From the NCBI GenBank assembly GCA_002746415.1, contig NVXD01000021.1, forward strand, positions 1-64,000: 64,000 nt of DNA, written 5' to 3'. Below are positions 1 to 64,000 of this stretch, piece by piece. This DNA is from Flavobacteriaceae bacterium (lineage in GTDB: Bacteria > Bacteroidota > Bacteroidia > Flavobacteriales > Flavobacteriaceae). The first letter of the stretch is position 1. Every line of letters starts with the position of its first letter. Position numbers and translations under genes: made by a program. Under the pieces are notes generated by a model, which saw nothing but the letters and a program-made list of their open reading frames with translations, had not been told where the DNA came from and did not search any database.

Positions 1-643
1 CCCAAGCCCCTATAACTGCTGCAATAGGTTCAACCAAGGCTGATGCCTGACCGTACATAAAACTTTTTGTTCTACTAAGACCTTGTCTACGCAAGGGCAT
101 GGCTACTGCAAAACCTTCAGGGAAATTTTGTAGCCCAATACCTATTGCCAAAGCAACTGCACCTCCAATAGTGGCACCATCAAAACCAGCGGCCACACCA
201 CCAAAAAGCACACCAACAGCCAAGCCTTCTGGAATATTGTGCAAAGTAATAGCCAAGGTTAAAAGTGTTGTTTTATGCCAAGGTGTTTTGACACCTTCAG
301 CTTCAGTTTCTTTAAAATTAATGTGTAAATGCGGCAATACTTTATCCAATCCAAAGAGCATTAAGGCACCAAGGAAAAAACCTATGGCGGCAGGAATCAC
401 CTTGACAAAACCCTCTCCTGGGCTCATTTCTATTCCCGGTGCAAGCAAGCTCCAAAAACTTGCAGCTACCATTACGCCACCCGTAAAACCTAACATACCA
501 TCCAATACGGCCCTGTTCATTGTTTTGAATAAAAAGACCAAAGAAGCCCCTGCTGCAGTTAGTCCCCAAGTAAACAATGTGGCATAAAATGCGGCTAAAA
601 TTGGGTCAATGGATTCAAAATAATCAATAATAGGTTGCATCAT
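1..643 (-). CDS. ZIP family divalent metal transporter (3' end outside window)
   Basis: Inner-membrane metal-ion (zinc, iron or manganese) transporter of the ZIP family, GufA/ZupT-like. About 213 residues are visible and the C-terminus runs off the window edge. Two ZIP signature motifs are present: HNIPEG near residues 134-139 and QNFPEG near 171-176, which in the family form the metal-binding site in transmembrane helices 4 and 5. Hydrophobic helices precede them, with a His-containing loop (HLHIN) between. The start is an ATGATG pair at 643/640. The first ATG overlaps the TGA of the upstream regulator gene (ATGA), so the two are translationally coupled in one operon. Metal specificity cannot be read from the sequence, although an MntR-like partner favours manganese, iron or zinc. 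Confidence 0.93.
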   Translation of the reverse strand, partial: MMQPIIDYFESIDPILAAFYATLFTWGLTAAGASLVFLFKTMNRAVLDGMLGFTGGVMVAASFWSLLAPGIEMSPGEGFVKVIPAAIGFFLGALMLFGLDKVLPHLHINFKETEAEGVKTPWHKTTLLTLAITLHNIPEGLAVGVLFGGVAAGFDGATIGGAVALAIGIGLQNFPEGFAVAMPLRRQGLSRTKSFMYGQASALVEPIAAVIGAW

Positions 644-1299
644 ACTTCATCCATTTTTAAATACAAATTAGACGCTATTTGATTGGAAATATGCATCTTC
701 TTTTTATCAATTTCTATAATAAAAGAGCCATCAAACTCTTCCTTTTCTAAAACTTTAATTGTTTGTCCCAGCGCAATATTATTTTTGTCCAAAAACTTTA
801 AAAAAGGTGCTGAGGAATCTCTTACTCCAACACAAATTCCCATGCTATTCAGTGGTGCTTCACTAAGCAGTTGCTTTATACGTTCCTTGAACTCACCCTC
901 CTTTGTAGGAATTGCGTCTCCATGGGGGTCAAATCTTGGGAAACCTAACAACTTATCTAGCTTATCTATAAGTTGCTCACTTTTTATATGTTCTAGCTGC
1001 TCAGCAACCTCATGCACCTCATCCCATGAAAAATCTAATTTTTCAACCAAAAAAACTTCCCATAAACGATGGTTCCTAACGATACTCAATGCCTTCTTCC
1101 TACCTACTGGTGTTAAAGAAACGCCTTGGTACTTTCTATAGTTTACCAAACCTTTATCAGACAGTTTTTTAACCATATCCGTAACCGAAGATGGTTTTGT
1201 ATCCATTTGTTTGGCTATGGCATTGGTGGATATCCCTTTTTTTTCACTTTTCCCTAAATGAAAAATGATTTTAATGTAGTTTTCCTCAGAACGGGTCAT
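640..1299 (-). CDS. MntR/DtxR-family metal-dependent transcriptional regulator
   Basis: Metalloregulator of 219 residues. An N-terminal winged helix (about 1-65) contains the family-typical recognition segment KPSSVTDMVKKLSDKGL. A metal-binding and dimerisation domain (about 70-130) follows, with RNHRLWEVFL and HEVAEQLEH, whose Glu/His spacing matches the metal ligands of MntR/IdeR proteins. The C-terminal FeoA/SH3-like domain covers about 145-215, making this the long IdeR/DtxR layout rather than the short MntR. It overlaps the ZIP gene by four bases and probably controls it. A palindrome over its own promoter (1331-1346) suggests autoregulation. Family assignment is firm; the metal sensed is inference. 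Confidence 0.93.
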   Translation of the reverse strand: MTRSEENYIKIIFHLGKSEKKGISTNAIAKQMDTKPSSVTDMVKKLSDKGLVNYRKYQGVSLTPVGRKKALSIVRNHRLWEVFLVEKLDFSWDEVHEVAEQLEHIKSEQLIDKLDKLLGFPRFDPHGDAIPTKEGEFKERIKQLLSEAPLNSMGICVGVRDSSAPFLKFLDKNNIALGQTIKVLEKEEFDGSFIIEIDKKKMHISNQIASNLYLKMDEV

Positions 1300-1315
1300 C
1301 TAAATCAAATTTTGA

Positions 1316-1346
1316 CAAAAATACATTTTTATTTGTAAAAACAAAT
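1316..1346 (-). promoter_or_regulatory. Promoter and putative operator of the metalloregulator-ZIP operon
   Basis: On the minus strand a -7 element TATTTTTG lies at 1323-1316 and a -33 TTTG at 1345-1342, 18 bp apart. The -33 box sits inside a perfect inverted repeat ATTTGT-aaaa-ACAAAT (1331-1346). Binding of the regulator there would block the promoter. Operator function is inferred from position. Confidence 0.6.
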
Positions 1347-1404
1347 TTTTAGCTTTGTCTAAATATATTTTTACCCTAATCTATATTTCTCAATTAAATC
1401 AATA

Positions 1405-1599
1405 ATGAATAGAAATGTAAAAAAAGGAATCCTACTCGGGATTGTTTACGTCATTTTTAAATGGACCATCCTTGGTGTATTGGGAGCCTATTTATATAAA
1501 AATGAATTATGGAGCAATTGGTATTTATTTACACTTCCAGCAATTGGGATAACAGTATTTTTAATTCGAAAAAGAAAAAACTCAAAAAATAACCAGTAA
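1405..1599 (+). CDS. Small two-helix membrane protein
   Basis: Sixty-four residues, not assigned to a named family. Two hydrophobic segments (about 8-29 and 38-54) are separated by a short loop (KNELWSNWY), and the C-terminus is strongly basic (RKRKNSKNNQ). The positive-inside rule predicts both ends in the cytoplasm. It is divergent from the metalloregulator and shares a 105 bp intergenic region with it, so it could respond to the same operator, but no promoter of its own was recognised. The 160 bp downstream hold no gene. Codon use resembles the neighbours, which makes a real gene likely. Confidence 0.6.
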   Translation: MNRNVKKGILLGIVYVIFKWTILGVLGAYLYKNELWSNWYLFTLPAIGITVFLIRKRKNSKNNQ

Positions 1600-1761
1600 G
1601 CATCAACAATATTAATCGACTACCCTAAACAACCAACAACCAAAACCCATGTTTATTAGGTATGCTTCCAAAATAGTGTTTTTTAATGCTAGGCGTTCTA
1701 GGGAAGGAATTAAACTCTCAACGAGGGATTAAAAGTTAAGCGAAAAAGAATACCTTTCTAT

Positions 1762-2829
1762 ATGGAAAAATCATTGCTCTTTATTCCAGATATTTCTGGT
1801 TTTACCAAATTTGTTCAAACTACTGAAGTAGAGCATAGTCAACATGTAATTGCAGAACTTTTGGAGGTTCTTATTGGTGCCAATACTGAAGATTTGGAAT
1901 TAGCAGAGGTTGAAGGTGACGCTCTTTTCTTTTATAAGGAAGGGAATATTCCGTCTCAGGAGCGACTATTGGCACAAATAGAATCCATGTTCACAGCTTT
2001 TCATAGTCACTTAAAGTTATTGGAGAAAAACAGAATATGTCCTTGCAACGCCTGTGCGTCGGCTCCAAAACTAGAACTTAAGATTATTTCCCATTGCGGG
2101 GAATTACAGTTTATTGAGGTACAGGGCAATAGAAAACCATTTGGAAAACAAGTGATTGAAAGCCATAGGCTGTTAAAAAATTCTGTGGAAAGTGAAAATT
2201 ATGCCCTTATTAGCAAAGAACTTGCTAAATCCATTGGTCTTCCAGTATCTTATTATAGTAAGATCTTTAAATTTAGTGAAGGCAAAGATGTCTATGATGG
2301 CAATAACACAGAATATATTTATGCCATAGTAGATAAGAATCAACTTTCCTTAAATCCGTACTCAAAATACAAAAAAATAAATGTGGCCCTACCACCCAAA
2401 CTGCTAGGAAACAAAAATTATACTATTTCAGGTGAAAGCTTATTTGAATATATTTCCAATTTTAAATACCGTCACTTATGGGTAAAAGGTGAGGTTGAAT
2501 TTAAATTTGATGACAGTAAAGTGAACAGAGTTGGTACAGAACATATGTGCGTCATCAATGAAAAGCATCTGAAATTTACCACCATTACCAAGGAAGTGAA
2601 AAAAGGTCAATACGTTTATGGGGAACTTACCACCAGTTCGCCAATTACAGATGAGCTGTATCAATTCTATATTATCACACCCATAACTGATTCCAGTTGT
2701 CATTTACAAATTGAAGCCTATTGGAATTCAAAATCTCTAATTAAGAAATTTTTGAGTGCTATTTTGGTTAAAAAGATTTGTAAAAAAGGAATTTCTTCTA
2801 GCTTAAATGCCTTATCTAATCTTAAATAA
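1762..2829 (+). CDS. DUF2652 protein (cyclase-like fold plus SRPBCC-like domain)
   Basis: A 355-residue soluble protein. The N-terminal half has the DUF2652 pattern IPDISGFTKFV followed by LAEVEGDALFFY, which resembles the beta-alpha-beta core of class III nucleotide cyclases. Metal-binding acidic residues are not clearly complete, so cyclase activity is doubtful. A CxCxxC-like cluster (CPCNACASAPKL) occurs near residue 95. The C-terminal part (about 215-350) reads like an SRPBCC/polyketide-cyclase ligand-binding domain. No signal peptide is seen. The gene converges on the polyprenyl synthase gene with only 9 bp between the stops. The substrate or ligand is unknown. Confidence 0.8.
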   Translation: MEKSLLFIPDISGFTKFVQTTEVEHSQHVIAELLEVLIGANTEDLELAEVEGDALFFYKEGNIPSQERLLAQIESMFTAFHSHLKLLEKNRICPCNACASAPKLELKIISHCGELQFIEVQGNRKPFGKQVIESHRLLKNSVESENYALISKELAKSIGLPVSYYSKIFKFSEGKDVYDGNNTEYIYAIVDKNQLSLNPYSKYKKINVALPPKLLGNKNYTISGESLFEYISNFKYRHLWVKGEVEFKFDDSKVNRVGTEHMCVINEKHLKFTTITKEVKKGQYVYGELTTSSPITDELYQFYIITPITDSSCHLQIEAYWNSKSLIKKFLSAILVKKICKKGISSSLNALSNLK

Positions 2830-2838
2830 GTTTCATAA

Positions 2839-3813
2839 TTACATTTCTCTTTGCATTAATTGTAGTGCAAATATTTCGAGTAGTTTTTTCTTATCTAGAT
2901 CAATATTCATCTCTAGTAGAATATTCATAGCGTTCTGCGTATACTTTTCTATTTCTTTCTGAGTTAATTCAGCCGCTCCTGATGCTATAAAAATCTGCTT
3001 GGCCGTTTTAATTTTTATGGAAGTATCATTAGGTTGAATAGAAAATAAATGACGTAATTCTTGTTGTTGTTCGGTTGTTGCTAATTCCATTGCTTTTAAA
3101 AACAGGAATGTCTTTTTATTTTCAATAATATCTCCACCAACCTGTTTACCAAATGTTTCGGGATTTCCAAAGGCGTCCAAGTAATCATCTTGTAACTGAA
3201 ACGCGATGCCCAGATTTCTTCCAAATTCATAGATGTTGTTTTGTTCTTCTTCTGAAGCATTAGCCATTATAGCACCCATTCTCATTGCACCAGCAACCAA
3301 AACGGCTGTTTTATATGCTATCATTTTAAGGTACTCTGGTATGGTAACATCATCTCTAGTTTCAAAGTCAATATCATATTGCTGTCCTTCACATACCTGC
3401 AATGCAGTAACGCTAAAAACCTTGGCCAACTCTTTAAAAACATGGTTTTCATAGTTTTCAAAAAACTGATATGCCATAATCAACATAGCATCACCAGATA
3501 AAATGCCGGTGTTTATGTCCCATTTTTCATGCACTGTTTTTTTACCTCTTCGCAGCGGTGCATCATCCATGATATCATCATGTACCAACGAAAAATTATG
3601 AAAAATCTCAACGGCTAAAGCAGCATCCATTGCCTTTCTATAATCAGACCCAAATATTTCTGCTGTCATAAGTACCAAAACAGGCCTTAAGCGCTTTCCA
3701 CCTATACCCAAAATATAAGCAATAGGGTCGTAAAGTCCATTGGGTTCTTTAGTTACTACTTTGTTTTGTAGATGGCTTATAAACTCCTTTCTGTAATGAT
3801 CAATTGAATGCAT
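2839..3813 (-). CDS. Polyprenyl synthetase (isoprenyl diphosphate synthase)
   Basis: Condenses isopentenyl diphosphate with an allylic diphosphate. The protein has 324 residues from the ATG at 3813; an in-frame TTG nine bases upstream is less likely. The first aspartate-rich motif is DDIMDD (79-84), followed by RRG. The second is DDYLD (210-214). The first motif lacks the two-residue insertion of bacterial farnesyl synthases, which points to the GGPP/longer-chain type, and aromatic Phe74 sits five residues before it and could limit chain length. Product length therefore stays open. Substrates could come from the pathway begun by the dxs gene at 16958. Confidence 0.92.
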   Translation of the reverse strand: MHSIDHYRKEFISHLQNKVVTKEPNGLYDPIAYILGIGGKRLRPVLVLMTAEIFGSDYRKAMDAALAVEIFHNFSLVHDDIMDDAPLRRGKKTVHEKWDINTGILSGDAMLIMAYQFFENYENHVFKELAKVFSVTALQVCEGQQYDIDFETRDDVTIPEYLKMIAYKTAVLVAGAMRMGAIMANASEEEQNNIYEFGRNLGIAFQLQDDYLDAFGNPETFGKQVGGDIIENKKTFLFLKAMELATTEQQQELRHLFSIQPNDTSIKIKTAKQIFIASGAAELTQKEIEKYTQNAMNILLEMNIDLDKKKLLEIFALQLMQREM

Positions 3814-3829
3814 TTTTAGCAATTTTATT

Positions 3830-3837
3830 CAAAAATA
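3830..3837 (-). promoter_or_regulatory. -7 promoter element of the polyprenyl synthase gene
   Basis: TATTTTTG on the minus strand matches the Bacteroidota TAnnTTTG box and lies 17 bp before the ATG at 3813, so the leader would be only about 10 nt. No good -33 box was seen. Confidence 0.5.
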
Positions 3838-3920
3838 CATCCATTTTAACAAACAACTTTCATTGACAATGAATTCAGGTAAATTAAAAATAATTTAAAA
3901 AAAAGCTATAAAAAATGCAA

Positions 3921-3928
3921 TAGCTTTG
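3921..3928 (+). promoter_or_regulatory. -7 promoter element of the ECF sigma factor gene
   Basis: TAGCTTTG matches TAnnTTTG, 45 bp before the start codon. A short inverted repeat GTCTT/AAGAC lies in the leader. No convincing -33 box was seen. Confidence 0.45.
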
Positions 3929-3972
3929 AAAAGCTTCGTCTTTATTATTGAAGACTTGTACAAAACAAACCA

Positions 3973-4509
3973 ATGGTTTCTGAAAAAGAAAATCAAAACA
4001 ACCTGACCAACTTCTTTAAAGATGAGTATAATTCCCTAAAGGGTTATGTGCGGTCTAAAATTGATGATACTGCGGATAGTGATGCAGAAGATATCATACA
4101 GGATGTAGCATTACGAATTTTTTCTAGACCAAAGGATGCATTGCCCATAAACAATATTGGCGGTTTTGTTTACAACGCGATAAGAAATAAAATAATAGAT
4201 GTAATGCGAACCAAAAAAGAAAGGCTCGAAGGAGATACAGAACTTGAAAGTTCATGGACAGAGTTTGCCGAACTATTTTATGGCAAATCCAATGACGAAT
4301 ATTCTGAACATTTAAAGGAAAAACTTAAACAAGCGATTATAGATTTAAAACCTTCTTATAGGGACATTATTCTTGCTGTAGATTTTGAAGGATACACCTA
4401 TAATGAGATTGCGGAACAAACTGGAATCCCTCAAGGAACATTAATGTCTAGACGACACAGAGCCATTTCATTATTGTTTAAAAAATTAAAAATAGAAGTA
4501 ATTATTTAA
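3973..4509 (+). CDS. RNA polymerase ECF-type sigma factor
   Basis: A 178-residue sigma-70 family factor. Region 2 spans about 10-85, with DAEDIIQDVALRIF and the promoter-melting helix GFVYNAIRNKIIDVMR. Region 4 spans about 120-172, with the YTYNEIAEQTGIPQGTLMSR helix-turn-helix. Domains 1 and 3 of primary sigma factors are absent. The downstream gene (15 bp away) encodes a small membrane protein that may be its partner, but that protein lacks a recognisable anti-sigma or zinc motif. The regulon is unknown. Confidence 0.9.
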   Translation: MVSEKENQNNLTNFFKDEYNSLKGYVRSKIDDTADSDAEDIIQDVALRIFSRPKDALPINNIGGFVYNAIRNKIIDVMRTKKERLEGDTELESSWTEFAELFYGKSNDEYSEHLKEKLKQAIIDLKPSYRDIILAVDFEGYTYNEIAEQTGIPQGTLMSRRHRAISLLFKKLKIEVII

Positions 4510-4524
4510 AAAAACTGTTGCAAT

Positions 4525-4932
4525 ATGGAGCATATAGAAAAAAGAATAGAACAGAAAATTGAAAGAAAATTTAAAAAAGGAATAACCAAAGCCGTTAAAA
4601 TAACTTTTGCCATCATTTTTGGTATTCTATTAGCCTTCTTATGTGGCTATGTAGTTATGAGATTATGGAATTGGTTGATGCCAGATTTGTTTGGCTTAGC
4701 TATAATTAGTTATTGGCAGGCCGTTGGTATTCTTATTCTAGCAAAAATATTTTTTGGTATGGGGAATTGCAGCTCCGGTGGGAGTGGAAAGTATAAAAAG
4801 AAATTTAAAAACAGAAAATGTGAACCTATAAAAAGGGAGTTTTCTGAGTGGGAACACTATGACGAATTCTGGAAAGAAGAAGGAGAAACTGCTTTCAAAG
4901 AATATGTAGCACGCTTTAAATCAAAAGCATAG
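4525..4932 (+). CDS. Membrane protein co-transcribed with the sigma factor
   Basis: A 135-residue protein. A charged N-terminal helix (EKRIEQKIERKFKKG) is followed by two membrane helices (about 26-48 and 55-80), then a small Gly/Ser segment with one Cys (GNCSSGGSG) and a basic-acidic soluble tail of about 50 residues. It sits 15 bp after the sigma factor gene and is probably in the same operon. It could tether or inhibit the sigma factor, but this rests on position only, since no anti-sigma motif is visible. Confidence 0.75.
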   Translation: MEHIEKRIEQKIERKFKKGITKAVKITFAIIFGILLAFLCGYVVMRLWNWLMPDLFGLAIISYWQAVGILILAKIFFGMGNCSSGGSGKYKKKFKNRKCEPIKREFSEWEHYDEFWKEEGETAFKEYVARFKSKA

Positions 4933-4991
4933 TATAATCAATCTTGTGTAAGGACATAAATTAAAAAAATGATCATTTTTTAAAAAACTTT

Positions 4992-5032
4992 GGAAACTTT
5001 TTTTGTTTTTAAAGTTTCCTGAAGTACATTTG
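4992..5032 (+). promoter_or_regulatory. Promoter and TetR operator of the RND efflux operon
   Basis: A -33 TTTG (5002-5005) and a -7 TACATTTG (5025-5032) are 19 bp apart, the ideal Bacteroidota spacing. A perfect inverted repeat GGAAACTTT (4992-5000) and AAAGTTTCC (5011-5019), 10 bp spacer, brackets the -33 box. A dimeric repressor bound there would occlude RNA polymerase. The predicted transcript starts within a few bases of the ATG at 5042. Confidence 0.75.
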
Positions 5033-5041
5033 TGTTCGATT

Positions 5042-5647
5042 ATGAAGAGTAAGATTATAGAAAAAGCATCAGAATTATTTCTAAACCTTGGGTTTAAAAG
5101 CGTTACTATGGATGATTTGGCCAATGAAATGGGCATTTCTAAAAAAACAATTTATGCCCATTTCCCAAACAAAACCAAGTTGGTTGGGGAGTCCACCATG
5201 TATATGTTTGAAATCATTTCTAAAGGAATTGAGCATATACGTTCTTTGGAGAAAAACCCAATTGAGGAGCTTTATGAAATAAAAAAACACATGATGATTC
5301 ATCTTAAAAATGAAAAATCATCTCCACAATATCAATTACAGAAATACTATCCACAAGTGTATGAGACCTTACGGGCCATGCAATATGAGGTAATGCAGGA
5401 ATGTGTTCTGGAAAATTTAAACAAGGGCTTACAACAGGGCATTTATAGAGAAAACTTAAATGTTGATTTTGTTTCTAGAATCTATTTTTCAGGAGCAATG
5501 AGCATTAAAAACATTGAACTGTTCCCCCAAAACCTATTTCCTATGACAGATTTAATGGACAATTATTTAGAGTACCATCTACGGGGAATTGTAACACCAA
5601 AAGGAAGAACATTTTTAAATAAAATCATCAATTCAAATCAACAATAA
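5042..5647 (+). CDS. TetR/AcrR-family transcriptional regulator of the efflux operon
   Basis: A repressor of about 201 residues. The N-terminal helix-turn-helix (about 1-50) contains VTMDDLANEMGISKKTIYAHFPNK, written here as VTMDDLANEMGI then SKKTIYAHF. A helical ligand-binding domain follows, with no recognisable ligand signature. The start was placed at ATG 5042 because an upstream in-frame ATG at 5003 lies inside the -33 region and could not be transcribed. The stop (TAA, 5645-5647) abuts the ATG of the TolC gene at 5648 with no gap. The operator palindrome at 4992-5019 suggests autorepression together with the pump. Confidence 0.93.
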   Translation: MKSKIIEKASELFLNLGFKSVTMDDLANEMGISKKTIYAHFPNKTKLVGESTMYMFEIISKGIEHIRSLEKNPIEELYEIKKHMMIHLKNEKSSPQYQLQKYYPQVYETLRAMQYEVMQECVLENLNKGLQQGIYRENLNVDFVSRIYFSGAMSIKNIELFPQNLFPMTDLMDNYLEYHLRGIVTPKGRTFLNKIINSNQQ

Positions 5648-6982
5648 ATGAAAAATACGTTTTTAACACTTCTAGTTATATGTATAACTGCTTTAAGTTA
5701 TGGGCAGAGCGAAACCAATACATATTCCCTAGACGAGGCCATTGCTTTTGCTCTTGAAAACAATTATAGCGTTATCAATGCCAACAGGGATATTGAAGAT
5801 GCTCAAAAACAGAAATGGGAAACCATTGCAACTGGATTACCACAGATTAGTGGTTCTGTTAGTTATCAAAATCAATTGAAACAACCTGTGTCCTTATTGC
5901 CTGCAGAATTTTTTGGAGGTGTTGCAGGAACGTTTCAAGAAATTATTTTTGGTCAGCCCCAAACTATGAATGCTTCAGCTGTGATTAAACAACAACTTTT
6001 TGATGGCTCCTATATCGTTGGGGTGCAAGCAACCAAAGCATTTTTGGATTATAGTGCCAACAACAAGGAAAAAACTGATTTGGATATCAGAAAAGCAGTT
6101 GTAGAAGCTTATGGAAATGTTTTGCTAGCAGAAGAAAGTGCTACCATTCTAGAAAGCAATAGAGCAACTTTGGCTAAAAATCTTGAAGAAACCCAAAAAA
6201 TATTTGAAAATGGTCTTGGGGAAGAAGAAAGTGTTGAGCAATTGCAAATAACACTATCATCTATTGAAAACCAATTGAAAAATGCCATAAGGTTAAAAAA
6301 AATAACAGTTCAAATGTTAAACCTTATCATGGGAATTTCCATTGATTCTCCAACCCAATTATCCGAAAATTTAGATGTGCTTACCCAGAAACAAATTGAT
6401 TATGGTCTACTGGATAGTCAACTTAATATAAGCAACAATGTTGATTATAAATTAGTTGCCAATCTTAACCAGCAGCGCTATTATGAATTAAAACTGGCAA
6501 AAAGTCGAGCGCTACCAACTTTAAATGCATTTTTAAATTATGGCTCATCAGCATACAGCGATGGGTTTGATTTTCTAAAGAGTGAGCAGAAATGGTTTGA
6601 TTCCTCTGTACTTGGTTTTGATCTTCACATTCCCATTTTTAGTTCTTTGGGAAGAAGTGCCAGTACGCAACGGGCAAAAATTGCCTTTGACAAAGCCAAA
6701 ACACAATTGACTGAAGCAGAAGAGCAAATTAGATTGCAATTGGAAAATACCAAGAGTAACTACACCCTTGCCATTGAGGAGTATGAAACGACCAAGAAAA
6801 ACTTAAACTTGGCAGAGCGCATTGAAAAGAAAAATGAAATAAAATACTTTGAAGGGATGGCAAGCAGTTTTGAGCTTCGCCAAGCACAGATACAACTGTA
6901 TGCTACCCAGCAAGAATATCTACAATCCATGGTCAATGTTATCAATAGGAAAACAGAACTGGAAATAATTTTAAACAATTAA
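5648..6982 (+). CDS. TolC-family outer membrane efflux channel
   Basis: A 444-residue outer membrane channel component of a tripartite pump. A signal peptide occupies about 1-19 (LLVICITALSYGQ). Two OEP repeats follow (about 25-215 and 235-440), rich in long amphipathic helices such as LEDAQ-like and RIEKKNEIKYFEGMAS. The ending lacks a Cys lipobox, so it is not a lipoprotein of the OprM type. It is the second gene of the tetR-tolC-adaptor-RND operon and abuts tetR. Substrates are not predictable. Confidence 0.93.
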   Translation: MKNTFLTLLVICITALSYGQSETNTYSLDEAIAFALENNYSVINANRDIEDAQKQKWETIATGLPQISGSVSYQNQLKQPVSLLPAEFFGGVAGTFQEIIFGQPQTMNASAVIKQQLFDGSYIVGVQATKAFLDYSANNKEKTDLDIRKAVVEAYGNVLLAEESATILESNRATLAKNLEETQKIFENGLGEEESVEQLQITLSSIENQLKNAIRLKKITVQMLNLIMGISIDSPTQLSENLDVLTQKQIDYGLLDSQLNISNNVDYKLVANLNQQRYYELKLAKSRALPTLNAFLNYGSSAYSDGFDFLKSEQKWFDSSVLGFDLHIPIFSSLGRSASTQRAKIAFDKAKTQLTEAEEQIRLQLENTKSNYTLAIEEYETTKKNLNLAERIEKKNEIKYFEGMASSFELRQAQIQLYATQQEYLQSMVNVINRKTELEIILNN

Positions 6983-7009
6983 TCAGCATCAATCTATAAA
7001 TCTTTTACA

Positions 7010-8185
7010 ATGAAAAAAATAATATACGCCCTATTTGCAGTTCTTACACTAGCTTCTTGCGGAAGTGGTGAGAAAAATTCAGTAGAGAGTGCCCTATCCA
7101 GTACTGATATCAAAACTGTTAAAACTAAAAGAGCTGAAGTCTCTACGGCACAAAAAGAGTTGGAAAACCAGTTAAAGCAGTTGGACTCTGTTATTGATGT
7201 ATTGGATGGCAATAAAAACCTTCCCTTGGTTTCTGTTTTTGAAGTAGCTTCATCAAATTTCAATCATTATTTAGAGGTACAGGGAGATGTTATGACACGT
7301 CAAAATGTATTGATATACCCAGAAATCTCTGGCACACTATTAAAGGTCTATGTTCAAGAGGGTCAAAAAGTAAGCAAGGGACAACTGTTGGCAAAAATTG
7401 ATGATGGTGGTATGGGCAGTCAATTATCCCAATTACAATCCCAAGCTGAACTAGCCAAAACAACTTTTGAGCGTCAAAAACGCTTGTGGGATCAAAAAAT
7501 TGGCTCTGAGATTCAGTTCTTACAATCAAAAACCAATTATGAAGCTTCTAGCAATGCTGTAAAACAATTGCAGAGTCAGTTGGAAAAATCAAGCTTAAGA
7601 GCTCCTTTTTCAGGAATCATTGATGATATTATTAAAGATCAAGGAACAGTAGTTGCCCCTATGGGACCAGGATCAGAAGTTTTCAGAATCGTGAACCTTT
7701 CTAATATGTTCATTGAGGTAGATGTGCCAGAAAGTTATTTGGGAACTGTAACAAAAGGAAAAGAAGCCCTTGTTAATTTCCCAATTTTAGGAGTTAGTAT
7801 GGTATCTAAAGTAAGACAAACGGGTAATTTTATTAATCCAGGAAATAGATCATATACAATAGAAATTCCTATTTCCAATAAAAACGGTAACATAAAACCT
7901 AATCTTACAGCCAAGGTAAAAATCAATGATTATACAAATGAAAATGCTATAATGATTCCCCAAAGCATTATTTCTGAAAATGCAGCAGGGGAACAATATG
8001 TGTATATCACTTTAGAGGCCACTGATAACATTGCTGATATAAAAAAGCAGATCATAACCACAGGAAGAACAAATGGAGATTTCATTGAGGTGCTGTCCGG
8101 TGTCAATGCTGGAGAATCCCTTATAAGTGAAGGTGCCCGTAGTGTAAAACCAGGTCAGAAAGTTAAAATCCAAACAAGCAAATAA
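7010..8185 (+). CDS. RND efflux periplasmic adaptor, lipoprotein
   Basis: A 391-residue membrane fusion protein. The lipobox LTLASC places the lipidated Cys near residue 19, with a coiled segment just after it (about 40-70, AQKELENQLKQLDSVIDVL). The HlyD/AcrA core follows: the biotinyl-lipoyl halves around 95-130 (YPEISGTLLKVYVQEGQ) and around 195-215 (LRAPFSGIIDDI), a helical hairpin between them, then beta-barrel and membrane-proximal domains. It bridges the RND pump and the TolC-like channel encoded on either side. The start lies 27 bp after the tolC stop, and the stop is two bases before the pump ATG. Confidence 0.94.
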   Translation: MKKIIYALFAVLTLASCGSGEKNSVESALSSTDIKTVKTKRAEVSTAQKELENQLKQLDSVIDVLDGNKNLPLVSVFEVASSNFNHYLEVQGDVMTRQNVLIYPEISGTLLKVYVQEGQKVSKGQLLAKIDDGGMGSQLSQLQSQAELAKTTFERQKRLWDQKIGSEIQFLQSKTNYEASSNAVKQLQSQLEKSSLRAPFSGIIDDIIKDQGTVVAPMGPGSEVFRIVNLSNMFIEVDVPESYLGTVTKGKEALVNFPILGVSMVSKVRQTGNFINPGNRSYTIEIPISNKNGNIKPNLTAKVKINDYTNENAIMIPQSIISENAAGEQYVYITLEATDNIADIKKQIITTGRTNGDFIEVLSGVNAGESLISEGARSVKPGQKVKIQTSK

Positions 8186-8187
8186 TC

Positions 8188-11100
8188 ATGGATAAAGCGA
8201 AAAAAAACGCAGAAAAAGAGTTTAAACCCTCATCATGGGCTATAAACAACCCATCTGTTATTTATGTAATGATTGGTTTATTGTTTATAATGGGACTATC
8301 CTCATACTTTGCTATGCCAAGGGAAGATTTTCCGGAAGTAAAAGAGACTAAAATATATGTAAGCACCCCTTACCCAGGGAACACAGCGGAAGATGTTGAA
8401 CGTTTGATTACAGATCCATTAGAGGAAGAATTAAAGAACGTTAGCAACTTGGTCAAGATTACCTCTACCTCACAAGAGGATTATGCTATCATTACGGTTG
8501 AGTTTGATGAGAAAATTACTGTTGAAGCAGCAAAACAAGCTGTAAAAGATAAGGTAGATGGTGAAAAAGCCGGAGAAGATTGGCCCACTTTCAACAATGC
8601 GAAAGTCGAGCCAACGGTTTTTGATATGAATATTTCTGAAATGTTCCCTATCCTTAATGTGAACATGTCAGGAGATTATCCTGTAGATGTTTTAAAGGAA
8701 TATGCAGAATACATTCAGGATAAAATTGAAGATATAGACGCAGTAAAAGAAGCTACCATACGTGGTGCTCAAGAAAAAGAAATTGAGATTGCGGTAGATG
8801 TCTATAAAATGATGGCGTCTAAAGTAAGTTATGACGATATTCTTGGCGCCATAAGCAATGGAAACATGACCGTTTCTGCTGGAAATATGGATATTAGTGG
8901 TCAACGAAGAACCATTAGGATTATGGGGGAGATACAAAACCCAAAGGATCTTAATGCTTTTGTTGTAAAATCTGAAAATGGCACAGTTTACCTCAAGGAC
9001 ATTGCAGAAGTTATTTTTAGAGATGAAGATAAAACCACCTATGCTCGAGAGAATGGCAATAATGTGGTGATGCTTGATGTAAAAAAGAGATCGGGCAGAA
9101 ACATGGTTGCTGCGGCAGCAGTTATCAAAGAAATAGTAGCCGATGCCAAGGAAAACTATTTTCCGCCAGATTTAAAAGTTACCATTTCCAATGATTCATC
9201 GGCCAGAACCATGACGCAAGTAGATGATTTGGTAAACAATATCATCTTTGGGATTATCTTGGTTGTAGTAGTTCTTATGTTCTTCCTAGGTTTCCGTAAT
9301 GCGTTATTCGTAGGTTTTGCCATCCCTATGTCTATGTTTATCTCCTTTGTTATTTTATCATGGTTGGGCTATACTTTGAATACCATGATTCTTTTCGGAC
9401 TAATTATGGGTCTGGGAATGTTGGTAGATAATGGAATTGTTGTTGTTGAAAATGTATACCGATTAATGGATGAAGAAGGCATGTCCAGAATTGAAGCTGC
9501 CAAAAAGGGAATTGGTGAAATTGCCTTTCCTATCATCATTTCAACCTTAACAACCGTAGCAGCATTTATTCCGTTGGGCATGTGGCCAGGTATGATGGGA
9601 CAGTTTATGATCTACTTCCCCATAACATTATCTGTAGTGTTAGGAGCATCATTATTTGTTGCTGTTTTTATGAACTCTATGTTGGTTTCCCAATTTATGG
9701 ATACTGCCGAAAAAGAGTTGAGCAATAAAAAATTAATTCAATTGAGTGCTATTCTTGTTGGAGTTGGAATTATAATTTTTGTTTCTGGAGGAGCAGTTAA
9801 AGCGCTTGGATCTGTATTGATTTTCACAGCTGCTATGTTCTGGATTTATAAATTTGTCCTTAAAAAGGTAGCCCTTAAATTTCAAAGAAATACATTGCCC
9901 AAATTTGAGCGTTTCTATGAAAGAATATTAAAAAAAGCACTCCGTGGGGGTAATATATACTGGTTCTTTGGTGGTACAACCTTATTATTATTGGTAGTAT
10001 TTATGCTTTTTGGTGCATCAGTAGCAGGAGGAAAAACTAGTATTGAATTTTTTCCAGACAATGTGCCCAATGAAATATATGCGTATATAGAATACCCTCA
10101 GGGAACTTCTATTGAAAAGACCAATGAAATCACCAAACAAATAGAAGAACGTTTTTATGCCGTTTTAGAAGACCCAAAATTTCAGGAGAACGGTTCCAAC
10201 TTCATTGTTTCCTCTGCACTTTCACAAGTGGGGCAAGGGGCTGGAAACCCAATGGTAGATGGTGCCTCTTCAGGTGACACACCGCATAGAAGTAAAATCA
10301 CTGCTTCTTTGGTAGAATACAAATACAGAAAAGGTATGGATACCGAAGCTATTAGAAAGCGAATTCAGGATACCCTACGTGGCATATATCCCGGAGTAGC
10401 GATCTCAGTAGAAAAAGACCCTGTAGGACCACCAGCAGGATACCCGATAAATATTGAACTGGAAGGAAGGGATTATGACGAATTGATCCGTACGGCAGAA
10501 CAAATGCGAGATTTTATCAATACCAAAAACATTGCTGGCATTGAAGAATTAAAAATAGACGTTAACAAAGGAAAACCCTCAATGGAGGTTGTTGTAGACC
10601 GCGCCAAAGCAGGAGAACTAGGGGTTTCTGCTGGCCAAGTAGGAATGCAATTGAGGCGTTCACTATTTGGCGGAAAAGCTGGAGTCTATAAAAAAGATGG
10701 TGAAGATTACGATATATATGTCCGTTTTAACAAAGACATTCGTTATGACCGTAATGCGTTGTTCAATCAAAAAATCATCTTTAGAGATCCAGCAACGGGC
10801 CAGATAAAAGAAGTGCCTGTTTCTGCTGTAGCATCGCAAAAAAACACCTCATCCTTTAGTGCCATTAAACACAAAAACACAAAACGTGTGGTAACGGTAT
10901 ATTCAGGTCTTCAACCAGGATTTACAGATGCACAAGCTATTGTAAATCAGATCCAAGAAGAAATGGATGATTACAAAGGCTTGCCCAAGAACATTGAAAT
11001 AGATTATACAGGCCAGATAGAAGAGCAGAACAAGCAAATGAGTTTTTTAATGTGGGCTTTCTTCACGGGACTTGGACTAATCATGTTGATTTTGGTTTTC

Positions 11101-11679
11101 CAATTTGGCGGAGTTTCCAAGCCAGCAATTATCATGACCGCTATTTTTTTAAGTCTTATTGGTGTCTTTGGAAGTATCATTCTATTTGGATGGTCCTTTG
11201 TAATCATGATGAGCATGATGGGTATTATTGCCTTGGCCGGTATTGTGGTAAACAATGGCGTGGTGCTTTTAGATTACATTCAAATTCTTATCGATCGTAA
11301 AAAATTGGCGTTGGGATTAGGTGATGATGAAATGCTGAACATGGACCAGATAACTGATGTTATTATTAAAGGGGGCAGGGCCCGTTTGCGTCCTGTAATT
11401 TTAACGGCCATTACAACTGTACTGGGATTAATTCCCTTAGCCGTAGGGATTAATATTGACTTCTTCTCTTTATTTGCAGAATTCAATGCTCATTTTTATT
11501 TAGGCGGGGACAATGTAATATTTTGGGGGCCTTTGGCAAAAGCCGTAATCTTTGGATTAATTGTGGCAACCTTCCTAACCTTGGTAATTGTGCCCGTATT
11601 GTTCAATATGGTGTACAGACTTAAGCTATGGATTTACAATAGGAAAAAGTCCGCTGAACTTAAGACAGTTAAAGCCTAA
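8188..11679 (+). CDS. RND multidrug-type efflux permease
   Basis: A 1163-residue proton-driven inner membrane pump of the AcrB/HAE superfamily, longer than AcrB (about 1050). The first transmembrane helix is at about 20-42, a large periplasmic porter domain at about 45-350, helices 2-6 at about 350-520, then a second half with the same plan. The proton-relay segment reads GMLVDNGIVVVEN, with Asp414 and Asn415 where AcrB has two aspartates. An extra pair of hydrophobic helices around 515-565 (ILVGVGIIIFVSGG) joins the halves. It is the last gene of the operon and is followed by a strong terminator. Confidence 0.95.
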   Translation: MDKAKKNAEKEFKPSSWAINNPSVIYVMIGLLFIMGLSSYFAMPREDFPEVKETKIYVSTPYPGNTAEDVERLITDPLEEELKNVSNLVKITSTSQEDYAIITVEFDEKITVEAAKQAVKDKVDGEKAGEDWPTFNNAKVEPTVFDMNISEMFPILNVNMSGDYPVDVLKEYAEYIQDKIEDIDAVKEATIRGAQEKEIEIAVDVYKMMASKVSYDDILGAISNGNMTVSAGNMDISGQRRTIRIMGEIQNPKDLNAFVVKSENGTVYLKDIAEVIFRDEDKTTYARENGNNVVMLDVKKRSGRNMVAAAAVIKEIVADAKENYFPPDLKVTISNDSSARTMTQVDDLVNNIIFGIILVVVVLMFFLGFRNALFVGFAIPMSMFISFVILSWLGYTLNTMILFGLIMGLGMLVDNGIVVVENVYRLMDEEGMSRIEAAKKGIGEIAFPIIISTLTTVAAFIPLGMWPGMMGQFMIYFPITLSVVLGASLFVAVFMNSMLVSQFMDTAEKELSNKKLIQLSAILVGVGIIIFVSGGAVKALGSVLIFTAAMFWIYKFVLKKVALKFQRNTLPKFERFYERILKKALRGGNIYWFFGGTTLLLLVVFMLFGASVAGGKTSIEFFPDNVPNEIYAYIEYPQGTSIEKTNEITKQIEERFYAVLEDPKFQENGSNFIVSSALSQVGQGAGNPMVDGASSGDTPHRSKITASLVEYKYRKGMDTEAIRKRIQDTLRGIYPGVAISVEKDPVGPPAGYPINIELEGRDYDELIRTAEQMRDFINTKNIAGIEELKIDVNKGKPSMEVVVDRAKAGELGVSAGQVGMQLRRSLFGGKAGVYKKDGEDYDIYVRFNKDIRYDRNALFNQKIIFRDPATGQIKEVPVSAVASQKNTSSFSAIKHKNTKRVVTVYSGLQPGFTDAQAIVNQIQEEMDDYKGLPKNIEIDYTGQIEEQNKQMSFLMWAFFTGLGLIMLILVFQFGGVSKPAIIMTAIFLSLIGVFGSIILFGWSFVIMMSMMGIIALAGIVVNNGVVLLDYIQILIDRKKLALGLGDDEMLNMDQITDVIIKGGRARLRPVILTAITTVLGLIPLAVGINIDFFSLFAEFNAHFYLGGDNVIFWGPLAKAVIFGLIVATFLTLVIVPVLFNMVYRLKLWIYNRKKSAELKTVKA

Positions 11680-11692
11680 TATAGGCACAAAC

Positions 11693-11725
11693 AAAAAAAC
11701 CCGATGAGAAATCATCGGGTTTTTT
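11693..11725 (+). terminator. Intrinsic terminator of the RND operon
   Basis: The stem CCCGATGA/TCATCGGG has a GAAA loop (11700-11719). It is flanked by an A-run and followed by six T, which also makes it usable from the other side. Confidence 0.9.
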
Positions 11726-11777
11726 GTTTTTCTAAGAAAATCAATACAAATACATAGCACTACTTCAGAATACTTCT

Positions 11778-11785
11778 TAAATTTG
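11778..11785 (+). promoter_or_regulatory. -7 promoter element of aspS
   Basis: TAAATTTG matches TAnnTTTG, 23 bp before the start codon. The -33 position has no TTTG. Confidence 0.5.
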
Positions 11786-11808
11786 CAGCCATAATATAAG
11801 TTACTAAA

Positions 11809-13563
11809 ATGTATAGAACCCATACCTGTGGTGAACTAAGAGCTTCACATATAGACCATAACGTAACACTCTGTGGATGGGTGCAAAAAGTTAGGGATAA
11901 AGGATTCGTTATTTGGTTAGATTTACGGGATCGATATGGTATTACCCAGTTGGTATTTGATGAAGATCGCACCTCTAAGGAAATCATCGAACAGGTCAAA
12001 ACCCTTGGGCGTGAATTTGTAATTCAAGTTGAAGGAACAGTGATAGAACGCGCTTCAAAAAACCCAAACATTCTAACTGGTGACATAGAGCTTTTGGTTT
12101 CTAAAATCACCGTTTTGAATAAGGCATTGGTTCCTCCTTTTACCATAGAAGATAAAACAGATGGCGGAGAAGATATCCGAATGAAATATCGGTATTTGGA
12201 TATCAGAAGAAATCCTGTAAAAGACAAGCTTATCTTTAGACATAAAGTAACCATTGCTGTTCGAAATTACTTATCCAATCAAGGATTTATAGAGGTAGAA
12301 ACTCCATATTTAATAAAATCAACTCCAGAAGGCGCTCGCGATTTTGTAGTGCCAAGTAGGATGAACCAAGGACAGTTTTATGCGCTACCACAGTCGCCTC
12401 AAACCTTTAAACAGTTGTTGATGGTAGGCGGCATGGATAAATACTTCCAAATTGTAAAGTGCTTTAGAGATGAAGATTTACGTGCAGATAGACAACCCGA
12501 ATTCACACAGATAGATTGTGAAATGGCCTTTGTAGAACAAGAAGATATTCTAAACATATTTGAGGGTCTTACTCGTCATTTGTTAAAAGATATCAATGGC
12601 GTTGAAGTTGGGGAATTCCCAAGAATGACCTATGATGATGCCATGCAAAAATATGGGAATGACAAACCAGACATTCGGTTTGGAATGGAATTTGGCGAGT
12701 TAAATGCCGTTGCACAACACAAAGAGTTCAATGTTTTTAATTCGGCTGAATTGGTTGTGGGTATTGCAGTCCCTGGAGGAAATTCATATACCCGAAAAGA
12801 AATAGATAAATTAACAGATTGGGTTAGACGACCACAAGTTGGTGCCTTAGGCATGGTGTATTGTAGATGCAATGACGATGGTAGTTACAAATCCTCTGTA
12901 GACAAATTCTACAACCAAGAAGATTTGGCACAATGGGCAGAAGCGACCAATGCACAAGCTGGAGACTTAATTTGTGTACTCTCTGGTGACATGAATAAAG
13001 TTAGGGCACAACTAAGTGCCTTACGAATGGAATTGGCCGAGCGTTTGGGGTTAAGAAAACCAAATGAATTTGCTCCGCTATGGGTAATTGATTTTCCACT
13101 ATTGGAATTGGATGAGGAAACTGGGCACTATCATGCCATGCACCATCCATTTACTTCTCCTAAACCAGGACAATTGAAAATGTTGGATACAGACCCAGGC
13201 GCAGTGAAAGCAAATGCCTACGACTTGGTTTTAAATGGAAATGAAATTGGGGGAGGCTCCATTCGTATTCATGACAAAGAAACCCAAGCAACAATGTTTA
13301 AACATTTGGGTTTTACATCTGAAGAAGCAACCGAACAGTTTGGCTTCCTAATGGATGCTTTCCAATATGGGGCGCCACCACACGGCGGACTTGCTTTTGG
13401 ACTAGATCGCTTAGTAGCTATCTTGGGAGGGCAAGAAACCATTAGAGATTTCATCGCTTTCCCAAAAAATAACAGCGGCAGGGATGTTATGATAGATGCT
13501 CCAGCTTTTATTGATGATGAACAATTAAAAGAATTGAGTTTAAAATTAAATAGTACCAAATAA
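11809..13563 (+). CDS. aspS: Aspartate--tRNA ligase
   Basis: Class II aminoacyl-tRNA synthetase, 584 residues, the usual bacterial length. An N-terminal OB-fold anticodon-binding domain (about 1-105, [20 protein letters not shown]) is followed by the catalytic domain. Motif 2 reads [18 protein letters not shown] (near 220-237) and motif 3 reads [16 protein letters not shown] (near 528-543). The bacterial GAD insertion domain lies between motifs 2 and 3. It charges tRNA-Asp in the cytoplasm. No gene follows directly in an obvious operon, as the chloride channel gene starts 45 bp downstream. Confidence 0.98.
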
Positions 13564-13608
13564 ATCAAATCCCGCTTTGAGCTGGATTTTCATTAGTATA
13601 ACATTACT

Positions 13609-15399
13609 ATGCCTTCACAAAAGAAAAACTGGCTTACTCGGTTTTTAATTTGGAGATACAAACATATTTCCAATCAGCAATTTCTATATATACTAAGTAT
13701 GGTCATTGGTTTGCTGGCAGGTCTTGGGGCTGTTGCTTTAAAAAACCTGACACATTATATTCAGGAATTACTTGAAGGAGGGTTTATTAAAGAAATTCAC
13801 CAACTCTTTTATTTCATTTTCCCAATACTGGGATTGTTATTGGTTCTCCTTGCTATAAAATACATTATCAATAAAAAAGTTGGACACGGAATCCCCTCTA
13901 CCCTATATGCTATTTCAAAACAAAAAGGAATTCTGCCCAGATATCAAATGTGGGCTTCCTTAATAACGGCTCCATTGACTGTTGGTTTTGGAGGGTCTGT
14001 TGGGTTAGAAGGTCCCACCGTGGCAACAGGAGCAGCTTTAGGTTCTAATTTTGCTCGTTTGTTCCATTTAAACCAGACGGCAAGAACATTGCTTATTGGC
14101 TGTGCCGCTGCTGGTGCAATGTCCTCAATATTCAAAGCCCCAATTGCAGCTATTATATTTGCGGTAGAGATTTTTAGTTTAGAGTTGACCATCGCCTCTA
14201 TGATTCCTTTACTTTTGGCATCCATTTCAGCGGTTTTGACTTCTTATTTCTTTTTTGGGGACGATGTCTTGCTTCACTTTAAAATACAGGATAAATTTCA
14301 ATTGTACGATGTCCTTTTTTATGCCCTTTTAGGAGTGTCGTCAGCAGCAACATCAATATACTTTAGTAAAGTGTATTTTACCGTTGACACTTTTTTCAAA
14401 CGGTTTAAAAATCCTTATAAACGCTTACTAATTGGAGGCGTTGTAATAGGGGTCATCGTATTTCTTATCCCGCCTCTTTTTGGTGAAGGTTTTGAGACCA
14501 TCAATGCCATATTAAAAGGAAATATTGCCGAGGTTACCACCAATAACATTTTTAACATGGTAACTGATAATGTTTGGGTTATAATTGCACTTCTAGTAGG
14601 GTTAGTTACTTTTAAAGTAATCGCCATGTCCTTCACCTTTGGTGCAGGGGGCGTAGGGGGTGTTTTTGCCCCGACCCTTTTTACTGGTAGTATTTCCGGT
14701 TATTTACTTGCCATGATCATAAATTACAGCAACATTTTCAACCACCAATTATCGTTAACAAATTTTGCAATGGTGGGTATGGCAGGATTAATGGCTGGAG
14801 TTCTTCAGGCACCTTTGACCGCTATTTTTTTAATTGCCGAAATTACAGGTGGTTATGAACTTTTTATTCCATTGATGATTGTAGCTTCAATTTCCTTTTT
14901 AATTACTAAAAAATATATTCCTCATAATATTTATGTCTCAGAATTGGCCAAACGAGGGCACCTCATTACCCATAACAAAGACAAAAATGTATTAATGATG
15001 CTAGACATTGATCAGGTAATCGAGACCAATTTTATTGCTATTTCCCCTACTATGCCCCTAGGTGAAATGCTACATAATGCGGTCACTAAATCTACGCGAA
15101 ATTTATTCCCTGTAGTGAATGACAAACAAGAATTTATTGGTATTGTTTTACTGGATGATATTAGAGAATTCATGTTTGACCAGAAATTATACAGCACTAC
15201 AATTGTTAGAGATTATATGCATAATGCTCCCGAACACATTTTCTATGAAACGGATACTATGGAAATCGTGATGCAAAAATTCCAAGACAGTAGTGCATGG
15301 AACCTTCCTGTAATCAAGAATGGAAAATACCATGGTTTTATTTCAAAATCCAAACTGTTAACAGCATACAGAAGAAAGTTGATTAACTTTACGCAATAA
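13609..15399 (+). CDS. ClC-family chloride channel/transporter with CBS domains
   Basis: A 596-residue anion transporter. The ClC core (about 20-440) has GHGIP near 95, GSVGLEGPTVATG near 130 and GGVGGVFAPTLFTG near 350, the three selectivity-filter segments. The glutamate in GLEGP corresponds to the gating glutamate of the family and is retained, which is compatible with chloride/proton exchange. A pair of CBS domains (about 465-590) forms the C-terminal regulatory part and may bind adenine nucleotides. The following 81-residue gene begins 8 bp later and is probably co-transcribed. Confidence 0.95.
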   Translation: MPSQKKNWLTRFLIWRYKHISNQQFLYILSMVIGLLAGLGAVALKNLTHYIQELLEGGFIKEIHQLFYFIFPILGLLLVLLAIKYIINKKVGHGIPSTLYAISKQKGILPRYQMWASLITAPLTVGFGGSVGLEGPTVATGAALGSNFARLFHLNQTARTLLIGCAAAGAMSSIFKAPIAAIIFAVEIFSLELTIASMIPLLLASISAVLTSYFFFGDDVLLHFKIQDKFQLYDVLFYALLGVSSAATSIYFSKVYFTVDTFFKRFKNPYKRLLIGGVVIGVIVFLIPPLFGEGFETINAILKGNIAEVTTNNIFNMVTDNVWVIIALLVGLVTFKVIAMSFTFGAGGVGGVFAPTLFTGSISGYLLAMIINYSNIFNHQLSLTNFAMVGMAGLMAGVLQAPLTAIFLIAEITGGYELFIPLMIVASISFLITKKYIPHNIYVSELAKRGHLITHNKDKNVLMMLDIDQVIETNFIAISPTMPLGEMLHNAVTKSTRNLFPVVNDKQEFIGIVLLDDIREFMFDQKLYSTTIVRDYMHNAPEHIFYETDTMEIVMQKFQDSSAWNLPVIKNGKYHGFISKSKLLTAYRRKLINFTQ

Positions 15400-15407
15400 C
15401 TTCTCCC

Positions 15408-15653
15408 ATGAAATTAAAGCACCTTATTATTCTAATTATTATTGCTTCATTTGGTTCAATTATCTATGGGTTTACCATTAAACAAAATACTGCTTTAAGC
15501 AATAAATGTATTGGTTTTGGTACGGTGGGAATTTTTCTTGTAGCCATGCCTCTTTTCCTAATTAAGGTTAGTAAAGGCAAAAAAATGAAGGATTATATGC
15601 TTACCCAAGAGAACATTAAAAGAATGCAAAAAAAGGAAAAAGAAAACATTTGA
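15408..15653 (+). CDS. Small membrane protein downstream of the ClC gene
   Basis: Eighty-one residues, no named family recognised. Two membrane helices (about 5-22 and 34-52) are followed by a highly charged tail (KVSKGKKMKDYM to RMQKKEKENI) that should be cytoplasmic. Only 8 bp separate it from the ClC stop, so the two are likely in one operon. Similar two-helix proteins are common in flavobacterial genomes, but I know no assigned role. Confidence 0.7.
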   Translation: MKLKHLIILIIIASFGSIIYGFTIKQNTALSNKCIGFGTVGIFLVAMPLFLIKVSKGKKMKDYMLTQENIKRMQKKEKENI

Positions 15654-15717
15654 GAAGGAACGCTATTCATAAATATTTCATATCCAATTCAATTCCTTCT
15701 GCGCAAAAAAACATATC

Positions 15718-15745
15718 TTAGTAATCTAACCTATTACTAATTTTT
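15718..15745 (+). other. AT-rich hairpin immediately upstream of the cold-shock gene
   Basis: A perfect 8 bp stem TTAGTAAT/ATTACTAA with a 7 nt loop (15718-15740) is followed by TTTTT and ends 10 bp before the cold-shock ATG at 15751. It could end the upstream transcript or act as a temperature-sensitive leader structure. Neither can be settled from sequence. Confidence 0.5.
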
Positions 15746-15750
15746 ATTGA

Positions 15751-15945
15751 ATGACTGGAACTGTAAAATTTTTTAATGCCTCCAAAGGATTTGGATTCAT
15801 TACCAACGACGACACCGGGAACGACATCTTTGTTCACGTAACTGCTTTAAATGGCGTAGAATTAAACGAAGGAGACAAAGTAGAATTCGTAGAAGAAGAA
15901 GGTAAAAAAGGAATGGTAGCTGCTCAAGTGCAGGTTATCAACTAA
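15751..15945 (+). CDS. Cold-shock protein, CspA family
   Basis: A 64-residue single cold-shock domain, the normal length for the family. RNP1 is KGFGFI (residues 13-18) and RNP2 is DIFVHV (about 26-31), the aromatic surfaces that bind single-stranded RNA and DNA. The protein is acidic (GDKVEFVEEEGKKG), as is usual. It acts as an RNA chaperone in the cytoplasm. It is probably monocistronic, with an upstream hairpin in the leader and an intrinsic terminator 22 bp after the stop. Whether it is cold-inducible is not known. Confidence 0.96.
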   Translation: MTGTVKFFNASKGFGFITNDDTGNDIFVHVTALNGVELNEGDKVEFVEEEGKKGMVAAQVQVIN

Positions 15946-15966
15946 AAAATATTTATCTTAATTAAG

Positions 15967-15991
15967 ACCCCTTGCAATGCAGGGGTTTTTT
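15967..15991 (+). terminator. Intrinsic terminator after the cold-shock gene
   Basis: The stem ACCCC-t-TGC/GCA-GGGGT has an AAT loop and one bulged T, followed by six T. It may also serve the convergent lipoprotein gene ending at 15995. Confidence 0.8.
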
Positions 15992-15994
15992 ATT

Positions 15995-16378
15995 TTACAT
16001 ACTTCTATATTTGCTCTTGTTACCCTTTTTTAATTGAAACTTAACATCACCGGATGTTAAGTATAACTTATTATTCTTTAAGCTATCAATTATAAAATCC
16101 TTTGATTCATTTTTTGCAACAATGCGAATGGTTTTTATTTCTTCCGAATACGTCCAACTTCCTCTGATTGTCTGACCCAGTTGTGTTACAATTTTCACCT
16201 TTCCTTTTTCTTCAAACTGAAACAACATATTAGGGCTTATCTCTATATCTTGAAAAATACCCCTAATGTCTCGTTGCATTTTCTCCACTTTCCAGGAAGA
16301 CACTATTTTCCTTTCCAAATTTTCCTGGGAACAGGATGCTAAAAAAAGTAATAAAAGAACCACTGCTATTTTCTTCAT
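15995..16378 (-). CDS. Small lipoprotein, lipocalin-like
   Basis: A 127-residue exported protein. The signal peptide ends in the lipobox FLASC, with the lipidated Cys at 16. The mature part alternates short beta strands (SSWKVEKM, MLFQFEEKGKVKIV, GSWTYSEEIKTIRIV, KLYLTSGDVKFQLKK), the pattern of lipocalin-like or DUF-type small flavobacterial lipoproteins. It is five bases downstream of tadA on the same strand and probably forms an operon with it, although no functional link is apparent. Function unknown. Confidence 0.8.
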   Translation of the reverse strand: MKKIAVVLLLLFLASCSQENLERKIVSSWKVEKMQRDIRGIFQDIEISPNMLFQFEEKGKVKIVTQLGQTIRGSWTYSEEIKTIRIVAKNESKDFIIDSLKNNKLYLTSGDVKFQLKKGNKSKYRSM

Positions 16379-16383
16379 AAATA

Positions 16384-16833
16384 TTAATTCAAATTTCTTT
16401 TTTTAAGAAAAAACTTCTTCAGTAATTGGGAAGCTTCCTCTTCTAATATTCCACCAATCATTTTCGTTTTTGGATGTAATTTTGTGCCAAGCACGCGGCA
16501 CCCCCTCTCATGGTCTTTAGCACCATATATAATTTTGGATATTTGACTCCAATACAAAGCACCCGCACACATTTGGCAAGGTTCTAAAGTCACATATAAC
16601 GTACAATTATGCAAATATTTTCCTCCTAAAAAATTGGCTGCTGCCGTAATTGCTTGCATTTCAGCGTGGGCAGTAACATCGTTTAATAGTTCTGTTAAAT
16701 TATGTGCCCTGGCAATGATTTTCTCTTGTACCACGATGACTGCCCCGACCGGAACTTCTCCTTTTTCAAAAGCGACCTCAGCTTCCTGTAGGGCCTTTTT
16801 CATAAAGTAATTGTCATCAAAAGGAAGTATCAT
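16384..16833 (-). CDS. tadA: Nucleoside deaminase, tRNA adenosine deaminase type
   Basis: A 149-residue zinc-dependent deaminase. The zinc site is HAE (His56, catalytic Glu58) plus PCQMC (Cys86, Cys89), the CDA-fold signature HxE-PCxxC. Length and the segment LEPCQMCAGALYWSQI fit TadA, which converts A34 to inosine in tRNA-Arg, although guanine deaminases share the fold. The gene is divergent from dxs and is followed by the small lipoprotein gene. Confidence 0.88.
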   Translation of the reverse strand: MILPFDDNYFMKKALQEAEVAFEKGEVPVGAVIVVQEKIIARAHNLTELLNDVTAHAEMQAITAAANFLGGKYLHNCTLYVTLEPCQMCAGALYWSQISKIIYGAKDHERGCRVLGTKLHPKTKMIGGILEEEASQLLKKFFLKKRNLN

Positions 16834-16939
16834 TTGTTACTATAATTACAATTAAAAATGCCAAGATAACATTATAATTAATCCATTGAAAATTCAATTT
16901 ACAAATTTACTTTAATGAATAAAAAAAATGAATTTAACG

Positions 16940-16947
16940 TACCTTTG
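16940..16947 (+). promoter_or_regulatory. -7 promoter element of dxs
   Basis: TACCTTTG fits TAnnTTTG and ends only 10 bp before the dxs ATG at 16958, implying a leader of a few bases. An out-of-frame ATG at 16951 lies between them. No TTTG is found at the -33 position. Confidence 0.5.
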
Positions 16948-16957
16948 CCCATGAACA

Positions 16958-18730
16958 ATGAAACTCTTAAAAAACATAGACTCTCCCTATGATCTTAGGC
17001 AATTAAATTTTGCTGACCTACCTGGACTCGCTCAAGAATTACGTGATTTCATAATAAACATTGTGGCCACAAAACAAGGTCATTTAGGTGCCAGTTTGGG
17101 AGTAATAGAATTGACCATTGCCTTACACTATGTTTTTGATACACCAAAGGATAAATTAATTTGGGATGTAGGGCACCAAGCCTATGGTCATAAAATATTG
17201 ACTGGTAGAAAAGAAATATTTGACACCAACCGTCAATTGAATGGCATCAGTGGTTTTCCGAAAATAAACGAAAGTGAATACGATGCTTTTGGAACAGGGC
17301 ATAGCTCCACCTCCATATCTGCGATATTAGGCATGGCCATTGCTTCAAAATTAAAAGGAGAAAACAATACACAACATATAGCAGTTATTGGTGATGCCTC
17401 CATTGCCAGTGGGATGGCATTTGAAGGCTTAAATCATTTAGGTGTTACAGATGCTAATGTGTTGATTATATTGAATGACAATGCCATTGGTATAGACCCA
17501 AGTGTTGGTGCGCTTAAAAAATATTTGACCAATGTAAAAAAAGGCACCGCCAAGGATGAAAATATTTTTGAATGTCTGAATCTTAATTATACCGGACCTA
17601 TTGACGGGCATGACCTAGCCGTTTTAACAAAAGAATTGGAACGGTTAAAACATGTAAAAGGACCCAAATTACTCCACGTAATCACAACCAAAGGAAAGGG
17701 GTTAAAGAAAGCTGAAGAAAACCAAGTAACGTATCATGCTCCAGGGAAATTCAATGCCATTACGGGTGAATTAATTCCAAAAAGCCAAGAGTCCCTGCCT
17801 CCCAAATATCAAGATGTTTTTGGACATACTTTGGTTGAGTTGGCGCAACAAAACAAAAACATTGTAGGCATTACTCCCGCCATGCCAACAGGCAGCTCTC
17901 TTAAATATATGATGGAGCAACTACCTGATAGAGCTTTTGATGTGGGCATTGCAGAGCAACATGCAGTTACCATGGCAGCAGGAATGGCAACTGAAGGACT
18001 TATTCCTTTCTGTGCCATCTACTCCACTTTTTTACAGCGGGCCTATGACCAAGTTATCCATGATGTGGCGATACAGAACCTACCCGTAATCTTTTGTTTG
18101 GATCGCGCAGGTTTGGTTGGTGAAGATGGCGCAACGCACCATGGAATATATGATATTGCCTATTTAAGATGCATTCCCAACCTCATTTTGTTCGCTCCTA
18201 TGAATGAGGTAGAACTAAGGAATATCATGTACACCGCTCAATTAGGCCTTCCACACCCAATTGCCATTAGATACCCCAGAGGTAGGGGTGTAACACTAGA
18301 TTGGAAACTGCCTTTTAAAAAAATTCTGTTGGGAACCTCGCAAGAATTAAAAAAGGGCACAAAAATTGCTGTACTTACAACTGGTCCTATTGGAAACATG
18401 GTAATAGCGTTGTTAGCGGAATTAAACCAACCCGAAAAAATTGGACATTACAATATGCCATTTATCAAACCTTTGGATAGGAAGCAATTAACCGCTATTT
18501 TTAATCACTATGAGCAAATAATTACAATTGAAGATGGCTGTAAAACGGGTGGTTTTGGTAGCGCCGTGTTGGAATATGCCAATGAAACAGAAAGTGCTAA
18601 ACCCATAAAAATCTTTGGCGTAGAAGATTTTTTTATAGAACATGGAACTGTTCAACAATTGCATGAATTAGCCAAAATAAATTATTTAACCCTTAAAAAT
18701 TATATCGTTGAAGTCATTAATTCCCTCTAG
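16958..18730 (+). CDS. dxs: 1-deoxy-D-xylulose-5-phosphate synthase
   Basis: A thiamine-diphosphate enzyme of 590 residues that joins pyruvate and glyceraldehyde 3-phosphate in the first step of the MEP isoprenoid pathway. The ThDP/Mg site is GDASIASGMAFEGLNHLG with NDNAIGI. The pyrimidine-binding half has FDVGIAEQHAVTMAAGMA and RAGLVGEDGATHHGIYD. The chain is slightly shorter than the usual 620-640 residues, mainly in the N-terminal region. Its last 23 bases overlap the possible start of the DUF3078 gene. The product can feed the polyprenyl synthase gene at 2839. Confidence 0.95.
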   Translation: MKLLKNIDSPYDLRQLNFADLPGLAQELRDFIINIVATKQGHLGASLGVIELTIALHYVFDTPKDKLIWDVGHQAYGHKILTGRKEIFDTNRQLNGISGFPKINESEYDAFGTGHSSTSISAILGMAIASKLKGENNTQHIAVIGDASIASGMAFEGLNHLGVTDANVLIILNDNAIGIDPSVGALKKYLTNVKKGTAKDENIFECLNLNYTGPIDGHDLAVLTKELERLKHVKGPKLLHVITTKGKGLKKAEENQVTYHAPGKFNAITGELIPKSQESLPPKYQDVFGHTLVELAQQNKNIVGITPAMPTGSSLKYMMEQLPDRAFDVGIAEQHAVTMAAGMATEGLIPFCAIYSTFLQRAYDQVIHDVAIQNLPVIFCLDRAGLVGEDGATHHGIYDIAYLRCIPNLILFAPMNEVELRNIMYTAQLGLPHPIAIRYPRGRGVTLDWKLPFKKILLGTSQELKKGTKIAVLTTGPIGNMVIALLAELNQPEKIGHYNMPFIKPLDRKQLTAIFNHYEQIITIEDGCKTGGFGSAVLEYANETESAKPIKIFGVEDFFIEHGTVQQLHELAKINYLTLKNYIVEVINSL

Positions 18731-19823
18731 TTTGTCACATAAAACAATTTTTACTTTTTTCTGTGTTTTAATATTAAACAGTATAGAAGCCCAACAACCC
18801 TTTTCTATTGTACCACAAACAGCTACCGTTGATACCGTTATCTATAGACCTTCTTTAATAAAAATCAATAACGTCCCCAACGAATCAAAATTAATAACCT
18901 CCTCCCCTTCTTTTCATCATACCAATGCGTTGTTAGATAAGTATCATCAATTTAAAGCCCCTTCTTTTTGGGAAAAAGAAAATAAATTGGATTTAAAATT
19001 AAGCGAAGTCGCTTTTGTGAATTGGAGTGCAGGTGGCGACAACTCGGTTTCTACCTTAGGTAATATGGAATTTAAAAGAAACTATAAGTTTAGATACGTA
19101 AAATGGGACAATAAGCTAAGGGTTAAATATGGCTTGAATGCCCAGGAAGGGCGAAAAATGAGAAAGACAGATGATGAAATAAGAGTGAGCTCTACTTTTG
19201 GCTTTAGAAGAGATACCATTAGCAATTGGTATTATTCTGTAAAGGCTAACTTTAATACGCAGTTTTCCAATGGCTATAAATATCCGAATAGAAATGCTCC
19301 CATTTCAAAATTCATGGCGCCTGGATATTTATTTATTGGAGCAGGAACTTCCTATATCCCCGAAGGAAAAAAATTAAACTTTTACTTCTCCCCCTTTACG
19401 CATAAAGCTACATATGTCATGGATCAAGAACTGGCAAACCAAGGTGCTTTTGGGGTAAAAAAAGCATTGTTAGACGATGAAGGCAATGTGATAAAAAAAG
19501 GCACAAGAAGTTATAAGGAACTAGGTATTTTAGTCACCAATACCTGGGAAACCACTTTGGCTGAAAATATTCTGCTAAACAATCGAATAAACTTGTACAC
19601 AGACTATATCCACAGTATTGGAAATATTGATGTTGATTGGGAACTAAATCTTAATTTAAAAGTTAACCAGTATGTAAATGCTACAATTGGCACACATGTT
19701 ATTTATGATGATGATATTAAGTTTGATGAGGAAAAAGCTGATGACGGTACAATAACTAAAGCTGGCGAACCCAGAATCCAGTTTAAACAACTTTTAGGAG
19801 TCGGTATCGGCTATGTTTTTTAG
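18708..19823 (+). CDS. DUF3078 exported protein
   Basis: A DUF3078 family protein, probably an outer membrane beta-barrel. There is no ATG: the candidate starts are TTG at 18708 (inside dxs) or TTG at 18732, which gives the better signal peptide (KTIFTFFCVLILNSIEAQ). The conserved core is LKLSEVAFVNWSAGGDNS, then a run of alternating strands ending in aromatic YVF, typical of an outer membrane barrel. About 363-371 residues. It overlaps or directly follows dxs and is likely translated by coupling. Function of the family is unknown. Confidence 0.85.
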   Translation: MKSLIPSSLSHKTIFTFFCVLILNSIEAQQPFSIVPQTATVDTVIYRPSLIKINNVPNESKLITSSPSFHHTNALLDKYHQFKAPSFWEKENKLDLKLSEVAFVNWSAGGDNSVSTLGNMEFKRNYKFRYVKWDNKLRVKYGLNAQEGRKMRKTDDEIRVSSTFGFRRDTISNWYYSVKANFNTQFSNGYKYPNRNAPISKFMAPGYLFIGAGTSYIPEGKKLNFYFSPFTHKATYVMDQELANQGAFGVKKALLDDEGNVIKKGTRSYKELGILVTNTWETTLAENILLNNRINLYTDYIHSIGNIDVDWELNLNLKVNQYVNATIGTHVIYDDDIKFDEEKADDGTITKAGEPRIQFKQLLGVGIGYVF

Positions 19824-20051
19824 AGCTGTCTTATTCAAATAAACCATAGAATGCATACTTCAGATTCAGTTGATTGTACGTATCTCATTTCTGGCTCTAT
19901 TGTTCTTGAGCTTGATGAAAATAAAAAGGTTGAACTATTTGAAGTCGATTCAGTTGTTCAAAATGGAACTAGACACAAATGGTACAATGAGGGCGAAATT
20001 CCGGCTCTCTTAATTACCACTTGTATTGGTTCAGAAAGAAAACAAGAATAA
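19824..20051 (+). pseudogene. Cupin-domain protein remnant (N-terminal part missing)
   Basis: The reading frame from ATG 19851 gives 66 residues (HTSDSVDCTYLISGSI, then VVQNGTRHKWYNEGE). These match the C-terminal half of a small-molecule cupin of roughly 150 residues, including both cupin motifs. Homology appears to extend a few codons upstream of the ATG (NHRMHTSD), but the frame there reaches the DUF3078 stop at 19821-19823. The N-terminal half is therefore absent and the open frame is probably a leftover. A short functional cupin translated from 19851 cannot be excluded. Confidence 0.65.
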
Positions 20052-20073
20052 ACGCTTTCCGTCAAACTATACA

Positions 20074-20640
20074 ATGGATCAAATTAAAGAATACTTAGAG
20101 CAAATTGTTAAGGTAAGTGATAAAGATTGGGAGCTGTTTTCCTCTAAACTTAAAAAAGTTGAATGCAAAAAAAGAACCACCCTTTTAAAAATAGGAAAGG
20201 TAGAAAATCATCTCAGTTTCATAGAAAAAAGTTCCATTAGACTTTTTATTCCCAAAGAAGAAAACGACCTCACTTTTGGATTTTGTTTTAAAGGTCAGTT
20301 TATGAGTGCTTACGATTCATTCTTAACACAATTACCGAGTACTTACCAAACTGAAACCTTAACCGATGCTACTCTTTGGAGATTAACTTTCAATGACCTA
20401 CAAGACATTTATAAGAGTACTGAAATTGGAAATATCGTTGGTAGAAAAACAGCAGAAAATCTTTTTTTAATGAAATCGCAAAGAGAGCAATCGCTTCTTA
20501 ATGATACTGCTGAAAAAAGGTATTTAAACTTGTTTACAGAACGACCACAATTGATTAAAGAAATACCTCTAAAATATCTTGCCTCCTATATTGGTGTTAC
20601 CCCGCAAGCATTAAGCCGAATCCGAAAACGGATTTCTTAA
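20074..20640 (+). CDS. Crp/Fnr-family transcriptional regulator
   Basis: About 188 residues from ATG 20074; an in-frame TTG at 20026 inside the cupin remnant is less likely. The N-terminal cyclic-nucleotide-binding-like barrel (about 10-120) lacks the Arg/Glu residues of a cAMP pocket. The C-terminal HTH (about 145-185) reads IPLKYLASYIGVTPQALSRIRK. This is the common short Crp type of Bacteroidota, with no iron-sulphur Cys cluster. The next gene (DoxX-like, 53 bp away) on the same strand is the likely target. Confidence 0.88.
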   Translation: MDQIKEYLEQIVKVSDKDWELFSSKLKKVECKKRTTLLKIGKVENHLSFIEKSSIRLFIPKEENDLTFGFCFKGQFMSAYDSFLTQLPSTYQTETLTDATLWRLTFNDLQDIYKSTEIGNIVGRKTAENLFLMKSQREQSLLNDTAEKRYLNLFTERPQLIKEIPLKYLASYIGVTPQALSRIRKRIS

Positions 20641-20693
20641 CTAGGGTTCATTGTTTGGATAAGTACATCTTCTGACCTTTGTTAAAAAAAAAG

Positions 20694-21149
20694 ATGAAAC
20701 CACTTATCGTCCTTCTTGTAACATTCACAATTGCACTATTTGTATTAAAATTGAAACAAGGCACCTATGACTTTGCCTTTTCTGGACGTATTGCAATGTC
20801 TACAATGCTCCTATTTACGGCATTGGGGCATTTTATGTTTACAGATGGGATGACAATGATGATTCCTGATTTTATTCCCTTCAAAAAAGAAACGGTCTAT
20901 CTTACAGCCATATTAGAAATTTTGGGGGCGTTTGCACTTCATATCATGCAACTCAGAACGATTACTGCTTGGTTATTAATACTATTCTTTTTACTTCTAT
21001 TACCAGCAAATATTAAAGCCTCTGTAGAGCATATAAATTATCAAAAAGGCACTTATAATGGAAATGGGCTCTTGTATTTAGGATTTAGAATTCCCTTGCA
21101 AATGTTATTTATAGCCTGGGTACATTTCAGCGCTATAAGACAGTATTAA
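20694..21149 (+). CDS. DoxX-like membrane protein
   Basis: About 151 residues from ATG 20694 (an in-frame TTG at 20679 is possible). Four membrane helices occur at about 5-22, 34-50, 62-85 and 100-140 (AMSTMLLFTALGHFMF, ILGAFALHIMQL, ITAWLLILFFLLLLP). The spacing and the helix 2-3 loop DFIPFKKETVYLTAI are typical of the DoxX family, members of which are linked to redox and thiol stress. It directly follows the Crp-like regulator gene and precedes a DJ-1/PfpI gene by 20 bp, so the three may form an operon. Substrate unknown. Confidence 0.8.
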   Translation: MKPLIVLLVTFTIALFVLKLKQGTYDFAFSGRIAMSTMLLFTALGHFMFTDGMTMMIPDFIPFKKETVYLTAILEILGAFALHIMQLRTITAWLLILFFLLLLPANIKASVEHINYQKGTYNGNGLLYLGFRIPLQMLFIAWVHFSAIRQY

Positions 21150-21169
21150 ACATCCAAAATCAATATAAT

Positions 21170-21964
21170 ATGAAATATTCAGTGCTACTATCAATGACAT
21201 TATTTACATCATTTATTTTTTCTCAAAATAAAACCATTCTATTTGTAATGAGTGCAGAAGACACTCTTACATTAAATAATGGGGCCAAACAGCGCCAAAC
21301 AGGTGTGTTTTTAAACGAGTTTTATTTAGCGTATCAATCAGTAATTGAGGCAGGGTATAAGGTGAAGTTTGCAACACCATCTGGCATTAAAGCTACCATA
21401 GACAACGAAAGTGAAAACGATAAATATTGGAAGAACAAGTTTGATACTAAAAAAGAAGCACTAAGATTTGTCAAAGAGAATGCTGCCTTTAGAGCACCCA
21501 TGACGCTAGAAGAAGCAATTGCCACCAAAGAACAATATGATGGATTGATCATTCCTGGAGGACAAGGATTAATGATTGACCTAATTCATGACAAAAATAT
21601 TCCTGAATTATTGAAACATTTTGCAAGCAATCAAAAACCGACAGGACTTATTTGTCACGCCCCAATTCTTATTTCAACCATTCCAAAAACGGAAAATCCC
21701 TATATAGGTTTTAAAGTAAACTGCGTTTCTCCATTAGAAGAGTTTGTGATTGAAAACTTTATCATGAAAGGAAAACCAGAAAACAGGAAAATCGCAAAAA
21801 AATTAAAGAAATTGGGATTGAAATATAGAAGTGGATTGCCAAAGGCTAACTTTTCAATTAAAGACAGAAATTTAGTCACAAGTCAGAATCCATATTCAAG
21901 TGATGCTTTTAATGAATTGTTTAGGAAGGCTTTGATTGAATATAGTCAAATGAAAACACATTAA
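21170..21964 (+). CDS. Exported DJ-1/PfpI-family protein
   Basis: A 264-residue protein with a signal peptide at 1-18 (LLSMTLFTSFIFSQ). The DJ-1/PfpI class I glutamine amidotransferase-like fold follows, with PGGQG near 129-133 and the nucleophile elbow GLICHAP, Cys162. An extra helical stretch lies at about 75-120, as in Hsp31-type members. Export is unusual for this family, whose best-known members are cytosolic deglycases, chaperones or glyoxalases. It lies 20 bp after the DoxX-like gene. Activity cannot be assigned from sequence. Confidence 0.85.
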   Translation: MKYSVLLSMTLFTSFIFSQNKTILFVMSAEDTLTLNNGAKQRQTGVFLNEFYLAYQSVIEAGYKVKFATPSGIKATIDNESENDKYWKNKFDTKKEALRFVKENAAFRAPMTLEEAIATKEQYDGLIIPGGQGLMIDLIHDKNIPELLKHFASNQKPTGLICHAPILISTIPKTENPYIGFKVNCVSPLEEFVIENFIMKGKPENRKIAKKLKKLGLKYRSGLPKANFSIKDRNLVTSQNPYSSDAFNELFRKALIEYSQMKTH

Positions 21965-22089
21965 AAAGAGAACCAATTGTCAGTTTGAGTCCAACTAAGA
22001 TTTTCTGTTCGGTTTGTATTTGCTAAATTAGAGGTATAGAATACGTAACTATTCTTTTTAAATTTGATGCGCGTAACTTGTAAACCTAA

Positions 22090-22518
22090 ATGATAACACT
22101 ACAGATAAAAACAAACCCAAATGTTGAAAAGGTTTACAACAATTATCCTGATTCGGTTCGGAACAAAATGGTAGTCCTTAGGAACTTGATTATTGAAACA
22201 GCTGGTGAAATTGAGGAAATTACAAGCTTGGAAGAAACTCTTAAATGGGGGGAACCAAGCTACTTGACTAAAATTGGAAGTACCATTAGAATGGATTGGA
22301 AGGAGAAAACTCCAAATCAGTATGCCATGTTTTTTCAATGCACAAGCCGATTAGTGGAGACTTTCAGATTCATGTTTGGGAATACATTACACTTTGATGG
22401 AAAAAGAGCTATCATTTTTCAATTAGAAGATACCCTTCCCACAGAGGAACTTAAATATTGCATTAAAGCAGCCTTAACCTATCATAAGGTTAAACATTTG
22501 CCCAATTTGGGAATATAA
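22090..22518 (+). CDS. DUF1801 domain protein
   Basis: A 142-residue cytosolic protein of the DUF1801 (YdhG-like) family. The core carries ETLKWGEPSYL and PNQYAMFFQC, and the segment after it FDGKRAIIFQLEDTLPTEEL, ending in a helix (CIKAALTYHKVKHLP). No catalytic residues are known for the family. It is followed 20 bp later by a DUF1330 gene, likely co-transcribed. Function unknown. Confidence 0.82.
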   Translation: MITLQIKTNPNVEKVYNNYPDSVRNKMVVLRNLIIETAGEIEEITSLEETLKWGEPSYLTKIGSTIRMDWKEKTPNQYAMFFQCTSRLVETFRFMFGNTLHFDGKRAIIFQLEDTLPTEELKYCIKAALTYHKVKHLPNLGI

Positions 22519-22538
22519 AATACATAAACTTTAATCAA

Positions 22539-22964
22539 ATGAACACATACATTGACGTTACCCCAGAAGCTGGAAAGGAATTTTTCACGAAACAACACAA
22601 AGGGGAGATTGTAATGCTCAACTTATTAAAGTATAAAAAAATTGCCGACTATTCAGATATAGAATCCTTATCCCCAGGCAAAGAAATTACTGGGAATGAG
22701 GCCTACCAATTATATATAGAGCACACCTTACCTATTCTAAAAAAGGCAGGAAGCACTGTTTTGTTTTATGGCAAAGGAGATGCCTTTCTTATTGGACCAG
22801 AAAACCAAAAATGGGATGCAGTTCTTTTGGTAAAACATAAGAGCGTCTCTAAGTTTATGGAATTTGCCCAAGACCCAACGTATTTAGCTGGTGCTGGCCA
22901 TAGAAAAGCAGCTTTGGAAGATTCTAGATTACTACCCATTAACGAAGCTTCAATTGCAGGGTAA
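22539..22964 (+). CDS. DUF1330 domain protein
   Basis: A 141-residue protein. The DUF1330 pattern, a dimeric alpha-beta barrel, is visible in VMLNLLKYKKIADYSD, then AYQLYIEHTLPILKKAGS and the final DAVLLVKHKSVSKFMEFAQD. No signal peptide or membrane helix is seen. It is the last gene of the accessory series 20.0-23.0 kb. A palindromic repeat follows. Function unknown. Confidence 0.8.
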   Translation: MNTYIDVTPEAGKEFFTKQHKGEIVMLNLLKYKKIADYSDIESLSPGKEITGNEAYQLYIEHTLPILKKAGSTVLFYGKGDAFLIGPENQKWDAVLLVKHKSVSKFMEFAQDPTYLAGAGHRKAALEDSRLLPINEASIAG

Positions 22965-23000
22965 AAAACCACAAAAAAGACAAGTCAAAATGTACAATAT

Positions 23001-23106
23001 ATCATTTCGAAGAAGGCGCGACTGAAAAATCTATTCCTATGCTATAATAATGGTTTTTCACAAATCCTAAAGTGAGATTTCTCACTCTTTGGGATTCGAA
23101 ATGACA
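23001..23106. repeat. Degenerate palindromic intergenic repeat
   Basis: The outer arms read ATCATTTCGA (23001-23010) and TCGAAATGACA (23096-23106). An inner hairpin AGTGAG-ATTT-CTCACT (23071-23086) is flanked by AATCC and GGATT. The composition and ends match the REP-like palindromes scattered in flavobacterial genomes, here decayed on the left side. Confidence 0.6.
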
Positions 23107-23256
23107 ACTTAAATCACAGTCTTAGCACATCTTCTAAAGATAATCAATTGACTATTATTATTGTTTATTTCTGATCTTCAATCCTTTATACTACGAATAA
23201 TGTAATATTTTTCTTATAAACCCGTTCTTGTTTGTGAATTAGCAAATATTATAATC

Positions 23257-23679
23257 ATGGATTCAAAAAAAATAGCCTATTACATAATTTTAGGTCTTTT
23301 CTCAACCGTCATTTTCATCTCCATTTGGAATTATTTATTCAATTACGAAGCAACAGTAGCACAGCTAGAAATACTGGGATATCCAGGACATTTAATTCAC
23401 CCTTTGGCCCTTGCACAAATCGTAGGCATTGTGATTATAATTACCAATAAAGGCGGCTGGATTATAAATTGGGCCTATGCGGGTTTTTTCTATAATTTGG
23501 TTTTTGCCATCATTGCACATCACTCTACCAATCATGGGAATGGTGCAGCAGCGGTAATTTGTCTTATTCTTCTTTTTACCTCCTACGTTCTGAACAAACA
23601 GTTGAAAAATGAAAGAGAAAGCAATACAAGTATTTCCAATCAAACAAAAAATGCTCACATGTCACTTCATAGAGAGTGA
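23257..23679 (+). CDS. DoxX-like four-helix membrane protein
   Basis: A 140-residue protein with four membrane helices (about 5-28, 47-63, 70-88 and 96-116). The loop LEILGYPGHLIHPLALAQI and the helix NWAYAGFFYNLVFAI are typical of the DoxX-like family in this phylum. The hydrophilic tail of about 20 residues is Asn/Ser-rich. It is a second DoxX-type gene within 3 kb, unrelated in close sequence to the one at 20694. It converges on the dGTPase gene. Function unknown. Confidence 0.75.
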   Translation: MDSKKIAYYIILGLFSTVIFISIWNYLFNYEATVAQLEILGYPGHLIHPLALAQIVGIVIIITNKGGWIINWAYAGFFYNLVFAIIAHHSTNHGNGAAAVICLILLFTSYVLNKQLKNERESNTSISNQTKNAHMSLHRE

Positions 23680-23710
23680 AACTGAGAAATGATGCTTTTA
23701 GTAAAACTAT

Positions 23711-25054
23711 TTATAGCTGCTTTCCCATAACTTTATTATGAATATGTACCGCAGCACTATCAGACAAGCTGGCTACATAACAACATGTATTCAATAAAAT
23801 ATGATACAAGGACATATTGGTTCTGCGGTAAAACTCTGGTAAGGTCTCTATCAATAAACCATCATAATTAGAGCTTTTATCCTCTTTTTCACGAACTAAA
23901 GCCCCCGTATACACATCCAAAATATCTGAGATTATTTTATACCCTGCAATTTCCTTTTCAATCACCTCTTGGGATTTGTATATTTTCTCTACGCTAATTT
24001 TAATGATATCCTTAATCTGCGCCATATACTTACTCTTGTCCAAAAGAGAAACATTAAAATTTCCTTTTAAAATTTCATCTTCATTCTCAATAAAAATTTT
24101 CACAGCATCTTGTATCAAGGTATTTATAGCCAATGCCCGTAAGTAACTTAAACGGTCTTCCTTATATGCAATGGCATTGTATTTCTGGGTATTGATGCTA
24201 TCCTTTACCAATTTTATTAAGTACTCTAAGGCAAAATCCTCAGAAATAAGGCCTAGGTTAATACCATCTTCAAAATCTATTATAGTATAACAAATATCGT
24301 CTGCAGCTTCCACTAAAAATGTAAGTGGATGTCTGCAAAAACTAATGTCTTTTCCATTTCGGGTTTGTATCAATCCCAATTCATCTGCTACTTCTTTGAA
24401 AAAATCTTTTTCTGGTTGAAAAAAACCAAACTTCTTATCTGCAATATGCCGGGTGGCTTTTTTTGGTAGTGATTCCTTCGGGTATTTCATAAAAGCACCT
24501 AGTGTAGCATAGCTTAATCTAAGTCCTCCTGTGACACCTTCCTTAGACTCTGAAAGTAATTTAAATCCATTGGCATTACCTTCAAAATCTATAATGTCCT
24601 GATATTCTTTTTCAGATAAGTCTTTCTTATACTTTTCTCCATTCCCTGTTTTAAAATACTCGCCAATTGCTTTTTCCCCACTATGTCCAAATGGTGGGTT
24701 GCCAATATCATGCGATAAGGCTGCAGCAGCTACAATTGCTCCAAAGTCATTGAATTTATATCCATGCACCTCTGATAAAAACGGATGTTTATCCAATAAT
24801 TTTCGTCCTGCAATTCTCCCTAGGCTTCTTCCCACTACAGATACTTCTAAGCTATGTGTTAAGCGCGTGTGCACAAAATCAGTTTTAGACAGCGGTATAA
24901 CTTGTGTTTTGTCTTGCAAGCTTCTAAAGGCCGATGAAAATATGATTCTGTCATAATCAACTTCAAAACCCAAACGGGTTTCATCCTGTTCTTTTCGCAG
25001 TCTTTTATGTGTGTCTCCTTGGCGCTTTAAGGAAAGTAGTTGTTCCCAATTCAT
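23711..25054 (-). CDS. dgt: dGTP triphosphohydrolase (dGTPase)
   Basis: An HD-domain hydrolase of about 447 residues that splits dNTPs, classically dGTP, to deoxynucleoside and triphosphate. HTRLTHSLEVSVVGR and the metal site AALSHDIGNPPFGHSGE show the HD motif, and a second half carries FLVEAADDICYTIIDFEDG. The start was set at ATG 25054; an in-frame TTG nine bases upstream is less likely. It lies opposite the TonB receptor gene, sharing a 222 bp intergenic region whose repeats point toward the receptor. It would act with the ribonucleotide reductase at 56-59 kb in dNTP balance. Confidence 0.93.
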   Translation of the reverse strand: MNWEQLLSLKRQGDTHKRLRKEQDETRLGFEVDYDRIIFSSAFRSLQDKTQVIPLSKTDFVHTRLTHSLEVSVVGRSLGRIAGRKLLDKHPFLSEVHGYKFNDFGAIVAAAALSHDIGNPPFGHSGEKAIGEYFKTGNGEKYKKDLSEKEYQDIIDFEGNANGFKLLSESKEGVTGGLRLSYATLGAFMKYPKESLPKKATRHIADKKFGFFQPEKDFFKEVADELGLIQTRNGKDISFCRHPLTFLVEAADDICYTIIDFEDGINLGLISEDFALEYLIKLVKDSINTQKYNAIAYKEDRLSYLRALAINTLIQDAVKIFIENEDEILKGNFNVSLLDKSKYMAQIKDIIKISVEKIYKSQEVIEKEIAGYKIISDILDVYTGALVREKEDKSSNYDGLLIETLPEFYRRTNMSLYHILLNTCCYVASLSDSAAVHIHNKVMGKQL

Positions 25055-25159
25055 TGTATACAATTAGATACTGCAAGATACATTTTCTCGGCATTGGTTA
25101 CATCTTCCAGTATGCTCTTTTGATTTCACAATATAAACCATACGCATGAGCTAAGTCGC

Positions 25160-25256
25160 TTAACATACTTTTTACATCATAACATTAAACTTACAATAAT
25201 GCAATGAAGCTTTAATATATAGCTAACACACTCTTTACAATCTCTAGCTTTCTTTG
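25160..25256 (+). promoter_or_regulatory. Putative Pho-box array and promoter of the TonB receptor gene
   Basis: In-phase pentamers every 11 bp: ATAAC 25179, CTTAC 25190, GCAAT 25201, TTAAT 25212, CTAAC 25223, TTTAC 25234. A second-phase pair, TTAAC 25160 and TTTAC 25171, lies upstream. The last pentamer ends 10 bp before the -7 element TTTCTTTG (25249-25256). The same geometry recurs before pstS, the porin and PiT. Confidence 0.7.
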
Positions 25257-25276
25257 TCGCAACTAAAAATGATTTG

Positions 25277-28132
25277 ATGAAGTACTGTTTAATGTTCCTA
25301 ATATGTATTGCGTTTTTTAATTTAAATGCGCAGCAGACTGGAAGTATTGTTGGAAAACTTATTGATAAAGAATTAAATGATGAACCCCTAGCATTTGCTA
25401 ATGTTCTTATAAAGGAATCTACAAAGGGGACCACTTCAGGTTTTGATGGCTTATATGAACTGGCAGAATTAGCCTCTAACCATTACACTATTGTTTATAG
25501 TTATTTAGGATATAAAACTGTAGAGGTTCCAAATGTTGAAGTTGTTGCTGGCAAGGTCACTACCCTTAATATTCCGATGAGTGCATCACAGGGTGTTGTT
25601 TTAGATGAAGTTGTTGTTACCACTGCCTTGAGAAAAGATTCTGAAACAGCTTTGTTGTTAGATCAAAAGAAAGCAATAGCAATTAGGGAAAGCATAGGGG
25701 CACAAGAATTGGCAAAAATGGGAGTCACTGATATTGCAACGGCTACCACCAAAATATCAGGCGTAACAAGTAGTGAGGCTTCTGGAGCTATTTTTGTACG
25801 TGGTCTTGGGGATAGGTATTTATCTACTACCCTAAATGGTCTTCCCATTCCCTCTGATGATGTAGAAAAGAAAAACATTGACCTTTCTCTTTTCCCTACC
25901 AGAGTCATTCAAAATGTAAGCATCAGTAAAACATATTCGGCAAAGGCCACTGCAGATCAATCTTCTGGGGCCATTAACATTACCTCAAGAGCTTTAAGAG
26001 GCTCTAGTGAACTTAGTGCTGGGCTATCTAGCGGAATCAACTCCAATGTTGCAAAAAGTGGCATTTGGGATGATTTTAAAATCTCTCCCAACCAAGGAGA
26101 TGCTGTTTTTGGGTTCTATAATACAAATGTTACTACTCAAGAACAGATTACCCAACAGAGTTGGAATACGAGAAAACAAGAAAATCCAATAGACTATTCT
26201 TTTTCATTAGCTGCTGGAAAAAGAATCAAAGAAAAGTTAGCCATCTTTTTTACGGGCTCCCATTCTCGTTCATACGAATACGAGCAAGGTCTTTTTCGTC
26301 AGTATAGATCAAATTTCATTGATGACACCATAACGGATGCCACTACTTATGGTACTAATACAGTAAATACTGCCTTATTGGACCTCACTTATTTTGCTAA
26401 TGCACAACATAAATTAAAGTCGGTCACTTTCTTTATCAACAAGCTTAGCGAATCCGTTTTTGAAGGAGGGCGAAACGGGGAGGCTACAATTTTTGAAGAA
26501 ACTGCCCCAGCTGAAGGCTTATTCCAATTTATTAGAGATCAAAACACAAAGCAAACTCGTTTACTGGTAACTCAACTTTTAGGAACGCATCAAATCGGAG
26601 AAAAAAATAAACTAGAATGGGCAGGAGGGTATAATTTCCTAAATGCCGATGAACCCAACAGAATTCGAAATGAAGTGAATTTTGACCCCAACGGAATACT
26701 GGTTCAACTCGGAAGAAATGGAGGCTTTCAACAAAGAAAATCAAATCAAAAAATAAAGGATACTGAGTATAATGGTGTCCTTATGGATGTTCTTAGTATA
26801 ATAGATAAAGATGAAAAATTATTAAAAATAGAATTTGGAGTTTCTTTTCGAAACAAGAAGAGAGATTTTAGTTCAGAATTTGTTGGGGTAGAAGAATCAG
26901 CAACCAATGCCATTAATCCTTATTCGATAGACAATCTTGGAAGTATCTTTCAACAATCAAATTTTGATAATGGCTTATTGGAATTAAATTTATTGGGTTC
27001 CAATGCAAATGCTGAAAGAAAGGATATTTATAAAGGGGAACTAGATTCCAAGGCCGCTTTTGTAGCCTTTAATGCTGCCCTTAAGAGATGGAATTTTAAT
27101 GCCGGACTTCGCTATCAAAAAGATGAAATAAACGTTAGCTATGACATAGGAAATCTATTTCCCAGAATAGGAGAAAGTACACAAGACTATGACAATGTAT
27201 ATCCCAGTTTAAATATAAAGTATGCTATAAACGAATTGCATGCCTTACGCATGGCAATCAGCCGCACGCTTACACTCCCTGAGTTTAAAGAAGTGTCTCC
27301 TTTTGAATACGTGTCACCCACAGGGCAAGTTATTCGCGGTAATGTTGATGTTAAGGCCTCAAAAAATATTAATTACGATTTAAAGTGGGAATTTTTTCCT
27401 TCTGATAGTGAACTCGTTTCGGTTACCGCTTTCTACAAAGACATAACGGACCCCATTAACAAAGTCAGGGACAGAGGATCTGCAGGCGTATTTTCTTATT
27501 TCAATTCTGCAAAAAAAGCAAAAGTATTTGGGTTAGAAGCGGAAGCAAAATTGAACCTCATAGCACCTAGTGTCGATAATGAAAATGAGCCAAAGTCTGG
27601 GAATGAATTAAACCTTGTATTAAATGCTACAAGAATGTGGCACTCACAAGATTTAAGAGAAATTTTCAATGAAAATGGCGCGCTATTAAGAACTTTTAGA
27701 TATAAAGGAATTACCAAAACAGATTTACAGGGAGCATCGGATTGGATATTCAACACCAGCCTAAATTTTAATACCGTAGGAGATGATTCCTTTGCCACAT
27801 CATTAAGTGCCAACTATGCTTCAGACAAAATATTTGCCTTGGGTGTTCCCACAGATCAATCCAATCGAAATATTTTTTATGATGATGCCATTATTGAAAA
27901 GGGATTTCTTGTCTTGAATGGATTGATAAGCAAGGAATTTGGTAAACATTGGAAACTGTCTCTAATCGGTAAAAACCTATTGAATCCTCAAATAAAACAA
28001 ACACAAAAAATACTGCGAAATGTAAGTGAGCTTGCTGCAAATCCAGCAGTAAAAAGAAATGAAGTGCAAGAAACAGTACGCTCTTATACAACGGGTATCA
28101 CCCTAAGCATAGGTGTCAATTATAACTTTTAA
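25277..28132 (+). CDS. TonB-dependent outer membrane receptor
   Basis: A 951-residue outer membrane transporter (ATG 25277; the TTG just before it is less likely). The signal peptide ends at LNAQ (about 18). A carboxypeptidase regulatory-like domain (about 22-105) is followed by a plug (about 110-230) with VFVRGLGDRYLSTTLNGLPI-type features such as FVRGLGDRYLSTT. The 22-strand barrel ends with the aromatic NYNF. The sequence is not SusC-like and no SusD partner is encoded. The adjacent gene encodes a beta-helix lipoprotein, and the promoter carries the repeat array found before pstS. The substrate is therefore probably a phosphorus source, which is inference. Confidence 0.9.
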   Translation: MKYCLMFLICIAFFNLNAQQTGSIVGKLIDKELNDEPLAFANVLIKESTKGTTSGFDGLYELAELASNHYTIVYSYLGYKTVEVPNVEVVAGKVTTLNIPMSASQGVVLDEVVVTTALRKDSETALLLDQKKAIAIRESIGAQELAKMGVTDIATATTKISGVTSSEASGAIFVRGLGDRYLSTTLNGLPIPSDDVEKKNIDLSLFPTRVIQNVSISKTYSAKATADQSSGAINITSRALRGSSELSAGLSSGINSNVAKSGIWDDFKISPNQGDAVFGFYNTNVTTQEQITQQSWNTRKQENPIDYSFSLAAGKRIKEKLAIFFTGSHSRSYEYEQGLFRQYRSNFIDDTITDATTYGTNTVNTALLDLTYFANAQHKLKSVTFFINKLSESVFEGGRNGEATIFEETAPAEGLFQFIRDQNTKQTRLLVTQLLGTHQIGEKNKLEWAGGYNFLNADEPNRIRNEVNFDPNGILVQLGRNGGFQQRKSNQKIKDTEYNGVLMDVLSIIDKDEKLLKIEFGVSFRNKKRDFSSEFVGVEESATNAINPYSIDNLGSIFQQSNFDNGLLELNLLGSNANAERKDIYKGELDSKAAFVAFNAALKRWNFNAGLRYQKDEINVSYDIGNLFPRIGESTQDYDNVYPSLNIKYAINELHALRMAISRTLTLPEFKEVSPFEYVSPTGQVIRGNVDVKASKNINYDLKWEFFPSDSELVSVTAFYKDITDPINKVRDRGSAGVFSYFNSAKKAKVFGLEAEAKLNLIAPSVDNENEPKSGNELNLVLNATRMWHSQDLREIFNENGALLRTFRYKGITKTDLQGASDWIFNTSLNFNTVGDDSFATSLSANYASDKIFALGVPTDQSNRNIFYDDAIIEKGFLVLNGLISKEFGKHWKLSLIGKNLLNPQIKQTQKILRNVSELAANPAVKRNEVQETVRSYTTGITLSIGVNYNF

Positions 28133-28170
28133 ACTAAAAATAAATCTTATTAAACATTAAAGAAACAATT

Positions 28171-29274
28171 ATGAAAATGAACAATTTAAAAAAATCAGTA
28201 GCTTTTATAGCTTTATCCGCTTTGTTACTAGCAAGTTGTAGTAGTGACGATGGCGGCACGGACCCAGTAGTGGCAAACTGCTCAGATGGCATCATGAATC
28301 AAGATGAAACTGGAGTTGATTGCGGTGGGTCTTCATGCAATGCATGTATCGTTGCAGAAGTTACAGACCTTGAGGGCGCTTTGACTAAAGACAGAACACT
28401 TTTGGCTACAGAAACATATGCCTTGAAAGGAACTTTTAGTGTACCATCAGATATTACATTAACTATCCCTGCAGGCACTACTATTATTGCGGATGTTGAA
28501 ACTGGTGAGGAAACCAGCACATACATTGTTGTCCAAAAGGGCGGTAAGATAGACATTCAAGGTACTGCTAGTGCCCCTGTAATTATGACTTCGGCCAATA
28601 AAACTCCAGGTGATTGGGGCGGATTGGTAATTGCTGGTGATGCAACAACTACTGAAGGTGTAGATGCCGTTGCTGAAGTTGGTCAGATTATATATGGCGG
28701 CACCAATGATACAGACAATTCTGGTTCCATTAGTTATTTGGTTATAAAATATGCTGGCGCCCAGATTAATGCGGACTCACAATATAATGGTCTTACATTG
28801 TATGCAGTAGGTTCTGGAACTACTATTGGATATGTTGCCATAATAGATGGGCAAGATGATGGTGTTGAATTCTTTGGTGGAACGGTTTCAGCGTCTAATC
28901 TCTATATTGAAAACAACGAGGATGATGCAGTTGACTGGACGGAAGGTTGGAACGGTACTTTAACCAACACCTATATCACCCATACAAAAGCAGGTTTTTC
29001 TACAGCTTTGGAAGCCGATGGCTCCAATGGAAATCCAACTTTAACCAATTTTACAGCTGTATCTAACCAAGGTGGTACCGCACTACAGTTTAAAAAGACT
29101 TCTGGCGCTACATTTATAAATATAAGTGTAACAGGATATACCACCAATGTTGATATGAAAGATGCTGGCCCCGTTGCAAATGTAATTGTTGATGCTAATC
29201 CATTAGCCACTACAACAGATGATGTATTCAGTGCTACTCCTCTAGATATATCTACTTGGACTTGGTTTAACTAA
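28171..29274 (+). CDS. Beta-helix surface lipoprotein paired with the TonB receptor
   Basis: A 367-residue lipoprotein. The lipobox LLASC places the lipidated Cys at 23, followed by an acidic stretch SSDDGG typical of surface export in this phylum. Residues 37-59 form a Cys-rich segment with DGIMNQDETGVDCGG and CNAC. The rest (about 75-355) is rich in Gly, Asn, Thr and short strands (VQKGGKIDIQGT, WGGLVIAGDA, NLYIENNEDDAVDW), as in right-handed beta-helix proteins. No catalytic motif was recognised. It starts 38 bp after the receptor gene and probably shares its promoter, so it may capture or process the receptor's ligand. Confidence 0.82.
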   Translation: MKMNNLKKSVAFIALSALLLASCSSDDGGTDPVVANCSDGIMNQDETGVDCGGSSCNACIVAEVTDLEGALTKDRTLLATETYALKGTFSVPSDITLTIPAGTTIIADVETGEETSTYIVVQKGGKIDIQGTASAPVIMTSANKTPGDWGGLVIAGDATTTEGVDAVAEVGQIIYGGTNDTDNSGSISYLVIKYAGAQINADSQYNGLTLYAVGSGTTIGYVAIIDGQDDGVEFFGGTVSASNLYIENNEDDAVDWTEGWNGTLTNTYITHTKAGFSTALEADGSNGNPTLTNFTAVSNQGGTALQFKKTSGATFINISVTGYTTNVDMKDAGPVANVIVDANPLATTTDDVFSATPLDISTWTWFN

Positions 29275-29384
29275 TAAATATTCGTGCCCTTAATACAGCA
29301 AATTGTTTTAAGGGTAATAGATATTAAAGAAAAACCGATTTCATTTAATATTAGTTTTTGTCGACTATTTTTTGAAGTCTGAAT

Positions 29385-29422
29385 GGCTATCCCTATCAAA
29401 AAGGGGTGGCTTTTTTCTTTTT
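29385..29422 (+). terminator. Intrinsic terminator after the receptor-lipoprotein operon
   Basis: The stem GGCTATCCCT/AGGGGTGGCT (with G-U pairs) has a 7 nt loop and a T-rich tail. A weaker palindrome CCCTTAA/TTAAGGG (29287-29314) lies just upstream. Confidence 0.75.
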
Positions 29423-29437
29423 TAATTTATTTAAAAA

Positions 29438-29482
29438 TTAGTATAAAATAAACATTACATTAACATTGACATTGGTTCTTTG
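29438..29482 (+). promoter_or_regulatory. Orphan Pho-type promoter
   Basis: Pentamers TTAGT 29438, TAAAC 29449 and TTAAC 29460 are spaced 11 bp. The last ends 10 bp before GTTCTTTG (29475-29482), the same geometry as the pstS promoter. It drives only a decayed reading frame. Confidence 0.55.
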
Positions 29483-29504
29483 TCACCGAAAAAAACTAGA
29501 ATAA

Positions 29505-29611
29505 ATGAAATTCAAAATTGGGGCTATTTGCCTTTACTAAGCATCTCTTTTCTATCTGCACAAGAAAAAGAGCATACATTTACCGTAATTTTTGAACCAA
29601 ACCTTGGATAA
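29505..29611 (+). pseudogene. Decayed exported-protein gene behind the orphan promoter
   Basis: ATG 29505 opens as MKFKIGA and hits a stop after 11 codons. Shifting the frame by two bases inside the signal peptide continues with LLSISFLSAQEKEHTFT, a good signal peptidase I site, and then stops at 29611. The mature protein is otherwise gone, as the next 200 bp show no matching frame. The identity of the lost protein is unknown. The rest of 29612-29817 holds a short CCCTC-AAT-GAGGG palindrome and no gene. Confidence 0.5.
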
Positions 29612-29817
29612 TTAAGCCCTCAATGAGGGGTGAACCTAAGAACTTCAGTACATGATAAAAACCAGCTTTTAAATTATATTGTTTTGATAAAAAAATACTA
29701 TAATTTAAACCTGTCAGGACTTAATAATGGTGCAACATGACCACCTTGAACTAATAACAACCAATTTTTGCCATGTACTTAGCCTAAAAACACAAAATGC
29801 ACTAAGAGCAATAAAGC

Positions 29818-31650
29818 TTATATATCTTCCTCTATATTCTCTTTAATCCATTTAACACAGTCCGTAAAACTATTAAAAATACACTCTTCTGGAATGAAAT
29901 CTGGAATAATGTCAATTACCTCCATCATATACCTTGGTTGCTTTAATACATTGACAAAAAGCACATCTATGTTTTTTGTTTTTAAATCTTGAAGCATGTC
30001 TTCCATAGCGTATAAACCAGACTGATCCATATATTGCATTCTTTCTAACCGCATAATTACAGTTGATGCCGTATGGGGAATTTGGTTAGCCAACAATTGA
30101 AAATCACTTGTGGATCCAAAAAATAAAGGTCCTTTTAAATGCTTGATAAATACATTTTCCTTTAACTGTTTTGGGAAATCTATTTCATCTTTCCATACTT
30201 CTTCTTTTAAGGTTTTCACATTTGAGCTTTCCGCTGTTAGGTCTCCTATTTTCTTCATAAACATCAAAGATGCAATCACTAATCCTATTCCAACAGCATA
30301 AACAAGATTCCAAACAGATGACAATACCAAAACAACTATCATAATAATAACTTCTGGACGGGGCATATAAGGAATTGCTTTAAGTCCTTTATAATCCATT
30401 ACCCCTATACCAACAGTAATCAATATTCCCGCTAAAACAGCAGCCGGAATTTGAGATGCAATTGGTCCCAATGCCAATAAAATAATAAGGAGCAAAATAC
30501 CCGCTAACATGCCCGATAATTTTGTTTTTCCTCCAGCATTAATATTCACTACAGTTCTAATGGTAGCTCCTGCTCCGGGAATACCTCCAAATATTGCTGC
30601 AATACTATTGCCTATTCCCTGGCCTATTAATTCTTTATTGGGTTTATGCTTGGTTTTGGTCATGTTATCCGCAACTACAGAAGTCAACAAAGAATCAATA
30701 GCCCCTAATAACGCCAGTGTTAATGCTGTAAATACATAGGGTGTAATGCCCCCTAAAGTAAAATTGGTGAAAATTTCCAGGTTTGGAATAGGCAAACCAC
30801 TTGGGATTTCTTCTATTGGTCTATAGTTTAATTTAAACCCAATGGCTATTCCCGACATAACCAAGAGCGCAACCAAGGTACTGGGTACTGCTTTCGTTAT
30901 TCGTTTAAACCCATAAATAATAAAAATTGTCCCTAAAGACAACATAAACTCCAACCAATTTATATTTTGAAAAGCCCTGGGCAATACCTTTAAAGAGCCA
31001 ATTACACCAGACGCATCTGAACTGGCAAGTATTTGAGATTCTTCTAAAATCTGTTCTTTGGTAATTCCTTTTGCCCTCTTTATAGATTCTTTAAAGTCTT
31101 CTAACACCAATATGCCTTCTCCAGCTTCTTCCTTTAAAATATTCTCTAGAATCAATTCTTCGGCATAGGGCTTAAATTGTTCCACAAATGCGGTATCTTC
31201 CTTTGGATAATACCCAATGGAAGGTAGAATCTGTGTCACTAAAATAATAACACCTATGGCCGTCATAAAACCCGAGACAACAGGATAAGGTATGTATTTA
31301 ATGTATTTTCCTAAACCACTAAACCCCAAAACAATTTGCATAATTCCAGCCAATAGGAATACTGTTAAAATCGCTGGTAATGCCTTAGACAAATCACCAT
31401 TAAAACTTCCTATTATACCCGCAATCACTACCATGCTTACTGCAGTCATAGGAGCTGTTGGCCCAGAAATCTGAGTATTGGTTCCGCCAAACAAGGCTGC
31501 AAAGAAACTTAAAAAAATAGCCCCATAGAGACCTGCACTTGGCCCTAATCCAGAACTGACCCCAAATGCTAATGCCAAGGGAAGGGCAACAATTCCTGCC
31601 GTGATGCCTCCAAAAAGATCTCCTTTAAAATTTGAAAATAAATTTTTCAT
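29818..31650 (-). CDS. SulP-family anion transporter with STAS domain
   Basis: A 610-residue inner membrane anion transporter. About 11-14 membrane helices occur, starting at residue 12. The first segment PLALAFGVSSGLGPSAGLYG and FGGTNTQISGPTAPM fit the SulP substrate site. A hydrophilic insert (about 150-225) separates two helix groups. A STAS domain fills about 485-605 (MRLERMQYMDQSGLYAMEDML). It follows the carbonic anhydrase gene by 21 bp on the same strand, so the likely substrate is bicarbonate rather than sulfate, as in BicA-like systems; this is inference from context. It lies inside the phosphate region but in opposite orientation. Confidence 0.92.
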   Translation of the reverse strand: MKNLFSNFKGDLFGGITAGIVALPLALAFGVSSGLGPSAGLYGAIFLSFFAALFGGTNTQISGPTAPMTAVSMVVIAGIIGSFNGDLSKALPAILTVFLLAGIMQIVLGFSGLGKYIKYIPYPVVSGFMTAIGVIILVTQILPSIGYYPKEDTAFVEQFKPYAEELILENILKEEAGEGILVLEDFKESIKRAKGITKEQILEESQILASSDASGVIGSLKVLPRAFQNINWLEFMLSLGTIFIIYGFKRITKAVPSTLVALLVMSGIAIGFKLNYRPIEEIPSGLPIPNLEIFTNFTLGGITPYVFTALTLALLGAIDSLLTSVVADNMTKTKHKPNKELIGQGIGNSIAAIFGGIPGAGATIRTVVNINAGGKTKLSGMLAGILLLIILLALGPIASQIPAAVLAGILITVGIGVMDYKGLKAIPYMPRPEVIIMIVVLVLSSVWNLVYAVGIGLVIASLMFMKKIGDLTAESSNVKTLKEEVWKDEIDFPKQLKENVFIKHLKGPLFFGSTSDFQLLANQIPHTASTVIMRLERMQYMDQSGLYAMEDMLQDLKTKNIDVLFVNVLKQPRYMMEVIDIIPDFIPEECIFNSFTDCVKWIKENIEEDI

Positions 31651-31671
31651 AATTATTTTTAAGCTGTTATT

Positions 31672-32301
31672 TTATTCGTAAAATTTGACTTCTCCAGAAT
31701 TAATATCATACATAGCACCAATAATCAATATTTCATTATTGTCTTGCATTTCTGCCAAAACGTTACTTTCTTTTAAAATTCTATCAATAGTTAAACTCAC
31801 ATTTTTCTCAGAGACCTCATTGACAAATTCCAAATTCGAGGAATTTCTTAAATTGATATCCTGTGGGGATTTTACGGCATTTACTGCTGGTTTAATATTC
31901 TCTAACATGGCTGTTAAATTTCCCAATTTCGCATTATCACATGCCCCTTTTATGGCACCGCATTTTGTATGCCCCAAAACTACCACAAGTTTGGTTCCAG
32001 CTAATTTGCACGCAAACTCCATACTTCCCAAAATATCTTGGTTCACAAAATTGCCTGCTATCCTCACACTAAAAACATCCCCTAGCCCTTGATCAAAAAC
32101 TAACTCAGCTGATACTCTTGAGTCAATACAACTTAAAATAGTTGCAAATGGAAATTGTCCTTCGCTAGTATCATTGACTTGCTCTAATAAATTTCTATTG
32201 GCCTTTAAATTATTTTGAAATCTTATATTTCCCTCTTTTAAATATTGCAATGACTTTTGTGGTGTCATTGTTGCTTGTGTTTCTTTTGTATGTGTTTTCA
32301 T
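31672..32301 (-). CDS. Beta-class carbonic anhydrase
   Basis: A 209-residue zinc enzyme that interconverts CO2 and bicarbonate. The zinc ligands are Cys58, His111 and Cys114, with the catalytic dyad Asp60/Arg62 in SCIDSRV and HTKCGAIKGA further on. No signal peptide is seen, so it is cytoplasmic. The gene is 21 bp upstream of the SulP transporter gene in one operon. The pair would import and equilibrate bicarbonate, for instance for carboxylation reactions. No Pho-like repeat array precedes it. Confidence 0.95.
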   Translation of the reverse strand: MKTHTKETQATMTPQKSLQYLKEGNIRFQNNLKANRNLLEQVNDTSEGQFPFATILSCIDSRVSAELVFDQGLGDVFSVRIAGNFVNQDILGSMEFACKLAGTKLVVVLGHTKCGAIKGACDNAKLGNLTAMLENIKPAVNAVKSPQDINLRNSSNLEFVNEVSEKNVSLTIDRILKESNVLAEMQDNNEILIIGAMYDINSGEVKFYE

Positions 32302-32454
32302 TATTTTCTTATTTCAACTTGATCTTTTTGTTTGTACTCTTTCAATATTTTGCTAGTAAGGTGCCATATAGCAATCTAATTTTTTTCTAAGAATACCGCT
32401 ATCTAAATTACAGGCTACATACGTCCTTTTTGTTTTTTAGCGCATCATTGTCCC

Positions 32455-32661
32455 ATGCCTCAAGAAATTAAGCCTATCAAGATTTTTATTTATGCAACAT
32501 CTAAGTATGAGCCTTGTGGAACAATATCCAATGCAATCAAAGATTATACCTGCTTCGACTTTGCCACCCAAAAGCAATACGCTCTGAGCAAAGAATACTT
32601 AAAAATTATGCAAGAAAAAAATAACCTACGACACGCTGGCTGGTCCATTTATTCTATATAA
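32455..32661 (+). CDS. Uncertain 68-residue reading frame
   Basis: I do not recognise this protein. It starts with a plausible strand (KPIKIFIYATSKYEPCGT) followed by a helical segment (ISNAIKDYTCFD, then KEYLKIMQEKNNLRHAGW) and has two Cys residues. It has no good promoter match and ends convergent with a small exported protein gene. It may be a remnant of a longer protein or a small gene. Codon use is like the neighbours. Treat as tentative. Confidence 0.3.
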   Translation: MPQEIKPIKIFIYATSKYEPCGTISNAIKDYTCFDFATQKQYALSKEYLKIMQEKNNLRHAGWSIYSI

Positions 32662-32745
32662 ACAATTATTATGGCACTTGACCCATACCTCTTAAGTATG
32701 ACAGAAAGTAACGGTAATTTCCCTAAAAACTAATTCTGATAACAT

Positions 32746-33048
32746 CTATACCTGGGGAGGAGGCGAGACTAAATTGAGATATGGTTTCGAATAATTTTTA
32801 AACCGATATGCTGTATGGTCTAAATTGTTGGACGCCAAAAAGTATTCAGATTTATTGCAGTTTTTTATAAAAAAGATTAATTCAAAAAAATTTTCAGACT
32901 CATTTCCTGTGTTTTCCTCTTCATTTTCAGAAAAACCATAAAATTTTGAAATATCGACAGTATCATCAATTGCAATAAGTATTGCTGGCGCAGAATTTAC
33001 CACCACAAATAATACCGTAAAGAAAATTGCAATTAGATTATTTCTCAT
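32746..33048 (-). CDS. Small exported/membrane-anchored protein with SPPP terminus
   Basis: About 100 residues from ATG 33048 (an ATG at 33066 is also possible). An N-terminal hydrophobic segment (NLIAIFFTVLFVVVNSAPA) is followed by an acidic middle (SENEEENTGNESENFFEL) and the ending NLVSPPPQV. The hydrophobic start plus acidic centre plus SPPP-type end is a pattern I have seen in small flavobacterial proteins of unknown role. It lies opposite the porin gene. Function unknown. Confidence 0.6.
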   Translation of the reverse strand: MRNNLIAIFFTVLFVVVNSAPAILIAIDDTVDISKFYGFSENEEENTGNESENFFELIFFIKNCNKSEYFLASNNLDHTAYRFKNYSKPYLNLVSPPPQV

Positions 33049-33066
33049 TTTTATAATAAAATGCAA

Positions 33067-33345
33067 TGATAGTTTATTCCATTAAATTTTATGTTAATAT
33101 AAACAAAAACATCTCCTGTAAATCCATTAACAAATAAGACAGTCAGGACACACAGCTGTTGTATAAGCTTTTACTACTCAACTCCCAACGCAATTAGGTC
33201 GTATTAAAATTACACGATATAGACATCTATTTCAAAAATTTGGCGAAGTATTTCTTACGCGTAATTCGTTTTTATAAACCAATTTTTTATTGAAATATAT
33301 AGACCGTCATATACGCATCTGCTTTTCATTACTGCTATTTGCTTA
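33067..33345. other. Intergenic stretch without gene
   Basis: I see no supported gene here. One plus-strand frame before the stop at about 33276 reads GRIKITRYRHLFQKFGEVFL, which could be the tail of a lost protein, but it has no start or family match. The promoter array of the porin gene begins at 33346. Confidence 0.4.
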
Positions 33346-33401
33346 TTGACTAAAATATAACTTATGATTAACGTTACCTTAACACTGCAAAGCGACTTTT
33401 G
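33346..33401 (+). promoter_or_regulatory. Putative Pho-box array and promoter of the porin gene
   Basis: Pentamers TTGAC 33346, ATAAC 33357, TTAAC 33368 and TTAAC 33379 are exactly 11 bp apart. The last ends 10 bp before the -7-like GACTTTTG (33394-33401), 27 bp upstream of the ATG. Confidence 0.75.
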
Positions 33402-33428
33402 CAGAGACAAAAACTAATCTCTAACAAC

Positions 33429-34652
33429 ATGAAATCTAATGTTATCCTTACCTTTTTAAATCTCTTTATAGGAGTTCTTCTATTCGCTCAAGAGACGAAC
33501 GAAAATTCTTTTAGCTTTAAATGGGACAATGGCTTCAAAATAGAAAGTGCTGATAAGCAGTTTCTATTTAAATTTGGTGGTCGTATTATGCTAGATCATG
33601 CATATTTTAACCAAAATACTGAACTAGACGCTAATCTTGGCCCATTGCAAACCACCAACAGTACGGAAATAAGGCGAGGTAGATTTTTTGTTTCTGGAGC
33701 AATCTATAATAATGTAGAATTTAAGCTTCAGGCTGATTTTGCCGGAGCAGAAGTAAGTCTTAAAGACGTTTATATTGGAATCAAGAATATTCCTATAATC
33801 GGGACTTTACGCATGGGCCATGTTAAGGAGCCTTTTCGTTTGGAAACCATGACCAGTAGTAAATATATCATATTCTTGGAGCGGTCGTTTTCCGAAAGCT
33901 TTTTACCGGTGAGAAATAATGGTGTTATTTTGTTCAATCAATTTTTTGATAAAAAACTAGGTGTCCAGGCCGGGTATTTTAGGAATTCTGATGGCACTGC
34001 CAACAGCATTGACGCAAATAACGGATACGCTCTAACTGCTAGAGTAACATCCTTACTCTTAAACAATGAAGAAAAAAAACAATTATGGCATGTTGGACTG
34101 GGATTGAGCAGTAGAAAAATAGACGATAATACTTATAAGATTTCATCTAGACCAGAATCGCACTTAGGCTTAAAATACATCAATACTGGCACCATAGACA
34201 ATATTGACAAGATAAACTTTACCAATTTTGAAACTGCCTTTGTTTTAGGTTCTTTAGCACTGCAAGCAGAATATCTTACGGCGAATGTTAACATGGATGC
34301 AGCAACAAACGATTATAAATTTTCCAGCTATTACGGACAAGCAAGTTATTTCCTTACAGGAGAAAACAGAAAATATAAAAGTTCTTATAGCGGATTTGGG
34401 CGCATAAAACCCAATAACAATTTTGGTGGGAAAAATGAAGAAGGCTCTGGTGCCTGGGAATTGGCTTTGCGTTATTCCCATTCAAATTTAAACAGTGAAG
34501 ATATATTGGGAGGTGAACAGTCAGATGTAACCTTGGGCCTTAATTGGTACTTGAACTCAGCTACACGAATAATGCTGAACCATGTGTGGGCAGATGTAAT
34601 AGATACTGGAAAAGCTAGCATTTTTCAAATGCGTTTTCAGATAGATTTTTAA
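33429..34652 (+). CDS. Phosphate-selective porin (OprO/OprP family)
   Basis: A 407-residue outer membrane porin. The signal peptide ends near LLFAQ (about 20). The mature part begins KFGGRIMLDHAYFNQ and RRGRFFVSGAIYNNVEFKLQ-like strands typical of the OprO/OprP phosphate porin family, and the last strand ends in Phe (MRFQIDF). An in-frame TTG at 33399 falls inside the -7 element and cannot be the start. It is transcribed alone, between its repeat-array promoter and a strong terminator, and immediately precedes pstS. Together they take phosphate or polyphosphate across the outer membrane and into the periplasm. Confidence 0.88.
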   Translation: MKSNVILTFLNLFIGVLLFAQETNENSFSFKWDNGFKIESADKQFLFKFGGRIMLDHAYFNQNTELDANLGPLQTTNSTEIRRGRFFVSGAIYNNVEFKLQADFAGAEVSLKDVYIGIKNIPIIGTLRMGHVKEPFRLETMTSSKYIIFLERSFSESFLPVRNNGVILFNQFFDKKLGVQAGYFRNSDGTANSIDANNGYALTARVTSLLLNNEEKKQLWHVGLGLSSRKIDDNTYKISSRPESHLGLKYINTGTIDNIDKINFTNFETAFVLGSLALQAEYLTANVNMDAATNDYKFSSYYGQASYFLTGENRKYKSSYSGFGRIKPNNNFGGKNEEGSGAWELALRYSHSNLNSEDILGGEQSDVTLGLNWYLNSATRIMLNHVWADVIDTGKASIFQMRFQIDF

Positions 34653-34680
34653 ATCTTTTACTTAAAAATAATATATTCAA

Positions 34681-34711
34681 AAAGAGAGCCCGATAAAGGC
34701 TCTCTTTTTTT
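34681..34711 (+). terminator. Intrinsic terminator of the porin gene
   Basis: A perfect 10 bp stem AAAGAGAGCC/GGCTCTCTTT with a 7 nt loop (34681-34707), followed by T residues. It insulates the pst operon from the porin gene. Confidence 0.92.
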
Positions 34712-34741
34712 GTCTTACCATATTATCTAAGTGTTAACTTC

Positions 34742-34819
34742 TTTACATTCTGGTAACATTATAGTAGCACATTATTAATTTGTACTTAACCAAAACTTTA
34801 CTAATCAAACCTTTCTTTG
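34742..34819 (+). promoter_or_regulatory. Putative Pho-box array and promoter of the pst operon
   Basis: Six pentamers stand 11 bp apart: TTTAC 34742, GTAAC 34753, GTAGC 34764, TTAAT 34775, TTAAC 34786, TTTAC 34797. The last ends 10 bp before TTTCTTTG (34812-34819), the same -7 sequence and spacing as at the TonB receptor. The ATG lies 26 bp after the -7 element. Confidence 0.8.
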
Positions 34820-34845
34820 CAGTACAAAAACTAATAAAAAGCAAA

Positions 34846-35799
34846 ATGAAAAAACTAATTTGTATTCTTTCTCTGGCACTAACTTTAGGAGCATGTGGAG
34901 GTAAAAAAAATAAGGAAGGAAGTTCAAAAAACGCAACTACTTTATCCGGAACAATAAAGGTTGATGGTTCAAGCACCGTTTTCCCCGTTACTGAGGCTGT
35001 TGCAGAAGAGTTTAGAGCTATACAGCCCGATGTAAAAGTTACCATAGGTGTTTCTGGAACTGGCGGAGGGTTCAAAAAATTCTCAAGAGGAGAAACAAAT
35101 ATTTCCAATGCTTCCCGCCCTATCAAGGACAAAGAGAAAGCTGCATGTAAAGAAAATAATATTACCTACTTAGAATTAGAAGTGGCATATGACGGTTTAG
35201 CCGTTCTTGTTCATCCTGAAAATGATTGGGTGGCTAATTTTACCGTTGAGGATTTGAAGAAGATTTGGGAGCCAGCTGCCCAAGGAAAAATAATGAAATG
35301 GAATCAAATTCGCCCTGAATGGCCTAACGAGGAACTTCACCTATTTGGCCCTGGAGTTGCTTCCGGAACCTATGATTATTTTACAGAGGCTATTGTTGGT
35401 AAAAGTGGTTCCAGTAGAGGTGATTTCACCGCTAGTGAAGACGATCATGTTTTGGTACAAGGCATCGCAGGCGATAAATTTTCTTTGGGATTTTTTGGAT
35501 TGGCATACTATAGCGAAAACAAAGACAAGTTAAGGTTAATAGGTGTTCATAACGGCGAAGAAGTCGTTAAACCTACATTGGAAACCGTAAGCAACGGCAC
35601 ATACAGACCATTATCCAGGCCCTTGTTCATCTATGTAAACAGTACCTCCATTGCATCACCAGAGGTGGTAGAATTTGTTGATTTCTACATAGAAAATGCA
35701 GGCGAATTATCAAAAGACGTTGGATATATTCCTCTTCCATCAGAAAATTACGCCAATCAGAAAGAAAATTTTAAAACTTTTGTTGAAAGTAACAAATAG
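34846..35799 (+). CDS. pstS: Phosphate ABC transporter, substrate-binding lipoprotein
   Basis: A 317-residue PstS-family binding protein. The lipobox LTLGAC puts the lipidated Cys at 17. The phosphate-binding loops are [31 protein letters not shown] and the [19 protein letters not shown] segment, as in the bacterial PstS family with Ser/Thr/Arg contacts. Start chosen at ATG 34846, since an upstream in-frame ATG (34780) lies in the promoter array. It is the first gene of pstSCAB-phoU and is separated from pstC by a hairpin that may raise its expression above that of the permeases. Confidence 0.95.
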
Positions 35800-35812
35800 A
35801 CAGAAGTTTCAA

Positions 35813-35845
35813 GGATAACCGGGTGTGTAAAATCACCTGGTTTCC
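35813..35845 (+). other. Intercistronic stem-loop between pstS and pstC
   Basis: The hairpin AACCGGGTG/CACCTGGTT (one G-U pair, 8 nt loop), extended by GG/CC, fills the 64 bp gap. It lacks a T-run, so it is more likely a 3'-end protector or partial attenuator than a full terminator. Confidence 0.65.
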
Positions 35846-35863
35846 TTATATAATCTTATACTG

Positions 35864-36742
35864 ATGCGCAAAATCAAAGAATTAGTAATTGAAAAGTCAC
35901 TCTTAACAAGTGCATTGATTACAATTGCCGTGACAATTGGCATTATTCTAGTGCTCTCTATAGAAACCTTTAGGTTCTTTAGTGAAGTGTCTATTATAGA
36001 TTTTTTTACTGATACACAATGGACTCCATTATTCACAGAAAAACATTTTGGAATATTACCGCTACTTTCTGGCACATTACTCACCTCCTTTATAGCCATT
36101 GCATTTGCTTTGCCGGTAGGCTTATCCATCAGCATCTATTTAAGTGAGTATGCTCCAAAAAGTTTTAGAAAAACAATTAAGCCTTTATTAGAGTTGTTGG
36201 CATCAGTACCAACGGTTGTATATGGTTTTTTTGCCCTAGTGGTTGTTACACCATTTTTGCAAGGAATTTTTCCAAATTTATCTGGTTTTAACTCGCTCTC
36301 AGCAGGAATTGTAATGGGAATCATGATTATTCCTTACATATCCTCCATTAGCGAAGATGCATTACATGCAGTCCCAAAAGAACTAAGGGAAGCCGCTTTT
36401 GGAATGGGTGCCACCAAGTTACAAACTGCTTTTAAGGTTATTGTGCCCGCAGCATCTTCAGGTATTATTGTCTCCATTATTTTGGCAATTTCTAGAGCTA
36501 TCGGGGAAACTATGATTGTTGCCATAGCGGCAGGACAACAACCTAGATTAACATTAGACCCTACAGTGCCAATTGAGACCATCACCGCATATATAGTGCA
36601 GGTAAGTTTGGGAGATGTGCAACATGGATCTATGGAATACAGAACAATTTTTGCTGCTGGCATCACCCTCTTTGTATTTACATTTCTATTAAATTCTCTG
36701 AGTTATTGGATTCGGAAAAAATATCAGGAGAAATATGAATAG
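35864..36742 (+). CDS. pstC: Phosphate ABC transporter permease PstC
   Basis: A 292-residue integral membrane permease with six helices (first at about 13-33). The cytoplasmic EAA loop that contacts PstB reads LREAAFGMGATKLQTAFKVI. The conserved GVSGE-like end motif IGETMIVAIAAGQQP fits PstC. It pairs with PstA to form the channel and is energised by PstB. It overlaps the pstA start by 8 bp, an indication of coupled translation. The start follows the pstS-pstC hairpin. Confidence 0.95.
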   Translation: MRKIKELVIEKSLLTSALITIAVTIGIILVLSIETFRFFSEVSIIDFFTDTQWTPLFTEKHFGILPLLSGTLLTSFIAIAFALPVGLSISIYLSEYAPKSFRKTIKPLLELLASVPTVVYGFFALVVVTPFLQGIFPNLSGFNSLSAGIVMGIMIIPYISSISEDALHAVPKELREAAFGMGATKLQTAFKVIVPAASSGIIVSIILAISRAIGETMIVAIAAGQQPRLTLDPTVPIETITAYIVQVSLGDVQHGSMEYRTIFAAGITLFVFTFLLNSLSYWIRKKYQEKYE

Positions 36743-37589
36743 TATTCAAAAAAACAGGTTAAAAGACCAAGCCTTTAAATATTGGGGAATATGCTGCACG
36801 TGTATGGGATTGGCCTTACTCATCATATTCATTGGAGATATTCTAATTGATGGAATACAAAGAATTGATTGGGGTTTTATAACTAGTCTACCCTCTCGAA
36901 AACCAGAAAAGTCAGGAATCTACACTGCTCTTATGGGCAGTATCTGGATTTTATTTTTCACAACTATAATTGCATTTCCAATAGGCGTTGCCGCGGGTAT
37001 TTATTTGGAGGAATATGGTAAAAAAAATAAACTGGCAGGAATTTTAGAAATCAACATTTCTAATCTTGCAGGAGTACCTTCAATTATTTATGGGCTTTTG
37101 GGCTTGGAAGTATTTGTCAGAATTATGAATTTAGGGGCTAGTGTTTTAGCGGGGAGCTTAACATTATCATTGTTAATTCTTCCCATTGTAATCGTGGCTA
37201 CCAGGGAGTCCATAAAAGCTGTTCCGTCTTCTATAAAAGATGCCTCATATGCCTTGGGGGCCTCAAAATGGCAAACCATCTGGTACCAAATACTGCCCGC
37301 TTCCAGTGGAGGTATTTTAACAGGTGTAATATTGGCGCTTTCTAGAGCTGTAGGGGAAACAGCTCCATTAATTGTAGTAGGAGCACTCGCCTATGTGCCA
37401 TTTGCTCCAGAAAGTCCTATGGATGAATTTTCTGTGCTGCCTATTCAAATATTTAATTGGATCTCTAGACCGCAGCATGGTTTTATTGAAAATGCTGCAG
37501 CAGCAATTATTATTTTACTTTTTATAACTTTTATGATGAACGGCATTGCCGTTTACTTTAGAAACAAATGGCAGAGCAAATGGAAATAA
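36735..37589 (+). CDS. pstA: Phosphate ABC transporter permease PstA
   Basis: A 284-residue permease with six membrane helices, the first at about 18-40. The EAA loop reads [20 protein letters not shown] and the conserved segment [16 protein letters not shown] matches PstA. It forms the transmembrane pore with PstC. It overlaps pstC by 8 bp and pstB by 22 bp, so the three are tightly coupled. The sequence shows no truncation. Confidence 0.95.
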
Positions 37590-38407
37590 GTATGGAAAAA
37601 CCTATAGATGAAGTTATCGTTTTGGATAATATTATAGATTTATCATTAAAAAAAACACCCAAGATAGCTGTTAGCAATGTAAAAGTTTGGTATGATGATT
37701 TCCAAGCAATAAAAGGTATTGATATGGAGATAAAACCAAATACCGTTACCGCCTTTATTGGCCCTTCTGGATGCGGAAAATCTACCTTCTTACGTTTGTT
37801 CAATAGAATGAATGACTATGTAGATAGCTTTAAAATGGAAGGCAAAATAAAAATTGATTCTAAAAATATTTATAAGAAAAAAATAAATGTAGAAGAGCTG
37901 CGTAAAGAAGTGGGAATGGTATTTCAAAAACCAAATCCTTTTCCAAAATCCATATTTGAAAATGTAGCTTACGGTCTAAAAATCCAAGGAATTAAGGATA
38001 AAAAATTCATCAAAGAACGAGTTGAATCATCCTTAAAACAAGTAGCGCTTTGGAATGAAGTAAAAGACAATCTTAATAAATCTGGTTTGGCTTTATCTGG
38101 AGGGCAGCAACAACGATTATGCATTGCCAGAACATTGGCAGTTGAACCTTCCATAATTCTAATGGATGAACCCACCTCTGCCTTAGACCCAATATCAACA
38201 GCAAAGATTGAGGAACTCATTTTTGAGCTTAAAAAGAAATACACCATCGTAATTGTTACGCATAACATGCAACAAGCAAGTAGAATAAGTGATTACACCG
38301 CCTTTTTCTACTTGGGAGCATTAATAGAGTTTGATAAAACAAAGACCATTTTCACAAACCCAAGTAAAGAACAGACCGAAAACTACATTACGGGTCGTTT
38401 CGGATAA
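37568..38407 (+). CDS. pstB: Phosphate ABC transporter ATP-binding protein
   Basis: A 279-residue ATPase. Walker [10 protein letters not shown] (65-73), signature LSGGQQQR, Walker B IILMDEP and the H-loop THNM are all present. The N-terminus is about 25 residues longer than usual ([17 protein letters not shown]), if translation begins at ATG 37568, which lies 22 bp inside pstA; an ATG at 37583 or 37592 is also possible. It powers PstCA. phoU follows 12 bp later. Confidence 0.96.
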
Positions 38408-38419
38408 AATATAATAAAC

Positions 38420-39082
38420 ATGGTAAATGCCGAATATCAAAGAGAGGTAATAAATCAGGCAGCATTTGATATGCTCGTTCTTTGTAAATCTCAATTAAAA
38501 AAAGCCAAGGAAGCCTTTATATTGCATGATGAGGATTTAGCGGAGGAAGTTATTCATACAGAAATCAGGGTTAACGCCATGGATTTAAGAATAGGAAGAG
38601 ATTGTGAAAAATTCTTAGCACTATACAATCCGGTAGCAATTGATTTACGGTTTATCATGGCCGTTCTAAAAATAAATTCTGATTTAGAAAGAATAGCTGA
38701 TCATGCTCGCAATATTTCCAATTACGTCATTGAAGACAACAAAAAAATATCCTCCCATTTAATCCAAGCTGTACAATTTGAAAAAATGTATCAGATCATA
38801 AATTCCATGCTGGACAATATTACTTTTGCCTACAATCAAAATGATGTAAAAGCAGCGAGAAAAGTCTTTAAAAAAGATAAAATCTTAGATAAAATCAATA
38901 TTAAATCTTTCTGCGTCTTGGAAGAAGAGATAAGAAAAGACAATACAATAATAAAAGAAGCGCTGTTATTATTTTCAGTAGTTAAAAAACTAGAGCGTGT
39001 GGGCGACCTTATCAAAAACATAGCTGAAGAAATTATTTTTTATGTTGACGCAGAAGTTCTAAAGCATACCAAGAAAAAATGA
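38420..39082 (+). CDS. phoU: Phosphate signalling protein PhoU
   Basis: A 220-residue helical protein with two PhoU three-helix bundles (about 10-100 and 115-210). The first carries the metal-binding ExxxD-type helices around LRFIMAVLKINSDLERIADHARN. The family links Pst occupancy to the PhoR kinase and represses the Pho response when phosphate is plentiful. It ends the pst operon and its stop overlaps the first ATAAC pentamer of the PiT promoter by one base. No phoB/phoR genes are encoded in the window. Confidence 0.95.
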   Translation: MVNAEYQREVINQAAFDMLVLCKSQLKKAKEAFILHDEDLAEEVIHTEIRVNAMDLRIGRDCEKFLALYNPVAIDLRFIMAVLKINSDLERIADHARNISNYVIEDNKKISSHLIQAVQFEKMYQIINSMLDNITFAYNQNDVKAARKVFKKDKILDKINIKSFCVLEEEIRKDNTIIKEALLLFSVVKKLERVGDLIKNIAEEIIFYVDAEVLKHTKKK

Positions 39083-39126
39083 TAACCTTTTCATAACATA
39101 CTATATTGAGATTTAAAGTACGTTTG
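39082..39126 (+). promoter_or_regulatory. Putative Pho-type promoter of the PiT gene
   Basis: ATAAC 39082 and ATAAC 39093 are 11 bp apart, followed at 39104 by the degenerate TATTG, which ends 10 bp before a perfect -7 box TACGTTTG (39119-39126). The array is weaker than at pstS, while the -7 box is better. Confidence 0.6.
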
Positions 39127-39146
39127 CGCTGTTACTTTCAATAAAA

Positions 39147-41456
39147 ATGTTTATGGATAATATTTATTTGTTAATGATTATTGCCCTGGCTGTTTTAGCC
39201 GTGGCTGATCTTGTTGTGGGGGTTAGTAATGATGCGGTTAACTTCTTAAACTCTGCTATTGGCTCCAAAGCTATTTCCTTCAGGACCATAATGATAGTGG
39301 CCAGTGCTGGTATTGCTGTAGGTGCAGTATTCTCTAGCGGGATGATGGAAGTTGCTCGTAAAGGTATTTTTAATCCTAGTGAGTTTATGTTTAATGAGAT
39401 CATGATTGTCTTCATGGCCGTTATGATTACAGACATACTTCTACTTGATTTTTTCAATACCATTGGCATGCCCACTTCCACAACTGTTTCTATTGTATTT
39501 GAATTGTTAGGAGCAGCCGTAGCCATAGCTTTAATAAAAATTTACAGCAAAGAAGATGGCTCTTTTGGAGATGTCATTACTTATATAAATACAGATAAGG
39601 CTTCACTTATCATATTTGGAATTTTACTCTCTGTTGTGGTAGCATTTTCCATTGGAGCATTTGTACAATGGATTTCTAGGCTATTATTGTCCTATAATTT
39701 TGAAAAGAAAGCGATGTGGGTCGGTGCTTTGTTTGGTGGATTTGCAATAACAGCAATCACTTACTTTATTTTCATGAAAGGGTTAAAAGGTACATCCTAT
39801 GCCAGTGAACCTTTTGACATTCTTGGAGGTAGCACCATGAAAGACTTTTTAGAGACTCAAGTGTTACCAATTGTTTTGGTCAGCTTTGTATTATGGTCTC
39901 TTATATCCTATGCCCTTATAGCCTATGCCAAAACAAATATTTATAAACTTATTATCATTGTCGGAACATTTGCATTGGCATTGGCCTTTGCAGGTAATGA
40001 TTTGGTTAATTTTATTGGTGTTCCTATAGCGGCTTATAATGCTTTTGAACATTGGACAGCATCCGGAGTCTTAGCTACAGAGTTTCCCATGGATGTATTG
40101 GCCGAAAAGGTACCTACTAACAATTTGTTATTGTTTATTGCTGGAATGATTATGGTATTAACCTTATGGTTTTCCAGCAAAGCAAAGAAAGTGGTAAAAA
40201 CATCATTGGATTTGTCCAGTCAAGGAGCAACTAAAGAACGTTTTCAGCCTAATTTCTTATCTCGTGGTTTTGTTCGTACGGCTATGGGTATGTCACAAAT
40301 GTCTTCCTATATTCTTCCTAAATCTTGGCAATTAAAAATTGAAAAACAATTTGAAGTCCCTGTTATCCCTTTAGCAAAAGATAAAACCTATGAATTACCC
40401 GCTTTTGATATGGTTAGGGCCGCAGTAAACCTCATGGTCGCAGCTGTTTTAATTTCTATTGCAACCTCATATAAATTACCCCTTTCCACTACCTACGTTA
40501 CTTTTATGGTGGCAATGGGTACCTCACTTGCAGATAGAGCTTGGGGGGCAGAAAGTGCCGTATATAGAGTGGCAGGAGTTCTTAATGTTATTGGGGGATG
40601 GTTTTTTACAGCATTTAGTGCTTTTACAGCAGCAGCTTTTGTGGCGTATCTTTTAAACTTGAATTTAACCCTAATGTTTCCTTTACTTTTGGTTATAGCC
40701 TTTGGGTTACTAGCAAGAAATTATATTTCCCATCGGAAAAAAACTGAGGAAACAAAAGCAGAAGACAGTTTAAACAGAGCAGAAAGCAGTTCCATACAAG
40801 GCGTTATTGAGGAAAGTGCAAGCAATATTGCGCGTGTGGCAAAAAGAACTAATAAACTATACACAAACAGTATAAACGGTCTTGCAAAACAAGATTTGGA
40901 TTTACTGAAGAAAAACAAAAAAGGAGTCGTAAAACTCTCTGGTGAAATTGATGACCTAAGAGATAATATCTTTTATTTTATTAAAAACCTAGATGAGACC
41001 AGTGTAGGGGCAAGCAACCTCTACATCAATATATTAGGCTATTTACAAGATATGGTTCAGTCCTTGGAATATATTACTAAAATAACCCACAAACACATCA
41101 ACAACAATCATAAAAAGCTTAAATACAATCAAATAAAAGAACTTAAAGAAATAAACTTAGAATTGGATGCTTTATTGAGCAATACTAAAAAAGCATTTGA
41201 CAATCGATCTTTTCAAGAAATCGGAGTTTTATTAAACAATAAGCAAAAATTATTTGATTTAGTCTCAGAGAAAATTCAAAAACAAGTTGCTAGAACACGT
41301 ACTGAAGAATCCAGTCCAAAGAATACCACTTTGTATTTTTCTTTGCTTTTGGAAACCAAAGATTTAATAACCGCAACCATGAATTTATTGGAGTTATATT
41401 ATAACGAACATGATAGTTCTGTAGCACCCGCGACAGTAGAACAACCGGAGGAATAA
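39147..41456 (+). CDS. PiT-family inorganic phosphate transporter with PhoU-like C-terminus
   Basis: A 769-residue protein, start ATG 39147 (or ATG 39153). The two PiT signatures GVSNDAVNFLNSAIGSK (near 25-41) and FAGNDLVNFIGVPIAA (near 275-290) mark the inverted repeats of this cation-coupled phosphate transporter, with about 10-12 helices to residue 530. Residues about 560-760 form long helices (SGEIDDLRDNIFYFIKNL, ALLSNTKKAF) resembling a PhoU or DUF47 domain fused to the transporter. That would place a regulatory module on the low-affinity system. It follows phoU and has its own promoter, and its transcript is ended by the hairpin at 41481. Confidence 0.93.
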   Translation: MFMDNIYLLMIIALAVLAVADLVVGVSNDAVNFLNSAIGSKAISFRTIMIVASAGIAVGAVFSSGMMEVARKGIFNPSEFMFNEIMIVFMAVMITDILLLDFFNTIGMPTSTTVSIVFELLGAAVAIALIKIYSKEDGSFGDVITYINTDKASLIIFGILLSVVVAFSIGAFVQWISRLLLSYNFEKKAMWVGALFGGFAITAITYFIFMKGLKGTSYASEPFDILGGSTMKDFLETQVLPIVLVSFVLWSLISYALIAYAKTNIYKLIIIVGTFALALAFAGNDLVNFIGVPIAAYNAFEHWTASGVLATEFPMDVLAEKVPTNNLLLFIAGMIMVLTLWFSSKAKKVVKTSLDLSSQGATKERFQPNFLSRGFVRTAMGMSQMSSYILPKSWQLKIEKQFEVPVIPLAKDKTYELPAFDMVRAAVNLMVAAVLISIATSYKLPLSTTYVTFMVAMGTSLADRAWGAESAVYRVAGVLNVIGGWFFTAFSAFTAAAFVAYLLNLNLTLMFPLLLVIAFGLLARNYISHRKKTEETKAEDSLNRAESSSIQGVIEESASNIARVAKRTNKLYTNSINGLAKQDLDLLKKNKKGVVKLSGEIDDLRDNIFYFIKNLDETSVGASNLYINILGYLQDMVQSLEYITKITHKHINNNHKKLKYNQIKELKEINLELDALLSNTKKAFDNRSFQEIGVLLNNKQKLFDLVSEKIQKQVARTRTEESSPKNTTLYFSLLLETKDLITATMNLLELYYNEHDSSVAPATVEQPEE

Positions 41457-41480
41457 TTCTGCATACATTAAAATATATTA

Positions 41481-41528
41481 AGTACCTTGGGCATAGTAAA
41501 TCCCTGCTATGATAAGGTACTTTTTTTT
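41481..41528 (+). terminator. Terminator-like hairpin overlapping the next gene's start
   Basis: The stem AGTACCTT/AAGGTACT (41481-41488 with 41514-41521) encloses a second stem CATAG/CTATG, and is followed by a run of eight T. The 3' arm and the T-run are also the first codons (from ATG 41509) of the DUF6503 gene. Confidence 0.75.
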
Positions 41529-42225
41529 GTTTGCACTGTTTTTTTTATCGAAAACCAATGGCCAGACCCTTACCGGTCCACAACTACTGGAAAAAGCAAT
41601 TGCACACCATGATCCCAACGGAGCTTGGGGAACTTTTAAAGGGAAACTTTCTATCACCATGCAAACACCAGACAACAGTGATAGGATAAGTGATATTATT
41701 TTAGATTTGCCACTGCAATATTTTAGTCTCACCATAAAAAAGGACTCCACCATTATAGAACAAACCGTGCACAAAAATGAATGTGAACTGGCGCTTAATG
41801 GCAGTACTATTATTTCTGAAGAAGATATTAAAACCCATAGATTGACATGTGAGCGCACCAAAATATTGAAAGATTATTATACCTACCTATATGGGTTACC
41901 AATGAAATTAAAAGACCCTGGGACCTTTATTGATTCCAAAATATACCCAAAACATTTTCGAGGAAAAGACTACTTGGCTATTAAAGTCAAATATGAAAAA
42001 GAAGTGGGAAAGGATACTTGGTATTTTTATTTTGACCCAACAACATATGCTATGGAAGTGTATCAATTTTTCCATGATGAATCAAAAAATGATGGTGAGT
42101 TCATTATCCTAAATGGCATTGAGGAAATAAATGGTATAAAAATTCCCAAAACCAGAGCTTGGTACTATAATAAAAATAATAAATATCTAGGTACAGATAT
42201 TTTGACAGAGAGTAGTTCTTTTTAA
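41509..42225 (+). CDS. DUF6503 exported protein
   Basis: A 238-residue exported protein with signal peptide ending near KTNGQ (about 19). The mature part has an LolA/outer-membrane-lipoprotein-sorting-like beta half-barrel, as in LPLQYFSLTIKKDS and YLAIKVKYEKEVGKDTWYFYFD. The N-terminal helix is LTGPQLLEKAIAHHDPNGAW. The first seven codons lie within the preceding terminator hairpin and T-run. If the hairpin forms in the leader, it may limit expression. Function unknown. Confidence 0.82.
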   Translation: MIRYFFLFALFFLSKTNGQTLTGPQLLEKAIAHHDPNGAWGTFKGKLSITMQTPDNSDRISDIILDLPLQYFSLTIKKDSTIIEQTVHKNECELALNGSTIISEEDIKTHRLTCERTKILKDYYTYLYGLPMKLKDPGTFIDSKIYPKHFRGKDYLAIKVKYEKEVGKDTWYFYFDPTTYAMEVYQFFHDESKNDGEFIILNGIEEINGIKIPKTRAWYYNKNNKYLGTDILTESSSF

Positions 42226-42227
42226 TG

Positions 42228-42250
42228 TATAGGTGTTCTACCTACCTATA
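42228..42250. terminator. Possible bidirectional terminator between DUF6503 and nadD
   Basis: TATAGGT/ACCTATA with a 9 nt loop, between convergent genes, partly inside the nadD 3' end. Its T-run is poor. Confidence 0.4.
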
Positions 42251-42826
42251 AAAATTCATATCATCCATGTACTTCCATACTGCTTCAGGAAGTAAAGGCT
42301 TCATGTTTTTACCAACCTTATGTTGTTTCCGTATAAATGTAGAAGAGACCTCCATTATAGGTGCATCAATTTCATATATTTTGGGGTGGTTTTTAAATTG
42401 TGGTTCCTCTACTCCATTAGAGATTCTAGGATACACATATAGATTATGGTTTTCCAATATAACCTCATGATTTTTCCATTTATGAAAACTCTTTAGGTTG
42501 TCCTCTCCCATAATTAAAGAGAACTGATGCTCTTTTCCATATTCACCATTCAAATGAGCCAAAGTATTTATAGTGTAATTGGGTTGAGGTAGATTAAACT
42601 CAATATTACTCGGTTTTAATTTAGAATAGTCTTTTGTTGCTTCATACACCATTTGATAACGATGGTGATTATCCAGCAACTTCTTTCTAGTTTTAAAAGG
42701 ACTTTGAGGTGTAATGACCAACCATACTTCATCCAGTTCTGAAAATTCCACTAGGTGATTGGCAATGGCCAAATGACCTATGTGAATCGGATTAAAAGTA
42801 CCAAAATAAAGTCCTACTTGTGCCAT
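42242..42826 (-). CDS. nadD: Nicotinate-nucleotide adenylyltransferase
   Basis: A 194-residue NMN/NaMN adenylyltransferase of NAD synthesis. The nucleotide-binding motif GLYFGTFNPIHIGHLAIAN carries the (H/T)xGH signature, and the C-terminal VSSTFIRKQ segment is the ISSTxIR motif of the family. It transfers AMP from ATP to nicotinate mononucleotide. It lies 4 bp after gmk and is last in the yicC-gmk-nadD operon, a common flavobacterial order. Confidence 0.95.
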   Translation of the reverse strand: MAQVGLYFGTFNPIHIGHLAIANHLVEFSELDEVWLVITPQSPFKTRKKLLDNHHRYQMVYEATKDYSKLKPSNIEFNLPQPNYTINTLAHLNGEYGKEHQFSLIMGEDNLKSFHKWKNHEVILENHNLYVYPRISNGVEEPQFKNHPKIYEIDAPIMEVSSTFIRKQHKVGKNMKPLLPEAVWKYMDDMNFYR

Positions 42827-42830
42827 TTCT

Positions 42831-43412
42831 TTATTTCTTTTCTATGCCCACATAATCGGCTACTAATTGATGAGCTTCTGCCAATGCAATATCCAAATCA
42901 TAGTTTTTAATAACCTTATCAAACTGTGGAGCTGTAGCCAGTTCCACTGAGGCTTTTGCAATCCGCATGCTAATTTTTTCTTCACTCTCAGTGCTGCGCT
43001 TCTTTAAACGAATCTTTAGCTCATCCACACTCGGAGGCTTCACAAAAACCGCTAAGGTTTCATTAGGGAATTTCTTTTTAATACGAAGTCCGCCTACCAC
43101 ATCAATATCAAAAATTACATTTTTCCCTTTGGCCCATAAACGTTCAACCTCACTTTTTAATGTTCCATAAAAGTTATCTCGATACACCTCTTCCCACTCC
43201 AAGAAATCATCGCCCTTAATGTGTTTTATAAATTCTGATGTAGATATAAAGTAATAATTCTCTCCTTCTATTTCTTCTCCTCTTCTAACTCTAGAAGTTG
43301 CAGAAACAGAAAAGGCAAGGTTTAATTCCTTTTGCTTTAAAAGATACTGGACTATAGTAGTTTTACCACTTCCAGATGGTGCCGAAAATATAATAAGTTT
43401 TCCTCCTTTCAT
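42831..43412 (-). CDS. gmk: Guanylate kinase
   Basis: A 193-residue enzyme that phosphorylates GMP to GDP with ATP. P-loop SAPSGSGKTT (about 9-18), GMP-binding SRVRRGEEIEGENYYF and the lid region RLKKRSTESEEKISMR are in the usual order. The start codon overlaps the yicC stop by one base (TAATG), so translation is coupled. Four bases separate its stop from nadD. Confidence 0.96.
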   Translation of the reverse strand: MKGGKLIIFSAPSGSGKTTIVQYLLKQKELNLAFSVSATSRVRRGEEIEGENYYFISTSEFIKHIKGDDFLEWEEVYRDNFYGTLKSEVERLWAKGKNVIFDIDVVGGLRIKKKFPNETLAVFVKPPSVDELKIRLKKRSTESEEKISMRIAKASVELATAPQFDKVIKNYDLDIALAEAHQLVADYVGIEKK

Positions 43413-44269
43413 TAGAGAACATTCAACATTTGTTCCTTAATCTTCTCTAACTCGTCTTTCATTTGCACTACCAATTGTTGCATGGGCGCGAAATTTGCTT
43501 TAGAGCCAATGGTATTTATTTCCCTTCCTATTTCCTGTGAAATAAATCCAAGTTTTTTACCATTGGAATCTGATGATTGTAAGGTTGTTTCAAAATAATC
43601 TAAATGGTTCTTTAATCGCACATCTTCTTCTGTAATATCATACTTTTCCAAATAGTAAATAAGCTCCTGCTCAAACCTATTAGCGTCCACATTCTCTTTT
43701 ACATCAGCCACAGCTTTTTCCAATCGTTCCCGTATAGCACCCATACGTTCTTTATCTATTTCTTTGACTTCCTTTAAAAGGTTTTGAAGTAAATTTAACC
43801 GTTCCACAAAGTCTTTCTCCAATACTTTACCCTCTTCACTTCTAAAAATATTGATTTCTGTTAGCGCCTCCTTCAATACATCTTGGATAACTTTATATTC
43901 ATTCTCATCAATATCTGCCTTATCTGTTTTAAGGGCTTCAGGCAGCTTTAGAGCCATTTCCATAAGTTTGATATCATCACCATCAGCAATAGCCTTTAAT
44001 TGATCCATATATTGCTTAACAACATCACTATTTACTTTAGAAGTGGTTTCACTTCCTGTAATCTCAATATACAATCCAAAATCTACCTTACCTCGTGTCA
44101 AAGAACTGGCAATAGTTTTTCTAATTTCTAATTCTTTTTCCCTGTAAGTTGATGGGATTCTAGTATTTAAATCCAAATTTTTACTGTTGAGGGATTTTAT
44201 CTCAATGGTGATTTTTTTTGTGGGGAGTTGCACTACATGCTTTCCAAACCCTGTCATGGATTGAATCAT
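43412..44269 (-). CDS. YicC/YloC-family endoribonuclease
   Basis: A 285-residue protein of the YicC family, which includes RNases acting on small RNAs in other bacteria. The N-terminal signature MIQSMTGFG is complete, followed by SLNSKNLDLNTRIP and a helical middle. The C-terminal segment QEIGREINTIGSKAN and the metal-site-like region near the end are conserved. It is the first gene of the yicC-gmk-nadD operon, its stop overlaps the gmk start by one base, and its promoter lies 20 bp upstream. Confidence 0.9.
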   Translation of the reverse strand: MIQSMTGFGKHVVQLPTKKITIEIKSLNSKNLDLNTRIPSTYREKELEIRKTIASSLTRGKVDFGLYIEITGSETTSKVNSDVVKQYMDQLKAIADGDDIKLMEMALKLPEALKTDKADIDENEYKVIQDVLKEALTEINIFRSEEGKVLEKDFVERLNLLQNLLKEVKEIDKERMGAIRERLEKAVADVKENVDANRFEQELIYYLEKYDITEEDVRLKNHLDYFETTLQSSDSNGKKLGFISQEIGREINTIGSKANFAPMQQLVVQMKDELEKIKEQMLNVL

Positions 44270-44288
44270 AGACTATGTTAAATTTTGA

Positions 44289-44296
44289 CAAAGGTA
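44289..44296 (-). promoter_or_regulatory. -7 promoter element of the yicC-gmk-nadD operon
   Basis: TACCTTTG on the minus strand matches TAnnTTTG and lies 20 bp before the yicC ATG. The -33 position has no clear TTTG. Confidence 0.5.
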
Positions 44297-44320
44297 AATA
44301 AAAGTTTTTTTGAAACGATA

Positions 44321-44345
44321 TACCCCAAGACATCGCCTTGGGGTA
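44321..44345. terminator. Terminator hairpin after the DUF1080 genes
   Basis: A perfect 9 bp stem TACCCCAAG/CTTGGGGTA with a 7 nt loop. The longer T-run is on the plus-strand side, so efficiency on the minus strand, where the DUF1080 genes end, is uncertain. Confidence 0.65.
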
Positions 44346-44377
44346 TTATTTTTTTGATGTCACTAAATGTGATAAGG

Positions 44378-45184
44378 TTATAGCTCTCTTACCCAAATAT
44401 TTCTATAGCTCACCCTACTGTTATCTCCATGATCCTGCAAAACCAATGGGGCTTTTCCGTGAGCATTATTATTAGGCCATCCTATATATTCTGTTGAGCC
44501 TTTTATTTCTACATGATCCTGCACCAACACGCCATTATGCAATACCGTTAAAGTTGCAGATTTTATTTTACCCCCTTCTTCATTAAACTCAGGAGCATGG
44601 TAAATAATATCATAGGCATTCCACTCACCTGAAGCAACAGAAGCTTTTGCCAAAGGAACATGCTGTTTATATACAGATGCAACTTGTCCGTTCGTATACG
44701 TTGGATTATCATTATTGTCTAATACCTGTACCTCATACAATCCTTGTAGAAAAACACCACTATTAGCCCTACTCTGGTTGCTTCCTTGTACCTCAGCTGG
44801 AGATCGCCATTCTATATGCAACTGGATATCTCCAAAATTTTGTTTGGTTTGTATGTCTCCCGTTTTATCATTTACAGTCATACTACCATCCTCATTTACA
44901 TGCCATTTGGCGGCCGTACTATCTACAGCACTTAACCAGCTATCCAAATTTTCACCACCGAATAATACAATAGCATCACTAGGTAGTTTATCACTCGTTG
45001 CAGGTCCTACTACTGGAACTTTAACATCATAAAATTCAGTTGCCTCAGGCTCCGTTGGTTCCTCCGCTAGTTGTTCTTCATGAATTACAACTGTTGGCCC
45101 TTCTTCAACAACCACTTCTACTTTAGCTGTTTCTTGACAAGAAATAGCAAATAAGGCCAAAGTCCCTAAATAATAATTTTTCAT
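44378..45184 (-). CDS. DUF1080 lipoprotein (3-keto-glycoside hydrolase type)
   Basis: A 268-residue protein. Lipobox LFAISC gives lipidated Cys16. A Glu/Pro/Val-rich spacer (about 20-60) precedes the DUF1080 domain (about 65-268), a concanavalin-like beta-sandwich. Marks include GGENLDSWL, NSGVFLQGLYEVQVLD and the ending VSYRNIWVREL. DUF1080 members are known as 3-keto-disaccharide hydrolases. It lies 2 bp after a second DUF1080 gene and follows the sugar isomerase gene in one operon. Its substrate is probably an oxidised glycoside, by family and context. Confidence 0.9.
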   Translation of the reverse strand: MKNYYLGTLALFAISCQETAKVEVVVEEGPTVVIHEEQLAEEPTEPEATEFYDVKVPVVGPATSDKLPSDAIVLFGGENLDSWLSAVDSTAAKWHVNEDGSMTVNDKTGDIQTKQNFGDIQLHIEWRSPAEVQGSNQSRANSGVFLQGLYEVQVLDNNDNPTYTNGQVASVYKQHVPLAKASVASGEWNAYDIIYHAPEFNEEGGKIKSATLTVLHNGVLVQDHVEIKGSTEYIGWPNNNAHGKAPLVLQDHGDNSRVSYRNIWVREL

Positions 45185-45186
45185 TT

Positions 45187-45930
45187 CTAAAGTTCTTTAA
45201 TTTTAATATTTCTAAAGGCAACCTCATTGCCATGATCTTGTAATCCAATTTTCCCAGTTGTATACTTGCCAAACGTTTCCCAATCGGCAAATTTTGATGT
45301 ACTTACCATTTCTGACCATTCTGGGTCATTGACAGAAAAAGTAACTATTTCAACTCCATTCAATACAATAATTCCTTCATTAGTCTTATGATTGATTGTT
45401 ATCACATTCGTATTCCATTCCCCAACTGGGTTGGTCACATCTTTACTTGGAGCAACCATGTCATATAATGCCCCAGCCTGATGCGTTGTTCCAGCTTTAG
45501 CGTCTGGGTGCTTCTCATTGTCCAAGATTTGTATCTCTGGTCCTGTTTGGTATGCCTCAGATAAATTTTCATCTTCTTTTACGCCCCAAAAAATACCACT
45601 ATTACCTCCTTCAGAAATTCTCCATTCCAAAGAAAGCACAAAATCTGTGTAATCCTTGTCTGTCACTAGATTGGCTCCATCTCCATGACCTTCACCAGAA
45701 GGCGTATAAACCATTGCACCATCGTCCAGTGTCCAAACTTCTGGAACTCCTTCTCCTGCATAAATATGCCAACCATCAAAAGAAGAACCATCAAACAAAA
45801 CGGTCCATTCTTCTGCCTCATTGAGCACATCTACTGCTACGATTTTTTCAACTTCCTTTTTTGCTTTTTCTTTACAACCAACTGTAAATAGCAACACCAT
45901 TATAATAAGAATACCATTTTTCATCATCAC
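45187..45930 (-). CDS. DUF1080 lipoprotein (3-keto-glycoside hydrolase type), second copy
   Basis: A 247-residue lipoprotein; lipobox LLFTVGC gives Cys19, start at one of three adjacent ATGs (45930, 45927, 45924). The DUF1080 domain (about 40-247) has FDGSSFDGWHIYAGEG, SGIFWGVKED and the ending VAFRNIKIKEL. It lacks the long spacer of its neighbour and is clearly diverged from it outside the core, so the two probably handle different linkages. Six bp separate it from the isomerase gene, and two from the next copy. Confidence 0.9.
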   Translation of the reverse strand: MMMKNGILIIMVLLFTVGCKEKAKKEVEKIVAVDVLNEAEEWTVLFDGSSFDGWHIYAGEGVPEVWTLDDGAMVYTPSGEGHGDGANLVTDKDYTDFVLSLEWRISEGGNSGIFWGVKEDENLSEAYQTGPEIQILDNEKHPDAKAGTTHQAGALYDMVAPSKDVTNPVGEWNTNVITINHKTNEGIIVLNGVEIVTFSVNDPEWSEMVSTSKFADWETFGKYTTGKIGLQDHGNEVAFRNIKIKEL

Positions 45931-45935
45931 TTTTT

Positions 45936-46988
45936 TTATAGTCCTAATATTTTTTTAAGCACCTTTTTATCTATATCAGCCCCAGCAAAATCATCAAATG
46001 TTTTTTCAGTGGCTTCAATAATATGATCCTGTATAAATTTGGCACCTTCTCTTGCTCCCTGTTCTGGGCTTTTTATGCAACATTCCCACTCCATTACGGC
46101 CCAAACATCACAACCGTATTGGGTAAGTTTTGAAAAAATTGTTTTAAAATCAATCTGCCCATCTCCAAGAGAACGATATCTTCCTGCTCTGTTTCCCCAA
46201 TCATTATATCCGCCAAAAGCTCCTTTCTTTCCAGTTGGATTAAATTCAGAATCCTTAACATGGAAGGATTTTATGAATTCATGGTAATGATCTATGTACT
46301 CAATATAATCCAATTGTTGCAATACAAAATGGCTTGGGTCATATAAAATGTTGACCCGTTTGTGGTTGCCCGTTGCTTCTAAAAAGCGCTCAAAAGTATC
46401 CCCATCGTGCAAATCTTCTCCTGGGTGTATTTCATAGCACACATCTACTCCTTGTTCATCAAAATGGTTTAAGATGGGTGTCCATCTTTTTGCCAACTCC
46501 TCAAAACCCATCTCAACTAAACCAGCTGGTCTTTGAGGCCATGGGTGCATAGTATGCCACAACAATGAGCCCGAAAATGTTGCATGAACTGAAATCCCCA
46601 GTCGCCTACTTGCCACAGCAGCTTTTTTAACTGTTTCTATAGCCCATTCAGTACGCGCTTTAGGATTGTTCTTTACGCTGTCTGGCGCAAAACTATCAAA
46701 CATGATATCATAGGCAGGATGCACTGCTACTAATTGTCCTTGCAAGTGGGTAGAAAGTTCTGTAATCTCCAAACCATAAGAATTTATCTTTCCTTTTAGT
46801 TCGTCACAGTAAGTCTGACTCTCAGCTGCCTTGTCTAAATCAATCAAAAAAGATTCCCAAGTTGGGATTTGAATTCCCTTATATCCTAAATCTGATGCCC
46901 ATTTACAAAGCCCGTCTAATGAATTGTAAGGTGCTTCACTATCTACAAATTGTGCTAAAAAAACAGCAGGTCCTTTAATTGTTTTCAT
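45936..46988 (-). CDS. Sugar phosphate isomerase/epimerase-like TIM barrel (cytoplasmic)
   Basis: A 350-residue xylose-isomerase-like TIM-barrel protein with no signal peptide. The catalytic-site-like segments are VCYEIHPGEDLHDGD, YDPSHFVLQQLDY, FHVKDSEFNP and VMEWECC, giving the Glu-Asp/His-His-Glu metal site of the superfamily. A C-terminal helix follows. It is the first gene of the operon with the two DUF1080 lipoproteins. In described 3-keto-glycoside routes a TIM-barrel protein of this kind acts on the keto-sugar or its product; that assignment here is inference. Confidence 0.85.
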   Translation of the reverse strand: MKTIKGPAVFLAQFVDSEAPYNSLDGLCKWASDLGYKGIQIPTWESFLIDLDKAAESQTYCDELKGKINSYGLEITELSTHLQGQLVAVHPAYDIMFDSFAPDSVKNNPKARTEWAIETVKKAAVASRRLGISVHATFSGSLLWHTMHPWPQRPAGLVEMGFEELAKRWTPILNHFDEQGVDVCYEIHPGEDLHDGDTFERFLEATGNHKRVNILYDPSHFVLQQLDYIEYIDHYHEFIKSFHVKDSEFNPTGKKGAFGGYNDWGNRAGRYRSLGDGQIDFKTIFSKLTQYGCDVWAVMEWECCIKSPEQGAREGAKFIQDHIIEATEKTFDDFAGADIDKKVLKKILGL

Positions 46989-47132
46989 TCAAATATTTTA
47001 TGTTTGGTTTGTATACTATTAGTGTTTAAGAATTATGCCTTATATTTAATAGCTTTATTAGTACTCAATAAATCTCCATAAGAAAAGTTATAAATATAGG
47101 GATTACTCAGGAATTAGAAACAATAATTTACA

Positions 47133-47597
47133 ATGGATAACGCATCAGCTAGAAACTTATGGGGAGATTATTTAGATACACATTTGGAAGATGTATTTGT
47201 GGACACACCAAAAGTGACCCATTTTTGTGATAACAAAAAAGACGCCAATACATGTGCCAAATTGATAGTGTCCAATATAAAGAAAGCCACCTCCCACTCT
47301 TTACTTGGATTGCAATACAGAAACGAAAAATTACCCAAGAAAGGAGACTTTACAATTGTAACAGACTGGGCGGGTAAGGCCCAATGCATTGTTAGAACGA
47401 CAGAGGTGAAATTGAAACCATTTTTTAGTATTGATGATGATTTTGCTGAAATTGAAGGCGAGGGTGACAAAAGTCTAGCATCATGGAAAAAAACACATTG
47501 GGAGTATTATCAAAGGGAACTGGAGCCTTTTGAGCGATTGCCGCGAGAGAGCATGATTGTAGTTTGTGAAAAATTTGAAAAAGTGTTTCAAAGATAA
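47133..47597 (+). CDS. ASCH domain protein
   Basis: A 154-residue cytosolic protein with the ASCH beta-barrel, related to PUA domains that bind RNA or modified nucleosides. The core reads PKKGDFTIVTDWAGKAQCIV and FFSIDDDFAEIEGEGDKSL, then WKKTHWEYYQRELEPF, matching the family. Ten residues after the start resemble other Bacteroidota members. It lies opposite the sugar genes, and its stop codon is inside a bidirectional terminator. Function is not established. Confidence 0.88.
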   Translation: MDNASARNLWGDYLDTHLEDVFVDTPKVTHFCDNKKDANTCAKLIVSNIKKATSHSLLGLQYRNEKLPKKGDFTIVTDWAGKAQCIVRTTEVKLKPFFSIDDDFAEIEGEGDKSLASWKKTHWEYYQRELEPFERLPRESMIVVCEKFEKVFQR

Positions 47598-47631
47598 AAG
47601 CCATTACACCATATGGCGTAACAGCTTTTAT
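47594..47631. terminator. Bidirectional terminator between ASCH and Gfo/Idh/MocA genes
   Basis: ATAAAAGC/GCTTTTAT with an inner TTAC/GTAA stem and AT-rich loop, placed between convergent genes. The ASCH stop codon lies in its left arm. Confidence 0.65.
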
Positions 47632-47651
47632 ACTATTCAGTTGGGTGGAAA

Positions 47652-48788
47652 TTATTCTAATTCTACCCAAACACTTCCTTCTTTGTGAGACTCCACAGTA
47701 CTTTCTATAAAGTCCATTCCACGTACACCATCTAACATGGTTGGGAATTCACCGTCATTATATTTCTCTCCTCTTATGGCTTTTGCAGCTCCTTTATAGA
47801 TGTTTGCCATAGAATCAAAAATTCCTTCAGGGTGCCCTGCAGGTAATTTAGTTCCGTCTAATGACAATTCGCTATTGTAAGCGTGCCCAGGCTTGTATAC
47901 TTGCAATGGTTCTGTATCACTCATTTTATACAAGAAATTAGGTTTTTCTTGTTCCCAACGGAATGCTCCTTTTTCTCCATAAATGGCAATTGCCAGTCCG
48001 TTTTCCTCTCCAGTAGCTACTTGACTCCCACGAATAACACCTTTTACATGTTCTCCCATTCTTATAAGTACGGTACCATCAATATCCATAAGGTTATCCT
48101 CATACAGATAGTTGAAGTCACATAAAAGTGATTTTACACGTAAGCCAGTGGTATATTCAACAAGGTTAAAGGCATGAACACCAATATCCCCCATACAAGA
48201 ACTAATTCCTGCTTTTTTAGGATCTAAACGCCATACAGACGACCGTTTTTCCTTGTCATGAATAATGGTATTGATCCATCCTTGATAATAACGCGCATCA
48301 ACTTTATGAATTTTACCTAAAGCTCCTTCCTTTATCATTTCCCGCATTTGGCGCACCATAGGATATCCAGTATAGGTATGCGTTAATGCAAATACAGTTC
48401 CTGATTTTTTGTGCGCTTCTTGCAATATTTTAGCTTCTTCCAAGGATGTAGTCATCGGCTTTTCGCAAATCACGTGAAAGCCATTTTCTATCAACTTTTT
48501 TGCCATTGGAAAATGCAAAAAGTTGGGTGTAAGAATAGAACACACTTGAATACGCTCATCTTCCGGCAACTTTAATTCTTCAGCAACCAAAGTGTCAAAA
48601 TCTTTATATATTCTATTGGTTGGTATTCCTATTTCTTCAGCAAAACCAATATTTTGTTCCCAATCCGGGTTAAAACATGCTCCGACAATTTCATAATTAT
48701 CGTTGATAAATGATGCGACTCTATGTAATACCCCAATAAGTGAATCTCCACCACCCCCTAATACTCCTAATCTAATTTTCTTTGCCAT
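47652..48788 (-). CDS. Gfo/Idh/MocA-family oxidoreductase
   Basis: A 378-residue NAD(P)-dependent sugar oxidoreductase. The Rossmann motif is GVLGGGGDSLIGVLHR (about 7-22) and the family catalytic EKP occurs in HVICEKPMTTSLEEAK. The C-terminal alpha/beta domain has GWRLDPK-like WRLDPKKAGISSCMGDIGVH, with the Asp and His of the active site. It has no export signal and is cytoplasmic. It heads the minus-strand group, downstream of the MFS permeases. It may reduce or oxidise the keto sugar once it is imported. Confidence 0.92.
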   Translation of the reverse strand: MAKKIRLGVLGGGGDSLIGVLHRVASFINDNYEIVGACFNPDWEQNIGFAEEIGIPTNRIYKDFDTLVAEELKLPEDERIQVCSILTPNFLHFPMAKKLIENGFHVICEKPMTTSLEEAKILQEAHKKSGTVFALTHTYTGYPMVRQMREMIKEGALGKIHKVDARYYQGWINTIIHDKEKRSSVWRLDPKKAGISSCMGDIGVHAFNLVEYTTGLRVKSLLCDFNYLYEDNLMDIDGTVLIRMGEHVKGVIRGSQVATGEENGLAIAIYGEKGAFRWEQEKPNFLYKMSDTEPLQVYKPGHAYNSELSLDGTKLPAGHPEGIFDSMANIYKGAAKAIRGEKYNDGEFPTMLDGVRGMDFIESTVESHKEGSVWVELE

Positions 48789-48917
48789 TTTTTTATTCTT
48801 AATGTTACCTATTCCTATTCAAAATTAAAATGTATCGAGAAACATTCCTATTAAAAAATGCGTTCTCGATACAATTTCTTTATTTCAAGATCATCAATTA
48901 AGATGATTACTGGGCTA

Positions 48918-50147
48918 TTAATGCCCTTCCTGTGCTACTCTTCCTTCTTCCACTTTGTTCCTCATAAAAAACAAAATACCAAACAATACAATCAAAATTA
49001 CTGGAAACCATACCATGTTCCCTAACGTTGATTGCCCAGCAACCAAATCAGCACTTTCTTCAGAAATTCCAGATGCAATTGCCGTTTCACGAGCACCATC
49101 TAACCAATTACCAATTACTGGTTGCCATATGGCAGTGGATAGCATTCCTACTCCTCCAACCAATGACATTCCTAATGCTCCCGATTTTGGAATATATTCT
49201 GCTACAAAACCAATCATAGTTGGCCAGAAATACATAACACCAATTGCAAATAATACTGCCGCTACATATACCATTCCACCAGTTGCAGAACTCATTAAGT
49301 ATATGGCAATAGTTGCTACAACTGCCGAAATTAATAAAATTGCAGGCGGGTTTATTTTTTTCAAAACTGCTCCACCAAAATAGCGTCCTATAGCCATTAA
49401 TCCTGTTATCATTGCCAAAACAAGCATTGGGCTAGCTCCCGTACTGGACAATATCCGTTCTACCCATTGTTGTGGTCCAAATTCTGAAATTGCAGTTAAG
49501 GACATACACACAAAAATAAAAAGGAACAATGGGGTAAAGACATTTTTAATATTCTCTTTTGTATCAGAAACAATATTTTCACTTTTTGGAAATATTTGAC
49601 CAAAGAATAAAATTCCATAGAGTATAGTAGGAATCAGCATAATGCTTATCTGTATTTGCCATCCCATTCCAGCATCAGTCATGAACTTAGAAGCCAAAGC
49701 ACCAACAACGATACCACCTGGAAACCACATGTGAAATTTGTTCAACATTGCTGTACGCTTTTTAGTATACATGTCAGCAATCATAGGGTTACAAGCTGCT
49801 TCTACAGAACCATTCGCAAAACCAATAAAGAACGTTGAAATCAATAAAGTCCAATAACCTGTAGCCATAATAGTCATCACCAATCCTAAAATATGACAAA
49901 TAAAGGCAACGGCCATTAATTTTTTAGGTCCTACTGAGTTATATACAAGACCACCTATTACAGTAGCTATAGGAAACCCTAAAAACGCCATGCTATTCAC
50001 AAACCCCAACTGAGTATCCGTAAGTGCAAAATCCACCCCCAACTGCCCTAATATTCCAGCTCTAACTCCAAAGGTCATTGCTGTCACTATCAAAGAGACA
50101 CATGCCGCTAGGAATAACCTCTTATTATTTACTTCTTTCGTACTCAT
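48918..50147 (-). CDS. MFS transporter
   Basis: A 409-residue permease with twelve predicted helices, beginning at about residue 12. The loop 2-3 signature GGLVYNSVGPKKLM and the segment GFANGSVEAACNPMIADMY are typical of the major facilitator superfamily, as is the central loop. It lies between the Gfo/Idh/MocA gene (130 bp downstream) and the nucleoside-permease-like gene. The neighbours suggest import of a sugar or keto-sugar product; the exact substrate is not predictable. Confidence 0.88.
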   Translation of the reverse strand: MSTKEVNNKRLFLAACVSLIVTAMTFGVRAGILGQLGVDFALTDTQLGFVNSMAFLGFPIATVIGGLVYNSVGPKKLMAVAFICHILGLVMTIMATGYWTLLISTFFIGFANGSVEAACNPMIADMYTKKRTAMLNKFHMWFPGGIVVGALASKFMTDAGMGWQIQISIMLIPTILYGILFFGQIFPKSENIVSDTKENIKNVFTPLFLFIFVCMSLTAISEFGPQQWVERILSSTGASPMLVLAMITGLMAIGRYFGGAVLKKINPPAILLISAVVATIAIYLMSSATGGMVYVAAVLFAIGVMYFWPTMIGFVAEYIPKSGALGMSLVGGVGMLSTAIWQPVIGNWLDGARETAIASGISEESADLVAGQSTLGNMVWFPVILIVLFGILFFMRNKVEEGRVAQEGH

Positions 50148-50190
50148 AATTTGTTTGTTTTTGGTTTAGTCAATTAATATATTTATTATT

Positions 50191-51420
50191 TTATGATTTA
50201 TAAGTTATTTTCTCGTTTTTGAACAAAATAGCGAAGAAAAGTAATACAAAAAGTGCAAATGCCGCAGGGTATATCCATACTATTTCCCAATCATGGGTGT
50301 TATTTTCTAAGATATATATATCTGTTATTTTACCCGCTATCCAAAAACCAATTAACATACCAACTCCATAAGTGGCCAAAGTAATTAACCCCTGGGCGGC
50401 ACTTTTATGTTTTTCTCCAGCCTTACTATCTGTATAAATCTGTCCTGACACAAAGAAAAAATCATAACAGATACCATGCAGTGCTATACCCATAAGAAGC
50501 ATAAAGGTAAGTTCGTCTGCATTCCCAAATGCAAATAAGATGTAGCGAAGCACCCAAGCCAACATCGCCACTAAAATGGTCTTTTTGAAACCCCACTTAG
50601 TAAAAAAATAAGGCAATAAAAGCATGAACAAAATTTCAGAAATTTGACCAATGGTCATTTTTCCTGTCGGGTATTCCATTCCAGCCTCCACTAAAAAAGG
50701 ATTCGCATTCTGATAATAAAAAGCAAGTGGAATACAAATAAGGACAGAGGAAATAAAGAAAATTAGAAAATTTCTATCCTTTAATAAATTCAAGGCGTCA
50801 AGACCTAGCACATTAGAAAGTGTTACTTTTTGGGTTTTATCAACTCTTGGCGGTGTCTTTGGAAGAGCAAAACTAAACAATCCTAATACTAGTGAAGCAA
50901 TCGCGGTCATTAAAAAAGTGTTTTTAAGCATCCCTTCAGCTATTCCCGATTCTGAGTCCCAGTGAAAAACATAACTTATGACCAAGCCAGCTACAATCCA
51001 CCCTAGTGTACCAAAAACTCTTATATATGAAAATTCTTTGGCAGGATTCTTCATTTGATTGAAAGACACAGAGTTCACCAAAGCCAATGTAGGCATATAC
51101 AAAATCATGTATCCAAAAACAATAGGATAAAACAACTCAAAATCTGAAATACCATACATTAGATATAGTAATCCCGCCCCAAGTATATGTAAAATACCTA
51201 AGATTCTTTCGGCGTTAAAAAAACGGTCGGCAATCAATCCAATAACAAAAGGTGCTATGATTGCTCCCCAAGATTGAGTAGAAAAAGCCATGCTTATTTC
51301 CCCTCCATTGGCCTTAATATTATTTCCAAGAAAAGTTCCAAGGGTTACAAACCAACCGCCCCAAATGAAAAATTCCAAGAACATCATTATGGAAAGTTGC
51401 GCTCGTATTTTTGCGTTCAT
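50191..51420 (-). CDS. Nucleoside:proton symporter-like MFS permease
   Basis: A 409-residue permease with about twelve helices. N-terminal MFLEFFIWGGWFVTLGTFLG and the central SYIRVFGTLGWIVAGLVIS match the NHS family (NupG/XapB), which imports nucleosides. Homologues in Bacteroidota frequently sit in sugar or keto-sugar islands, so nucleoside transport is not assured. It lies 43 bp after the MFS gene on the same strand and is preceded by a DinB gene 8 bp away. Substrate inferred only. Confidence 0.85.
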   Translation of the reverse strand: MNAKIRAQLSIMMFLEFFIWGGWFVTLGTFLGNNIKANGGEISMAFSTQSWGAIIAPFVIGLIADRFFNAERILGILHILGAGLLYLMYGISDFELFYPIVFGYMILYMPTLALVNSVSFNQMKNPAKEFSYIRVFGTLGWIVAGLVISYVFHWDSESGIAEGMLKNTFLMTAIASLVLGLFSFALPKTPPRVDKTQKVTLSNVLGLDALNLLKDRNFLIFFISSVLICIPLAFYYQNANPFLVEAGMEYPTGKMTIGQISEILFMLLLPYFFTKWGFKKTILVAMLAWVLRYILFAFGNADELTFMLLMGIALHGICYDFFFVSGQIYTDSKAGEKHKSAAQGLITLATYGVGMLIGFWIAGKITDIYILENNTHDWEIVWIYPAAFALFVLLFFAILFKNEKITYKS

Positions 51421-51428
51421 TTATATCC

Positions 51429-51872
51429 TTATCGTTTGTAAAAAATATAGTCCAAAGATGGAGGTTCTATACCATTTTTCCTAAAATCCATTAATATTTG
51501 CCCTCTATGGTGGGTAGAATGGTTTGTGATATGGAACAAAATATCATTTACATTATTGGTGAACAATCTTCCTTTAGAATTTTCATAATCTATCCGCTTT
51601 TCAAAATCATCTGCATTGGTCACTATTTCAAAAGAACTTCTTTGGTTTTCATAATGAATGTCTTCCCAATTTTCTATGGAATGAACGTCCCATACACCAT
51701 AGGTAGGCTTTTTTCCTATAATTCTACAATTCCAAATATGATGAGCATTTAGAATATGGCTAAATAGCTGCATGCTCTTCTCAGGTATAGCATCCATTTT
51801 AGCACATTCTTCAATAAGTTTTTTGTTGCAATAAAAATTATAATCAAACAGTTGGTTAAAAAAAACGTTCAT
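51429..51872 (-). CDS. DinB-family metal-binding four-helix protein
   Basis: A 147-residue DinB/YfiT-like protein. The metal-site histidines appear in FSHILNAHHIWNCRI and the C-terminal NHSTHHRGQILMDF, in the usual positions. The fold is a four-helix bundle, sometimes acting with small thiols. It lies between the exported isomerase gene (20 bp upstream) and the nucleoside-permease gene, in the same direction. No link to sugar metabolism is obvious. Confidence 0.85.
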   Translation of the reverse strand: MNVFFNQLFDYNFYCNKKLIEECAKMDAIPEKSMQLFSHILNAHHIWNCRIIGKKPTYGVWDVHSIENWEDIHYENQRSSFEIVTNADDFEKRIDYENSKGRLFTNNVNDILFHITNHSTHHRGQILMDFRKNGIEPPSLDYIFYKR

Positions 51873-51892
51873 GAAATTTTGGTAATAGGTTT

Positions 51893-52882
51893 TTATTCCA
51901 GCTTTGCAGCTGCACTGAGCAATAACTTTTTTGTAGCTATTATCCCTTCTTCTTCACCCAGTTCATGGCCTTCATATTCCACACCAATATAACCGTTATA
52001 GCCTTCATCTTTTACAATTTGAAGAATTCTAGTGTAATCCATTCTTGTTTCATTTCCTTCCGCATCAAAATTATTGGACTTTGCACTAACACCAATTGCA
52101 TAGGGCATTAATTCTTTAATCCCTTTGTACAAATCATAACTTTCAACACAATTCCAGCCCTCATCTGTTCGCTCTCTTTTAATACAGAAATTTCCAAAAT
52201 CTGGCAATGTACCGCAATTGTCCATTCCTACTTTGGCCATAACTTCTGCCAACATATTACCTTTAGAAGATAAGCCTCCATGGTTTTCAACAATTACATT
52301 AATATTTTTTTCCTTAGCATATGTAGCCAACTGTGTTAATCCATCAACAGAATTTGTAACCCATTCTTCTGGAACATCACTCCCCCCAAGATTTACTCTT
52401 ATAGAATGGCAGCCCATTGCAGCAGCTGCATCTACCCATTTATAGTGATTCTCAACCGCAGCCTTTCTTTCTGCAGCATCAGAAACTGCCAAATTTCCCT
52501 GTCCATCTATCATTATCAATACGTTTTCCATTCCATATTTTTTGCTTTCAGCATTACATTTCTCTACAAAGGCAGCCATAGCCGCTTCAGAAAAATTAGC
52601 CGCCTCCAACTCAGGGTAATACAATTGGCTTACATACTCCAACCCACTAAAACCCCAGTTCTTAGCTTTTTCAGCAAAAGTATACGGATCCACACTATCC
52701 TGTCTTATCATTTTATTGATGGACCATTGTGCTAATGACAATTTAAAGAAAGGCTCTTTATTCTCAACGATAGTTTCTTCTACAACTTCTTTTTTCTTGA
52801 CATCCTTACATCCAGAAGCAACACATAAAAAAAGTGCCATTCCAAAAAAGGCACCATACTTTAAAATACTATTTAGTTTCAT
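51893..52882 (-). CDS. Exported TIM-barrel sugar isomerase/epimerase-like lipoprotein
   Basis: A 329-residue xylose-isomerase-like TIM-barrel protein carrying an export signal. The signal ends in the lipobox VASGC (Cys25), followed by a charged linker (KKKEVVEETIVENKEP). The domain (about 50-329) contains the metal-site segments VIVENHGG, LPDFGN, VSAKSNNF and IGVEYEGHE, retaining Glu, Asp and His/Glu of the fold. Lipid anchoring is unusual for isomerases of this superfamily. It is divergent from the GMC dehydrogenase gene and probably acts on extracytoplasmic keto-sugars. Confidence 0.9.
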   Translation of the reverse strand: MKLNSILKYGAFFGMALFLCVASGCKDVKKKEVVEETIVENKEPFFKLSLAQWSINKMIRQDSVDPYTFAEKAKNWGFSGLEYVSQLYYPELEAANFSEAAMAAFVEKCNAESKKYGMENVLIMIDGQGNLAVSDAAERKAAVENHYKWVDAAAAMGCHSIRVNLGGSDVPEEWVTNSVDGLTQLATYAKEKNINVIVENHGGLSSKGNMLAEVMAKVGMDNCGTLPDFGNFCIKRERTDEGWNCVESYDLYKGIKELMPYAIGVSAKSNNFDAEGNETRMDYTRILQIVKDEGYNGYIGVEYEGHELGEEEGIIATKKLLLSAAAKLE

Positions 52883-53009
52883 TTTCTTAAATTTTGAGTT
52901 TTATTGCTCAGCTACAACGTTATAGTGCGACTCTGATAAAAAGAGTAGCGAATAAATGTAAAGAATTAATTTTATATTTAATAAATTTATGAAATAAACA
53001 ATTCTATAA

Positions 53010-54722
53010 ATGAGTAAATTCTATTTTAATGAAGAACAGGAATCGTATGATGCGATTGTTGTTGGAACTGGTATCAGTGGTGGCTGGGCGGCCAAAGAGT
53101 TATGTGAAAAAGGACTAAAAACACTGGTTCTAGAACGAGGCAGAATGGTAACTCATATTGAAGATTACAAAACTGCTCATATGGACCCTTGGGATTTCCC
53201 AAACAATGGCAGACCAAGTCGAGAAGATCTTAAAAAACAAGAAAAGCAAAATAGAACCGGGTATACTACAAATGCCACTATTAAAGATTGGTTTGTAAAT
53301 GATTTGGAGCATCCTTATAATGAAACCAAGCGTTTTGATTGGATGCGTGGGTATCATGTAGGTGGTAGGTCCATTATGTGGGGACGACACAGCTACAGAT
53401 GGAGTGATATTGATTTTAAAGCAAATCTAACTGATGGCACTGCTGTTGACTGGCCAGTAAGATATAAGGATATTGCCCCTTGGTATGACAAAGTAGAAAC
53501 TTATATAGGAGTAACGGGTGAAAAACTAGGGTTGCCACAATTGCCAGATGGGCAATTTGAACCCATGTTTGAATTGAACTGTGTTGAGCAACACATTAAG
53601 GAACAAGTACAAGAAAATTTTGATGGTCGGGCATTTACAGCTGGTCGTATTGCACATATTAATAGTGACAAACAATTTGACGGCCGTACGCGATGTCAGC
53701 ATAGAAATAGATGTAGTAGAGGGTGTCCTTTTGGAGCATATTTTAGTAGTAACTCCTCTACCTTGCCAGCTGCAGAGCGCACAGGGAACTTAACTTTAAG
53801 ACCCGATAGTATAGTCCATGAAGTTATTTATGATGCGGACACGCAAAAAGCTACTGGAGTTAAAGTTATTGATAGGATAACAAAAGAAGTTTTTGAATTT
53901 AAAGCAAATGTAATTTTCCTTTGTGCATCTGCCATTGCTTCAACATCTATATTAATGCAATCCAAATCTAATCGTTTTCCAAATGGCATGGGTAATGACT
54001 CTGATCAATTGGGACGTAATATTATGGACCATCACCTTAACGTTGGTGCAGGTGGAAAATTAGATGGTTTTGAAGATAAATATTATAAAGGTCGTAGACC
54101 TGGTGGTGTTTATGTCCCAAGATTTAGAAACTTAGGAGGTAAAACCAATAGCAAGGACTTTATCCGTGGATATGGCTATCAAGGAGGTGCCAGTAGGGGT
54201 AATTGGTCAGATGCTATAGCAGAAATGTCTTATGGTAAAGACTTAAAAGAAAGTATTCTTAAACCCGGTGGTTGGACATTTGGTATGGGAGGCTTTGGAG
54301 AAGTACTTCCTTATCATGATAATAAAATGACTTTAAATGATGACAAATTAGATGCCTGGGGACTGCCTACCGTAACCTTTGATGCGGCATATGGTGAAAA
54401 TGAATACAACATGCGAAAGGATATGATGGAGAATGCTGCAGAAATGTTGGAAAAATCTGGCCTTAGGGATGTGCAACCATTTGATGGTCAAAGTGCCTTA
54501 GGTTTGGGGATACACGAAATGGGAACAGCACGTATGGGTAGAGACCCAAAAACATCCGTTCTTAATGGGAACAACCAAATACACGCAGTAAAAAATGTTT
54601 ATGTTACTGATGGGTCTTTTATGACCTCAGCTAGTTGTGTAAACCCTTCATTGACCTATATGGCATTTACAGCCAGAGCAGTAGACCATGCAGTAAATGA
54701 ACTTAAAAAAGCAAATATATAA
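53010..54722 (+). CDS. GMC-family FAD oxidoreductase, large subunit of an extracytoplasmic sugar dehydrogenase
   Basis: A 570-residue FAD enzyme. The dinucleotide-binding motif is VVGTGISGGWAAKEL (about 17-31). The C-terminal FAD segment reads VTDGSFMTSASCVNPSL, and the catalytic base region GLGIHEMGTARMG has the conserved His. A Cys cluster (RCQHRNRCSRGCPFGAYF, near 230-247) matches the iron-sulphur or disulphide site of fructose, gluconate and glucoside 3-dehydrogenases. No signal peptide occurs, so it likely rides out with the Tat-signalled small subunit. Its stop overlaps the next start by one base. Confidence 0.93.
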   Translation: MSKFYFNEEQESYDAIVVGTGISGGWAAKELCEKGLKTLVLERGRMVTHIEDYKTAHMDPWDFPNNGRPSREDLKKQEKQNRTGYTTNATIKDWFVNDLEHPYNETKRFDWMRGYHVGGRSIMWGRHSYRWSDIDFKANLTDGTAVDWPVRYKDIAPWYDKVETYIGVTGEKLGLPQLPDGQFEPMFELNCVEQHIKEQVQENFDGRAFTAGRIAHINSDKQFDGRTRCQHRNRCSRGCPFGAYFSSNSSTLPAAERTGNLTLRPDSIVHEVIYDADTQKATGVKVIDRITKEVFEFKANVIFLCASAIASTSILMQSKSNRFPNGMGNDSDQLGRNIMDHHLNVGAGGKLDGFEDKYYKGRRPGGVYVPRFRNLGGKTNSKDFIRGYGYQGGASRGNWSDAIAEMSYGKDLKESILKPGGWTFGMGGFGEVLPYHDNKMTLNDDKLDAWGLPTVTFDAAYGENEYNMRKDMMENAAEMLEKSGLRDVQPFDGQSALGLGIHEMGTARMGRDPKTSVLNGNNQIHAVKNVYVTDGSFMTSASCVNPSLTYMAFTARAVDHAVNELKKANI

Positions 54723-55372
54723 TGGATAGAAGAGTTGCACTAAAAAATATGGGGCTTGCATTTGGATATGCCGTTGCTACCCCTACCTTGTTGGGTATAG
54801 TACAAAGTTGTAAGGATGAAAAAAGTGTTTCCTGGACACCTGATTTTTTTACTAAAAACGAAGGAGATGTTATAAAACTTCTTGTAGATATTATTATTCC
54901 AAAAACCGATACTCCTTCTGCCTCAGAAGTAAATGTACATATGTTCATGGACAAGTTTGCTAATGAGATTATGGAAAAAGAACAGCAAAATTTTATAAAA
55001 ATGAGCATGGGCAAATTCATTGATAAGGCCCTAGCTGGTTGTGGTAAAGAAAATGCCGAAGAACTTACATCAGATGACTTGGAACCTATTCTAGCTGCAT
55101 CTTTAAACATAACCAAAGAAGAACAAGAAGCTCATTTTGAGCTAATTGGAGCTTACAACCAAGCTTTAGAAGAAGGTGAAACTGCATCTTTAGATGAGGA
55201 GACCGCTAGGTTTGCCTTTGCCTACAATCTTAGGGAAAACACTATTTATGCCTTTAAAACATCTGAATACATAGGTGAGGAAGTATTGGCATACTTACCT
55301 ATTCCAGGCCCTGAATATATTGCTTGTGGTGATCTACAAGAGCTTACCGGAGGCGTAGCTTGGTCCTTATAA
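54722..55372 (+). CDS. Gluconate 2-dehydrogenase subunit 3-type small subunit
   Basis: A 216-residue partner subunit. The N-terminus RRVALKNMG carries a twin-arginine and is followed by a hydrophobic segment and the pre-lipobox IVQSC, so export by Tat and lipid anchoring are both plausible. The rest is helical with the usual signature IIIPKTDTPSASEVNVHMFMD. Its start overlaps the GMC stop by one base (TAATG). It exports and stabilises the large subunit. A cytochrome electron acceptor subunit is not encoded next to it. Confidence 0.92.
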   Translation: MDRRVALKNMGLAFGYAVATPTLLGIVQSCKDEKSVSWTPDFFTKNEGDVIKLLVDIIIPKTDTPSASEVNVHMFMDKFANEIMEKEQQNFIKMSMGKFIDKALAGCGKENAEELTSDDLEPILAASLNITKEEQEAHFELIGAYNQALEEGETASLDEETARFAFAYNLRENTIYAFKTSEYIGEEVLAYLPIPGPEYIACGDLQELTGGVAWSL

Positions 55373-55396
55373 AAATTTGATGATTATATTGACGAT

Positions 55397-55426
55397 AAAA
55401 AACCTTTCCAATGGAAAGGTTTTTTT
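55397..55426 (+). terminator. Intrinsic terminator of the GMC dehydrogenase operon
   Basis: AAACCTTTCC/GGAAAGGTTT with an AAT loop (13 bp stem with A-T ends), followed by T residues. Confidence 0.9.
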
Positions 55427-55504
55427 GTCTAAAGTTTTATGAGGTTGTCGCTGAAATACACTGATATAATGTAATATATTTCTTACATTTAAGTTGTATA
55501 GTAT

Positions 55505-55591
55505 ATGGAAACATATGTTATCATACTGTTCACTTATATCATGTTACTAGTTATCGTTAATCGTGTTTATAAAAAATATGCTAAAAGCTAA
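55505..55591 (+). CDS. Tiny membrane protein A (28 residues)
   Basis: The frame starts at ATG 55505 (METYVIILF) and ends in a basic, aromatic tail (NRVYKKYAKS) after one hydrophobic helix of about 15 residues. It is not preceded by a strong ribosome-binding site, as usual in this phylum. A second frame of exactly the same length 143 bp further shares the same layout, which makes a chance frame less likely. Function unknown. Confidence 0.55.
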   Translation: METYVIILFTYIMLLVIVNRVYKKYAKS

Positions 55592-55733
55592 AATTTAGAA
55601 CGCATATCCTATTAGCTATTCAATTTTAACAGTTAGTTTGTTGAATATTAAGTGTTAAAAAAGTAATTACAACATCTTTTTATCGACTTTATACGTAGTT
55701 AAACTAAGAAACATACCCCTGAAGATATATATC

Positions 55734-55820
55734 ATGGACAATTATATTCTCTTTCTAATCATTTATGTATCGTTATTTCTTTTCTCCTATGGAGTGATAA
55801 GATCTTATTTAAAGAAATAG
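55734..55820 (+). CDS. Tiny membrane protein B (28 residues)
   Basis: ATG 55734 begins MDNYILFLI and ends GVIRSYLKK, one hydrophobic helix followed by a basic tail. It aligns without gaps to the 28-residue frame at 55505, with Tyr4, Leu8, Tyr11, Leu14, Val21, Tyr25 and Lys27 identical and Asp2/Glu2 and Arg23/Lys23 similar. Together they look like a diverged tandem pair. No known toxin family or regulatory peptide was recognised. Function unknown. Confidence 0.55.
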   Translation: MDNYILFLIIYVSLFLFSYGVIRSYLKK

Positions 55821-55882
55821 CACCTATGCTAGCATATTCTTAGCAATGGGTAAATTAAGTACATAATCAATATTTTAGTGAA

Positions 55883-55946
55883 ACAAAAAACACCTTAGAA
55901 TAAAACCCTATGGTGGGGTGGGTTTATATTTCTAAGGCATTTTTTA
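55883..55946. terminator. Bidirectional terminator upstream of nrdA's 3' end
   Basis: CCTTAGAA/TTCTAAGG (55893-55900 with 55930-55937) encloses AAACCC/GGGTTT. T-runs exist on both strands, so it can end nrdA (minus) and transcripts from the tiny-protein region (plus). Confidence 0.8.
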
Positions 55947-55965
55947 ATTATTTATAGGGAGGATA

Positions 55966-58446
55966 TTAAGATCCACACATTAGGCAGTCATCATCTGCCT
56001 GCCCTTCCTTGGCTTTAGCAATCATTTCCTTCATTTCTTCGGCCGTCATTGGTTGTATATCTACTTCTTGTTGACTTGCTGGTGTTGTTTCTACTTTAAG
56101 GGCTGCAGCTCCTCCCTCTGGCGTTGCCGCAACAACTTCTCCATCTGCAGCTATACTTACAGGAACTTCTTTCTTTTTGGTGTTGTCCAACGTGAATTTA
56201 ATAGCATCAACAGCAGATTTTGTTCTTAAATAATACATCCCTGTTTTAAGGCCACTTTTCCATGCATAGAAATGCATAGATGTAAGCTTTGAGTAGTTTG
56301 CGTTCTCCATGAACAAGTTTAAAGATTGACTCTGGTCTATAAAATAACCTCTGTGCCTAGACATGTCAATAATATCTTTCATGCTCAACTCCCATACTGT
56401 TTTATACAATTCCTTAATATCCTCTGGAACTACATCAATACCCTGAACTGATCCATTGGCACGCATTAATTCTTGTTTTAAATTCTCATTCCATAGACCA
56501 AGCTTCACTAAGTCTTCCAATAAGTGCTTATTTACTACTATAAACTCACCTGACAGTACTCTACGCGTATAAATATTAGAGGTATAAGGCTCAAAACATT
56601 CATTATTACCCAATATCTGAGAAGTAGAAGCAGTAGGCATAGGAGCCACCAATAAGGAATTTCGAACCCCGTTTTTCAGAACTGATTTTCGAAGTTTTCC
56701 CCAATCCCAGCGACCTGAAAGTTCCTCATCTTTAATTCCCCATAAGTTGTGCTGAAACTCTCCTTGTGATATTGGAGAACCGTCGTAGGTAGAATAAGTT
56801 CCTTCTATTTTTGCCATTTCCATTGAAGCTGTAATGGCTGCAAAGTATAGTGTTTCAAAAATCTCTTGGTTTAATTGTTTTGCCTCATCACTTGTAAATG
56901 GCAATCGAAGCATAATAAAAACGTCCGCCAATCCTTGAACACCAAGCCCTATAGGTCTGTGGCGAACATTGGAATTTTCTGCTTCTTTTACAGGATAATA
57001 GTTTCTATCAATAACTCGGTTTAAGTTTTGAGTAACACGTTTGGTTACCTTAAACAACTCATCATGGTCAAACGCCCCATCTTTAATAAACATGGGCAAA
57101 GCAATAGAAGCTAAATTACAAACTGCTACTTCATCCTCAGAAGTGTATTCCATTATCTCCGTACAAAGATTTGAAGACTTAATCGTTCCTAAGTTTTTTT
57201 GATTACTCTTTCGGTTAGCTGCATCTTTATACAACATATATGGGGTCCCTGTCTCTATCTGTGACTCCAATATTTTTTCCCAAAGTTCTCTGGCTTTAAT
57301 TGTTTTTCTTCCTTTTCCTGCCTTCTCATACTTTAAGTATAATTTATCAAAGGCTTCACTATGCATATTGAAAAGGTCTGGACATTCATTTGGACACATC
57401 AGCGTCCATTCTTCATTGGCCTCTACTCTTTTCATGAACAAATCTGGAATCCACATGGCATAGAAAAGGTCACGTGCTCGCATCTCTTCTTTTCCTGTAT
57501 TTTTTTTAAGATCTAGAAAGTCATAAATATCTGCATGCCATGGTTCCACATAGATTGCAAAACTCCCTTTACGTTTTCCCCCTCCTTGATCCACATATCT
57601 TGCCGTGTCATTAAAAACCCGCAACATAGGAACAATGCCATTAGAAGTGCCATTGGTTCCCGCAATATAGGACCCTGTGGCTCTAACATTGTGAATAGAC
57701 AACCCTATACCACCTGCAGATTGTGAGATTTTTGCAGTTTGTTTTAGCGTATCGTATATTCCATCAATACTATCATCCTGCATGGCAAGTAAGAAACAAG
57801 AAGACATTTGTGGTTTTGGTGTACCAGAATTGAAAAGTGTAGGTGTAGCATGCGTAAAGTACTTTTTAGACATCAACTCATAGGTCTCTATAACCGATTC
57901 CATATCGTCCAAATGAATTCCCACTGCAACTCTCATCAGCATGTGTTGTGGACGTTCTGCAATTTTACCATTCAATTTTAAAAGGTATGAACGTTCCAAT
58001 GTTTTAAAACCAAAATAATCGTAGCCAAAATCTCGGTTATAAATAATGGTGGAATCCAGCATCTCAGAATTTTCTGAAACAACTTTATATACCTCATCTG
58101 ACAACAATGGGGCTTCCTTACCTGTCCTTGGGTTTACATATTCATAAAGATCCTTCATGGTTTCTGAGAAGGATTTTTTTGTGTTTTTATGTAAGTTAGA
58201 AACAGAAATCCGCGCAGCAAGTTTTGCATAATCTGGATGTGTAGTTGTCATGGTAGCCGCAATTTCTGCCGCGAGGTTATCCAATTCAGAAGTGGTTACT
58301 CCATCATACAGACCCTCAATCACTCTCATAGATATTTTAACCGGATCTACAAGATCATTTAATCCATAACATAATTTTCTTACCCTTGCCGTGATTTTGT
58401 CAAACATCATCGGCTCTTTTCGTCCATCTCTTTTTAGTACATACAT
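55966..58446 (-). CDS. nrdA: Ribonucleotide reductase class I, alpha subunit
   Basis: An 826-residue catalytic subunit that reduces NDPs to dNDPs. The N-terminal ATP cone covers about 1-90, so allosteric control by dATP is expected. The body includes the active-site Cys region [15 protein letters not shown] and the conserved [24 protein letters not shown]-type segment, seen as [12 protein letters not shown] Gly/Ala-rich linker leads to the C-terminal redox pair CLMC, just before the end. It lies 147 bp after nrdB. Confidence 0.97.
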
Positions 58447-58593
58447 GTTGCTACAATTGTTTTTTAAGTTTATTAGTCAGTTTATTCTTCTGTATGTTAA
58501 AAATTAACATATGAAAAGGTCTCAATTTGCTCCCCATGGTTCAAATCCAAATAATTATTGGGTTTTGGGGGAATTATATTTTTAATTTATGTG

Positions 58594-59580
58594 TTAGAAA
58601 TCAGCGTCGAAACTGATTTTCTGGGCGTCACCATCTTTTTCACTATTAAGCACTCCTGCTTTCTGGTATTCCGATACTCTTTTTTCAAAGAAGTTGGTCT
58701 TTCCTTGAAGTGAAATCATATCCATAAAATCAAATGGATTGGAAGCTTGATACACTTTTTCGCATTCTAATTCTACCAAAAGTCTATCGGTCACGAACTC
58801 TAGATATTGTATCATTAATTTAGAATTCATTCCTATAAGACTCACAGGAAGGGATTCTGTAATAAATTCTCGCTCTATATTTAAAGCATCTACAAGAATT
58901 TCTTTGATTCGCTCTTTAGAAACTTTATTTACTAAATGATGATTATGAAGATGAACTGCAAAATCACAATGCATTCCCTCATCTCTAGAAATCAATTCAT
59001 TGGAAAAGGCCAATCCTGGCAACAACCCTCTTTTCTTTAACCAAAAAATAGAGCAAAAAGACCCTGAGAAGAAAATACCTTCAACTGCTGCGAATGCAAT
59101 TAAACGCTCTGCAAAACTTGGTGAATCTATCCATTTTAATGCCCAATCCGCTTTCTTTTTAATTGCCGGAAAATTATCTATAGCCTTGAATAATTTATCT
59201 TTTTCCGTATCATCTTTCACATAGGTGTCAATCAATAATGAATATGTTTCTGAATGAATATTCTCCATCATAATTTGAAACCCATAGAAAAATTTAGCTT
59301 CAGAGTACTGAACTTCATTTACAAAATTTTCTGCTAAATTCTCATTTACAATGCCATCAGAAGCAGCAAAAAATGCCAAAATATGTTTGATAAAATAGCG
59401 CTCGTCATCATTCAACTTATTATTCCAGTCAGATAAATCTTGGTGCAAATCTATTTCTTCCGCAGTCCATATACAGGCCTCTTGTTTTTTATACCACTCC
59501 CATAAATCATGGTGTTGTATAGGGAATATAACAAATCTATTCTTGTTTTCCTGTAAAATAGGCTCTATTGCTGCTGACAT
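58594..59580 (-). CDS. nrdB: Ribonucleotide reductase class I, beta subunit
   Basis: A 328-residue di-iron radical subunit. The metal ligands lie in [27 protein letters not shown] and [14 protein letters not shown], and a tyrosine follows the His-Ser-Glu segment, suggesting a tyrosyl radical. The C-terminus ends KISFDADF, the short tail that binds the alpha subunit. It precedes nrdA on the minus strand, so the order is nrdB-nrdA. No NrdR-like box was recognised upstream. Confidence 0.96.
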
Positions 59581-59790
59581 ATGCTGTTAATTTAATGTTG
59601 TGGGAGAAGATAGAATTTACCTTACTCTTGGGACTAACAAAGATTGAAAAATGCAATCGATTTATGAAGTGTGTTTTATCATTTCAACCACAAAGTTCTT
59701 AACATGTACTGTTGAAATCTAAGCTGAATAGTGATGTTTGTTGACTTTTTTGATGTCTAAATCACGTATATCTTTTTCATAAAGGAGCTG

Positions 59791-59840
59791 TAAAAAAAAA
59801 CAAACCAAAAAACATAAAAAAAATATGCTTTTTGGTTTGT
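59791..59840 (-). terminator. Intrinsic terminator with long T-run (minus strand)
   Basis: A 17 bp inverted repeat with one mismatch, ACAAACCAAAAAACATA (59800-59816) and TATGCTTTTTGGTTTGT (59824-59840), is followed on the minus strand by nine T. It should end a minus-strand transcript from the 60.1-60.8 kb genes, or a short noncoding transcript from 59.85-60.1 kb. Confidence 0.75.
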
Positions 59841-59841
59841 T

Positions 59842-60103
59842 GGAAAGGGGCGCATGATAAATCATCTGACTATAATTAGTTTTATTACCAAACTTACGGC
59901 TCACTTAATAGTCATTACTTGTAACTGGATTAGCTGATCTAGGTAGTTCCCCCGAAACCTATAACCGTGCAATTTAACAAGTCCAACAAGTTGGCTTGAT
60001 TTTCCAATTAGTCACAATAACTATTGAATAAAAATATCTTAATTAAAAAATATTCTCCATATGAACCGTAATTTAGTTTGATAATATAAAATCATTGTCT
60101 TTT
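59842..60103. other. Intergenic stretch between terminator and exported protein gene
   Basis: No gene is supported here. The minus strand carries two small palindromes, one around CAAGTCCAAC/GTTGGCTTG (59978-59998) and one around CTAGATCAGCTAATCCAG (59923-59940), which could be structure in a 3' untranslated region or a small RNA. No promoter was recognised. Confidence 0.4.
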
Positions 60104-60655
60104 TTAATTTTTTCTATTAGCCGTAAAATTTCCTTGAATATTTATTCGCTTTCTTTCAGAATTATTCATAGCTACCTCAATGGTTCCTTTTAGAACATCT
60201 TGGCTTATATACTCTATTTTTATTTTACCAGAATTTGCAAAAAATGGCAATTCTCCAGAACTTCTAATGTTTGCAAAACCAAAAACACCATCAAAGCAAT
60301 TAATAAAACCATCAATATTGTTCGCCACTTTATAAGTGCCTGTTTTTATTTGCTGCCCTTTTTCAGTCTTTTTCGAAATTAAAAATTGCATGGAATGCAT
60401 TTGATGGTTTTTATGATTTTTTAGGCCTAATTTTAATGTATTGTATCTAATCCCTTTTGAAGATGTAACATCCACCGTCTCAAAATAAATTACTCCTTTA
60501 AATTTTTTCTGTATATCCCCTGTAGTGCTTATGCTGTAATTTCCATTTTCCAGGTTTGACTTTATTAACTTCCTTTTGGATGTGCCAGAGGTAAATATTA
60601 CAAGGACCATAATCCATAGTGTGGTCTTAAATACTCTTGTTAACAGGTTATACAT
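60104..60655 (-). CDS. Exported protein of unknown family
   Basis: A 183-residue protein with an N-terminal hydrophobic signal (TTLWIMVLVIFTSG) and no Cys lipobox. The mature part alternates strands (GNYSISTTGDIQKKFKGVIYF, shown here as GNYSISTTGD, then GIRYNTLKLGLKN) and ends in KRINIQGNFTANRK, like a small beta-barrel or sandwich. It has a single Cys pair region (FINCFDGVFG). It lies 43 bp after the 48-residue gene on the same strand and probably shares its promoter. Function unknown. Confidence 0.65.
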   Translation of the reverse strand: MYNLLTRVFKTTLWIMVLVIFTSGTSKRKLIKSNLENGNYSISTTGDIQKKFKGVIYFETVDVTSSKGIRYNTLKLGLKNHKNHQMHSMQFLISKKTEKGQQIKTGTYKVANNIDGFINCFDGVFGFANIRSSGELPFFANSGKIKIEYISQDVLKGTIEVAMNNSERKRINIQGNFTANRKN

Positions 60656-60698
60656 AGTTTGGCGGTGCTGATTCTTCTATAGCTGTGTTTCTTATAAA

Positions 60699-60845
60699 TT
60701 ATTTCAAAGAAAATATCTTAGATGTCATATCATTTTCTGTGATGGTATCATTGTTTAATAAAATTTTGTCCTCCTTTTCATTTATGATAATAGCCATAAT
60801 CAAAACAATTAAAACTGCTGCAAACATTAATAAACACTTCTTCAT
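60699..60845 (-). CDS. Small single-helix protein, 48 residues
   Basis: A short frame from ATG 60845 with a hydrophobic helix (about 4-21, LLMFAAVLIVLIMAII) preceded by two lysines and followed by an acidic/polar tail of about 27 residues (NEKEDKILLNNDTITEND). The helix could be a signal anchor. It is upstream of and co-oriented with the 183-residue exported protein gene, and divergent from the LytTR regulator gene. Codon use is normal for the window. Function unknown. Confidence 0.55.
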   Translation of the reverse strand: MKKCLLMFAAVLIVLIMAIIINEKEDKILLNNDTITENDMTSKIFSLK

Positions 60846-61168
60846 AATTAGAAACTTAAAATAATTTATAAAGTATTGCTGTTATTTAATTTTGGAATAA
60901 AGATATTAGGGAGGTTTCCTATATAATTGGCATTATGTATAAATGGCATCATTTTTTGTATGAATGGTAAATTCAAATTTCAAGAAGTTTGATTTTTATT
61001 CAGTTATTTGATTTTCAATCATTTATAAGGTTTTAATATTAAATAATATTGCAGTAATATTCTTATTATTCACATTATTTAAAAACCAGTTCCCATTGTT
61101 TTTACCCCAACGATACTTAATGCTTGTCCATTTGCACATCTTTTTATGCAATTGAGATACAATAAAGT
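60846..61168. other. Divergent intergenic region before the LytTR system
   Basis: No gene is visible. Irregular direct repeats start TGGCAT at 60928 and 60944, with TGGTAA at 60965, separated by AT-rich tracts with TGTAT. They could be regulator sites for either divergent unit. No match to a published LytTR box was clear. Confidence 0.4.
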
Positions 61169-61176
61169 TATTTTTG
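61169..61176 (+). promoter_or_regulatory. -7 promoter element of the LytTR regulator gene
   Basis: TATTTTTG fits TAnnTTTG, 17 bp before ATG 61194. It lies downstream of the alternative ATG at 61146, which supports 61194 as the real start. Confidence 0.5.
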
Positions 61177-61193
61177 AGTACATTCAATATTCT

Positions 61194-61928
61194 ATGTTAG
61201 ACGCAGTAATAGTAGACGATGAAGAAAAGGCAATTCAAAGCCTTTCATGGGAGTTAACTAATTTTAGTGATGAAATAAAAGTGGTTGCTTCATTTACAGA
61301 TGCCCATGAAGCTCTTGCTTATTTGGATAAAAACGGTCCCGATTGCCTTTTTCTTGATATTGAAATGCCTGTTATGGATGGTTTTCAATTTATTCAAAAA
61401 TTAAAGAATAAAGAGTTTCCTGTGGTAATCACCACTGCTTACAATCAATACGCCATTAAAGCCTTGAAAAACGAAGCCATAGATTATCTTTTAAAGCCTA
61501 TTGACACAGATGATCTAAAGGATACTATTGTTAAGATAAAAAAATTCAATTCAAGAAATTTTACTGCTGAAAAATTAGAGAGCATTCTACTTAATTTTAA
61601 CGCTAATTCATTAAAAAAGAAAGTGACCATAAATACAGATGGTAAACTATTGTTTTTAGACAGCGATGAAATTTTATACGCTGAATCTGATGGTAATTAT
61701 AGCACCTTATATTTGGCCGATGGACAGAAAATAGTACTTACCAAAAAATTGAAAGAAGTAAATCAATTATTACCTGCTGACTCTTTTTTTAGAATTCATA
61801 ACTCTTATATTATTAATCTTAATAAAATTAAAGAGTTTCTTAAAACCGATGGATATGTTGTATTGCAGTCAAATCATAAAATACCAGTATCTAGACAAAA
61901 GAAGTCGGATTTTCTTGATTTATTATAA
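61194..61928 (+). CDS. LytTR-family response regulator
   Basis: A 244-residue response regulator. The receiver domain (about 1-115) has DDEE at the start, the phospho-acceptor Asp55 in CLFLDIEMPVMDG, the conserved Thr in VITTAY and the KP in YLLKPIDT. The LytTR DNA-binding domain (about 140-240) has ILYAESDGNYSTLYLADG and FFRIHNSYIINLNKIKEF. It sits 3 bp before the histidine kinase gene and forms an operon with it. ATG 61194 is chosen because the -7 element lies downstream of the in-frame ATG at 61146. Confidence 0.95.
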   Translation: MLDAVIVDDEEKAIQSLSWELTNFSDEIKVVASFTDAHEALAYLDKNGPDCLFLDIEMPVMDGFQFIQKLKNKEFPVVITTAYNQYAIKALKNEAIDYLLKPIDTDDLKDTIVKIKKFNSRNFTAEKLESILLNFNANSLKKKVTINTDGKLLFLDSDEILYAESDGNYSTLYLADGQKIVLTKKLKEVNQLLPADSFFRIHNSYIINLNKIKEFLKTDGYVVLQSNHKIPVSRQKKSDFLDLL

Positions 61929-61931
61929 CGT

Positions 61932-63908
61932 ATGCTAGCCATCACTAAATTCTTGTTACAAAAAAACCAACTACTTAGCGTTTCTATCAAGAATTTACTG
62001 ATAGCTATTTTTATTTTATTATTTATTGCACCTGGGTTTTCCCAATCCATACCAAATTCATTTAAAAAAACGATCGATAGCATAATTAATGCCGCTCCTA
62101 CAACTTATAGCGGCATTAACGCCGGTTTAATACAGCATCGTAGAGACACCTTGTATATGCAGTATTTCTCCAATGCCGCTAAAAGAGCAGGCTATAAGAA
62201 CGGGATAGTGTACGCACTAAACCAAATGGGCACTAAATACAGAAATATTTCCGAATTTAACAAAGCCATCAAGTTACACAGCGAAGCCTTAAAATTGGCG
62301 GTCGAGGCCAACAATTTAGAGCTTAGAATCTATAGTCTAAATATGTTAGGTGTTGTGTACCGGAAGACAGACTCCATAAAATCTGCACTTGACTACGGGC
62401 AAAGAGCTCTTGCTCTTGCTCAAACAGTTGAACATCCCACTAAAGGAATTTTGTATGGCATTAATGTATCCTTAAATGGAATTGGGAATGTCTATAAAAA
62501 AATGGAACAATATGATTTAGCCATTGACAAGTTTTCAGAATCCCTATTGCTTGAAGAAAAATTAGGAAACCGTCTGGGTATGGCCATAAATCACCAAAAT
62601 ATTGGAGAATGTTATGAAGCAGAAGGTAAATTAAAAGAAGCACTAGAAAACTTCACTACTTCCTTAAAATACAATACTGAATTAAATTCTGAGAAAGGCA
62701 CAATCATCTGTCAATATAGTATAGCACATGTCTATGTTCATCAAGACAAAACTATTGAAGCTCTTGAACTACTACAAAACACGCTTCCAAGGGCAATAAT
62801 ACTTGATGACAAAATATTAGTTTCTGAAATATATATAAATATTGGGTGGGTTTATATAACGCTGAATAATTATAGCGCTGCACAAAAATATCTTGAGAAA
62901 GGTCTTGAGATGTCCCAAAAATACAATTTCCAAGAAGCAGAAGCAGAATCCTCCAAGTTCCTATCTGAACTTTATGAAAAAATGGGAGATTACGAAACGG
63001 CTATGGCTTACTTCAAAATAGCAAAAGGTTTAGAGAAGAAAATGTCCAATAATCTTAATCGTCGTTATGTAAACGATATCATTATTCGATACGAGTCAGA
63101 AAAAACAAAGGTGCAAATTGAAGAGTTGGCCAAAGAAAATGAAAATGTTAGGCATAGACTTAGAAGAAACAATACCACCCTATTGATCAGTGGTCTTGCC
63201 TTGGCTCTCTTGGCAGGAATTCTTTACATTTTATACAGACAATATCAGTTGAACAATGAAAAAAAAGTACTCACCTTGGAGCAAAGCATGTTACGAAGTC
63301 AAATGAACCCCCATTTCTTGTTCAACTCCTTAAATTCCATTAAACTTTATATCATCAACAATGAAAAAAAGAATGCTGTTCGCTATTTAAACAAATTTTC
63401 GAAACTGATTAGAAAAATTCTTGAGGCATCCTCCAAGAAAGAAATAGCATTGGCTGAAGAATTAGAAACGGTGCAATTATATATGAACATTGAGAATATT
63501 CGTTTTTCGAATGAAATAGATTTTAAAATCACTATTGATGACAATATAAACCCTCATAACATAAAAATACCATCCCTTATACTGCAACCTTTCTTGGAAA
63601 ATGCTATATGGCATGGACTATCGTCAAAGGAGGGCGAGAAAAAAATATCTCTTCATATAAGTAAAGAAAATCAATGGTTTACAAAAATTTCTATTACTGA
63701 TAATGGTGTGGGAAGACAAATGTCAGAGAAAATAAAAGAAAGCAAAGTGCTAAAAAGAAAATCTGTTGGAATAGATATTACCAAAGAACGATTGGCTAAT
63801 TTTTCCAAGGATTATCAAAATTCTTTTGATGTTGCAATAGTTGATTTGTATGATGATGAAAATAACTCTTTAGGAACCAAGGTAGTTTTGGACATTCCAA
63901 CTATTTAG
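61932..63908 (+). CDS. TPR-containing LytS-type sensor histidine kinase
   Basis: A 658-residue membrane kinase. The N-terminal signal or anchor (about 20-36, LLIAIFILLFIAPGFSQ) precedes tetratricopeptide repeats (about 75-370; for example ALNQMGTKYRNISEFNKAIK) and a coiled coil. One membrane helix lies near 416-436 (LISGLALALLAGILYILY). The kinase core begins with QMNPHFLFNSLNSIK (His461) and ends with an ATP-binding domain, N-box FLENAIWHGL, G1 DNGVG and G2 GTKV. The TPR part is probably periplasmic, so the signal is sensed outside. It pairs with the LytTR regulator. Confidence 0.94.
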   Translation: MLAITKFLLQKNQLLSVSIKNLLIAIFILLFIAPGFSQSIPNSFKKTIDSIINAAPTTYSGINAGLIQHRRDTLYMQYFSNAAKRAGYKNGIVYALNQMGTKYRNISEFNKAIKLHSEALKLAVEANNLELRIYSLNMLGVVYRKTDSIKSALDYGQRALALAQTVEHPTKGILYGINVSLNGIGNVYKKMEQYDLAIDKFSESLLLEEKLGNRLGMAINHQNIGECYEAEGKLKEALENFTTSLKYNTELNSEKGTIICQYSIAHVYVHQDKTIEALELLQNTLPRAIILDDKILVSEIYINIGWVYITLNNYSAAQKYLEKGLEMSQKYNFQEAEAESSKFLSELYEKMGDYETAMAYFKIAKGLEKKMSNNLNRRYVNDIIIRYESEKTKVQIEELAKENENVRHRLRRNNTTLLISGLALALLAGILYILYRQYQLNNEKKVLTLEQSMLRSQMNPHFLFNSLNSIKLYIINNEKKNAVRYLNKFSKLIRKILEASSKKEIALAEELETVQLYMNIENIRFSNEIDFKITIDDNINPHNIKIPSLILQPFLENAIWHGLSSKEGEKKISLHISKENQWFTKISITDNGVGRQMSEKIKESKVLKRKSVGIDITKERLANFSKDYQNSFDVAIVDLYDDENNSLGTKVVLDIPTI

Positions 63909-64000
63909 AATGTTCGTTTGCTATTTCTTCTAACTCCGCATACCATTTTTTTCCAAACTTTCTTATTAATGCTTCCTTTACAAATTTATATATAGGCACT
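63901..64000 (-). CDS. C-terminal end of an unidentified protein (runs off the window)
   Basis: About 32 residues are visible before the TAG at 63903-63901, ending in a charged helix (RKFGKKWYAELEEIANEHS). It overlaps the 3' end of the histidine kinase gene by 8 bp on the opposite strand. No family can be named from so little, and the protein may be cytosolic. Confidence 0.45.
   Translation of the reverse strand, partial: VPIYKFVKEALIRKFGKKWYAELEEIANEHSK

Follow-up and report, generated by a model that had tools for sequence, protein, structure and literature searches.

The locus examined here raises the question of what a TonB-dependent receptor and an adjoining beta-helix lipoprotein contribute upstream of a pst operon, and whether they take part in the phosphate-starvation response. 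An earlier note, made from the sequence of the window (the whole stretch of 64,000 nucleotides of Flavobacteriaceae DNA that was analysed), had read the pair as a phosphate-starvation module that captures an organic phosphorus compound or polyphosphate and passes it through the outer membrane. As a whole this reading is partly supported: the regulatory part is supported by the analyses below, and the capture or import of organic phosphorus or polyphosphate is putative.

Organization of the locus

Both genes were recovered where they had been placed, and the features used in this work are listed below in window coordinates.

25161..25195, + strand: further half-sites TTAACAT, TTTACAT, AACATTA and CTTACAA, without a -7 element (weight-matrix score 4.9)
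25224..25238, + strand: proximal Pho-box-like repeat TAAC-N7-TTAC, 11-bp period
25249..25256, + strand: -7 promoter element TTTCTTTG, at a fixed distance from the repeat
25277..28132, + strand: TonB-dependent receptor gene, 951 aa from ATG (open reading frame listed from the upstream TTG at 25274)
28171..29274, + strand: surface-type lipoprotein with one right-handed beta-helix domain (LIP), 367 aa
28279..28347, + strand: Cys-rich stretch of LIP, residues 37-59 (read from the translation)
28855..29094, + strand: conserved part of LIP, residues 229-308 (columns of alignment A1)
33369..33401, + strand: promoter signature 5' of the Porin_O_P gene
33429..34652, + strand: Porin_O_P family outer-membrane protein, start codon inferred (PF07396, E 4e-49)
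34787..34819, + strand: promoter signature 5' of pstS
34846..39082, + strand: pstS (start codon inferred), pstC, pstA, pstB and phoU
39147..41456, + strand: PHO4-family phosphate permease (Pit; PF01384), a recurrent neighbour in relatives

The receptor comprises a signal peptide, a CarboxypepD_reg-like N-terminal domain, a plug and a beta-barrel (Pfam PF13715, PF07715 and PF00593 above cut-off), and the pst-phoU genes match NCBIfam TIGR02136 (pstS), TIGR02138, TIGR00974, TIGR00972 and TIGR02135, all above cut-off. The pair is flanked by genes for a dGTPase and a SulP permease; no SusD-like gene of the kind that defines SusCD or PusCD systems adjoins it, in agreement with the earlier statement that the receptor lacks a SusD partner, and the operon carries no gene for a phosphorus enzyme. 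A broken stretch after 29483 may be the remnant of an old porin gene, for which the match was weak (E 0.29 over 34 columns).

A fixed promoter arrangement recurs upstream of related pairs

The promoters of the pair and of pstS had been said to hold a -7 sequence and repeats in common. The sequence TTTCTTTG indeed occurs again at 34812-34819, and the repeats are confirmed, with a regularity greater than had been described: they read TAAC-N7-TTAC-N14-TTTG in both promoters, with TAAC-N7-TAAC-N14-TTTG 5' of the Porin_O_P gene. The signature consists of two half-sites 11 bp apart, placed exactly 14 bp ahead of TTTG, which is the layout of a Pho-box promoter with 11-bp direct repeats at a fixed distance from the -7 element. 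Because TAnnTTTG is how the sigma-A -7 box normally reads in flavobacteria (PMC9723704), the 8-mer alone means little; it is the fixed arrangement of half-sites and -7 box that carries the weight.

The pattern was derived from the window and then tested out of sample on 132 related receptors or pairs. Its strict form precedes the pair in 86 of the 132 relatives, compared with 1 of 554 unlabelled open reading frames at the same loci, and is absent from the remaining 46. The 7/14 spacing is exact, alternative spacings giving 0-2 occurrences and the reverse strand none across the 132 upstream regions. Among other genes of the relatives the strict pattern was seen in 0/35 for phoB, 0/76 for Pit and 1/5 for pstS, and a weight matrix built from the relatives only gave its top score in the window to position 25224 (41.0 bits), followed by pstS at 24.4 and the porin at 22.5. 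Within the host genome the loose pattern was not enriched (7 sites, 3 of them the very sites from which it was built, compared with 10 for a reversed control), nor was it when one mismatch was allowed (93 sites compared with 170 for the reversed pattern), and no phosphate gene was recognised around the four strict sites lying elsewhere in the genome in an open reading frame listing made without a family search. The genome-wide count is therefore uninformative, and the promoter case rests on the relatives.

The genome encodes a 78% identical PhoB orthologue (on C4). Among the open-licence PMC matches listed, no report describes such a promoter signature in Bacteroidota. The Riemerella regulator PhoP, of the OmpR family, is taken here as a PhoB counterpart; in DAP-seq its most conserved bases were TTTAACA (PMC9603813). 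Two published observations count against PhoB as the regulator: the PhoP motif is described in the same paper as highly similar to that of ArcA, and deletion of the Riemerella two-component genes was followed by an increase of pstS (PMC5399024).

The pair and its phosphate neighbours are conserved

In 130 of the 132 relatives a homologue of LIP is encoded on the receptor's strand, no more than two open reading frames away, and both genes were present together in all five examined of 21 matching plasmid or chromid records. The window shows the same arrangement, a receptor gene beside a homologous beta-helix lipoprotein gene. Under stricter identity limits, phosphate genes were close by in 115/132 loci (phoB/phoR in 33, Pit in 77, porin in 56 and pst in 5), leaving 17 stretches with none; a looser count, which included distant histidine kinases and ABC proteins, gave 117/132 (36, 77, 58 and 8, respectively). 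Among the labelled neighbours that recur are phoBR, Porin_O_P and Pit. The earlier note had set a consistent linkage of homologous pairs to iron or carbohydrate genes against its own reading, and the outcome was the opposite: one representative was scanned from each of the ten largest unlabelled neighbour clusters, and none proved to be a gene for SusD, carbohydrate uptake or iron uptake.

More distant pairs extend this picture: in Alteromonas, phoBR lies close to a lipoprotein-TonB receptor pair, and in the alphaproteobacterial Indioceanicola and Sphingomonas the order is lipoprotein, TonB receptor and type II secretion genes. The window receptor groups with its nearer relatives as type A (identity of roughly 44% and above), whose lipoproteins usually carry two helix domains. 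In the eight relatives checked, the helix-domain repeats are 67-89% identical at the DNA level, with identical runs of up to 65 bp. Collapse of the assembly as the cause of the single domain in the window is therefore possible but not needed; relative L176 also has a protein of single-domain size.

Relation to known phosphorus and receptor systems

The view that both proteins are unlike any known phosphorus system was wrong. The window pair has relatives in Fjoh_0545/Fjoh_0546 of Flavobacterium johnsoniae, which are induced at low phosphate, and probably also in ElpS/CC0171 of Caulobacter crescentus; it belongs to a widespread, already reported type of receptor and lipoprotein. A relative locus, L192, which we take to be Fjoh_0545/Fjoh_0546, has the order glycosyltransferase, porin, PhoR, PhoB, receptor and lipoprotein. 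Its proteins are homologous to those of the window (38% identity over 362 columns for the lipoprotein and 32% over 984 for the receptor), and its upstream region carries the same promoter signature.

Lidbury et al. 2020 (PMC8115612) describe F. johnsoniae PUSIV as TonB receptor Fjoh_0545 and lipoprotein FII (Fjoh_0546), with transcript FC values (apparently log2) of 8.02 and 9.91 under phosphate depletion and an increase of FII in the exoproteome. On the opposing side, the F. johnsoniae porin OprP was not induced there (FC -1.3). PUSIV and the window pair are alike in gene order (receptor, then beta-helix lipoprotein), in phosphate gene neighbourhood and, through L192, in promoter signature. 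They differ in surroundings: PUSIV lies beside phoBR, whereas the window pair is preceded by the dGTPase gene and followed by SulP, carbonic anhydrase, porin, pst and Pit; furthermore, unlike the PUSIV receptor, that of the window belongs to type A.

ElpS (CC0170) and CC0171 likewise unite a phosphate-starvation lipoprotein with an adjacent TonB receptor (Le Blastier et al. 2010, PMC2996285). The probable link to the window pair runs through the 31-36% identity published between FI-FIII and ElpS (PMC8115612) and through alphaproteobacterial gene order, the ElpS/CC0171 order with type II secretion recurring in Indioceanicola and Sphingomonas. Unlike the window genes, elpS and cc0171 are in reversed order, and ElpS undergoes cleavage and release that depend on type II secretion; no type II secretion genes were seen beside the window pair. 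According to PMC2996285, deletion of elpS left phosphatase activity unchanged, its overexpression raised that activity while purified ElpS itself had none, cc0171 was constitutive, ElpS was still produced after deletion of cc0171, and no change in cell phosphate was detected, by a method of low sensitivity, when Caulobacter was moved to poor medium.

Like SusCD and PusCD, the window pair joins a TonB receptor having a CarboxypepD_reg-like N-terminal domain to a lipoprotein partner, but the partner here is a beta-helix rather than a SusD-family protein. TbpA/TbpB and BtuB/BtuG are also two-part receptors built of a surface lipoprotein and a TonB channel; their lipoproteins and ligands are different, and the likeness is one of analogy only.

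Fold and conserved acidic cluster of the lipoprotein

The AlphaFold2 model of the receptor (mean pLDDT 87.3) matches TonB receptors in the PDB, the best being heme, siderophore and other iron receptors, with TbpA among the matches. LIP has the lipobox LLASC followed by SSDDGG in its translation, and its model (mean pLDDT 89.9) is all-beta with beta-helix matches. No Pfam or NCBIfam family matched LIP at E <= 0.01, no convincing match emerged from Pfam, NCBIfam or PDB chains, and 76 members of its family gave weak Pfam rows only (e.g. Beta_helix in 5, Pectate_lyase in 2). Fold searching returned the general right-handed beta-helix class only (best Foldseek E 3.8e-3). Given that VIA-align Z scores were 18-21 for tailspikes, epimerases, lyases and NosD alike, the fold names no function. 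The Cys-rich segment to which the earlier note drew attention is present; its pattern occurs in 16/147 homologues, which rules it out as a central feature.

In alignment A1, D229, D230, E233, D251, D252, D255 and E281 are invariant and K/R308 is kept; as the rows of A1 were selected (75 of 92 non-redundant domains, those picked from 191 by likeness to the window protein), this invariance holds for the 76 aligned domains only. Judging from strand positions in the model, the acidic residues would lie on successive rungs of the helix. In hhalign comparisons D230, D251/D252 and K/R308 align with the GH28 motifs NxDG, DD and RxK at the same 21/22-residue step, that is, with what we take to be the catalytic Asp residues on two rungs and the RxK rung. 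The score was 36.0, compared with a mean of 16.3 and a maximum of 22.0 for 60 column shuffles and 16.6 for the reversed profile, at a probability of 15-25%. No PF00295 (GH28) row was returned for LIP at a limit of E 10, in a search whose HMMER filters drop weak matches, and GH28 is absent from the 25 families listed for the 76 members. The Pel9A-like profile (PF22842), a thin one of only two long-coverage proteins, scored slightly higher (39, probability 45%), and part of the GH28 signal is therefore common beta-helix; the DDxxD calcium site of Pel9A may resemble D251-D252-D255. By pattern, the acidic motifs were not found in the Sphingomonas homologue and were incomplete in the first Indioceanicola domain. 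The acidic cluster with its GH28-like layout is the best, if weak, lead.

A putative two-part receptor for a phosphorus-containing compound

We strongly infer that the pair is regulated by phosphate starvation, a reading well supported because the promoter signature, the conservation of the pair and the phosphate neighbours in relatives all bear it out. Membership of the regulon, as originally proposed, thus withstood the out-of-sample promoter test, the count of phosphate genes (115/132) and comparison with induction in F. johnsoniae (PMC8115612). We further consider it probable that the two genes form a PhoB-controlled operon for a two-part outer-membrane receptor of a phosphorus-containing compound. 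At low phosphate PhoB would bind the direct repeats of 11-bp period that lie immediately 5' of the -7 box, raising transcription of the pair along with pstS and the porin. On the cell surface, the beta-helix of the lipoprotein with its acidic cluster would bind, and may cut, a phosphorus-bearing molecule, probably large and anionic, and the product would be handed to the partner receptor, whose import would supply phosphatases of the periplasm together with Pst and Pit. Of these steps we infer the binding of PhoB, co-transcription, surface display and a physical complex. Against this reading count the Caulobacter results on ElpS and CC0171, the 46 loci without the strict pattern, its scarcity ahead of phoB, Pit and pstS in the relatives, the 17 stretches with no phosphate gene and the lack of a phosphorus enzyme in the operon.

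It is somewhat doubtful that the main role of the lipoprotein is enzymatic, as a divergent polysaccharide hydrolase or lyase of GH28 or pectate-lyase type that opens up anionic glycans so that phosphorus is released or becomes accessible, with the receptor importing fragments as in a polysaccharide utilisation locus. The alignment of D230, D251/D252 and K/R308 with GH28 motifs well above the shuffles, weak Pectate_lyase matches of 2/76 members (best E 0.0011) and the modelling of FI-FIII on polygalacturonase by Lidbury et al. (PMC8115612) point that way; the low hhalign probability, the absence of GH28 from the family listings, the slightly higher Pel9A-like score and the motifs missing from the Sphingomonas homologue and incomplete in the first Indioceanicola domain argue against it. 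Less likely still are loosely linked functions, in which the lipoprotein, after the ElpS model, assists extracellular phosphatases from the surface or after release and the receptor, though regulated alike, takes in another substance. The ElpS overexpression results and the presence of FII in the exoproteome agree with such a helper, whereas the unchanged phosphatase activity after elpS deletion and the near-constant company of the two genes (130/132 loci and 5/5 examined plasmid or chromid records) do not.

An iron or carbohydrate uptake pair lying near pst by chance is highly improbable. The iron receptors found by the receptor model are matches that many TonB receptors would give, and against this reading stand the promoter signature and phosphate neighbourhoods across relatives, the scanned neighbours in the window and the cluster representatives, which include no SusD or iron-uptake gene, and F. 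johnsoniae, where the relatives are induced by phosphate depletion and a sentence of PMC8115612 counts three TonB receptors and two SusCD complexes, unnamed there, as responsive to phosphate only.

For the two-part receptor, no report naming the substrate of such a pair was found among the open-licence PMC matches listed. When starved of phosphate, F. johnsoniae invests a large share of its exported protein in this type of beta-helix lipoprotein, the paralogue FI making up 18.7% of the exoproteome (PMC8115612). The promoter signature can serve as an easy screen for candidate phosphate-starvation genes in Flavobacteriaceae, and the conserved acidic residues of LIP are defined positions to mutate. 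A broader and more tentative possibility is that the pair represents an ancient outer-membrane machine, spanning Bacteroidota, Alteromonadales and Alphaproteobacteria, that captures and processes an anionic phosphorus-bearing polymer at the cell surface; its one to several similar helix domains would each bind or cut, using an acidic active site like that of GH28. If so, it would be a class of phosphorus-scavenging receptor apart from SusCD and small-molecule TonB systems, and should a phosphorus polymer be what the pair takes in, this would supply a missing step in the recycling of organic phosphorus in the sea and in soils.

The gene pair and its published relatives

The receptor and lipoprotein genes share a strand and are separated by 38 bp, in the following setting:

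ATG 25277 (or TTG 25274)-28132, + strand: TonB receptor gene (Pfam: CarboxypepD_reg, plug, TonB barrel)
28171-29274, + strand: gene for a right-handed beta-helix lipoprotein of 367 aa (lipobox LLASC, then SSDDGG)
29818-32301: SulP permease and carbonic anhydrase genes, between the pair and the porin/pst block
about 4 kb downstream of the pair: Porin_O_P gene, pstS, pstC, pstA, pstB, phoU and PHO4 permease gene

The AlphaFold2 model of the receptor (mean pLDDT 87.3) is that of a TonB receptor, and the lipoprotein model (mean pLDDT 89.9) is all-beta from about residue 66 and matches beta-helix structures; a search of the lipoprotein against Pfam and NCBIfam returned no family at E <= 0.01. SulP and carbonic anhydrase genes also adjoin the pair in several relatives (L091, L093, L155).

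An earlier note held that neither protein resembles a known phosphorus system. This does not stand, as the pair is related to Fjoh_0545 (receptor) and Fjoh_0546 (lipoprotein FII) of Flavobacterium johnsoniae, which lie in a phoBR cluster and for which fold changes of 8.02 and 9.91, apparently log2, are reported under phosphate depletion (PMC8115612). OprP of the same cluster was reported as not induced, and the paper describes two related lipoproteins, FI (18.7% of the exoproteome) and FIII, a likeness of FI-FIII to ElpS of Caulobacter, and homology models on a polygalacturonase (PMC8115612). In genome G333, genes for a glycosyltransferase, porin, PhoR, PhoB, the receptor and the lipoprotein follow one another in an order that fits Fjoh_0541-0546, the receptor gene has the same promoter signature as that of the window, and identity with the window is 38% for the lipoprotein and 32% for the receptor. 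The window pair is thus one of a reported kind.

Genomic neighbourhood in relatives

A receptor match at E <= 1e-60 was found in 131 of 199 genomes (own genome counted). Our second set of loci, from the family search and about one per genus, comprises 130 loci (L060-L189) with 132 receptor genes; some are fuller stretches of first-set loci, and since all share ancestry the counts are not independent events. A lipoprotein homologue lies on the same strand within two ORFs in 130 of the 132 (115 receptor first, 15 lipoprotein first). The proposed search for pst or pho genes around homologous pairs found phosphate genes (phoB/phoR, a PHO4-family permease (Pit), porin or pst) near 115 of 132 by strict count and 117 by a looser one, the strict figures being 33 for phoB or phoR, 77 for Pit, 56 for the porin and 5 for pst. 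At least four of the loci without such a gene are short contigs or contig ends (L094, L105, L131, L149). Two positions recur: in one the pair is divergent from phoBR, and in the other it is flanked by a dGTPase gene on one side and by a MORN gene, porin and Pit on the other. Each of these positions counts as an association of its own, as do the arrangements found outside the phylum. Among unlabelled neighbour clusters (ten of the largest, one representative each), most encode type IX secretion-tail proteins and housekeeping functions (deaminase, chloride channel, methyltransferases, LysE, LuxE-like, ParA/Mrp, glycosyltransferase, OmpA).

Several smaller features accompany the pair. Many relatives have a small gene for a MORN-repeat protein between the lipoprotein gene and that for the porin or Pit (e.g. 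L047:14944-15303); a tblastn search of the window with it gave no convincing match (best E 5.6). Near the pair, 31 ORFs in 30 of loci L060-L189 (e.g. L063, L065, L069, L082, L099, L113) encode small proteins, mostly of about 125-138 residues, that are similar to a portion of the receptor, apparently the N-terminal domain. Loci next to phoBR (L062:4866-5174, L090:13626-13949 and others) also have genes for small proteins of about 105 residues a short distance from the pair; one of these proteins bears a type IX secretion tail. Two distinct pairs, one from each subgroup, stand in tandem in Aquimarina and some other relatives (L054, L055, L057, L058, L175).

A shared promoter signature

The suggestion that the pair shares promoter elements with pstS was borne out: TWAC-N7-TWAC-N14-TTTG, with half-sites 11 bp apart and a fixed distance to the -7 box, precedes the receptor gene, pstS and also the porin gene. 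The loose pattern was uninformative in the own genome (7 sites vs 10 for a reversed control); as this count proves nothing, the pattern was tested on relatives, outside the sequence from which it was derived. It occurred in 27 of 48 receptor upstream regions of the first set, which includes the window's own region and some duplicates, vs 0.03 expected. In L060-L189 it stood upstream of the pair's first gene in 86 of 132 cases, before the porin in 20 of 56 and pstS in 1 of 5, and before none of 35 phoB, 76 Pit and 89 dGTPase genes, against a background of 1 in 554 unlabelled ORFs. With either spacer altered, only 0-2 matches were left, and a search of the reverse strand gave 0.

A weight matrix from the 86 relative sites, with the window excluded from training, widens the box to TAAC-N5-CTTTACA-N9-TTTCTTTGC and ranks window position 25224 first (41.0), followed by 34787 (24.4), 33369 (22.5) and 29450 (14.6), the next scoring 4.9. 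Window positions 29450-29640 hold the fourth signature (14.6 bits) and, after it, a disrupted coding-like stretch that contains no intact gene and bears only a weak likeness (E 0.29) to a porin start.

The TAnnTTTG -7 box alone is described as a general flavobacterial element (PMC9723704). The half-sites of the window resemble TTTAACA, reported from DAP-seq of the Riemerella PhoP regulator, whose motif was likened to that of ArcA (PMC9603813), and PhoB of the own genome is 78% identical to the PhoB encoded next to the pair in one relative (L049). Against the proposed reading count the 46 of 132 loci without the strict signature, and the reported rise of pstS in Riemerella when both two-component genes are deleted (PMC5399024). 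In Caulobacter, phosphatase was reported not to be lost on elpS deletion and the receptor gene cc0171 to be constitutive (PMC2996285).

Helix domains and conserved acidic residues

The window lipoprotein has one helix domain, as probably does that of L176 (347 aa). Of ten lipoproteins checked from type A, the closer subgroup that includes the window receptor (about 44% identity or more), eight have two domains and two have three, mostly at a spacing of 309 residues; three occur in L090, from the window's own genus, and in Alteromonas and Pseudoalteromonas, and two in Indioceanicola. In a domain-by-domain comparison, window residues 61-110 most resemble the first domain in 7 of 9 relatives, and residues 311-367 the last in 6 of 9, as expected from repeat recombination or assembly collapse. 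Evidently there is free variation in domain number, in keeping with a binding array. Three copies per protein are seen in L090, L085, L087, L066, L216 and L217, and two other Bacteroidota genomes (G555, G570) have open reading frames, about 2,320 residues long, that match the helix domain several times.

Across a 76-row alignment (75 of 92 non-redundant relatives and the window), D229, D230, E233, D251, D252, D255 and E281 are invariant, and every row has K or R at position 308; by strand positions in the model, these residues would fall on successive helix turns. The motif is kept in distant homologues of Alteromonas, Pseudoalteromonas and Aureibacter; in Sphingomonas a pattern search did not recover it, and in one Indioceanicola domain only half was recovered. 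In hhalign comparison with GH28, D230 corresponds to the NxDG aspartate, D251-D252 to the DD pair and K308 to the RLK-motif lysine, with the same 21/22-residue step; the score was 36, whereas 60 shuffles averaged 16.3 and reached at most 22.0, but the probability was only 15-25%. When the profile was built from two Pel9A-like proteins the score was 39 (probability 45%), so that part of the GH28 signal reflects the common helix. The acidic residues may form a binding or cutting cleft, whose target would probably be an anionic polymer.

Occurrence beyond the family and proposed mechanism

The lipoprotein family is encoded in 195 of 296 drawn Bacteroidota genomes (E <= 1e-25). A protein search matched 21 plasmid records; a TonB receptor adjoins in all five that were opened, and alignment-derived profiles match all ten of their proteins. 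In Alteromonas macleodii, phoB, phoR, a phosphate-binding protein gene and an oxygenase gene precede the pair, and a DUF3450 gene and an ExbB-type gene follow. The corresponding genes of Pseudoalteromonas, DUF3450-ExbB-ExbB-ExbD-TonB, are upstream of the pair and separated from it by one gene. On these plasmids or chromids (L216, L217) such genes perhaps provide a dedicated energy supply. Aureibacter (Bacteroidota) has the receptor first and the lipoprotein second. In Indioceanicola and Sphingomonas the lipoprotein is followed by the receptor and then type II secretion genes, an arrangement also described at the elpS locus of Caulobacter (PMC2996285).

Acidic residues after the lipobox cysteine act as surface export signals in Bacteroidota. 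A lipobox was found in 127 of 147 homologues, with at least two acidic residues after its cysteine in 121 of the 127; this, together with the reported presence of FII in the exoproteome (PMC8115612) and of ElpS at the cell surface (PMC2996285), favours surface display of the lipoprotein. The simplest mechanism would thus comprise two parts, the lipoprotein as a PhoB-controlled surface binder and the TonB receptor as the channel for a putative phosphorus compound.
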